DNA of 32,167 nucleotides from Solirubrobacterales bacterium (GTDB lineage: Bacteria; Actinomycetota; Thermoleophilia; Solirubrobacterales; 70-9). The stretch spans positions 1 to 32,167 of the forward strand of contig DATMZR010000014.1 of assembly GCA_035573435.1 (NCBI GenBank), in the 5' to 3' direction. The position numbers and the translations under genes are program-made. The notes under the pieces are model-generated. The model ran no database searches. It was not told the DNA's origin and worked only from the letters and a program-made list of their open reading frames with translations. Below, in pieces: positions 1-32,167 of the stretch (its first letter is position 1; the number at the start of each line of letters is the position of its first letter).

Positions 1-292
1 GCACGGCAACGCCAACCCTGAGGGAATGGGACGGTATTCCTGGGAGCTCGGGCTCTTGGCGCTAAAGCGGACGGTCTCTCACTCAGCGCGGCGGGCGAGG
101 GTCGGGGCCCCCTCGATAAACGCTGCTAGTTCGGCCGCCGCGAGACACAAGTCAGTGGACGACGTAACCAGTTGGGCCTCCGCCCGTCGTCGTAGCAACA
201 TCGAAATTGATGCCCGATTGATGCCCGCGGGCGTGGGATCGATCGTGCTCCCCACGTAGCGAAGCCCCCGCTCTAGCAGGGGCTTCGTTGAG
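1..292. other. Region with no convincing gene
   Basis: I see no supportable gene here. One 77-codon open frame (26-259, plus) lacks a Shine-Dalgarno sequence, resembles nothing I know and has mixed third-position base use unlike the neighbouring genes. The stretch could hold the promoter or end of a gene lying outside the window. Its only clear structure is the hairpin at 260-287, described separately. Confidence 0.5.
260..287 (-). terminator. Hairpin downstream of tRNA-fMet
   Basis: CGAAGCCCC (260-268) pairs perfectly with GGGGCTTCG (279-287) around a 10-nt loop that can itself form a short GC/GC pair. It starts a few bases past the 3' end of the minus-strand tRNA, where a transcription end is expected. 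No U-run follows, so the terminator role is inferred from position and stem strength. Confidence 0.55.
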
Positions 293-366
293 TAGCGGGG
301 GTGGGATTTGAACCCACGACCTCCGGGTTATGAGCCCGGCGAGCTACCTGACTGCTCCACCCCGCG
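293..366 (-). tRNA. Initiator tRNA-Met (CAU)
   Basis: The minus strand folds into a full cloverleaf: 7-bp acceptor stem, D stem GAGC/GCTC, anticodon stem CCGGG/CCCGG with loop CTCATAA, 5-base variable loop, and T stem GTGGG/CCCAC with loop TTCAAAT. The anticodon is CAU. Two hallmarks mark it as the initiator: three consecutive G-C pairs at the base of the anticodon stem, and a mismatched first acceptor pair (C1 opposite U72). The discriminator base is A and the CCA tail is not encoded. It loads formyl-methionine on the ribosome at translation start. Confidence 0.95.
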
Positions 367-591
367 TCGCAGCTTCAATCTAGCAGCGCAACCCCGTTTC
401 GCGAAAGGGTGGGGTCCGGTCCAGGACTTTCGCAACCTTGTTCAAGTCGTCTGAAGTTCCACCGGCTTTCGCGTCCCAGACGACCCAGTTCTGGCGTAGG
501 CCCGGAGCCGGATTTGCGGTATTTCATTCGACAAACACCTGCTCGCATGGGAAAAACGGTTACGGGCAGTGTTTTAGGGGGTCCAAGCAAG

Positions 592-613
592 CCGCGGGGG
601 GCAGCTCCCGCGG
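592..613 (+). promoter_or_regulatory. Hairpin abutting the response-regulator start
   Basis: CCGCGGG (592-598) pairs with CCCGCGG (607-613) around an 8-nt loop, ending directly before ATG 614 and 2 bases before the likely Shine-Dalgarno sequence (616-622). It could modulate translation of the regulator or be the end of an upstream transcript. The pairing is plain in the sequence; the role is inference. The rest of 367-613 shows no gene. Confidence 0.35.
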
Positions 614-1327
614 ATGGAGGGAAAATCAGTGGTTCGCGTCTTGGTCGCTGATGACCATCAGCTGACCTTGGAAGCGGTCAAGGCCGCTCTTCTGGAAACG
701 CAGGGGATCAAGATCGTCGCCGAGGCGCGATCGGGCCGGCAGGCGCTCGCTGCCGTGGCTCGGACCCGCCCCGACGTCGCCCTGATCGACATGCACATGC
801 CTGGCGCAATCGATGGCCTGACCTGCGCCGAGCGCGTCCGGAAGAACTATCCCGAGGTACGGGTCGTGGTCATCTCCGGGTTCACCGACGAGGCGTCGGT
901 GCGAATGGCGTTTCGCCGCGGTGCCCATGCCTTCATCTCGAAGGGCGTCGAACCGCGTGACCTCGGACCGGCCGTCCGGCAGTGTGTTCGGGGAACCGTC
1001 TTCCACGCTCCGTTCGCCGAGGCCTCATGTGATTTCGAGGGGCTCACCGAGGAGCTCACCGAACGCGAGACGGCAGTGCTCAAGTGGGTCGCGGCCGGAC
1101 TCTCCAACCAGGCGGTGGCCAAGCGCCTCTGGGTGACCGAACACACGGTCAAGTTCCATCTCACAAACATCTTCCGAAAGCTCCAGGTCACGAACCGCAC
1201 CGAAGCGGCGCGGTGGGCTCAGAAGCACGGCCTGGTTGGAGACCTGGAGGTCGACGAGCGCGACGGCGAGGACCGAGCTCGCCGTCGTGTGACGGGTCTC
1301 CCGGCACAGGGTCTCCCGGCACACTAG
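614..1327 (+). CDS. NarL/FixJ-type LuxR response regulator
   Basis: DNA-binding response regulator of a two-component system. Counted from ATG 614, a receiver domain (about 7-125) shows the acidic pair D13/D14, phospho-acceptor D59 in LID-M and conserved K110. A LuxR-type helix-turn-helix (about 145-205) carries LTERE, GLSNQAVAKRL and TVKFHL. ATG 614 lies against a hairpin and has no ribosome site, while GTG 629 is preceded by GGAGGGA at 616-622 with 6-base spacing, so GTG 629 (five residues shorter) may be the true start. The C-terminus ends in a duplicated pentapeptide (GLPAQ-GLPAH) made by a 15-bp tandem repeat. It faces the histidine kinase and shares a CTAG with it, making the kinase its likely partner. 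Its targets are not visible; the adjacent pilus genes are candidates. Confidence 0.9.
   Translation: MEGKSVVRVLVADDHQLTLEAVKAALLETQGIKIVAEARSGRQALAAVARTRPDVALIDMHMPGAIDGLTCAERVRKNYPEVRVVVISGFTDEASVRMAFRRGAHAFISKGVEPRDLGPAVRQCVRGTVFHAPFAEASCDFEGLTEELTERETAVLKWVAAGLSNQAVAKRLWVTEHTVKFHLTNIFRKLQVTNRTEAARWAQKHGLVGDLEVDERDGEDRARRRVTGLPAQGLPAH
1294..1323 (+). repeat. 15-bp perfect tandem repeat
   Basis: GGGTCTCCCGGCACA occurs twice back to back (1294-1308 and 1309-1323) at the 3' end of the response-regulator gene. It adds five residues in frame just before the shared stop codon, as expected of a recent slippage duplication. Confidence 0.9.
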
Positions 1328-2538
1328 GACCCGAAGGACGCCGGAGCGCCTCCCGGCTCCCAGCGGGGCAGGCTGATCGTCACGGATGTCTGGCCACGGC
1401 GGCTGCGCACCTGAACGCTCCCACCGAGCATGCCGACACGCTCGATGATCCCGGCCAGGCCGAGCCGGCCGTCTCGAACGGCTCGGGCGATGGTCCGCTC
1501 GACATCGAAGCCGCGACCGTCGTCGCGCACCTCGGCAACGATTCGCTCGGGCTGCGCCTCCACCTTGAGCCGAACCTTCTTCGCGCGGGCGTGTTCCTCG
1601 GTGTTGCGGAGCGCCTCCTGGACGCCCCGCAGAAGCGCGATCCGCTGCGAGGGGGTGGCGGCATCGACCCGGCCACGCACCTCGACCTGGACGTCCGCCC
1701 CGGTTGCCTGCGCGAGTGACCTCGCCTCTGACCGGAGCAGGTCCCGAAGCGGCTCCGTCAAGGCGGCCGGGGCGCCGGCGCTGCGCGCGAGCTCTCGAAT
1801 CTGGCCCTCGAGCGCCAGTGCCCGCGCCTCGAGGTCCGCCACGCGACCCGTGAGGATGGCGGCCAGCTCTCCTTCGGCAAGCTCGGACTCGAGCTGAGTC
1901 GCGAACAGACGCAGGTCGGACAGCAGCGCCACCGCAACCTGGAGCGGGCCGTCGTGGAGGTCGAGGCCGCACCGCGCCAGCCGCCGTTCGGCGGCGGCGA
2001 TTGCGTCCGCTGCCTCTTGCTCGCCGGCTTCCAGCAGCGCTTGGCGCTCGAGCACGCAGCTCAAAAGAGCCGACGCCTCGGCGAGCAGCAACAGGGCCTC
2101 CGCCGAACGGCCGGCCGGAACCCGGGCGGCGAGGGCCGCGGTCGGGGCGGTCGCGGGGCCGATGCCCACGGCAACCAGTCGGCGGTGGGCCCCGGGCGGT
2201 GTCTCCCGGCCCGCGACCAGTGCTTGCCGCGCGACGCCCCGGACTCCCGACGACGGCCTGCCGCCCGCATGGCCGGTGCAGCGAACCCGGCCTCCATCGT
2301 CGAACGTCCACAGGGAGACCTCACGCATGGGGCCGACCGACGCCAGGAGCTCCAACTGGGTGCGGATTGCTTCCGCGGGCGGCAGCGCCGCGCGCTCGGG
2401 ATCCTTGAGGGCGAGCAGCGCGCCTGCGACGGCCATGCCCCGCGGGGTGAACCCGTCCTGCTCGCCGCTCGCCTCCAGCAGCCCCCGCAAACGCGCGCTC
2501 GCAGAGGCGGCGAGGGTGGGCGTCGGCGCCTTTCGCAC
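1324..2538 (-). CDS. Sensor histidine kinase, HisKA_3 type
   Basis: Histidine kinase of the NarX/DesK class (404 aa from GTG 2538). No membrane segment is seen, so it is probably cytosolic. The N-terminal 160 residues look like a degenerate sensory (GAF-like) region. The dimerisation/phospho-acceptor helix carries DLHDGPLQ with H195. The ATPase domain shows an N-box RNTEEHA (311-317), the G1 motif DDGRGF (339-344) and the G2 motif RLGLAGI (358-364). The gene converges on the response regulator: both stop codons lie in the palindrome CTAG at 1324-1327. It follows the prepilin peptidase on the same strand after a 74-base gap, so it may be transcribed with the peptidase, DUF192 and transglycosylase genes. 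The signal sensed is unknown. Confidence 0.88.
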   Translation of the reverse strand: MRKAPTPTLAASASARLRGLLEASGEQDGFTPRGMAVAGALLALKDPERAALPPAEAIRTQLELLASVGPMREVSLWTFDDGGRVRCTGHAGGRPSSGVRGVARQALVAGRETPPGAHRRLVAVGIGPATAPTAALAARVPAGRSAEALLLLAEASALLSCVLERQALLEAGEQEAADAIAAAERRLARCGLDLHDGPLQVAVALLSDLRLFATQLESELAEGELAAILTGRVADLEARALALEGQIRELARSAGAPAALTEPLRDLLRSEARSLAQATGADVQVEVRGRVDAATPSQRIALLRGVQEALRNTEEHARAKKVRLKVEAQPERIVAEVRDDGRGFDVERTIARAVRDGRLGLAGIIERVGMLGGSVQVRSRRGQTSVTISLPRWEPGGAPASFGS

Positions 2539-2612
2539 CGCACAGGTATTAACGGCGCCAACGGTCGGAATCGGAGCTGCGGCGACCAGCCGCGGAGGTC
2601 GAGCTGCGGCAA

Positions 2613-3179
2613 CTAGCTGGGCAGGTCACCCAGGAACAGCGCCAGTACCCCGCCCAGGGCCAGGAACGGCCCCAGCGGGATCGTCTCGCTGCGGGCCGCC
2701 ATGCCGCGAGTGGCGAGGATCCAGAGTGCGGCCGGCACTGCGGCCAGCGAGCCGAGCAGAAGGGCCCTGACGACATCGACCCCCAGCCCGACGCCCAGCA
2801 GCAGGCCGAGCTTCACGTCCCCCATCCCGATCGCGTCCGCTCTGAACAGCGTCGGCAGAAAGAGGACCAGTGCTGCGCCCAGTCCGCAGGCGATCCACTC
2901 GAGCGCAAAGTCGCCGAAGAACGCGATCTGCGCGACCAGGATGATCCCCGTGGCCGGCAGCACGATCCGGTTGGGGATCATCCGGCACTCGAGGTCGATG
3001 GCCGCGAGGACGCACAGGCAACAAACCAAACCGGCCGAGATCACTCCCCGCGCGCCGAGGCCGAAGTGCACGAGCGATGCGATCGCGAGCGCGGCCGCCG
3101 CAAGTGAAGCCGGCCAGCGACGCTCCGGAGAAAGCTCGAAGAATCGGGGGCTGGCCTCGGTTACACCGTTCACGATCAT
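2613..3179 (-). CDS. Prepilin peptidase, A24 family (TadV/CpaA-like)
   Basis: Aspartic membrane protease that cuts the leader from Flp- and TadE-type prepilins at the inner membrane. At 188 aa it is mostly hydrophobic with about six membrane helices. The two family motifs are present: D62 in AIDLECRMIPN, and D121 in GMGDVKLG. The conserved PLGPFLALG loop follows near residue 168. The N-methylation domain of PilD-type enzymes is absent, as usual for Tad-type peptidases. Its ATG overlaps the DUF192 stop codon (ATGA, 3176-3179), showing translational coupling. The Flp pilin 2.4 kb away across a divergent promoter region is the natural substrate. Confidence 0.9.
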   Translation of the reverse strand: MIVNGVTEASPRFFELSPERRWPASLAAAALAIASLVHFGLGARGVISAGLVCCLCVLAAIDLECRMIPNRIVLPATGIILVAQIAFFGDFALEWIACGLGAALVLFLPTLFRADAIGMGDVKLGLLLGVGLGVDVVRALLLGSLAAVPAALWILATRGMAARSETIPLGPFLALGGVLALFLGDLPS

Positions 3180-3535
3180 CCCCTCCGCAGCGTTGTCATG
3201 CCAACACGTGCGCCCGGAACCAGTCCGGTGCTGGCGGCCTGACCGGCGGCCAGCTCGAGCACGGCCTTGGCGCCGGGTACGGCGGCGGTACGCCAGGGGC
3301 GAAGGTCCTCGCGCACCCCTAGCACCTGGAGCTCGTCGTCAAGGAAGACCGCATCGATCGAAAAGCGCATGAAGGAGGTGTGGATCGCCGATGCCGGCCT
3401 CAGCATGAGGCCGTCGCCCGGCTCGAGCCTTGCGCGTCCCATCAGCCCGCGCAGCCGCATCCAGGCGCTGTCCGCCATCTCGCATCGGTCGCAGACCACT
3501 CCTCGTTCCCCCACCACGGTCACCGTTCGGCCCAT
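3176..3535 (-). CDS. DUF192 family protein
   Basis: Small protein (119 aa) matching DUF192 across nearly its whole length: a central W-MRLRGLMGR segment, then GDGLML, the signature IHTSFMRFSIDAVFLD (about 51-66), and VLELAAG near residue 92. The biochemical role of DUF192 is not established; members often sit beside Tad or type II secretion genes, as here. It starts 11 bases after the transglycosylase stop and overlaps the peptidase start, so the three genes form one minus-strand unit. No clear signal peptide is seen, so the protein is probably cytosolic in this organism, though some relatives are exported. Confidence 0.85.
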   Translation of the reverse strand: MGRTVTVVGERGVVCDRCEMADSAWMRLRGLMGRARLEPGDGLMLRPASAIHTSFMRFSIDAVFLDDELQVLGVREDLRPWRTAAVPGAKAVLELAAGQAASTGLVPGARVGMTTLRRG

Positions 3536-3546
3536 CGCTCGCCGCT

Positions 3547-5403
3547 CTAGAAGCCTGCGTGGATGTGGTCGTCGTGGTCGGCCGCCGCAAACGAGGGGCC
3601 GCCGAGGTCGAAGAGCGAGATCAGCTCCGTCGGCTGGAGCTCGTCGGGCAGCAGCAGGATGTCGCGCAGGGCCTGCTCGGTGATCCCGCCGGGCTCCTGG
3701 TGGCCGAGGATCGGAATGCCGTTGAGCGCGGCGATGTCCACCGCCCGCCCGAAGGGGTGCATCGAGGGCACGCCGGGGCGGGCGTAGTAGCCGTGACCCG
3801 CGATGAGGCTCGTGACGGTGACGTCGTCGTACTTCTCGGACAAATACAGCAGCAGGGTCAGCACCCGGACGTCCACGCGTCCCGCCGCGATGTCCCCGCG
3901 ACCGCCGTCATACACGTCGATGCGCTCGCTGTCGAGCACCCGCTGCTCGAGGCGATCCTTGACGGCGTTGAGGCCCTTGACCAGTCCGGGCAGCCCCACC
4001 GCGCGGTTGTAGCGGGTCAGCGCGGCGACCTGCGGCTCGAGCCTGGGGGCGCGGAACAGTCCCGAGGGGCGCCGTTGGGCCCGGCCCTTCGCACGCGAGA
4101 GGCGGCGGGCAACCGACTGCATCTCGTCGGTCGAGGCGGGTGTCCTGCCGACGTTTCCACGAGCGCGCAGGATCGCGAGCACCTTCGCCCAATCGACCTC
4201 GCTCTCCCGGGAGACCCTGGCCAGCGAGCGGGCGAAGTCGCGATCGAGTCGGCTGACCCTCGGCAGCGGGTCGGGTAGGTAGAGCGTCGCGTACTGGCGC
4301 GCGTAGTCGAGGACCAGATCCACGTACCAGTCGGCGTGGTTGTAGGCGAAGATCGCCTTGCGAAGATCATCCTGCCCGCCGGCCGCGCGAAGGTAACGTG
4401 CCGCCGCGCAGATCGCATCCGCCGGGTGGTATGGATCCTTGCGGCCGTCGTCGCTGGCGTCCACCCCGTAGACGCTCCAGGTCGAGGGCAGGAACTGCAT
4501 CCAGCCGACGGCCCCGGCAGAGGAGACGTTCAGGTTGCTGCCGAAGGCGGTCTCGACGCGGTTGATCGCCGCCAGGACTTCCCAGGGGATCCCATAACGG
4601 TCCCCGCACTCCTGATAGATCGGCACCAGGAAGGAGGGAATCTGGAGGCCGTCGAGTTGCGTGGCGGGAGCGCTGACGGCGCCCGGCGCATAGGAAGCGC
4701 TCGCTTCGGCCACCTGGGCACCACCGTTGCCGCCGTCGGGGGACTCGTGCCCGCCGCCGCCGGTCGAGTCGCCGCCGTTCCCGTTTCCCTCGCTCGCGCC
4801 GCCACCCTCGCGACCCCCGGCGGCACGTCCGCCACCTGGGCCGGCGCCCCCGTGCTCGCCGCCGGGATGGGGCTTGCCGCTCGCCGGATCGTCCTGGCCC
4901 CCGCTCCCCGGATCGCCTTGGTCCGTGCCGTCGTCGACCGGTGGTTGGTCCGGCTGAGGCTCCGGCGCGGGGTCGGGCTGCGGGGGCTCGGGTGGAAGTG
5001 AGGGGTCGGGCTGAGGCGCGGGCTCGGGCTGAGCTGGGGACTCGGGCGGAGGCTGGCTGTCGCCGGGGCCGGCCGGGTCCGGGTCCGGGCAGCGCTCTGG
5101 CACTGGATCAGTGCTTGCGCCGCCCCCCCCTACCTCATCGCCCGGACAGGCATCGACCCCGGCGGCAGCAGCCTCGCCTCCCGCCTGTGCGACGTCCTGG
5201 CCACTGGCCGCCCCCGCCCCCCCGAGCAGGGCGACGCTCACCAGCGAACTGAGGCCCATCGATCCCGCTGCAACCGCCCACCTTCGGTTGGCGGCCTCGC
5301 GCGGACGCTCCGCGGCCTCGCCATCGCGCAGCGCGGCCTCATGCTTTTCGTACCTGGACTGCCGCATGGGCGAGCCACTATCGCGACCGGCGGCGCGGTT
5401 CAC
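3547..5403 (-). CDS. Lytic transglycosylase fused to M15-like peptidase
   Basis: Exported peptidoglycan-cleaving protein, 618 aa from GTG 5403 or 606 aa from ATG 5367; neither start has a strong ribosome site. A basic N-terminus is followed by one hydrophobic segment (about 43-67) acting as signal or anchor. Next is a long Pro/Glu/Asp/Gly-rich linker (about 90-230) suited to crossing a thick cell wall. An MltB-like SLT_2 domain follows: IPWEVLAAINRVETAFG with E284 as likely catalytic acid, GAVGWMQFLPSTW, and AIFAYNHADWYVDLV. The last 120 residues hold SMHPFGRAVDIA (H549, D556) and the terminal DDHIHAGF (H613, H615), the zinc-ligand pattern of LAS/M15 carboxypeptidases. One protein could thus cut both glycan and stem peptide. 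Lying divergent from the pilus operon, it plausibly opens the wall for the pilus, but a general wall-remodelling role is possible. Confidence 0.85.
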   Translation of the reverse strand: MNRAAGRDSGSPMRQSRYEKHEAALRDGEAAERPREAANRRWAVAAGSMGLSSLVSVALLGGAGAASGQDVAQAGGEAAAAGVDACPGDEVGGGGASTDPVPERCPDPDPAGPGDSQPPPESPAQPEPAPQPDPSLPPEPPQPDPAPEPQPDQPPVDDGTDQGDPGSGGQDDPASGKPHPGGEHGGAGPGGGRAAGGREGGGASEGNGNGGDSTGGGGHESPDGGNGGAQVAEASASYAPGAVSAPATQLDGLQIPSFLVPIYQECGDRYGIPWEVLAAINRVETAFGSNLNVSSAGAVGWMQFLPSTWSVYGVDASDDGRKDPYHPADAICAAARYLRAAGGQDDLRKAIFAYNHADWYVDLVLDYARQYATLYLPDPLPRVSRLDRDFARSLARVSRESEVDWAKVLAILRARGNVGRTPASTDEMQSVARRLSRAKGRAQRRPSGLFRAPRLEPQVAALTRYNRAVGLPGLVKGLNAVKDRLEQRVLDSERIDVYDGGRGDIAAGRVDVRVLTLLLYLSEKYDDVTVTSLIAGHGYYARPGVPSMHPFGRAVDIAALNGIPILGHQEPGGITEQALRDILLLPDELQPTELISLFDLGGPSFAAADHDDHIHAGF

Positions 5404-5411
5404 ACCGCCCG

Positions 5412-5435
5412 AAGGTCTAGGTCGAACTAGACCTT
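5412..5435. promoter_or_regulatory. 9-bp inverted repeat in the divergent pilus promoter region
   Basis: AAGGTCTAG (5412-5420) and CTAGACCTT (5427-5435) form a perfect dyad with a 6-base centre, 8 bases upstream of the transglycosylase GTG and 150 bases upstream of flp. Its place between two divergent units suggests an operator, perhaps for the nearby LuxR regulator. It could also act as a hairpin in the transglycosylase leader. Confidence 0.45.
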
Positions 5436-5527
5436 TGTCCGGTTACACAGCGCTCGGCGCCTCCTACTCTCGCGGCCACTCCTGGAGTCGCGGGCAAGGC
5501 GCCCCGCCCGGGAAGAACCAATGAAAC

Positions 5528-5577
5528 GGTCACCCGACCAAGGGGTGCCGAACCCGGAACACCGGGAAGGGAGGTGA
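5528..5577 (+). promoter_or_regulatory. flp leader: small hairpins and strong ribosome site
   Basis: Directly before flp lie GGTC/GACC (5528-5539), GGGT/ACCC (5543-5555) and CCCGG/CCGGG (5553-5566). The last two pairings share bases and exclude each other. AGGGAGGTGA (5568-5577), the strongest ribosome site in the window, follows one base later, 8 bases before GTG 5586. This suits high expression of a major pilin and possible leader control. No known riboswitch family is matched. Confidence 0.4.
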
Positions 5578-5585
5578 ACTGAATA

Positions 5586-5792
5586 GTGATGCGGCTTAAG
5601 AGCATGGGCCTCTTCGTCATGAGCGCCTTCCAGGCCCTCCGTCATAGCGAGGGAGGACAGGGTCTCGTCGAGTACGCGCTGATCCTGAGTCTCGTGTCGA
5701 TCGCGTCGATCGTCGTCCTCGGACTAGTGGGGACGGACATCGGCGATGTCCTCGACACGGTCGAGAACGCTCTCGACGGCGACGACGGCTAA
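5586..5792 (+). CDS. Flp-type major pilin
   Basis: Short prepilin (68 aa from GTG 5586; ATG 5589 is one codon later). A leader ends at G24, followed by QGLVEYALIL, giving the Flp signature with Glu at +5 (E29) and Tyr at +6 (Y30). A hydrophobic helix runs to about residue 48, and the tail is short and acidic (NALDGDDG). The prepilin peptidase at 2613 should cut after G24; the mature 44-residue pilin then polymerises through the TadA/TadB/TadC machine. The gene has the best ribosome site of the locus and is followed by a 16-bp hairpin, which fits making much more pilin than the downstream proteins. Confidence 0.9.
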   Translation: MMRLKSMGLFVMSAFQALRHSEGGQGLVEYALILSLVSIASIVVLGLVGTDIGDVLDTVENALDGDDG

Positions 5793-5806
5793 TCGCAGAT
5801 TCGGGG

Positions 5807-5843
5807 AGAGGTGGCCCGCCGCGCCAGGCGGCGGGCCACCTCT
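5807..5843 (+). terminator. 16-bp hairpin between flp and tadE
   Basis: Positions 5807-5822 (AGAGGTGGCCCGCCGC) pair without mismatch with 5828-5843 around a 5-base loop, starting 14 bases after the flp stop. There is no U-run after it. It most likely acts as a partial terminator or mRNA-stabilising 3' structure, separating abundant flp message from the rest of the operon. Confidence 0.75.
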
Positions 5844-5883
5844 ATCCCGATACGAGCAGGCACACGAACAGTTCCAAGCACGG

Positions 5884-6384
5884 ATGCAGATGACTTCTTC
5901 AAGAGACAACCGGCGGACCAGGAGGCTCGGACTTCGCGACCAGCGGGGCGCGGCGCTGGTCGAGTTCACGCTCGTCCTGCCGGTCTTGCTCCTGGTCCTG
6001 ATCGGCATGCTCGAGTTCGGGCGCGTCTTCAACTACTGGATCGACGAGACCCACCTCGCCAATGTCGCCGCCCGCTTTGCCGCCGTGGACCGCAACCCCG
6101 GGCCCGGCGGGACGCTTCAGGAGTCGGTCCAAGGCCAAGCCGACACCGACGAGCTTCGCAACGGCGGCACCGCTTCGGTACCGGCTGGCGCGGAGGTCTG
6201 CATCGAGTTCCCTGACGGGACCTCCGGCGTCGGCGACCCGGTCGAGGCGACGGTCAGCGTCGACTACAACTGGATGCCGTTCATCGGGGACGCAATGGGC
6301 GGAGTGACCACGACCACCCTGACCGGCTCGGCGACGATGCGGCTCGAAGCCGAGCCGAGCGAGTACAGCGAAGGCTGCTCGTGA
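5884..6384 (+). CDS. TadE-like pseudopilin
   Basis: Minor pilin or pseudopilin of the Tad system, 166 aa from ATG 5884 (ATG 5890 is also possible; the open frame extends upstream through the hairpin but lacks a better start). A basic leader ends in DQRG (22), followed by AALVEF with Glu at +5 (E27) and a hydrophobic helix up to about residue 43, the TadE signature LEFGR closing it. The C-terminal part is a soluble domain with two cysteines. It is likely processed by the A24 peptidase and held in the inner membrane. Its stop overlaps the GTG of the next gene (GTGA, 6381-6384). Confidence 0.85.
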   Translation: MQMTSSRDNRRTRRLGLRDQRGAALVEFTLVLPVLLLVLIGMLEFGRVFNYWIDETHLANVAARFAAVDRNPGPGGTLQESVQGQADTDELRNGGTASVPAGAEVCIEFPDGTSGVGDPVEATVSVDYNWMPFIGDAMGGVTTTTLTGSATMRLEAEPSEYSEGCS

Positions 6385-8378
6385 GAAACAGGGGAATCGA
6401 GGCTTCGATGTTGGGCTCTGAGCACGGGGCGGCGCTGGTGATGGCGGTCATCTGGCTGCCGGTCCTGCTTCTGATCGTCGTCCTGGTGGTCGACGTAGGC
6501 AACTGGTTCACCCACCGCCGCCACCTCCAGACGCAAGCGGACGCCGCCGCGCTGGCGGCCGCGGGGGACTTCACGCTCCCTTGCAACGACACCCCCATCG
6601 AGCAGACGGCGCGCTTCTACTCCGGCGACGAGACAGCGGGCTTCAACCACCAGCTCGGCGGTACCCCGCCCGACGAGACGCACATGGAGCTCAACTCCGA
6701 CACCTGGTTCAACCAGGAGAGCCCGGTCGACGACACCGCACCGAACGGGACGCCGTGCGCGACGAAGGTGATCGACGTGAAGATGACCGAGACCGACCTG
6801 CCGCTCTTCTTCCAGGTCGCGGGCCTGTTCTCGAACGTGGACTTCATCAACACCCAGGCCCGGGTCGAGATCCGTGAACGCGAGCGCTTCAACAAAACGC
6901 TCCCCGTGGGGGTTCCCGACACCAATCCGCAGGTCGGCCGGGTGACGTTCATTGACGAGGCGACGGGGGCGGTGCTCGGCAGCCGACCGATCACCCGCAA
7001 CGGCTCTCAGAACGGCCTCGCCATCTGGGACAACTCCTCCAGCCCGTTCCCGCTCACCGTGGACCGCGACCGGATCGGCGTGCGGGTGGCCTTCGGAGGC
7101 GCGACCTCCACGACCTGTGGCCAGCCCCTGGTGGAGTGCTACGACGCCGGCTCTGCAAACGGGATCCTCCTCGCCCGCGGCTATTCGATGGCCGGCTCAG
7201 GCACCCAGCCCAACGCCCCTCTGGCGCGCAACGTCTACCTGACTCCGGGCACCTGCACGGACCCCTATTTCCACGACGCGACCACCAGCTGCACGATCGG
7301 CGTCCACGCGGAGGTCGACTTCGGGCCCTGCAACACACTGATTGCGAATGTCGCTCCGAAGCTGACCGCGAGGGTCGGCGGCAACTCCTATCCGATGACG
7401 CTACAGAGCTGTCAGGCCGGAACCAGCAAGAGCGTCTGGGAGACCAACGGCGCCCCGGCCGCGATCAACCCGGAGGTCGGCCCGGTTTCCGTCTGGCTCG
7501 ACTGGGAGGAGACCAAAGGCAACCAGGGCGGCAACGCCTGCAGGACCCAGGGCAACAACAGGTGCACGGGCAGCTTCGGATCGTCGGCCGCGCCGCTCAT
7601 GCGTAGCTTCGCCGCCTCGAGCTCGCGCAGCGGGCCGATCCACTTCGCACAGCTCTGGGAGGGTGGCTCGGGCTGGGCGAACTCGTTCGAGCGCTGCTCG
7701 GCCGTGCAGACCTCCTGCACCCACAACGTGGTCGCCAAGATCGGCATCAAGCAAAACCTCCAGGACAACGCGGACAGCGTCAACGACCCGGTAGTCGAGC
7801 TGCGGTTCGCCGCCGGGAGCGGCAGCCAGAACCAGGCCCTCGACTGCGATCCGGCGGTCTCCAACCTCGAAAACGAGATCGCCACCGGCTGCGCGCCGGA
7901 GTACGAGCGCAACCAAGGCACAGCGTGCCCGAGCACGCGGGGCGCACTGTGGGCGAGCACTCAGCCCTGGGACTGCGTAGCAGTCGAAACGGGCGACAAG
8001 ACCGGACAGATCAAAAAGGGGATGAACCTGCGGATCCATGGCTCCCAGAACCCTTCGAGCTGCGTCAGCCCCAACAACTGGTCCAGCTTCCCCGACTTCG
8101 ACGAGGACGACCCGCGGATCGTGCCGGTGTTCATCACCCCGTTCGGAACTTTCCAGTCAAGCGGCCAGGAGAACGTGCCGGTCACGGGCTTCGGGACCTT
8201 CTATGTCACCGGCTGGGACGGCTCGAAATCGACCTGTCCCACAGACGACCTGGCGCCCTCCAAATCGGTCGTCGGCCACTTCATCAAGTACGTGCAAAGC
8301 CTGAACGACGGCTCCGCCGGAGGCGAGCTCTGCAATTTCGACGAGCTGGCCTCCTGTGTGGCGGTCCTGACCAGATGA
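6381..8378 (+). CDS. TadG-like pilus protein without VWA domain
   Basis: Large envelope protein, 665 aa from GTG 6381. The N-terminus has HGAALVMAVIWLP followed by a membrane helix (about 16-40) and the TadG-type segment WFTHRRHLQTQADAAALAAAG (quoted in part: QTQADAAALAAAG), typical of Flp pilus TadE/TadG relatives. The remaining 600 residues are predicted extracytoplasmic, rich in Asn, Gly, Ser and Thr, with many cysteines that could form disulfides. I see no DxSxS metal-site motif, so the VWA domain of classical TadG seems absent; a VWA domain instead occurs in the TadB of this operon. The protein may be a tip or anchoring component. Its gene overlaps tadE and is followed 25 bases later by cpaB. 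Confidence 0.75.
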   Translation: MRNRGIEASMLGSEHGAALVMAVIWLPVLLLIVVLVVDVGNWFTHRRHLQTQADAAALAAAGDFTLPCNDTPIEQTARFYSGDETAGFNHQLGGTPPDETHMELNSDTWFNQESPVDDTAPNGTPCATKVIDVKMTETDLPLFFQVAGLFSNVDFINTQARVEIRERERFNKTLPVGVPDTNPQVGRVTFIDEATGAVLGSRPITRNGSQNGLAIWDNSSSPFPLTVDRDRIGVRVAFGGATSTTCGQPLVECYDAGSANGILLARGYSMAGSGTQPNAPLARNVYLTPGTCTDPYFHDATTSCTIGVHAEVDFGPCNTLIANVAPKLTARVGGNSYPMTLQSCQAGTSKSVWETNGAPAAINPEVGPVSVWLDWEETKGNQGGNACRTQGNNRCTGSFGSSAAPLMRSFAASSSRSGPIHFAQLWEGGSGWANSFERCSAVQTSCTHNVVAKIGIKQNLQDNADSVNDPVVELRFAAGSGSQNQALDCDPAVSNLENEIATGCAPEYERNQGTACPSTRGALWASTQPWDCVAVETGDKTGQIKKGMNLRIHGSQNPSSCVSPNNWSSFPDFDEDDPRIVPVFITPFGTFQSSGQENVPVTGFGTFYVTGWDGSKSTCPTDDLAPSKSVVGHFIKYVQSLNDGSAGGELCNFDELASCVAVLTR

Positions 8379-8403
8379 GAAACAGCAAGGAAAGGGAGAA
8401 CCC

Positions 8404-9207
8404 ATGCCAACCAGCACACCGGAACTGACCCCGAAGAAGAAGACGCCGGCGCCAGCCGGGTCGAAGAGGTTCGCACTCTCGACTCGCCCGGGCACTTTTG
8501 CCCTGGCGGCCGTGGCGGCCCTGGCGGCGCTCGGGGTGCTGCTCGTGTTCATGAGCAACTACCGCGACAGCGTCCGCTCGGGCGCGGACCAGGTCCGGGT
8601 CCTGGTTGCAAACCGCGCGATCGACCAGGGCACCTCCGGCGACGTGATCGCGGAGGCCAAGCTGTTCAACGCGACCGACGTCAGCGAGGTCGATGCCTCC
8701 GAGGGCGCATTCGCCGATCCGTCCGCGCTTCGTGGCCTGGTCGCGAATGAGGCCATCTACGAGGGCGAGCAGCTCACGTCCGACAGCTTCAGCTCCGGCG
8801 CCGACCCGATCGCCGGCCGGCTCGAGGGCGTCCAGCGTGCACTCTCGATCCCGGTGTCGAAGGCCGAAGGGAACATCGGCCAGCTCCAGACGGGCTCGCG
8901 CATCGACGTCCTCGGCGGCTTCAACGCGGAGCAGTCGGGCGGTCGCACGCGGCCTGTGATGGACGTGCTCGCGCGCAACGTGCTCGTCCTCAAGGTGGAG
9001 GAGTCGTCAAGTTCGACGCAGAACAGCGATGACCACCAGGTCGTGGTGCGGGTCACCGACGTCGAGGCGAGCCGAATCGCGTTTGCGTCCGACACGGGCC
9101 AGATCTGGCTGACGATTCGCCCGCCGACGCTGGCGAAGAACTCGAAGATCAACCCGGTTCAGCTCGAGAGCCTGCTCGGGGTCGACACGATCCCGGTGGG
9201 GGGCTGA
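8404..9207 (+). CDS. cpaB: CpaB/RcpC pilus assembly protein
   Basis: Envelope component of the Tad pilus, 267 aa. A Lys/Pro-rich cytosolic tail precedes a membrane helix (about 31-50). An SAF domain follows (about 64-125: VRVLVANRAIDQGT, then LRGLVANEAIYEGEQL), and then the RcpC/CpaB region with ALSIPVSKAEGNIGQLQTGS and DVLGG. In Gram-negative bacteria CpaB works with the outer-membrane secretin; actinobacteria lack one, so here it may bind peptidoglycan or stabilise the trans-envelope channel. Ribosome site GGGAG lies 6 bases before the ATG. The next gene begins 3 bases after its stop. Confidence 0.85.
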   Translation: MPTSTPELTPKKKTPAPAGSKRFALSTRPGTFALAAVAALAALGVLLVFMSNYRDSVRSGADQVRVLVANRAIDQGTSGDVIAEAKLFNATDVSEVDASEGAFADPSALRGLVANEAIYEGEQLTSDSFSSGADPIAGRLEGVQRALSIPVSKAEGNIGQLQTGSRIDVLGGFNAEQSGGRTRPVMDVLARNVLVLKVEESSSSTQNSDDHQVVVRVTDVEASRIAFASDTGQIWLTIRPPTLAKNSKINPVQLESLLGVDTIPVGG

Positions 9208-9210
9208 CCG

Positions 9211-10416
9211 ATGCACGAACCCGTCAAGGCAACAGTCATCCTCGACCCGGACGTCGATCGCGGCCTGGTCGAGGCAGCCATCCCGGCGGACGGCCAGGTG
9301 GCCGTCACCGGGGTGGTCGAAGGCCTGGCAGAGGCCGACCACGCGCTCCAGGACCCAACGATCGACCTGCTGGCGATCGCCTGCCACGGCGCGCCCGACG
9401 CGGTGCTCGATCTCGTCCACCAGGCAACGGCGCTGCGGTCGACTCGACCGGTCGTGGTTCTCTGCGAGGCGGCACCGGAGTACTACGTGCCCAGCCTCCT
9501 GGAGGCAGGAGCTGACGACGTGATCAAGTTGCCGGAGACGTCGGAGCGGGTCATGTTCTCGCTCGAGAAGGCGGTTGCCCGGCGTCGCGGTCGCGCAGTC
9601 GACTCGAACGGCGAGCTGTCGCCGATGATCTGCGTGCTCGGGCCGAAGGGCGGCACGGGCAAGACGGTCGCGGCGTCCAACCTCGCGGTCGAGTTCGCCC
9701 GGCAGGGCAGGCGGTCGGCTGTGATCGACCTGGACCTCCAGTTCGGGGACGTGGGGCTGGCTCTCGGGCTTGCGCCTGAGCGGACCCTCTACGACCTCGC
9801 CACCTCGGGCGGAGGGCTCGATGCGGAGAAGCTCGATGCCTATCTCTCGACCCACCAGTCGGGGGCGCAGGCACTGCTCGCGCCGCTGCGTCCCGACCAG
9901 GCGAGCGTGGTCACGAATGACCTGCTGCGCGAGGTCTACGGGGTGTTGCGGGCGACCCACGACTTCGTAATCGTGGACTCGCCGCCGGACTTCACCCCGG
10001 CGGTGATCGCCGCCGTCGACGCCTCCTCGCACGTCTGCATGGTGGGGATGCTCGACACCCTGGCGCTCAAGAACACCAAGCTCGGGCTGGAGACGCTCGA
10101 GCTGATGGGGTACGACCGCGAGTCTGTCTCGCTGGTGCTGAACCGCGCCAACAGCCAGATCGGCCTGAACCACTCCGACGTCGAAGCGATCGTGGGCCGC
10201 AAGCCCGACGTTCTCGTGCCGAGCGACAGGGACGTCCCCCGCTCACTCAGCGAGGGCGTGCCGGTCGTCCAGGGCAGGAGCCGGTCGCCGGTCGCCGGCG
10301 CGTTCCGCGAGCTGGCCGGGCTCTACCTGCGTGCCGCCGACGTCAACGGCAACGGCGGGGTGCCGGCGGGGAACGGCCGCCGCCGCCGCGGCATGCGCGT
10401 CTGGAGGGCCGGCTGA
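9211..10416 (+). CDS. cpaE: CpaE/TadZ MinD-like ATPase
   Basis: Pilus-positioning ATPase, 401 aa. The N-terminal 125 residues form a receiver-like domain lacking an obvious phospho-acceptor (ends LEAGADDVIKLP), as in TadZ/CpaE. A ParA/MinD ATPase domain follows, with the deviant Walker A GPKGGTGKT (K146 and K151) and DLDLQFGDVGLALGL typical of CpaE, then VDSPPDFTP as the Walker B-like region. The tail is short, Gly/Arg-rich and basic. CpaE proteins localise Tad pilus assembly at the cell pole or membrane. The stop overlaps the next start (TGATG at 10414-10418). Confidence 0.88.
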   Translation: MHEPVKATVILDPDVDRGLVEAAIPADGQVAVTGVVEGLAEADHALQDPTIDLLAIACHGAPDAVLDLVHQATALRSTRPVVVLCEAAPEYYVPSLLEAGADDVIKLPETSERVMFSLEKAVARRRGRAVDSNGELSPMICVLGPKGGTGKTVAASNLAVEFARQGRRSAVIDLDLQFGDVGLALGLAPERTLYDLATSGGGLDAEKLDAYLSTHQSGAQALLAPLRPDQASVVTNDLLREVYGVLRATHDFVIVDSPPDFTPAVIAAVDASSHVCMVGMLDTLALKNTKLGLETLELMGYDRESVSLVLNRANSQIGLNHSDVEAIVGRKPDVLVPSDRDVPRSLSEGVPVVQGRSRSPVAGAFRELAGLYLRAADVNGNGGVPAGNGRRRRGMRVWRAG

Positions 10417-11795
10417 TGCAGTTGCACGAGCGCCTCGCGACGAATTCAGCCCGGCCGCCGGTCGGTCACGTCGACCCGTTCGCCGAGCTCAAGAACCGCC
10501 TCCATCAGACGGTGATCGCGGACCTCGGGCGTGTCCTGTTCGAGACCGAGATCGAGCCCGAGGACATGCGGCGCCGGGTGCGCGCCGAGGTGCGCGGCTT
10601 GCTCGAGCAGGAGCACGGGGTGGCGCGCGCCGACCGCGATCGTCTGCTGGACGAGATCACTGACGACGCCGTCGGGCACGGGCCGCTGGAGAAGCTCCTC
10701 GCCGACGACTCGGTGACGGAGATCATGGTCAACGGCGCTCACGACGTGTGGGTCGAGCGCCACGGGCGCCTCTTCGAGACGCCGGTGCGGTTCATCGACG
10801 ACTCCCACGTACGCCGGATCATCAACAAGATCGTGGCGCAGGTGGGGCGGCGAATCGACGAGTCGTCGCCGATGGTGGATGCGCGCCTGCCGGACGGCAG
10901 CCGCGTCAACGCGGTCATCTCACCGCTCTCGCTCTCGGGCCCGCTGGTCACGATCCGCAAGTTCTCGCGGCGGCGGCTGACCCTGCACGACCTGGTCAAG
11001 CTCGGGACCGTGAGTCCCGAGGTCGTGGAGTTCATCGAGCGCTGCGTCCGGGCGGAGCTCAACGTCGTCATCTCCGGCGGTACCGGAACGGGGAAGACGA
11101 CGCTCCTGAACGCGATCTCGACCGCGATTCCGGATGCCGACCGGATCGTGACCATCGAGGACGCGGCCGAGCTCCGGCTCAACCAGCGTCACGTCCTGCG
11201 CCTCGAGGCGCGGCCGAAGAACATCGAGGGTCAGGGGGAGATCCCGATCCGCGAGCTGGTCCGCAACTCGCTGCGCATGCGGCCCGACAGGATCATCGTG
11301 GGCGAGGTCCGCGGGGCCGAGACCCTGGACATGCTCCAGGCGATGAACACCGGCCACGACGGCTCGCTGACCACGATCCACGCCAACTCGCCGCGTGACG
11401 CGCTGGCGCGGATCGAGACCATGGTCCTGATGTCGGGCTTCGACCTCCCGGTCCGGGCGATCCGGCAGCAGGTCTCGGCGGCATTCGAGCTGATCATCCA
11501 CCTCGAGCGCCTCGAGGATGGTGGCCGCCGCGTCACCTCCATCGCCGAGGTCCAGCGGATGGAGTCCGACGTGATCACCCTGCAGGACATATTCACCTTC
11601 GAGGTCGAGGCAGTGGGCTCGGACCACACCGTGCATGGGAAGCTGGCGCCAACCGGCATTCACCCCACCTTCCACGCCAAGTTCCGCAAGCGCGGCGTGG
11701 AGCTGCCGACCCACCTGTTCGGCAACAACCGGGGGCAGGCCGATGGCGACCTAAACGCGTGGGCCAACGCCGGACGAGCGGGGAGCCGGGCCTGA
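10416..11795 (+). CDS. cpaF: TadA/CpaF secretion ATPase
   Basis: Cytoplasmic hexameric ATPase that powers Flp pilus extension (459 aa). The N-terminal domain includes DAVGHGPLEKLL and VTEIMVNG, standard for CpaF/TadA. The core has RIDESSPMVDARLPDGSRVN, Walker A GGTGTGKT (221-228), an acidic box TIEDAAEL, the Walker B-like IIVGEVRGAE (from 293), and GHDGSLTTIHAN with the His-box. The length is usual for the family. It starts inside the cpaE stop and ends inside the tadB start (TGATG at 11793-11797), so TadA and TadB are translationally coupled, matching their direct physical partnership. Confidence 0.95.
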   Translation: MQLHERLATNSARPPVGHVDPFAELKNRLHQTVIADLGRVLFETEIEPEDMRRRVRAEVRGLLEQEHGVARADRDRLLDEITDDAVGHGPLEKLLADDSVTEIMVNGAHDVWVERHGRLFETPVRFIDDSHVRRIINKIVAQVGRRIDESSPMVDARLPDGSRVNAVISPLSLSGPLVTIRKFSRRRLTLHDLVKLGTVSPEVVEFIERCVRAELNVVISGGTGTGKTTLLNAISTAIPDADRIVTIEDAAELRLNQRHVLRLEARPKNIEGQGEIPIRELVRNSLRMRPDRIIVGEVRGAETLDMLQAMNTGHDGSLTTIHANSPRDALARIETMVLMSGFDLPVRAIRQQVSAAFELIIHLERLEDGGRRVTSIAEVQRMESDVITLQDIFTFEVEAVGSDHTVHGKLAPTGIHPTFHAKFRKRGVELPTHLFGNNRGQADGDLNAWANAGRAGSRA

Positions 11796-13678
11796 TGGGC
11801 AAGCGCCGCCTCGCAAGCTCGTTGCTTGCCGTCGCGGTTGCGGCGGGGCTCGCCCTTGCGCCGGCGGCGCTGGCCGACGGCCCGAGGATCAACGAGGCCG
11901 GCGGGCCGGCCTTCCCGGAGCGTGCCTACACGCTGCACGTTCCGCGCGAGGTGTCCCTCGGCCCCGACGACGTGACCGTGCGCGAGAACGGCGACGAGGT
12001 CGAGGGCCTCGGGGTGCAGTCCGCCGGGGCGGCTGCGGAGGGCGAGTTCGGGACAGTGCTCGTGATCGACGCCAGCCGCAGCATGGCCGGCAGCCCGATC
12101 GAGGAGGCGATGCGCGCCGCGCGGGCATTCTCCGACCGCCGCTCGCCCGGCCAAGAGCTGGCCGTCGTGACCTTCAACCGCAAGGTCGATGTCGCGCTGC
12201 CGCTGACGACCGATGCCGACCAGATCTCCGAGGTGCTCTCGTCTGAGCCGAAGCTCGGGCCGTCCACACACGTTCAGGATGCGGTGGCGGCGGCGGTGCG
12301 GATGCTCGGCCAGGCCGGGGTCACCGCCGGATCGGTGGTCCTGCTATCCGACGGCGCCGACACCGGGAGCGCCGCCTCGCTCGCCGACGTGACCGCTTTG
12401 GCCAGGGGGGCCGGCGTGCGTGTGTTCGCGGTCGGGCTTCGCTCCAAGGACTTCAACCCCAGGGCGCTCCGCAGGCTGGCGATCGACGGCGCGTTCGCGA
12501 ACACCGCCAGGCCCCGCGAGCTGGCGCCGATCTTCGAGCGCTTCGGGGACATTCTGGCCAGTGACTACCTGCTTCGCTACCACTCCGCTGGGGAGCCCGG
12601 CGAGGCGCTCACGGTCGAGGTCCAGGTCGCCGGCGTCCCCGGCGTCGCGCAGGACCGCTACGTGATCCCGACACCCCCGGCCGACAAGGCGAAGCCAGCC
12701 CAGGAGGGCGGCTTCTGGAAGGCGACCGGGACGATGCTGGCAGCAATCGCGATCGCCGCCGCGCTGTTCGGCGTCTCGCTCTTCGTGCTCGCGCGGCCGC
12801 AGCGTGAAGCCGTGCGAGATCGGCTGGCCCGCTTCGTGCCGGTCCGCGGCATCTCGGACGACCCCCGTGCAGGTTCTGACGGAGAGGCGCCCAGGGGGCC
12901 GCGCGCCGCGGCGGAGGGCTTCCTCGACGGCCAGCGCTGGTGGGAGCGCTTCAAGGAGGAGCTCGACGTCGCCCGGATCCAGACGCCCGCGATCCACATC
13001 GTTGCCGCGACCGCGCTCGCGACCTTCGTGGTCATGCTGGCGATCGCGTTGGGAATCGGCTCGGTGACGCTGTCGCCCCTTGGGCTCCTCGTGATCCCGG
13101 CCGTGCGCTTGGTGATCAACCGCAAGCTCCGGCACCAGCGACACGAGTTCGCGGAGCAGCTCGCCGACAACCTTCAGATCGTCGCCTCGGCGCTTCGCGC
13201 CGGGCAGAGCATGGTCGGCGCGATCTCGGTCGTGATCGACGAGGCTCCCGAGCCTTCGCGCTCGGAGTTCCGCCGCATCGTCAACGACGAGCGGCTCGGC
13301 GTGCCGCTCGAGGACGCTGTCCGCGACGTGGCGCGCAGGATGGACAACCGAGACCTGGAGCAGGTCGCCCTGGTGGCGATCATCCAGCGCGAGACGGGCG
13401 GCAACACGGCGGAGGTGCTCGACCGCGTGGTCGACACGGTCCGTGAGCGGGGCACACTGCGGCGCCTGATGGAGACCCTGACCGCGCAGGGGCGACTCTC
13501 CCAGATCGTGGTCTCGGTGCTGCCGTTCGCGCTCGTCGCCGTGATCACAGTGGTCAACGCCGACTACATGGATCCTCTCTTCCACACGAGTACGGGGCAG
13601 GTCCTGCTTCTGGTAGGCGTCGGGCTCTCGCTGCTCGGCTCGCTTTTGATCAATCGGATCGTGGACGTAAGCGACTAG
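11795..13678 (+). CDS. tadB: TadB membrane platform with N-terminal VWA domain
   Basis: Unusual fusion, 627 aa from ATG 11795 (chosen because it overlaps the tadA stop and gives a clean signal sequence; the open frame runs 12 codons further up). A signal peptide or anchor occupies 1-28. A von Willebrand A domain follows at about 85-255, with an intact metal site: DASRS (D92, S94, S96), T158 and D186 in LLSDGADT. One membrane helix (about 312-333) leads to a basic linker, then a TadB/T2SSF part: helices at about 401-441, a cytosolic helical bundle (about 450-570, with QRETGGNTAEVLDRV), and helices at about 571-590 and 602-622. TadB is the inner-membrane platform driven by TadA. The topology puts the VWA domain outside the cytoplasm, where it could bind pilin, wall or substrate. 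Confidence 0.9.
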   Translation: MGKRRLASSLLAVAVAAGLALAPAALADGPRINEAGGPAFPERAYTLHVPREVSLGPDDVTVRENGDEVEGLGVQSAGAAAEGEFGTVLVIDASRSMAGSPIEEAMRAARAFSDRRSPGQELAVVTFNRKVDVALPLTTDADQISEVLSSEPKLGPSTHVQDAVAAAVRMLGQAGVTAGSVVLLSDGADTGSAASLADVTALARGAGVRVFAVGLRSKDFNPRALRRLAIDGAFANTARPRELAPIFERFGDILASDYLLRYHSAGEPGEALTVEVQVAGVPGVAQDRYVIPTPPADKAKPAQEGGFWKATGTMLAAIAIAAALFGVSLFVLARPQREAVRDRLARFVPVRGISDDPRAGSDGEAPRGPRAAAEGFLDGQRWWERFKEELDVARIQTPAIHIVAATALATFVVMLAIALGIGSVTLSPLGLLVIPAVRLVINRKLRHQRHEFAEQLADNLQIVASALRAGQSMVGAISVVIDEAPEPSRSEFRRIVNDERLGVPLEDAVRDVARRMDNRDLEQVALVAIIQRETGGNTAEVLDRVVDTVRERGTLRRLMETLTAQGRLSQIVVSVLPFALVAVITVVNADYMDPLFHTSTGQVLLLVGVGLSLLGSLLINRIVDVSD

Positions 13679-13688
13679 GGGGTTGATA

Positions 13689-14600
13689 GTGATCCTGATG
13701 CTGATAATCGGACTGGTTCTGGTCGGCGCCACGGTGGCACTCGCCGCCCGCGCGATAACGCTGCCACGGCTCCGCGCCGAGGAACGGGTCGGTGAGATCA
13801 GCTCCTATGGGTTCCCCGTCGCCGACTTCGGCCGGCGCGCACCCGGCCGGCTCAGCGCCGCCCTCGACCGGCTCGCGGAACGGGTCGGCGGCGCCGTCCT
13901 GCCGCGGGTGGGCCGCGAGGACGCCGACGAGGTTCGGATCCTGCTCAGCTCGGCCGGCATCTACTCGATGTCGCCCGGAAGGTTCCTGGGCTACCGCGCC
14001 ATCGCGGCGGTCGTGCTGGTGGCGCTATGGCTATGGCTCGCGGCGTCGGGCGCTCCGGTTGTGCTGGCGGTGCTGGGGGTTCCCCTGACGGCCGTCGGCG
14101 GCTGGGTCCTGCCGCTCACACTGCTCCGCAGGCGCGCCCAGCGCCGAGGCGACCGGATCGACGGCGAGCTTCCCGAGCTGATCGACTCGCTCGTGGTCAC
14201 CGTGGAGGCTGGTATCGGTCTCGGCGGAGCACTCCGGCTCTCGGCCCAGGAGCTGCATGGCCCGCTGGGGGAGGAGATCAGCCTGATGCTGCAGGAGCAG
14301 AGCATGGGCCTCTCGTCGATCGCCGCGATGGAGAGCATGCTGAGGCGGGCCGACACACCTTCGATGCGGTCCTTTGTGCGCGCCATCACGCAGGGAGAGA
14401 ACCTGGGCGTCTCACTCGGCGAGATCATGCGCGGCCTCGCGGTCGAGATGCGCTCACGTCGCCGCGCGCGGGCGGAGGCTCGCGCCCAGAAGGCCCCCGT
14501 GAAGATGCTCTTCCCGCTGGTCTTCTGCATCTTCCCGGCGATCCTGATCACCCTGCTCTACCCCGCCGTGAAGACGTTCAGCGACGCTCTGGGCGGCTGA
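13689..14600 (+). CDS. tadC: TadC membrane platform protein
   Basis: Second T2SSF-family platform protein of the Tad pilus, 303 aa. GTG 13689 is preferred because AGGGGG lies 6 bases upstream; a TTG two codons earlier is possible. The order is one N-terminal helix (1-20), basic segment, paired helices (about 100-145), a cytosolic T2SSF domain with LPELIDSLVVTVEAGIGL and ITQGENLGVSLGEIMRGLA, then KAPVKMLFPLVFCIFPAILI and a final helix. The conserved KAPVK-PLVFCIFPA segment is diagnostic for TadC. It lies 10 bases behind tadB and ends the pilus operon; the next gene has its own ribosome site and another function. Confidence 0.92.
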   Translation: MILMLIIGLVLVGATVALAARAITLPRLRAEERVGEISSYGFPVADFGRRAPGRLSAALDRLAERVGGAVLPRVGREDADEVRILLSSAGIYSMSPGRFLGYRAIAAVVLVALWLWLAASGAPVVLAVLGVPLTAVGGWVLPLTLLRRRAQRRGDRIDGELPELIDSLVVTVEAGIGLGGALRLSAQELHGPLGEEISLMLQEQSMGLSSIAAMESMLRRADTPSMRSFVRAITQGENLGVSLGEIMRGLAVEMRSRRRARAEARAQKAPVKMLFPLVFCIFPAILITLLYPAVKTFSDALGG

Positions 14601-14652
14601 CCCAGCCCATAGAATCGCCGTCTCCAAACCGCGACGTCCGGAGGTACGGCTC

Positions 14653-14964
14653 GTGTATGCGCGAATGACCCGCTATGAGGGAGGCTCGCCCGACGCAATC
14701 GAGGCGGGGCTCGAGAACAAGAAGCACGTTCTGCCCACTGAGCCCGGTCAAACCGAGGGGATGAAGGGCGCGATCTTCTTGACCGGCACAGAGAGCGGCA
14801 GGATCGTGGTGATCTCGCTCTGGGAGGACGAGGAGGCCCTGCGCGCCAGCGAGGCCGAGGCCCAACGCCTCCGCGAAGAGGTGACCGCGGAGGGCGAAAC
14901 CGTCTCGGTCGAGCACTACGAGGTCGCGCTCTTAACTGTCGAGCAGGCGCCGCGAGCCTCGTAG
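14653..14964 (+). CDS. Small ABM-like dimeric alpha/beta barrel protein
   Basis: Protein of 103 aa starting at GTG 14653, with GGAGG 8 bases upstream. The pattern YARMTRYEG, a central strand GAIFLTGTESGRIVVISLWEDEEALRASEAEA, and a final strand VEHYEVALLT is that of antibiotic-biosynthesis-monooxygenase (ABM) type ferredoxin-like barrels. The segment ISLWEDEEALRAS is the family's most conserved stretch. Such proteins can be cofactor-free monooxygenases, but many have no known activity. It lies 52 bases after tadC and 13 before the aldo/keto reductase and shows no link to pili. Confidence 0.65.
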   Translation: MYARMTRYEGGSPDAIEAGLENKKHVLPTEPGQTEGMKGAIFLTGTESGRIVVISLWEDEEALRASEAEAQRLREEVTAEGETVSVEHYEVALLTVEQAPRAS

Positions 14965-14977
14965 CCCATCCCCAAAA

Positions 14978-15742
14978 ATGCTCACCGCCCATACGGTCAC
15001 CCTCGGCGACCGTGAGATCAAGCGCATCGGCCTCGGCACCAACCGCCTCACCGACACCGAGGCCAACAGGTCGTTCCTGAAGGAGGCGGTCGACGCCGGA
15101 CTGGGCTTCATCGACACCGCCCACATATACACGGACGGCGAGAGCGAGCAGACGATCGGGGCAGCGCTGGCGCCGTTCTCGGACGACCTCGTCGTGGCCA
15201 CCAAGGCCGGCTACACGCAGACGGAGCTGCCCGAGCTGCGATCGCAGGTCGAACAGAGCTTCGAGCGGCTTCGAACCGACCGGATCACTCTCTACTACCT
15301 CCACCGCGTTCACCCGCAGATCCCGATCGAGGAATCCGTCGGGGTCCTGAAGGAGTTCGTCGACGCCGGGCGGATCGATCACGTCGGTCTCTCGGAGGTG
15401 TCGGTCGAGCAGATCACGCGGGCGCAGGCCGTGACCCCGATCGCCGCGATTCAGAACGAGTTCAACCTCGGCGAGCGCAAGTGGGACCCGGTGATCGACC
15501 ACTGCGAGGCCGAGGGAATGGTCTTCGTCTCCTTCTTTCCCCTGCGCGCTGACTCCGGCGCGGTGGCGGAGGTGGCCGAGCGCCACGGGGCCACGGCCAA
15601 TCAGGTCAAGCTCGCCTGGCTGCTCTCGCGCTCGCCGAACGTCGCCCCGATCCCGGGGACCCGCTCGATCGAGCACCTGAAAGAGAACCTCGAGGCGCTC
15701 GACCTCGAGCTGAGCGACGAGGACCTCCAAGCGCTCGACTAG
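14978..15742 (+). CDS. Aldo/keto reductase
   Basis: NADPH-dependent oxidoreductase of the AKR superfamily, 254 aa. The catalytic tetrad is visible: D46 and Y51 in GFIDTAHIYTDGESE, K76 in VVATKAGY, and H109 in LYYLHRV. The C-terminal IPGTRSIEHLKENLEALDLEL is the usual phosphate-binding region. At 254 aa it is shorter than most AKRs (about 280-330). The substrate cannot be told. No Shine-Dalgarno sequence precedes ATG 14978; the gene follows the ABM-like gene by 13 bases and may be translated from the same message. Confidence 0.9.
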   Translation: MLTAHTVTLGDREIKRIGLGTNRLTDTEANRSFLKEAVDAGLGFIDTAHIYTDGESEQTIGAALAPFSDDLVVATKAGYTQTELPELRSQVEQSFERLRTDRITLYYLHRVHPQIPIEESVGVLKEFVDAGRIDHVGLSEVSVEQITRAQAVTPIAAIQNEFNLGERKWDPVIDHCEAEGMVFVSFFPLRADSGAVAEVAERHGATANQVKLAWLLSRSPNVAPIPGTRSIEHLKENLEALDLELSDEDLQALD

Positions 15743-15794
15743 TACGTCATAGTCTCAGCGCCGAGTTACAACCCCTAGGCGAGGAGGACGGTCG

Positions 15795-16709
15795 ATGGCG
15801 AAGGAAGCGCGTTCCCTTCAAGGCAAGGTAGTGGCGATCACGGGGGGCGCCCGCGGGATCGGCAAGGCGACCGCGAAGGCGCTCGCGCGCCAAGGCGCGA
15901 AGATCGCGCTCGGGGACCTGGACAAGCCGCTTGCGGAGCAGACCGCCGCGGAGCTGGACACGGAGGCCGTCGGCCTGGCGCTCGACGTCACCGACCGTGA
16001 TTCCTTCACCCGCTTCCTCGATCAGGTCGCCGAGCGACTGGGACCGCTCGACGTGCTGATCAACAACGCCGGGATCATGCCGCTCGGGCCTTTCGCCGAC
16101 GAGGACGACGCGACGGCGCAGCGGATGATCGACATCAACGTGCACGGCGTGATCTTCGGGACGAAGCTGGCGATCCCCGGGATGCGGCAGCGCGGCAGTG
16201 GCCACATCGTCAACATCGCTTCCCAGGCCGGCAAGGCGGGGATTCCGGGAGGGGCCACCTACTGCGCAACCAAGCACGCGGTCGTCGGCCTGAGCGAAGC
16301 CGTCCGAGCCGAGCTTCGCGACACCGGGGTCGAGGTCTCGGTGGTCATGCCCGCGGTGGTCGACACCGAGTTGGGCAGCGGACTTCACGAGACCCGCGCC
16401 GTGAAGAAGCTCGCGCCCGAGGAGGTCGCCGACGCGATCGTCAAGGCGCTCCAGTTCCCGAAGTTCGACGTCTGGGTCCCGGCCTCGAGCGTCGTCTTCG
16501 ACAAGCTGCTGCATCCGCTGCCCCGGCGGGCCCGAGAGGCGATCGCCCGCTTCATGCACGTCGACAAGGTGCTGGCGCAGACCGACCCGGCGGAGCGCGC
16601 CGCCTATGAGGAGCGCGCCGCGCGATCCGAGCCTGGGCTCGAGCCTGAGCAGGCCGGTTCGGACGAGGGGTCCGGCACAGAAAGCCGTGAAGCCAGCCCG
16701 GTGAAGTAA
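15795..16709 (+). CDS. Short-chain dehydrogenase/reductase (classical SDR)
   Basis: NAD(P)-dependent oxidoreductase, 304 aa. The Rossmann motif TGGARGIG (16-23), NNAG (90-93), catalytic S143 in NIASQAG, and Y156-x3-K160 in YCATK are all present, so it should be active. D41 in LGDLDKP favours NAD(H). After the core, a 50-residue tail ends in a Glu/Ser-rich stretch, longer than the usual 250-aa SDR. Ribosome site GAGGAGG lies about 8 bases before the ATG. A TTCG-tetraloop hairpin follows the gene. The substrate is unknown. Confidence 0.9.
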   Translation: MAKEARSLQGKVVAITGGARGIGKATAKALARQGAKIALGDLDKPLAEQTAAELDTEAVGLALDVTDRDSFTRFLDQVAERLGPLDVLINNAGIMPLGPFADEDDATAQRMIDINVHGVIFGTKLAIPGMRQRGSGHIVNIASQAGKAGIPGGATYCATKHAVVGLSEAVRAELRDTGVEVSVVMPAVVDTELGSGLHETRAVKKLAPEEVADAIVKALQFPKFDVWVPASSVVFDKLLHPLPRRAREAIARFMHVDKVLAQTDPAERAAYEERAARSEPGLEPEQAGSDEGSGTESREASPVK

Positions 16710-16726
16710 GAGCCGGCAACGGTCCG

Positions 16727-16742
16727 CCCGCTTTCGAGCGGG
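16727..16742 (+). terminator. Short UUCG hairpin after the SDR gene
   Basis: CCCGCT (16727-16732) and AGCGGG (16737-16742) enclose a TTCG tetraloop, 17 bases after the SDR stop and 24 bases before the Ppx start. The extra-stable tetraloop and position suggest a terminator, although no U-run follows. Confidence 0.5.
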
Positions 16743-16766
16743 ATCTCTGTCAGTACGCTGACATTG

Positions 16767-17687
16767 ATGCGGGTGGCGGTGGTGGACATAGGCACGAACT
16801 CGACGCGGCTCCTGGTCGCGGACGTCGCCGACGGCCACGTGTCGGAGGTGGATAGGCGCTCGATCGTGACCCGGCTCGGGCGCGGCGTCGACACCTCGGG
16901 CCAGCTTGCCGGTGAGGCGATCGAGGAGGTCTGCCGCACCGTCGCCGACTACGTCGACGCCTACGAGTCGCTGGGAGTGGAGCGTGTGAAAGCGATCGCC
17001 ACCAGCGCGGTGCGGGACGCCGCGAACTCTGGGGCCTTCATGGCCGAGTTGCGGGAGCGCTTCGGGCTCGACGCGCACATCCTCACCGGAGACGAGGAAG
17101 CGAGACTGGTGTATCAAGGCGCCACCGCCGAGCGGCCGCCTTCCTCCAACACGCTGGTGGTCGACATCGGCGGCGGCTCCACGGAGCTGGTGGTCGGCTC
17201 GGGGAATGCGGTCGGCTTCTACACGTCGCTTCAGGCGGGCACCGTCCGCCACACGGAGCGCTACCTGCGCAGCGACCCGCCCGACGCGGGAGAGCTCGAC
17301 GCACTGGCAGGCGACGTTCGCTCGCTGATCGACGCCGAGCTGACCGGTGCGGCAATCGCGACCGCCAGCGAGGGCATCGCCGTCGCCGGCACGCCCACCT
17401 CGCTGGCGGCGATCGACCAGGAGCTCGACCCCTACGACCCCGAGCGCGTCCACGGCTACAGGCTCCCTCTCGACTCGATCCAGCGGCTGTGCTCGCTGCT
17501 CGCCTCCAAAACGCTCGAGGAGCGGCTCGAGGTCACCGGGCTGCATCCCGGCCGGGCGCCGACCATCGTCGCCGGGGTCGTGATCCTGATCCAGGTGATG
17601 CGCGCCTTCGGCCTGACGGAGGTCGAGGTCTCCGAGCACGACATCCTCCACGGCGCCGCGCTCGAGGCCGTCCGCGCCCCGGCCTGA
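16767..17687 (+). CDS. Ppx/GppA-family phosphatase
   Basis: Exopolyphosphatase or guanosine-pentaphosphate phosphatase, 306 aa from ATG 16767 (a TTG lies one codon upstream). The ASKHA fold is evident: VVDIGTNSTRLLV near the start, ATSAVRDAANS, GDEEARLVYQGA containing the likely catalytic Glu, VVDIGGGSTELVVG (phosphate loop), and VAGTPTSLAAI. It lacks the C-terminal HD-like domain of long Ppx enzymes, like the short actinobacterial Ppx proteins. It should hydrolyse polyphosphate and/or pppGpp in the cytosol. The gene converges with the PRC-barrel gene after 5 bases. Confidence 0.9.
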   Translation: MRVAVVDIGTNSTRLLVADVADGHVSEVDRRSIVTRLGRGVDTSGQLAGEAIEEVCRTVADYVDAYESLGVERVKAIATSAVRDAANSGAFMAELRERFGLDAHILTGDEEARLVYQGATAERPPSSNTLVVDIGGGSTELVVGSGNAVGFYTSLQAGTVRHTERYLRSDPPDAGELDALAGDVRSLIDAELTGAAIATASEGIAVAGTPTSLAAIDQELDPYDPERVHGYRLPLDSIQRLCSLLASKTLEERLEVTGLHPGRAPTIVAGVVILIQVMRAFGLTEVEVSEHDILHGAALEAVRAPA

Positions 17688-17692
17688 CGGCC

Positions 17693-18058
17693 TTAGGTCT
17701 TGCCGGAGATCCGGTCCCAGGCGCGGCGCAGCTTGTCGTGAAGCTGGTCGGGGACGACGTCGTCCGGGCCGACCTCCATCTGCGCGGGATTTTTGCTGGG
17801 CTCGGGCAGGCGCTCGGCGGCGGCCGTCTCGACCGTCAGGACGACACCGCGCTCGTAGCACTCGGCCACCTGGGTGGCGTCGGCGAACCGTTGCCCGCCC
17901 GGCAGCACGCTCGTGTCGAGGACGATCCCGTCGAAGACATCCAGGTCGGGATCGGCGAGCACGTGCTCGATCTTTCCCAGCTCCTCCCCGTCGCTCGAGT
18001 AGACGGGCATCCCCTCCGCGAGGGTCAGATACGAGGCCGGCGCGCCCAGGTCCTCCAT
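17693..18058 (-). CDS. PRC-barrel domain protein
   Basis: Soluble protein, 121 aa. Residues about 11-85 match a PRC-barrel-like fold: LAEGMPVYSSDGEELGKIEHVLADPDLDVFDGIVLDT (quoted in part: GEELGKIEHVL and FDGIVLDT), then FADATQVAECYERGVVLTV. The tail is charged and helical (DQLHDKLRRAWDRISGK). Such stand-alone PRC-barrel proteins are common in actinobacteria, often as stress-related genes of unknown role. It converges on the ppx gene and has no partner on its strand. Confidence 0.75.
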   Translation of the reverse strand: MEDLGAPASYLTLAEGMPVYSSDGEELGKIEHVLADPDLDVFDGIVLDTSVLPGGQRFADATQVAECYERGVVLTVETAAAERLPEPSKNPAQMEVGPDDVVPDQLHDKLRRAWDRISGKT

Positions 18059-18106
18059 CGGCGCCGAGCCTAGCGAATCTCGGCCTCGCCGCCGTTGGCG
18101 AGTTTG

Positions 18107-18121
18107 TGGCGCATAGCGCCA
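18107..18121 (-). terminator. Hairpin after the F420-type oxidoreductase
   Basis: TGGCGC (18107-18112) pairs with GCGCCA (18116-18121) around a 3-base loop, 33 bases downstream of the minus-strand oxidoreductase. It may end that transcript before the PRC-barrel gene; there is no U-run. Confidence 0.35.
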
Positions 18122-18153
18122 TAAAGTCGCCGGGAGCGGGCGGCGGGCGCCGC

Positions 18154-18507
18154 TCAGCGGAGGTCCACCGCGACGGGCAGCGCCGTCTTCCCCCAGTTCG
18201 AGAGGTCGCCGCTGTAGCCGGCTGTGTACTTCTCCAGCAGCAGGCGGCGGGCACGGGCATCCTCGTCCTGGTCGACGACGATCCGGGCGCTCCCCTCGAA
18301 GCTCTGGTCCCCGATCCGCACCGTCACCTGGGGCTCGCGGGTCAGATTCTTGACCCAGTCGGAGCGCTCGCCGCCGCCGGAGAGCATGTAGAGGGTGTCG
18401 CCGTCGAGCCCGAACCAGATCTCGATCTCCCGCGGCTTGCCGCTCACCCTTCCCGTGGTGGTCAGGTAGCAGTAGCTCTCGCTCGCCAGCGAGGGGTCGA
18501 CGGCCAT
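18154..18507 (-). CDS. F420/deazaflavin-type nitroreductase (DDN-like)
   Basis: Split-barrel flavin-fold protein, 117 aa; ATG 18507 is taken over the TTG one codon upstream. The sequence YLTTTGRVSGKPREIEIWF, LYMLSGGGERSDWVKNL and PQVTVRIGDQ matches the deazaflavin-dependent nitroreductase family (Ddn), which uses reduced coenzyme F420, or a related PNPOx-like group. R/K in the TGR-SG-PR segment and the GGGERSDWVKN loop are the cofactor-binding features of the family. The substrate is unknown; F420 enzymes are common in actinobacteria. It stands alone on its strand. Confidence 0.82.
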   Translation of the reverse strand: MAVDPSLASESYCYLTTTGRVSGKPREIEIWFGLDGDTLYMLSGGGERSDWVKNLTREPQVTVRIGDQSFEGSARIVVDQDEDARARRLLLEKYTAGYSGDLSNWGKTALPVAVDLR

Positions 18508-18933
18508 CAAACGAGGCTAGCGCCGGGCGATCCTCGCTTGGTGGTCATCGATCTTGCAAAGACCCCCGAGGTCTCCGTTTACGGTGATTGGGAGCGGCGG
18601 GCGCGGGGTATCTCGACTAATACCGACAACGACAGGGTTCGCGCGCCAGCGGTTCGCGAGCGAGGACTGGAGTTGAAGATGAAAGCTTGTTGTCCACCAG
18701 GGCAGGGATGCAACGCCCCACCGGGACGCGAGGAGCCCTGCCTTCTCGAGCGGTGCCGCCGAGAGGAGTCGCCGCAGGCCGACAGCGCCGTGGCGCGATG
18801 GGACCTGTTCAGTCAGGCGCGACGCGAGCACCGGCCGCGACGGCAGCGACGGTTCCTGTGCCGCGCCTACGCTCGCGCCCGAGATCGCGCGGTCCCCTGG
18901 CGCCCGACGCTCCGGTAAGGAAGTATTTGCGCC
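18508..18933. other. Intergenic region with weak promoter-like element
   Basis: This 426-base stretch separates the divergent oxidoreductase and NAD-binding genes. It holds GATT (18585-18588 region) about 16 bases ahead of GGGTAT (18606-18611), a possible sigma-B-like plus-strand promoter, then the small Cys-rich open frame at 18679-18918. I see nothing else of note. Confidence 0.3.
18679..18918 (+). CDS. Possible small Cys/Arg-rich protein
   Basis: Candidate gene of 79 codons plus stop. ATG 18679 has GGAG about 9 bases upstream. The N-terminus is cysteine-rich (MKACCPPGQGCNAPPG, with further Cys at about 21 and 26), the rest is very Arg-rich. It ends 15 bases before the next plus-strand gene, so it could be co-transcribed with it. 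Third-position GC (about three quarters) is lower than in sure genes, and the Arg-rich tail is what GC-rich noise often encodes. I do not recognise a family. It may be spurious. Confidence 0.3.
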   Translation: MKACCPPGQGCNAPPGREEPCLLERCRREESPQADSAVARWDLFSQARREHRPRRQRRFLCRAYARARDRAVPWRPTLR

Positions 18934-19581
18934 ATGGACGTAGCGGTGGCCGGTGGGCACGGGAAGGTCGCCCTGTGCCTGCTCCGGATTCTCTCTGAGC
19001 GTGGCGACCGCGCGCTGGGGCTGATCCGGAATCCCGACCAGGCCTTCGACCTGGAGGCTGTCGGGGCGACGCCGGCGGGCGCTGACCTCGAGAACCTCGA
19101 TCCGGACGCGATCGCGACCGTCATCAGCGGCTGCGACGCGGTGGTCTTCGCCGCCGGCGCCGGGCCCGGCAGTGGCCCGGCCCGAAAGCGAACGGTCGAC
19201 TATGGCGGCGCGGTGAAGCTGATCGACGCCTGCAAGTCGGCGGGCGTCCGCCGCTACCTGATGGTGAGCGCGATGGGCGTCCGCGACCCAGGGGCCCGCG
19301 GGCCTGAGATGCGCCCCTACTACGAGGCGAAGCTCGAGGCCGACAAGGCGCTCGCCGCCAGCGGCCTCGAATACACGATCGTCCGCCCGGGCCGGCTCAC
19401 GGACAACCCCGGCACGCGCTTGATCGACGCGGCCGAGCAGCTCGACCGGTTCGGCGAGATCCCCCGCGACGACGTGGCCGCGACCCTGGCCGCGTGCCTG
19501 GACGCCGACCACACGATCGGGAAGTCGTTCGACCTGATCGGCGGCGAGAGCGCGATTCCGGAGGCCCTCGCCGCCCTCTAG
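18934..19581 (+). CDS. NAD(P)-binding atypical SDR
   Basis: Atypical short-chain dehydrogenase of the NmrA/YwnB-like group, 215 aa. The dinucleotide-binding loop VAVAGGHGKVA is at the N-terminus. CDAVVFAAGAGPGSG follows near residue 70, then YLMVSAMGV and YYEAKLEADKAL (Y-x3-K) near 128, and YTIVRPGRLTDNPG in the C-terminal part. These are the usual signatures of single-domain NAD(P)H-binding proteins whose substrates are mostly unknown. It lies alone between the Cys-rich frame and the SnoaL-like gene. Confidence 0.85.
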   Translation: MDVAVAGGHGKVALCLLRILSERGDRALGLIRNPDQAFDLEAVGATPAGADLENLDPDAIATVISGCDAVVFAAGAGPGSGPARKRTVDYGGAVKLIDACKSAGVRRYLMVSAMGVRDPGARGPEMRPYYEAKLEADKALAASGLEYTIVRPGRLTDNPGTRLIDAAEQLDRFGEIPRDDVAATLAACLDADHTIGKSFDLIGGESAIPEALAAL

Positions 19582-19663
19582 TCAGATCGCTTGCGCGACG
19601 CTTGCGCGGGGCGAGCCGGAGGCGTAGGGTCGGCTCGACAAAGCCAACCGGGAGGAGTCGTAT

Positions 19664-20101
19664 ATGTCCCAGGAGAACGTCGCCACCTCCAAGCGCGGGC
19701 TCGAGGAGGGGTTCAACCGCGGGAACCTCAGCGTGATCGACGAAGACACAACCAAGGACTTCGTCAGCCACGACCCGCTCGTCGGTGATCAGGACCGCGA
19801 CGCGTCGAAGCAGGGGATCGTCGGCTATCGCCAGGCGTTCCCGGACCTCCACCTCACGATCGAGGACATCTTCGCCGCCGACGACAAGGTCGTGATCCGC
19901 TGGAGCGTTCAGGGCACGTTCGAGAACGAGTTCATGGGGCTCAAGCCCACCCACGAGGTCGGCGACCCCGTCCGGGGTACCACGATCGACCGCTACGAAG
20001 GCGGCAAGATCGCCGAGTCCTGGTCCCAATGGGACACGCTGACGTTCATGAGGAACATCGGCGCGATCCCCGAGCAAGCCCCAGCGTCCGCCGGCAGCTA
20101 G
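19664..20101 (+). CDS. SnoaL-like ester cyclase family protein
   Basis: NTF2-fold protein of 145 aa. The pattern of an N-terminal helix (NVATSKRGLEEGFNRGN), VSHDPL, YRQAFPDLHLTIEDIFAADDKVVIRWSVQGTF (in part), and a last strand GGKIAESWSQWDTL is that of the SnoaL-like polyketide cyclase / ester cyclase family. The FPDLH and WSQWD segments are the family's most constant parts. Most such bacterial proteins have no assigned substrate. A good ribosome site GGGAGGAG lies about 6 bases before the ATG. Confidence 0.85.
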   Translation: MSQENVATSKRGLEEGFNRGNLSVIDEDTTKDFVSHDPLVGDQDRDASKQGIVGYRQAFPDLHLTIEDIFAADDKVVIRWSVQGTFENEFMGLKPTHEVGDPVRGTTIDRYEGGKIAESWSQWDTLTFMRNIGAIPEQAPASAGS

Positions 20102-20148
20102 CGGCCAAGCTAAAACCGACACCGTCTCTGCGCCCCCCGGCTGGCGGA

Positions 20149-20173
20149 AGGGGCGTGGCTGCGCCGCGCCCCT
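20149..20173 (+). terminator. Hairpin between SnoaL-like and ceramidase genes
   Basis: AGGGGCG (20149-20155) pairs with CGCCCCT (20167-20173) around an 11-base loop, 48 bases after the SnoaL-like stop and 27 before the ceramidase start. It is a possible terminator without a U-run. Confidence 0.35.
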
Positions 20174-20200
20174 GCCCGCGGCGATAGATTTGGTCGCGGG

Positions 20201-22459
20201 ATGGGTCTCGTGAGGACCGTGCTCGCTGCGTTCGGCGCCGTGGCCGTGGCTCTGGCGCTGACCGCGCCCGCGAGCGCCGCGGACGAGCTTCGTGTGGGCG
20301 TCGGACGTGCCGACATCAGCCCGCCCACCGGCTACTACATGATGGGCTGGGTTCGCTCCGACGCCAGGTCCGCCGGCCAGCTCACGCGGCTCTGGGCGCG
20401 GGTGATCGTGCTCGAGCGAGGCGGCGAAAAGATGGCGCTCGTGGCCGAGGACCTCGGGGGAATCCCCGGCGGGATGCTGGCCGAGGCGGCCGAGCGGGTC
20501 TCAGATCTCGGCTTCTCCCAGCGAAACGTCCTCGACTCCGCCTCCCACACCCACTCCGGGCCGACCGGCTTCTTCAACTTCTCCACCTTCAACACGGTCT
20601 TCATGACCATCAACTCCCCCACCGACTTCCAGCTGACGGGTGGCCTCGATCCACAGCTCTACACCTTCATGGTCGGCCGCCTGGAGCTCGCGATCCGTCG
20701 CGCCGACGCCAACCTCGGGCCGGGGAAGCTCGGCTGGGGCAAGACTCAAATCACCGACCTGACCGATAACCGCTCCGTGGAGGCTCACCTTCGAAACCAC
20801 GGCATCCACGAGGACTTCGGCCAGGGAAGCGCCGCCCAGGACCCACAGGGCCGCCTGCACACGCTCGATCCCGACGTCAACGTGCTGCGGGTCGACAAGA
20901 TGATCGGCGGGCGTCAGGTGCCGGTGGGAATGTGGTCGACGTTCGCCGACCACGGCACCGTAATCAGGTTTCAGTTCACCTACTACAACCGCGACCATCA
21001 CAGCGCCGCCACCCAGCTGGTCGAGGACGCGATCCGCCGCGCCGGCCGGGTGCCCGCGGACCAGGCGGTGGTGAACGTCTACGGCAACACCGACGAGGGC
21101 GACCAGACCGCGGGCCTTCATCGCGCCGGGCCGGCGGCGGCCGACTATGTCGGCAGGGTCGAGGCGATGGCGTTCATGCGCGCCTGGCGCGAGGCCGGCC
21201 AGCACATGAACGCGACCCCGATCCTGGGGCGCCGCTGGACGCGGATGTGCTGGTGTGGCCAACAGACCGCTGCCGGGCCGGTCGCCGACCGGGCGGAGTT
21301 CGGCCTGCCGCAGTTCACCGGCTCCGAGGAGGGCCGCGGGCCGCTCTTCGATGTGACCGGGGTGCCCTTCGAGGGCCACCACCTCCCGGGTGGCTCGGGC
21401 CCGCAGGGCAACAAGATCACCCCCCCGCTCCCGGTCGAGGTCCCCGAGGCGGTGCCGCTGATGGCGCTCCGCATCGGCCCGCGGATGATCGTCTCGATCC
21501 CCGGCGAGATGACCGCCCAGATGGGGCGCCGGGTGCGCAACGCGGTCACCGACGCCGCCCGTGGCTCCGGCGTCTCCGGCGCCGTGATCTCCGGGCTCGC
21601 GAATGAGTACATCGACTACTTCACGACGCCGCAGGAATACGACGCCCAGCACTACGAAGGCGGGGCGACGATCTACGGACGCGCCAGCTCGGTGGCGCTC
21701 CAGGAGGTCCTGGTCGACCTCACCCGTCGCCTGGTCGAGGGTCGCCCGCCGCCACAGGCCTATCCGTATGACCCCCGAAACGGGGTCGCGGCCAACGCCG
21801 CCCCGTTCCCGCTCGGCGCCGCAAGCGCCACCGTCGCGAACCAGCACGGGCCGGGAGCCTGGCGGCTCGGGAGCCCCCGCTTTTCCTGGCGCGGCGGGGT
21901 GCGCGGCTTCGACCGCCCGCTCGAACGCCCCTTCGTCCAGATCCAGCGCCGCACCGCTAACGGCGGCTGGCAGACCGTCGACTCGGATCTCGGCCTGGCC
22001 GTGCTGTGGAGAGTCGACGAGAACGGCCTCTACCTGACCCGCTGGGAGCCGCGCTTCGACCAACCCCTAGGCACCTATCGCTTCCGGATCACCGCCAACC
22101 GCTACGCCCTCACCTCGAACCCGTTCGACCTGCAACCCAACAAGGGCCTGCGGCCGCGGCGCGTAGCGGCGCCTGCCGGCAAGGTCGCGGTGGTCCTCGA
22201 CTACCCGCGGGCCAGGGTCCGAGAAGAGATCGGCGACCCGGTGCCCGATGCGAGCGCGAGTCTCACCCACCGCCCGCGCTCCGCCGCCTCGGGCCGAGTG
22301 ACCTTCATCGTCGACGGCCGGCCGGTCACCGTTCAGGCGGGGCCCGGCGGGCGCTTCGAGGTCAATGCGAGCCCTGGGGACCAGATCCGGATCCCGGCCG
22401 GCGGGGGCCGCGACGGCTTCGGCAACCGCACGGGCGTGGACTTCGCCTTTCAGGCCTGA
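20201..22459 (+). CDS. Secreted neutral/alkaline ceramidase
   Basis: Exported amidase of the neutral ceramidase family, 752 aa. A signal peptide ends near ASAA (26). The catalytic domain has VGVGRADISPP, the zinc-site motif SHTHSGP (115-121), FADHG (a second zinc His), EYIDYFTTPQEYDAQHYEGG, and a C-terminal beta domain with a further 100 residues. In the family the nucleophile is Ser in a GDVSPN-like motif; here the aligned stretch is EGDQTAG, putting T303 there. The enzyme should cleave the amide bond of ceramide or another N-acyl lipid outside the cell. Whether it is a true ceramidase is uncertain, because few actinobacteria make sphingolipids and the nucleophile is changed. It converges with the zinc peptidase gene. 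Confidence 0.85.
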   Translation: MGLVRTVLAAFGAVAVALALTAPASAADELRVGVGRADISPPTGYYMMGWVRSDARSAGQLTRLWARVIVLERGGEKMALVAEDLGGIPGGMLAEAAERVSDLGFSQRNVLDSASHTHSGPTGFFNFSTFNTVFMTINSPTDFQLTGGLDPQLYTFMVGRLELAIRRADANLGPGKLGWGKTQITDLTDNRSVEAHLRNHGIHEDFGQGSAAQDPQGRLHTLDPDVNVLRVDKMIGGRQVPVGMWSTFADHGTVIRFQFTYYNRDHHSAATQLVEDAIRRAGRVPADQAVVNVYGNTDEGDQTAGLHRAGPAAADYVGRVEAMAFMRAWREAGQHMNATPILGRRWTRMCWCGQQTAAGPVADRAEFGLPQFTGSEEGRGPLFDVTGVPFEGHHLPGGSGPQGNKITPPLPVEVPEAVPLMALRIGPRMIVSIPGEMTAQMGRRVRNAVTDAARGSGVSGAVISGLANEYIDYFTTPQEYDAQHYEGGATIYGRASSVALQEVLVDLTRRLVEGRPPPQAYPYDPRNGVAANAAPFPLGAASATVANQHGPGAWRLGSPRFSWRGGVRGFDRPLERPFVQIQRRTANGGWQTVDSDLGLAVLWRVDENGLYLTRWEPRFDQPLGTYRFRITANRYALTSNPFDLQPNKGLRPRRVAAPAGKVAVVLDYPRARVREEIGDPVPDASASLTHRPRSAASGRVTFIVDGRPVTVQAGPGGRFEVNASPGDQIRIPAGGGRDGFGNRTGVDFAFQA

Positions 22460-22492
22460 GCGCCGCTAGCCATGGCCGTCGTTCCCGCGGCC

Positions 22493-22511
22493 CCGCACTA
22501 ACACAGTGCGG
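22493..22511. terminator. Hairpin between convergent genes
   Basis: CCGCACT (22493-22499) and AGTGCGG (22505-22511) close a 5-base loop in the gap between the ceramidase and the zinc metallopeptidase genes, which converge. Position and symmetry suit a shared, bidirectional terminator. Confidence 0.55.
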
Positions 22512-22557
22512 AGACGGGCCGGCGAGGACGCGGGAAACTGCCGCTGTATGCCAAGGC

Positions 22558-23478
22558 TCAGAGCTGGTCGACCGAGAAGGTGTCGCAGGCGGCGGGGTCA
22601 CCGCTGCGATATCCAGTGGTGAACCAGGCTCGCCGCTGGTCGGAGGTGCCGTGCGTGAAGCTGTCGGGGTCGATGTGCCCCGTGGCCTGCCTCTGAAGGC
22701 GGTCGTCGCCGATGGCCTCAGTGGCGGTGAACGCCTCGTTCAGGTCGCCGCCCTGGAGATCGCCCTGCTGGAAGACGGTGTTGCCCCAGACACCGGCGTA
22801 GCAGTCGGCCTGCAGCTCCAGGCGCACTGAGAGCTCGTTGGCGTCGTCCGGGTTCTCGCGGCTGAGGCGGTCAACCTCCTCGCTCATGCCAGTTTCCTCC
22901 TGCACGTGGTGGCCCATTTCGTGGGCGATCACGTATGCCCAGGCGAAGTCGCCCGGTGCCGCGAGCTGGTTGGCCATCTCCTCGTAGAAACTCAGGTCGA
23001 GGTAGACCCGCTGATCGGCGGGGCAGTAGAAGGGGCCCACAGCCGAGGTGGCGCTGCCGCAGCCGTTGGTGTTGACGGCGTCGCTATAGAGGACCAGCTG
23101 AGCGTGCTCGTACGGTTCTCCATCGCGCCGGAAGGTCCCCTCCCACGTGCGCTGGGTGTCGGTGAACACGTAGGTCGAGAACTCCTTGATATCGCGCTCC
23201 GGGTCCTGCGCCGGCGGAATCCCCTGCGGCGCCGGCTGGCCGGGCGCCTCCACGCCGGGGGTGAAGCCCGTAGGGACATTGAAGCCTCCCCCGTCTCCGC
23301 TGAAGAACACCTGAATCGCGATGTAGATGATCACGCCAACGATCCCGAGCCCGCCCGGGAGCGCGAGCCCGCCCGGTAGGGGCAGCCGCGACATGCCGCC
23401 GCCGAGACGACCACCAGCTGGGCTCGCCCCCCGTTGGTCGATTACATCGCGGGGCCTCTTCACCCGCCGCCACCTCAC
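22558..23478 (-). CDS. Neutral zinc metallopeptidase (YpfJ-like)
   Basis: Membrane-anchored zinc peptidase, 306 aa from GTG 23478. The N-terminus begins MRWRRVKRPRDVIDQRG, close to the family's conserved start, so this start is trusted although no ribosome site is seen. A membrane helix (about 43-60) follows a Gly/Pro-rich stretch. The zinc motif HEMGHH spans 186-191 within YVIAHEMGHHVQ, with the third ligand probably in ELQADCYAG. The C-terminal FTHGTSDQRRAWFTTGY is also diagnostic. The catalytic part is likely outside the membrane. The physiological substrate of this family is not known. Confidence 0.9.
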   Translation of the reverse strand: MRWRRVKRPRDVIDQRGASPAGGRLGGGMSRLPLPGGLALPGGLGIVGVIIYIAIQVFFSGDGGGFNVPTGFTPGVEAPGQPAPQGIPPAQDPERDIKEFSTYVFTDTQRTWEGTFRRDGEPYEHAQLVLYSDAVNTNGCGSATSAVGPFYCPADQRVYLDLSFYEEMANQLAAPGDFAWAYVIAHEMGHHVQEETGMSEEVDRLSRENPDDANELSVRLELQADCYAGVWGNTVFQQGDLQGGDLNEAFTATEAIGDDRLQRQATGHIDPDSFTHGTSDQRRAWFTTGYRSGDPAACDTFSVDQL

Positions 23479-23535
23479 GGGGGAAGGCTATCCGCGCGTT
23501 GGAAGATCTTCCGGTCCGAGTGGGTGGCAAAGACA

Positions 23536-23561
23536 AAGGCCCGGGCGCAAGCCCGGGCCTT
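23536..23561 (-). terminator. Rho-independent terminator of the CsbD-like gene
   Basis: AAGGCCCGGGC (23536-23546) pairs perfectly with GCCCGGGCCTT (23551-23561) around a GCAA tetraloop. Read on the minus strand the stem is followed by TTTGTCTTTGCC, a U-rich tail. It starts 27 bases after the CsbD-like stop, the classic form of an intrinsic terminator and the best one in the window. Confidence 0.85.
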
Positions 23562-23588
23562 GAACGAAGCGTCTGAAGCGAATTCGCT

Positions 23589-23777
23589 TCAGGTCCGTCG
23601 CTCGAGGTCTGCGACTTCCTCGGCCTTCTCGTCGGCCTTCTTGTCGGCGCGCTCGAGCTCCTCCTTCTTCTTGCCCTTCTGCTCTTCCTTGCGACCTTCG
23701 CGGCGAAGCGACGGCTCGCCGGCTACGTCGCCCGCGACCTGCTTGGCCTTACCGGTCACTTTGTCTTTGATGCTCAT
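23589..23777 (-). CDS. CsbD-like stress protein
   Basis: Small, highly charged protein of 62 aa. ATG 23777 is chosen over an upstream frame extension because AAGGAGAG lies just before it and because MSIKDKVTGKAKQVAGD matches the CsbD-family start (IKGK-x-KQ-x-G-type helix). The rest is a Lys/Glu-rich helix (EEQKGKKKEELERADK). CsbD in Bacillus is a sigma-B general-stress protein of unknown function. The presence of sigma-B-like promoters 440-490 bases upstream and other stress-type genes nearby supports the same setting here. A possible structured leader (23806-23924) precedes it. Confidence 0.82.
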   Translation of the reverse strand: MSIKDKVTGKAKQVAGDVAGEPSLRREGRKEEQKGKKKEELERADKKADEKAEEVADLERRT

Positions 23778-23805
23778 GGTCTCTCCTTGCCTTGGGTCTA
23801 ATGGC

Positions 23806-23924
23806 GCCCACGTGTTGTCAGGTAACACACGTGGGCTTGAAATATGGAGAGGCGGGATGCCTCAGGCCCTGGCTGCTCCGAAACGGACGCTCCCGGCCGG
23901 ATCGCCCAGGGAACGCCTCTCCAT
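23806..23924 (-). ncRNA. Possible structured leader upstream of csbD
   Basis: On the minus strand this stretch can fold into nested helices: P1 pairs 23914-23924 with 23844-23854 (11 bp, perfect), P2 pairs 23906-23911 with 23867-23872 (6 bp), P3 is a TCCG/CGGA hairpin (23877-23887). Next to them GCCCACGTGT/ACACGTGGGC (23806-23815 with 23827-23836) forms a 10-bp hairpin containing CACGTG on both arms, ending about 29 bases before the CsbD start. It matches no RNA family I know; single 11-bp pairings of this span can occur by chance in GC-rich DNA. Confidence 0.3.
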
Positions 23925-24042
23925 GGGCGCGGTTTCCCCGCCCTGGCCTTTTGAACCATGGAACGAAAGCCTCCTGACAATGCGCCGTCTTCGCGCCGGC
24001 CCGCCTCCGGGAAGGACCTCACCGTCGATTCGGCGGGCGGCC

Positions 24043-24183
24043 TCAGATCGTGCTTCGCCCGCGCCAGCCGGTGAACGCCATCCACAGCGCCACCAAGGCA
24101 AGCACGAAGATGATCGGGTGCACGATCGCGCCGCCAGCGATTGAGATCGCGAGCAGGATGATTCCAAGGATCAGCCACAACAT
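24043..24183 (-). CDS. Small two-helix membrane protein (46 aa)
   Basis: Short gene with a strong ribosome site (AAAGGAGG about 9 bases before ATG 24183). The product is almost wholly hydrophobic: MLWLILGIILLAISIAGG, then HPIIFVLALVALWMAF, ending in a basic tail GWRGRSTI. Two membrane helices separated by a short turn are expected. It resembles the tiny hydrophobic stress proteins (DUF5670/Lmo0937-like in style), but I cannot name a family. A GTTTCA-N14-GGGTAG promoter lies 28-53 bases upstream. It may share a transcript with the CsbD-like gene; 23798-24042 holds no supported gene. Confidence 0.75.
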   Translation of the reverse strand: MLWLILGIILLAISIAGGAIVHPIIFVLALVALWMAFTGWRGRSTI

Positions 24184-24210
24184 GTCTCTGCCTCCTTTCG
24201 GGGGCGCCAC

Positions 24211-24236
24211 CTACCCCGCCAGCTTTCCGTTGAAAC
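24211..24236 (-). promoter_or_regulatory. Sigma-B-like promoter, minus strand
   Basis: Read on the minus strand, GTTTCA (24236-24231) is followed after 14 bases by GGGTAG (24216-24211), close to the general-stress sigma-B consensus (GTTT-N12-16-GGGTA). It lies 28 bases before the 46-aa membrane-protein start. Confidence 0.6.
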
Positions 24237-24242
24237 GCAACC

Positions 24243-24267
24243 GTTTGCCACTGGGGTGAAGGGGTAA
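24243..24267 (+). promoter_or_regulatory. Sigma-B-like promoter, plus strand
   Basis: GTTTGC (24243-24248), a 13-base spacer and GGGTAA (24262-24267) match the sigma-B pattern. It is placed 53 bases ahead of the coiled-coil gene at 24321 and back to back with the minus-strand element, 6 bases apart at the -35 ends. Confidence 0.65.
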
Positions 24268-24320
24268 CCGCGAGGACCCACGACGGTAAATGGGACAGTC
24301 AACCGGAAGGAGGTTGAGCC

Positions 24321-24683
24321 ATGAGCACAATCGCAGTTGTTCTGATCGTGATCGGCGCTGTGATCGTCATCGTCTTGCTTGCTGCCGCGATGAAGAGAAC
24401 CCGCGACCAGAAGCTAGACGACCGCCGCCAAATCGCCGGCGAGCACCGCGAAGAGGCGGAGCTCCGTCACCTCGAAGCCGACAAGGAGGCCGCAAGCGCT
24501 GACGAGCAAGCCGCGCGGGCACGCAGGGAGGCGGCTGAGGCCGAGTCGCGATCGCGCGCCGCTGAGCGCGAACGGGAGGCGGCCCGTGGCCATGCCGAGC
24601 ATGCTGCTGAAATCGATCCCGACGCGGAGTCAGACGGGACGGATCAAGCCGAGGGAACGCGGGAGCGACCCGGCCGGCGATAG
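24321..24683 (+). CDS. Membrane-anchored coiled-coil protein
   Basis: Protein of 120 aa with an N-terminal membrane helix (about 4-23, STIAVVLIVIGAVIVIVLL) and then a long charged helix (about 30-100) rich in Ala, Glu and Arg with repeated EAxxR/AAEAE units, likely a coiled coil in the cytoplasm. The tail is acidic then basic. GGAGG lies 8 bases before the ATG, with the sigma-B-like promoter upstream. I do not recognise a named family; similar proteins are seen in stress-gene settings of actinobacteria. It is the first gene of a plus-strand run reaching to at least 26517. Confidence 0.75.
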   Translation: MSTIAVVLIVIGAVIVIVLLAAAMKRTRDQKLDDRRQIAGEHREEAELRHLEADKEAASADEQAARARREAAEAESRSRAAEREREAARGHAEHAAEIDPDAESDGTDQAEGTRERPGRR

Positions 24684-24690
24684 GCGCCAG

Positions 24691-25224
24691 GTGCATGCTC
24701 ATCGAGATCTGCTCGACATCTACCTCAGCGACCACTTCGCTGGTGCGACCGCCGGCCTGGACCTGGCAAAGCGTATGTCGGGGGACTCGCCGGACGGCCC
24801 CCTGAGCGAGATCGCGGCCGAAATCGAGTCTGACCGCCAGACCCTGCGTGACTTGATGGCGGCTCTGTACCTGAGACCGTCCCTGCTGAAGACGGCGATC
24901 GGCTGGTTCGGTGAGAAGGCGGGCCGGATCAAGCTCAACGGCCGAGTATTCGGCCGATCCCCACTCAGCAGTCTTCTCGAGCTGGAGCTGTTGATTACAG
25001 GAGTCAGCGGCAAGCTTCAGCTCTGGCGAGCTCTCGCCGCGGTCGTCCCGGCGGACTCGCGTCTCGAGCAGTTCGATTTCGCGGCGCTTGGCCAGCGCGC
25101 CGAAGAGCAACGCCGACGACTCGAAGAGCTGCACGAACGGGCAGCCCGCCAGACGCTGGGCGGCATGTCGATAGGCGCGCGCGAAAGTCGCGTTTCACTG
25201 GAGAGACCTGGGGTAGGCGATTGA
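24691..25224 (+). CDS. Helical protein of unknown function
   Basis: About 177 aa, taken from GTG 24691, 7 bases after the previous stop; an open frame runs further upstream inside the previous gene but that part looks unlike protein. The product reads HRDLLDIYLSDHFAGATAGLDLAKR, then EIAAEIESDRQTLRDLM, GWFGEKAGRIKLNGRVFGRSPLSSLLELELL, and ends with a charged helix EEQRRRLEELHERAAR (all quoted in part or short). This pattern suggests a four-helix bundle, perhaps ferritin-like in overall form, without visible metal ligands. I recall similar hypothetical proteins in actinobacteria but no function. No clear ribosome site; coupling to the upstream gene is likely. Confidence 0.7.
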   Translation: MHAHRDLLDIYLSDHFAGATAGLDLAKRMSGDSPDGPLSEIAAEIESDRQTLRDLMAALYLRPSLLKTAIGWFGEKAGRIKLNGRVFGRSPLSSLLELELLITGVSGKLQLWRALAAVVPADSRLEQFDFAALGQRAEEQRRRLEELHERAARQTLGGMSIGARESRVSLERPGVGD

Positions 25225-25259
25225 GTACAGGACAAAGCGACACGGAAGAGAGGCCCCGG

Positions 25260-25892
25260 ATGGCTCAGACCAATGCAAAAACGACCAAAAGGCGCCCGGC
25301 CGCGGCCAAGCGGACCCGTAGCTCGAGCCAAGGTGGCAGGGCCGGGTCGGCCAACGGAGCGGGTGGTGGGACACGGGCACGCTCGCAACGCCGGTCCAGT
25401 GGCGCTCGGAGCTCAGGTGCAGCCACACGCTCTCGCTCTCGCTCGCGCTCGCGCAGCGCCGCTCAGAGCCGCTCACAGGCGGTGAGGGGAACCGTCCGGA
25501 CTCGGGCGCAGGAGACGGGGCAGGCCGTCGAGCGAGTCGCGAAGAGCACCGGCCAGACTGTTGGAAAGGCAGCCGGCAAGGCCAAGGGCCCGGCGATCGC
25601 AGGTGGCGCCGCCCTCGCAGGACTCGCCGGAGGCCTCGCGCTCGCCAAGGGCCGCGTCAAGACTCGCAGAGTCTTTGGTGTGCCAGTGCCCCGTCGCAGC
25701 AAACTCACGAAGACCGGCAAGAAGACCGGCAAGGCGCTTGGGCACGTTGCCGCTCAGGTCGGCTCGACGAGCCAGCAGCTCGCGGTGCTGAATGAGGAGG
25801 TTCGCCGCACTCGCGAACAGGCTGACAAGACGAATCGCTCACCGGTGGAGGTGCTCCTGTCAGGCCTCACCAACCGCAAGCTCGGGGGCTGA
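25260..25892 (+). CDS. Basic protein with Arg-Ser repeats
   Basis: Very basic protein, 210 aa from ATG 25260 (AGAGG 6 bases upstream; a TTG 13 codons earlier overlaps the previous stop). Residues 1-75 are low-complexity Lys/Arg/Ser/Gly, including five perfect Arg-Ser dipeptides (57-66). A helical stretch (80-110) with GQAVERVAKSTGQTVGKAAG is followed by a Gly/Ala hydrophobic segment (112-129), then a basic part RRVFGVPVPRRSKLTK and a C-terminal helix. The first part looks like a nucleic-acid- or anionic-polymer-binding tail; the hydrophobic segment could dip into the membrane. It is translationally coupled to the next gene by TGATG (25890-25894). No family recognised. Confidence 0.75.
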   Translation: MAQTNAKTTKRRPAAAKRTRSSSQGGRAGSANGAGGGTRARSQRRSSGARSSGAATRSRSRSRSRSAAQSRSQAVRGTVRTRAQETGQAVERVAKSTGQTVGKAAGKAKGPAIAGGAALAGLAGGLALAKGRVKTRRVFGVPVPRRSKLTKTGKKTGKALGHVAAQVGSTSQQLAVLNEEVRRTREQADKTNRSPVEVLLSGLTNRKLGG

Positions 25893-26245
25893 TGGCGACC
25901 GCGACTGAGAGCGCTGCCCGCCTCGGGCCATACGTCGAGCGGCTGCTCCAAAACGCCTACGTGCAGGACAACCTCCTCGACGCGGTCGAGAACCTGCGCG
26001 AGGCCTACGAGCGCGCCCAGAAGCGTCGCGTCGAGCCCGCTCGCGACGAGAAGATCCGTCACCAGCTGCGCCAGGCGGCGCTCTCGCTCAAGGAGGCAGG
26101 TGAGGCGCTCAAGAGCGGCCGCCAGAAGCCCAGGAAGCACCGCGCCAACCGAATGCTGATCGTCGCCAGTCTCGGCGCTGTCGGAACGGCCGCCGCCTTG
26201 GCAGCCAGCGAGGAGTTCCGAAGCAAGCTGTTCGATTCACAGTGA
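25892..26245 (+). CDS. Helical protein with C-terminal membrane segment
   Basis: 117 aa. The first 80 residues are charged and helical (YVERLLQNAYVQDNLLDAVE, AYERAQKRRVEPARDEKIR), then a basic stretch SGRQKPRKHRANR leads to a hydrophobic segment (about 88-106, MLIVASLGAVGTAAALAAS), suggesting a C-terminal membrane tail. Both ends are coupled: TGATG with the RS-repeat gene and GTGA (26242-26245) with the DUF4235 gene. The three products are likely made in fixed ratio and may act together at the membrane. No family recognised. Confidence 0.75.
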   Translation: MATATESAARLGPYVERLLQNAYVQDNLLDAVENLREAYERAQKRRVEPARDEKIRHQLRQAALSLKEAGEALKSGRQKPRKHRANRMLIVASLGAVGTAAALAASEEFRSKLFDSQ

Positions 26246-26517
26246 AGTTCCTCTTCCTCCCCGTCAGCATCATTGGCGGCCTTTTGGCTGGCCTGATCGG
26301 AAAGAAGGTCTTCGAGCAAATCTGGGGCCTGATCGACGAGCAGGAACCCCCGGAACCGCAGCACCGCCAGGTCAGATACGCCAAGCTCGCAGGCGCTCTG
26401 CTCCTGGAAGGAGCCATCTTTCGCCTCGCTCGTGGCTTCTTTGACCACGGCGCGCGACATGGCTTTCAGCGGCTCACGGGCTCGTGGCCTGGCGAGGAAG
26501 CTCCGGAGCCGGTGTAG
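26242..26517 (+). CDS. DUF4235 family membrane protein
   Basis: 91 aa from GTG 26242. KFLFLPVSIIGGLLAGLIGKKVFEQIW at the start (in part) and YAKLAGALLLEGAIFRLARG in the middle are the two hydrophobic segments of DUF4235, with DEQEPPEP between them; the C-terminal HGFQRLTGSWPGE is also typical. DUF4235 proteins are small actinobacterial membrane proteins of unknown role. It overlaps the previous gene by 4 bases and ends the coupled run; a 9-bp hairpin follows its stop. Confidence 0.85.
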   Translation: MKFLFLPVSIIGGLLAGLIGKKVFEQIWGLIDEQEPPEPQHRQVRYAKLAGALLLEGAIFRLARGFFDHGARHGFQRLTGSWPGEEAPEPV

Positions 26518-26520
26518 GTC

Positions 26521-26549
26521 GCACCCAGGTTCGTTTCATGCCTGGGTGC
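26521..26549 (+). terminator. 9-bp hairpin after DUF4235
   Basis: GCACCCAGG (26521-26529) pairs with CCTGGGTGC (26541-26549) around an 11-base loop, 3 bases after the DUF4235 stop. It may terminate the stress operon. The loop's last three bases are the ATG of the micro-protein at 26538, so it could instead control that start. Confidence 0.5.
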
Positions 26550-26618
26550 CTCGTCTGGTCGATCGTGCTCTCGATCGCGCTCACCATCCTGGTGAACCTG
26601 CTGATCAGATTGTTCTGA
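26538..26618 (+). CDS. 26-residue membrane micro-protein
   Basis: Short open frame beginning MPGCLVWSIVL and ending VNLLIRLF, a single predicted membrane helix with one Cys near the N-terminus and a lone Arg near the C-terminus. Its stop overlaps the next ATG as TGATG (26616-26620), the same coupling used by several sure gene pairs in this window, which is the main support for it. No clear ribosome site; the ATG lies in a hairpin loop. Function unknown. Confidence 0.55.
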   Translation: MPGCLVWSIVLSIALTILVNLLIRLF

Positions 26619-27313
26619 TGGGGTTCGCATTCGTCTCGTTAGCTGGCCGAATGGCGCCCACGACGGCGGGGAGAGTGTCGAACGCGAGCGCAGGCTTGGG
26701 TATCGAATTGATCCCGGGCGGACGGGAGGAGGTAGCTCGGCGTGGGCCGGTCGGCTCCGTCCACGACGCTGAGCTGCTGGTCCCGGCCGAGGCTTCCAGG
26801 CCCCTGGTGACGAGTGTCTTGCTGGAGCGCGTCGCCTGCGAATACCTGCGATTCCTCCGCCGCATCTCGCTCGGGCTGCTGCGGGTCCGTCTTGGAGCTG
26901 GGCATCAGGCGATCGTCCTGCTCCTCCCCCGGGCGGCGCTCCTACGCTTCCGCGCCCCCCGGTATAGCGAGGGCTCCGATTGGGCCGAGGTTGGGTGGGA
27001 CATCGAGCGAGGCCTGCTGGTGGCACGTGAGGGACGTGGACGGGGTTCACTCCGAATTCGCCTCCAGCGGGTGGCGCGCGATGGCGGGCAGGCCGGAAGG
27101 ACTCGCTTTCTCGTGCGCATGGAAGTGGAGGGCTACTACCCACGGATCCGCGCCAGAGGCTGGTTCACCCCGGCAGGGGCCTGGCTATATGGGCAGACGC
27201 AGGCCAGAATCCACCGTCTCGTGTTTCGCGGGTTCCTGCGTTCGCTCGCAGGGCTCGAGCTGCCACTGAGCGGCACAGAGGCGTCGACGCTCGCGACGCA
27301 AAGGAGCTCGTGA
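26618..27313 (+). CDS. Protein of unknown function
   Basis: 231 aa from ATG 26618 (coupled to the micro-protein; ATG 26651 is an alternative). It shows a predicted soluble alpha/beta make-up with hydrophobic stretches around VLLLPRAALLRFRAP and a basic segment with GRGRGSLRIRLQRV. The C-terminal part reads FLVRMEVEGYYPRIRARGW, then YGQTQARIHRLVFRGFLRSL. No catalytic motif or signal peptide is obvious and I cannot name a family. It lies between the stress cluster and the NAD-binding gene, which begins 4 bases after its stop. Confidence 0.65.
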   Translation: MGFAFVSLAGRMAPTTAGRVSNASAGLGIELIPGGREEVARRGPVGSVHDAELLVPAEASRPLVTSVLLERVACEYLRFLRRISLGLLRVRLGAGHQAIVLLLPRAALLRFRAPRYSEGSDWAEVGWDIERGLLVAREGRGRGSLRIRLQRVARDGGQAGRTRFLVRMEVEGYYPRIRARGWFTPAGAWLYGQTQARIHRLVFRGFLRSLAGLELPLSGTEASTLATQRSS

Positions 27314-27317
27314 AAGC

Positions 27318-28244
27318 GTGGCTCGCCGCGCCCTCGTCAGCGGCGCCACGGGGTTCGTCGGTGGCCGGCTCGCCTCTTTCCTCGCCGATCGAGACTGGGA
27401 GGTGCGCTGCCTGGTCCGCGATCGATCGCGAGCGCGGGAGCTGGCCGACCGCGGGTTCGAGCTGCATGAAGGCGACGTGCTCGACCCGGAAGCGCTGCGC
27501 GGGGCCGGTCGGGACGTCGGGGTGGGCTACTACCTGATCCATTCGATGGGCCGAGGGGCCGCGGGAGACTTCGAGGATCGTGAGCGGCAGGGCGCCCGGA
27601 ACTTTGCGGAGATGGCGAAGCGCGAGGGGGTCGGCCGGGTCATCTACCTCGGCGGGCTCGGTGATCGACCGCAGTCGAAGCACCTCCGGAGCCGCCGGCG
27701 AACTGCCCAGATCCTCTCCGAGCTTGGGCCGCCGCTGACCTACTTCCGCGCCGGGATGATCGTCGGAGCGGGCAGCGAGTCCTACCGCACGCTTCGCTAT
27801 CTGGTGCAGCGGCTCCCCGCCATGATCGGGCCGGCGTGGCTGGGGCAGGCGACGCAGCCGATCGGGATCGACGGGGTGATCGCCTACCTGGCGGCTGCGC
27901 CTGACGTGGCCGCCTCCGAGGGGCGGGAGGTCCAGATCGGGGGCCCCGACATTCTCTCTTACGGCGACATGCTGGATCTGATGGCCGACGCACTCGGTGT
28001 GCGCAGGCGTCCCAGGGTTCCCGTGCCGCTGATCACCCCGTGGCTGTCCTCGCTCTGGATCGGGCTTGTTACGCCGGTCGACCCAGGCGTCGCCCGCCCG
28101 CTAATCGAGGGCTTGTCCACCCCGACCGTCGTCACCGATGGCTCGGGAGCGGCCATGTTCGACGTCAGGCCGGTCCCGTTCATGGACGCGCTACGACAGG
28201 CACTCGCCGAGGACTCAGAGGTCAACGTAGCGCCCCAAAGCTGA
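27318..28244 (+). CDS. NAD(P)-binding extended/atypical SDR
   Basis: 308 aa from GTG 27318, with AAAGGAG about 14 bases upstream. The dinucleotide loop GATGFVGGRL (9-18) is followed by VRCLVRDRSRARELADRG, a segment GVGYYLIHSMGRG, VGRVIYLGGLGD, and a C-terminal portion with QIGGPDILSYGDMLDLMADALG. This matches NmrA/YbjT-like sugar- or isoprenoid-related NAD(P)H-binding proteins; the substrate is unknown. The usual Y-x3-K pair is not conserved at the expected place, so it may bind NAD(P) without classical SDR catalysis. It converges with the sulfatase gene. Confidence 0.85.
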   Translation: MARRALVSGATGFVGGRLASFLADRDWEVRCLVRDRSRARELADRGFELHEGDVLDPEALRGAGRDVGVGYYLIHSMGRGAAGDFEDRERQGARNFAEMAKREGVGRVIYLGGLGDRPQSKHLRSRRRTAQILSELGPPLTYFRAGMIVGAGSESYRTLRYLVQRLPAMIGPAWLGQATQPIGIDGVIAYLAAAPDVAASEGREVQIGGPDILSYGDMLDLMADALGVRRRPRVPVPLITPWLSSLWIGLVTPVDPGVARPLIEGLSTPTVVTDGSGAAMFDVRPVPFMDALRQALAEDSEVNVAPQS

Positions 28245-28267
28245 CCGGCTGCCGGCCGTCAGCTCCG

Positions 28268-28286
28268 TGACCCATTTCTGGGGTCA
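28268..28286. terminator. Weak inverted repeat between convergent genes
   Basis: TGACCC (28268-28273) and GGGTCA (28281-28286) enclose a 7-base loop in the gap between the NAD-binding gene and the sulfatase gene. The stem is short, so a terminator role is tentative. Confidence 0.3.
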
Positions 28287-28315
28287 AGGCTGTCGCGGCG
28301 CTCGTCGCCGGCTCG

Positions 28316-29794
28316 CTACCCCGGCGAGTCGCAGGACTTACCGGCGCAGTTGCGAAGGGCGGCGAGGTGTCGCGCGAGGTCCAGCTCGAGCGCGGCATCG
28401 GCCGGCTTGCCGGCGAGGTTGTGCAGCTCATAGGGATCCGTGTTCAGGTCATAAAGCTCGCGCTCCCCGTCCCGGTACTCCACATACGCGAACCCATCAG
28501 CCGTACGGACGGCGGAGTACGCGCGATGTCCCGCGAGGTACTCGAGGACCAGAGAGCGGTTTGCGTCAGCGGCCGGATCGCGCGCCCCGGGAAGCAGCGA
28601 GATCCCGTCCATCTCGAGTCGCGGCGGCGTGCTGGCCGCGTCAAGAATGGTGGGAGCGAGGTCGATGTTCGCGGTGAGCTGGCTCCGCACCTGTCGCGCC
28701 GGCAACCCTGGGCCGCGGATGATGAGCGGGACCCGCACGGATTCCTCGTACACGGACAGCTTTCCGTGCCGGCGATGCTGGCCCAGCATGAAGCCGTTGT
28801 CCGAGGTGAAGACGATGTAGGTGTTGTCGAGCTCGCCGGTGGCTCGGAGTTGATGGACGAGTCCCCGCACCAGGTCGTCGACTGCGAGCAGGCTCTCGAG
28901 GCGGCTGTGGTACTCCAGGCGTAGTTGCCTGATCTCGCTGTTGCTGAGCCGAGGCGTGTTGCGCACGAAGGAGGGCTTATCGGAGATCTTGCGCTCGTTG
29001 AACGACGGGGGTCGGGGAAGGGGGCGACGAGCGAAGCGACCCAGGTCGCGAAGCGCCGGCCGCGGATTGCGGCCGCGCTCGCGAGGTCCCGGGGCGATCG
29101 GGTTCTCCAGGTGCGGGGCCAGCGGTGCCACGGTGAGGAAAAAGGGCTGGGGCTGACTGGCGCTCGCACGCACGAACGCCTGCGCCTTGCGAGCGTAGAC
29201 GTCGGTCTGATAGTCCCGGGGCGCGGTCCCGTAGGTCCGCAGCCTGCCGTTTTCGTTCAGCCGGTAGCCGTACATGTCGTATTCGGTGTGGTCGACCGGC
29301 ACGTACCAGCGATCCCAGCCCGGAGGGATGTACCGCCTGATTCCGGGCGACCGTAGGCCGCCGTAGTCGGGAATGCCATAACCGTTCAGGTACTTGCCGA
29401 TGTAGCCGGTGCGATAGCCGGCGTCCTGCAGGGCGACCGGGAGCGCGTTTTTGATCAACGCCGGCTGAGCGGCGAAACCCTGGTAACCGCCTCGGGGAGG
29501 ATGGCGAGTGAGAACCCCGTGATTGTGTGCGTACTGGCCGGTCTCGAAGCTCGCGCGCGACGGACAGCAGTCGGGAGTGGTGGCGTAGTTGTTGGCGAAG
29601 GTCACGCCCCTGGCTGCAAGCTCGTGCTCGACAGCCTTCATGACCCCGACCGAAGCCGGATCCTGGTCGTCGGTCATGACCACGACGACGTTCGGCCGTG
29701 AACCGCCCGCAACGCCAGTCTCGTGGAAAAGCGCCAAGCCGATGGCAACTGCGGCGGCAGCAGCGGCGGCAGCCACCAGGAGTCTGGCCGTCAA
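28316..29794 (-). CDS. Sulfatase with signal anchor
   Basis: Arylsulfatase-type enzyme, 492 aa from TTG 29794, chosen because GGAGG lies 7 bases upstream and it gives a neat N-terminal hydrophobic helix (about 5-23); the open frame upstream is low-complexity. The metal site is NVVVVMTDDQD (D42, D43). C76-C-P-S-R supplies the Cys to be converted to formylglycine, within TTPDCCPSRASFETGQYAHNHG (in part). YIGKYLNGYG, VAPLAPH, VFTSDNGFMLGQHRRHGK and a C-terminal subdomain (YELHNLAG) complete the fold. It resembles N-acetylglucosamine-6-sulfatase-like members. It acts at the outer membrane face on a sulfate ester not identifiable here. A formylglycine-generating enzyme must be encoded elsewhere. 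Confidence 0.9.
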   Translation of the reverse strand: MTARLLVAAAAAAAAVAIGLALFHETGVAGGSRPNVVVVMTDDQDPASVGVMKAVEHELAARGVTFANNYATTPDCCPSRASFETGQYAHNHGVLTRHPPRGGYQGFAAQPALIKNALPVALQDAGYRTGYIGKYLNGYGIPDYGGLRSPGIRRYIPPGWDRWYVPVDHTEYDMYGYRLNENGRLRTYGTAPRDYQTDVYARKAQAFVRASASQPQPFFLTVAPLAPHLENPIAPGPRERGRNPRPALRDLGRFARRPLPRPPSFNERKISDKPSFVRNTPRLSNSEIRQLRLEYHSRLESLLAVDDLVRGLVHQLRATGELDNTYIVFTSDNGFMLGQHRRHGKLSVYEESVRVPLIIRGPGLPARQVRSQLTANIDLAPTILDAASTPPRLEMDGISLLPGARDPAADANRSLVLEYLAGHRAYSAVRTADGFAYVEYRDGERELYDLNTDPYELHNLAGKPADAALELDLARHLAALRNCAGKSCDSPG

Positions 29795-29897
29795 TGCCTG
29801 TCCTCCTTCGGGTGGGACGTTTGCCGCCACGGTAGGTGGCGCAGATGAAAGGGCGATGAGCGCCCGACCACTGCCGCACGCCGGCGAGAGGCGGTTT

Positions 29898-32167
29898 ATG
29901 ATCGCGCCACTGGTGGAGGAGGTGCCCCGGTCCCACAGGAGATGGGCTGCGCTCGCGCTCGTCGCGGCGGGACTCGTGGCGGCCGCGGGGCCGGCCGCGG
30001 CCGCGGCCCAGGACCCGCCCCCCGTCAACGTTCCCGTCTTCGGGCAGTTCCGCTCCGTGCTCGCCCAGGGCGAGGGGCAGTCGATCACCTCGGCGGACCT
30101 CGCCGCCTACGAGGCCACCGGCGAGCCGCCCGACAGCTTCGTCAACCAGCAGCCCCTGTACGTCGGGATCATGCCCCACGCCAGCTCGCTCGCCCCCGCC
30201 GACCTCAACACCTACTACAAGAACACGAACTTCGGCTCCATGCCGGGCGGGACGGCCTCGGTGGAGACGCCCCACGCCGGCGTCCAGATCTTCCGCGACG
30301 GCGCCTATGGCATGGCCCATATCTACGGCGACAACCGCTACGACCTGATGTTCGGGGCGGGTTATGCGACCGCCGAGGAGCGCCTGTTCCTGATGGACGC
30401 GATCCGGCGCACCGCGAAGGGGACCCTCGCCGGCCTGCTCGGGGCGAGCGCCGCCTCGGACGACGCGCAGCAGCTCACCGACCAGGATTTCTCCAACCAG
30501 GAGCTGACCGCCCAGTTCAACCAGCTCGACGAACGGTTCGGCGCCGCCGGCCAGCGCACGCAGGCCGACATCCTCGCCTACATCGACGGGATCAACGCCC
30601 GGATCGACGAGGTGAAGACGCACCCGAACGAGATGCCGGCCGAGTACCCGGCGCTCGGCGCGACGCCGAAGCAGTGGACGGTCTCCGACACGGCGGCGAT
30701 GGCCACGCTGCTGGTGACGCAGTTCACCGTCTCCAACGGCCGCGAGGAGGTTAACGCCGAGCTCCAGCAGGCGTTCCAGAACAAATTCGGCAGCGGCTGG
30801 CGGGCCCCCTACAACGACCTGCGCGAGGCCGAGGACCCCGAGGCCCACGTGGTCGCCAAGCGCCCCTTCCTCTCCGACCGGCCCGGTCCGGTGAAGCCGG
30901 GGCTGAACGCGGTCCCAGCGCTGGGCTCGATCACGCCCCGAGACGCCCAGGTCGAAGGGCCGAGCGCGCAGGAGCAGGCGGAGGCACGGGCCTCGCTGCC
31001 GGCGTGGGCGCAGAAGGTTCAGAGCCTCAAGGCAACGCTGCCCGACGAGGAGTCGAACGCGGTCATGGTCGGGGCGAACCTGTCGTCCACCGGGCGCGGG
31101 CTGGCGGCCATGGGGCCCCAGGTCGACTACTACTCGCCACAGATCTTCGTCGAGTACGAGCTCCACGGCGGCGGCATCAACTCCGAGGGGGTGAGCTTTC
31201 CCGGCGCCTCTCCGTGGCCCCTGATCGGCCACGGGATCGACTTCGCCTGGAGCGGCACGAGCGCCAACGGCGACAACCAGGACACCTTCGTCGAGCGGCT
31301 CTGTAACCCCGACGGCTCGCCGCCGACCAAGGACTCGACGCACTACATGTATCGCGGCACCTGCCGGGCGTTCTTGATGCGCGACCAGACGGTCACTACC
31401 CCGGTGGCGCCCACCGATCCACAGCCGCCGCAGGACATCACCTACCGCACGATGCGCTCCGTGCACGGGCCGGTGTTCGCCTTCGCCCGCGTCAACGGCC
31501 ACCCGGTGGCGCTCACCAAGGCAAAGGCGGTCGACTTCCACGAGCTGAACGCCGCCGTGTCATTCATGCAACTGTCGGAGAACCGCGCTACCGGCCCGAC
31601 CTCCTTCATGCAGATCATGGGCCAGTTCCCCGGCACCGAGAACTGGTTCTACGTCGACCACCGCAACGTCGCCTTCATCCAGTCCGGGCGCTATCCGCTT
31701 CACGCCGCGGGCACCGACGTCGACCTCCCGTTCTGGGGCGACGGCCGCGCCGACTGGCAGAAGTTCAACCCGCAGGAATACACGTTTAACGCCCTCCCGG
31801 CCACCCAGCGCCCGCGCGCCGTCAACCCGGACGACGGATTCATCATCTCCTGGAACAACAAGGAGGCGATCGGGTGGCGCAAGGGCCCGGCCGAGTGGTC
31901 GAACGGGCCCGTCCACCGGGCGATGGTCCTCCAGAAGCGGCTCTTCGACCAGGTGCGGCTCCAGGGCGGCAAGGTCAACCTCACGGGACTGACTCGGGCC
32001 GCGAACCTCGCCGCGACGACCGATCTGCGCAGCGAGGACGTCTACCCCTGGATGCGCCGCGTGATCGGCAGCGTGAGCGGCGCGAACGGACAGCTCGTTC
32101 ACAGGCTCGACGTCTGGCGCGATGCGGGCTCCAAGCGGCTCGACACCAACGGCGACAACGTCTACCA
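29898..32167 (+). CDS. Penicillin acylase family protein (3' end missing)
   Basis: N-terminal nucleophile hydrolase precursor; 756 codons are visible before the window ends. GAGAGG lies 6 bases before ATG 29898. A signal peptide with a long Ala-rich end (up to about residue 40) suggests export. The family landmarks are VQIFRDGAYGMAHIYGDN, DLMFGAGYATAEERLFLMD (alpha chain), and SNAVMVG with S386 as the likely nucleophile exposed by self-cleavage, then GMGPQVDYYSPQIFVEYELHGGG-like segment (AAMGPQVDYYSPQ) and PWPLIGHGIDFAWSGT. The residue before S386 is Glu rather than the usual Gly. It could hydrolyse acyl-amides such as acyl-homoserine lactones or beta-lactams; substrate unknown. The sulfatase lies divergent across 103 bases. 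Confidence 0.88.
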   Translation, partial: MIAPLVEEVPRSHRRWAALALVAAGLVAAAGPAAAAAQDPPPVNVPVFGQFRSVLAQGEGQSITSADLAAYEATGEPPDSFVNQQPLYVGIMPHASSLAPADLNTYYKNTNFGSMPGGTASVETPHAGVQIFRDGAYGMAHIYGDNRYDLMFGAGYATAEERLFLMDAIRRTAKGTLAGLLGASAASDDAQQLTDQDFSNQELTAQFNQLDERFGAAGQRTQADILAYIDGINARIDEVKTHPNEMPAEYPALGATPKQWTVSDTAAMATLLVTQFTVSNGREEVNAELQQAFQNKFGSGWRAPYNDLREAEDPEAHVVAKRPFLSDRPGPVKPGLNAVPALGSITPRDAQVEGPSAQEQAEARASLPAWAQKVQSLKATLPDEESNAVMVGANLSSTGRGLAAMGPQVDYYSPQIFVEYELHGGGINSEGVSFPGASPWPLIGHGIDFAWSGTSANGDNQDTFVERLCNPDGSPPTKDSTHYMYRGTCRAFLMRDQTVTTPVAPTDPQPPQDITYRTMRSVHGPVFAFARVNGHPVALTKAKAVDFHELNAAVSFMQLSENRATGPTSFMQIMGQFPGTENWFYVDHRNVAFIQSGRYPLHAAGTDVDLPFWGDGRADWQKFNPQEYTFNALPATQRPRAVNPDDGFIISWNNKEAIGWRKGPAEWSNGPVHRAMVLQKRLFDQVRLQGGKVNLTGLTRAANLAATTDLRSEDVYPWMRRVIGSVSGANGQLVHRLDVWRDAGSKRLDTNGDNVY

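What the first reader, a model, noticed from the sequence alone, without database searches (positions are those of the whole stretch)
24211..24267. Back-to-back sigma-B-like promoters driving a stress cluster in both directions
GTTTCA-N14-GGGTAG (minus) and GTTTGC-N13-GGGTAA (plus) lie in one 57-base stretch in the 137-base gap between two small membrane-protein genes, each at a suitable distance from its start. A CsbD-like gene, a typical sigma-B target, lies on the left side. This suggests all genes from about 23.6 to 26.5 kb form one general-stress regulon block.
Basis: partly seen in the sequence, partly recalled or inferred. Interest (0 to 1): 0.6.

Follow-up and report, generated by a model that had tools for sequence, protein, structure and literature searches.

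The report
Two-way stress promoter for membrane genes

Summary
GTTTCA-N14-GGGTAG (minus, 24236-24211) and GTTTGC-N13-GGGTAA (plus, 24243-24267) lie in the 137-base gap between a 46-aa membrane protein gene and a 120-aa membrane/coiled-coil protein gene, each followed by a Shine-Dalgarno site. A third perfect site (25192-25215, plus) starts the DUF4235 operon. Three such sites never occurred in 900 simulated windows, and the genome holds only 28. The genome (Thermoleophilia-type MAG) encodes four SigB/SigF/SigG-type sigma factors and a partner-switching module. The motif follows the genes even where neighbourhoods differ: homologues of the 120-aa protein have GGGTA upstream in 19/23 cases (1.8 expected), csbD genes in 23/31 (1.7 expected). 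Across relatives, start codons peak 10-11 nt after GGGTA (27 of 98 sites), as expected if the motif sets the transcription start, often leaderless. 'One block' is only partly supported: it is three transcription units, and csbD here has no consensus promoter of its own. This is a new instance of a known kind. By-catch: about seven candidate small RNAs behind the same motif, including a paralogous trio without an Rfam match.

The parts
24211..24236 (-). SigB/SigF-type promoter Pm: GTTTCA-N14-GGGTAG; predicted start about 24201
   Evidence: read; perfect motif, one of 28 in the genome; the start rule 10-11 nt after GGGTA comes
24243..24267 (+). SigB/SigF-type promoter Pp: GTTTGC-N13-GGGTAA; predicted start about 24277
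   Evidence: motif upstream of 19/23 homologues of the downstream gene; congener G002 keeps GGGTAG with a GATTCA -35
25192..25216 (+). third promoter P3: GTTTCA-N13-GGGTAG, inside the non-conserved C-terminal tail of the preceding ORF; predicted start about 25226
   Evidence: tail absent from most relatives in alignment A2
24043..24183 (-). TM46: 46-aa hydrophobic membrane protein, first gene behind Pm
   Evidence: homologues in G003, G065, G069 and G078; the G003 homologue is the second gene behind another motif copy
23589..23777 (-). CsbD-like protein (62 aa), probably read through from Pm or from an own degenerate promoter
   Evidence: Pfam CsbD 30 bits, below cut-off; congener homologues have perfect sites directly upstream
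23536..23561 (-). intrinsic terminator behind csbD, end of the minus-strand unit
   Evidence: 11-bp stem followed by a T-rich tail
23775..23935 (-). structured gap between TM46 and csbD (two hairpins; 10-bp palindrome GCCCACGTGT..ACACGTGGGC); role unknown
   Evidence: z -2.66; palindrome unique in the genome
24321..24683 (+). TMcc120: N-terminal membrane helix plus charged coiled-coil-like tail, first gene behind Pp
24691..25224 (+). P5: conserved actinobacterial protein of unknown function, starts 7 nt after TMcc120, probably co-transcribed
   Evidence: no Pfam or NCBIfam hit
25260..25892 (+). SR210: basic Ser/Arg/Ala-rich protein (210 aa), first gene behind P3
   Evidence: no family hit
25892..26245 (+). 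P117: 117-aa protein, start overlaps the previous stop
   Evidence: P117-DUF4235 pair also in G027, L098
26242..26517 (+). DUF4235 membrane protein, last gene of the P3 operon
   Evidence: Pfam PF14019, 53.6 bits

Best explanation
The 57-base stretch is a pair of divergent promoters read by an RNA polymerase carrying a SigB/SigF-type alternative sigma factor. Under stress, a SpoIIE-type phosphatase activates a STAS anti-anti-sigma protein, which pulls the RsbW-like kinase off the sigma factor (partner switching). The freed sigma factor directs transcription leftwards into TM46 and probably through to csbD, and rightwards into TMcc120 and P5; a third copy at 25192 starts the SR210-P117-DUF4235 operon. 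The two -35 boxes are 6 bp apart and the predicted starts about 76 bp apart, so two polymerases probably compete for the site. Shown: the motif, its rarity, its recurrence upstream of homologous genes, and the presence of SigB/F-type sigma factors and of partner-switch components in the genome. Inferred: which of the four sigma factors acts, the stress signal, read-through to csbD, and the competition.
For: Motif and spacing match B. subtilis SigB (GTTTaa-N13-15-GGG(A/T)A(A/T), PMC7824861) and the mycobacterial SigF -10 GGGTA (PMC6448022). Clustering: 3 sites in 1 kb against 28 in 2.58 Mb. Four SigBFG-like sigma factors at 222-231 bits. A STAS-sigma-STAS row with a SpoIIE/GAF/PAS phosphatase and an RsbW-like HATPase nearby, the last behind a motif copy, as expected for feedback. 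Phylogenetic footprint: TMcc120 homologues 19/23 with GGGTA and 13/23 with the full motif, against 1.8 and 0.45 expected; csbD 23/31 and 13/31 against 1.7 and 0.2. Congener csbD genes have perfect sites, in G003 directly behind a SigBFG-type gene that has its own site. Start codons peak 10-11 nt after GGGTA (27 of 98 sites).
Against: No transcript data. csbD in this window lacks a consensus promoter. TM46 homologues give only 2 nearby -10 boxes among 6 matches, two of them weak. DUF4235 genes rarely show a full motif (2/30). The motif also occurs by chance: one of the genomic sites lies in the 16S rRNA gene. The sigma factors fall just below NCBI's SigBFG cut-off (234).
Confidence: 0.88

Rival explanations
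1. Only the promoters are real; the neighbourhood is a loose cluster of separately controlled stress genes rather than one regulon block, and csbD and P5 are driven by other promoters.
For: The homologues are scattered in congeners: TMcc120 sits between mazG-like and enolase genes in G002, TM46 behind another gene in G003, csbD next to a sigma gene in G003. The window csbD has its own 265-bp structured upstream gap.
Against: Wherever they sit, most of these genes keep a site of the same type, so they appear to share a regulator even when dispersed.
Confidence: 0.3
2. The sites are chance matches in GC-rich DNA.
For: The backward control still gives 7-12 sites per genome, and one site is in the 16S gene.
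Against: Simulations, clustering, recurrence upstream of homologues, and the start-codon peak.
Confidence: 0.03
3. The sites are read by a different sigma group (ECF or WhiG/FliA type) or are operator sites for a repressor.
For: None found here. FliA/WhiG-type models score the same sigma proteins only weakly.
Against: GTTT/GGGTA is the SigB/SigF signature in the literature, the sigma proteins score best against SigBFG models, and the fixed 10-11-nt distance to leaderless starts fits a -10 element, not an operator.
Confidence: 0.05

Closest known systems
SigB general stress regulon of Bacillus subtilis (PMC7824861)
   Same: -35 GTTT, -10 GGGTA, 13-15 nt spacer; csbD and rsbV/rsbW are members; partner-switching control
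   Different: Here four SigBFG-like sigma factors, divergent promoters with -35 boxes 6 bp apart, frequent leaderless genes, and target membrane proteins of no named family
SigF regulon of mycobacteria (PMC6448022, PMC8557902)
   Same: GGGTA -10; actinobacterial SigF/RsbW/STAS logic; a SigF-dependent small RNA (F6/SfdS) is known there; leaderless transcripts are common in mycobacteria
   Different: Orthology of the sigma factors was not tested; the target genes of this window (TMcc120, TM46, P5) were not seen as SigF targets in the passages read

Membership tests
SigB/SigF-type promoter | -35 GTTT and -10 GGGTA with 13-15 nt between hexamers | tested here: met
   (N14 and N13; N13 in the third site); consensus
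SigB/SigF-type promoter | rare in the genome and over-represented against a composition-matched control | tested here: met
   28 against 7; 0 of 900 simulations
SigB/SigF-type promoter | conserved upstream of homologous genes | tested here: met
SigB/SigF-type promoter | transcription starts there and depends on the cognate sigma factor | not testable with these tools
   needs RNA and a mutant; indirect support from the start-codon peak
SigB/SigF/SigG sigma factor (TIGR02980) | score above NCBI's subfamily cut-off of 234.35 bits | tested here: not met
   own genome 222-230 bits, G003 233.9 bits: best-scoring model but just below cut-off; hence 'SigB/F-type', not a named member
Partner-switching control | RsbW-like kinase, STAS antagonist and SpoIIE/PP2C phosphatase present | tested here: met
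   (contig C36)
General stress regulon | induced by salt, heat or stationary phase | not testable with these tools
   no expression data
CsbD family (PF05532) | score above the Pfam gathering cut-off of 40 bits | tested here: not met
   30.1 bits in the window; congener homologue in G003 45.9 bits

The most novel reading that the evidence does not exclude
An uncultured Thermoleophilia-type lineage runs a SigB/SigF-type stress regulon whose core is a set of small membrane and coiled-coil proteins, many translated from leaderless messages, plus a lineage-specific set of about seven small RNAs, three of them paralogues carrying both an SD-like loop (GGAGGAGA) and an anti-SD loop (CCUCCCCCC), all switched on by one motif; the window's divergent pair forces its two sides to compete for polymerase.
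Probability: 0.4. Interest if true: 0.55.

Novelty: new member of a known kind. Interest (0 to 1): 0.42.

Why it matters
SigB/SigF stress regulons are known from Bacillus, Listeria and mycobacteria; I found no description of one in Thermoleophilia in the few literature searches made here. The motif gives a way to list candidate stress genes of these mostly uncultured bacteria from sequence alone. It ties protein families without known function (TMcc120-like, and TM46 in part) to the stress response. The leaderless start rule and the associated small RNA candidates make direct experimental predictions.

Tried and rejected
P5 homologues in 80 named genomes (many of them Streptomyces) rarely have the motif directly upstream (4/80 against about 1.5 expected); P5 is a second gene here, so this is not decisive. 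The RNA trio was sought in 80 relatives: only own-genome copies are convincing; one weak G029 match (28.9 bits) has no promoter motif and was dropped. No Rfam family for the RNAs in the loci scanned, or for the window except one tRNA. A sigma-70 scan found no housekeeping promoter in the region. A degenerate site before csbD (GTTCAA-N13-GGGGAA-like, 23956-23934 minus) was considered; such relaxed matches are common by chance, so it is not claimed. The palindrome between TM46 and csbD is unique in the genome, so no repeated operator is claimed. The 98:2 motif-to-control ratio is biased by how loci were fetched and is not used; only the start-codon distance is.

Full report
What was checked. The two sites are exactly as described: GTTTCA-N14-GGGTAG on the minus strand (24236-24211) and GTTTGC-N13-GGGTAA on the plus strand (24243-24267), in the 137-base gap between start codons at 24183 and 24321. 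Both downstream genes have a strong SD (AAAGGAGG at 24198-24191; AAGGAGG at 24307-24313). A third perfect copy at 25192-25215 (plus) was found by a genome-wide search; it lies in the non-conserved tail of the P5 ORF and precedes the SR210-P117-DUF4235 genes.

Is it more than chance? In 900 Markov simulations of the window (orders 1-3) the mean number of perfect sites is 0.05-0.07; none had three sites, and none had two within 60 bp. The 2.58-Mb genome has 28 sites with N15/16 between GTTT and GGGTA, against 7 for the pattern read backwards. Three of the 28 lie within 1 kb here. Some genomic sites are surely chance: one lies in the 16S rRNA gene.

Where the window comes from. Named relatives of P5 include many Solirubrobacterales and Thermoleophilaceae MAGs, so the window is probably from a Thermoleophilia-type actinobacterium; the genome is a 43-contig assembly, 97% complete.

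Sigma factor. Four proteins score 222-231 bits against SigBFG (TIGR02980), their best family, just under the 234-bit cut-off. On contig C36 one sits between two STAS proteins; nearby lie a SpoIIE/GAF/PAS phosphatase and an RsbW-like HATPase (HATPase_c_2, 84 bits) whose ORF follows a motif copy. In two relatives of the same family (G004, G022), ORFs that resemble RsbW by eye follow the motif as apparently leaderless genes (not run against Pfam). On contig C13 a divergent Crp-type gene next to another sigma gene has the motif. In congener G003 a SigBFG-type gene with its own motif copy is followed directly by csbD with another.

Phylogenetic footprint. csbD genes: 23/31 have GGGTA within 250 bp and 13/31 have G.TT-N14-17-GGGTA, against 1.7 and 0.2 expected from the flanks of the same loci; most -10 boxes lie 37-75 bp before the match. 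Homologues of TMcc120: 19/23 and 13/23 against 1.8 and 0.45. TM46 homologues are few; 2 of 6 have a nearby -10, and in G003 TM46 is the second gene behind a motif copy. DUF4235: 15/30 for the -10 against 3.7, only 2/30 for the full motif. The neighbourhood itself is not conserved in congeners, so the motif follows the genes, not the locus.

Start position. Among 98 non-redundant GTTT-N15/16-GGGTA sites in the fetched loci, ATG or GTG codons occur 27 times at 10-11 nt after GGGTA, against 0-6 at any other single position. This is what a -10 element followed by leaderless genes predicts. It puts the starts of the window promoters near 24201, 24277 and 25226, giving leaders of about 18, 44 and 34 nt (inference).

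What the block is. Three units: minus TM46 (then probably csbD, ending at the terminator 23561-23536); plus TMcc120-P5 (7-nt gap); plus SR210-P117-DUF4235 (overlapping ORFs). csbD here has no consensus site in its 265-bp upstream gap, which instead can fold into two hairpins (z -2.66). So the 'single block' claim is plausible but not shown.

Mechanism. Stress, then phosphatase, STAS, RsbW release, free SigB/F-type sigma, and transcription both ways; the signal and the identity of the acting sigma factor are inferred from the known systems. The -35 boxes are 6 bp apart, so simultaneous binding of two polymerases is unlikely (inference from typical footprints).

Comparison. Motif and spacing fit B. 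subtilis SigB (PMC7824861) and the mycobacterial SigF -10 (PMC6448022). It works like those; formal membership of the sigma factors in NCBI's SigBFG family narrowly fails the cut-off.

By-catch. Several motif copies precede non-coding stretches that fold into hairpins ending in terminator-like stems (z -3 to -4.8). Three are paralogues with no Rfam match in the loci scanned and no convincing copy in 80 relatives. M. tuberculosis has a SigF-dependent small RNA, F6/SfdS (PMC8557902), so this is a parallel, not a proof.

Noticed in passing
L073 5389-5506 (+), L078 6382-6501 (-), L086 6824-6941 (+) (own genome C36, C37, C21): Three paralogous ~118-nt non-coding elements directly behind perfect SigB-like sites; hairpin 1 has a GGAGGAGA loop, the terminator-like hairpin a CCUCCCCCC loop (complementary to each other and to SD sequences). 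No Rfam match in the scanned loci, no convincing copy in 80 relatives.
   Followed up: partly
L089 4346-4440 (+), L089 14770-14670 (-), L075 6025-5930 (-), L085 6873-6975 (+): Four further candidate small RNAs behind SigB-like sites, ending in strong terminator-like hairpins, three of them with C-rich stretches.
   Followed up: partly
98 motif sites in fetched loci: Start codons peak 10-11 nt after GGGTA (27/98): leaderless genes look common in this regulon.
   Followed up: yes
L125 and L126 (relatives G016, G006): The motif stands 10 nt before ORFs whose N-terminus looks like region 1.1 of a primary sigma factor, so the housekeeping sigma gene may itself be stress-induced. Judged by eye, not run against Pfam.
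   Followed up: no
window 23775-23935 (-): Structured TM46-csbD gap with a 10-bp palindrome GCCCACGTGT..ACACGTGGGC, unique in the genome; possible attenuator or regulator site.
   Followed up: partly
G000 C36:2840-6399 (L072): Second stress-like cluster: SigBFG-type gene, small membrane ORF, P5 paralogue, DUF892 protein and a 109-aa protein behind a SigB-like site (L072 6399 minus).
   Followed up: partly
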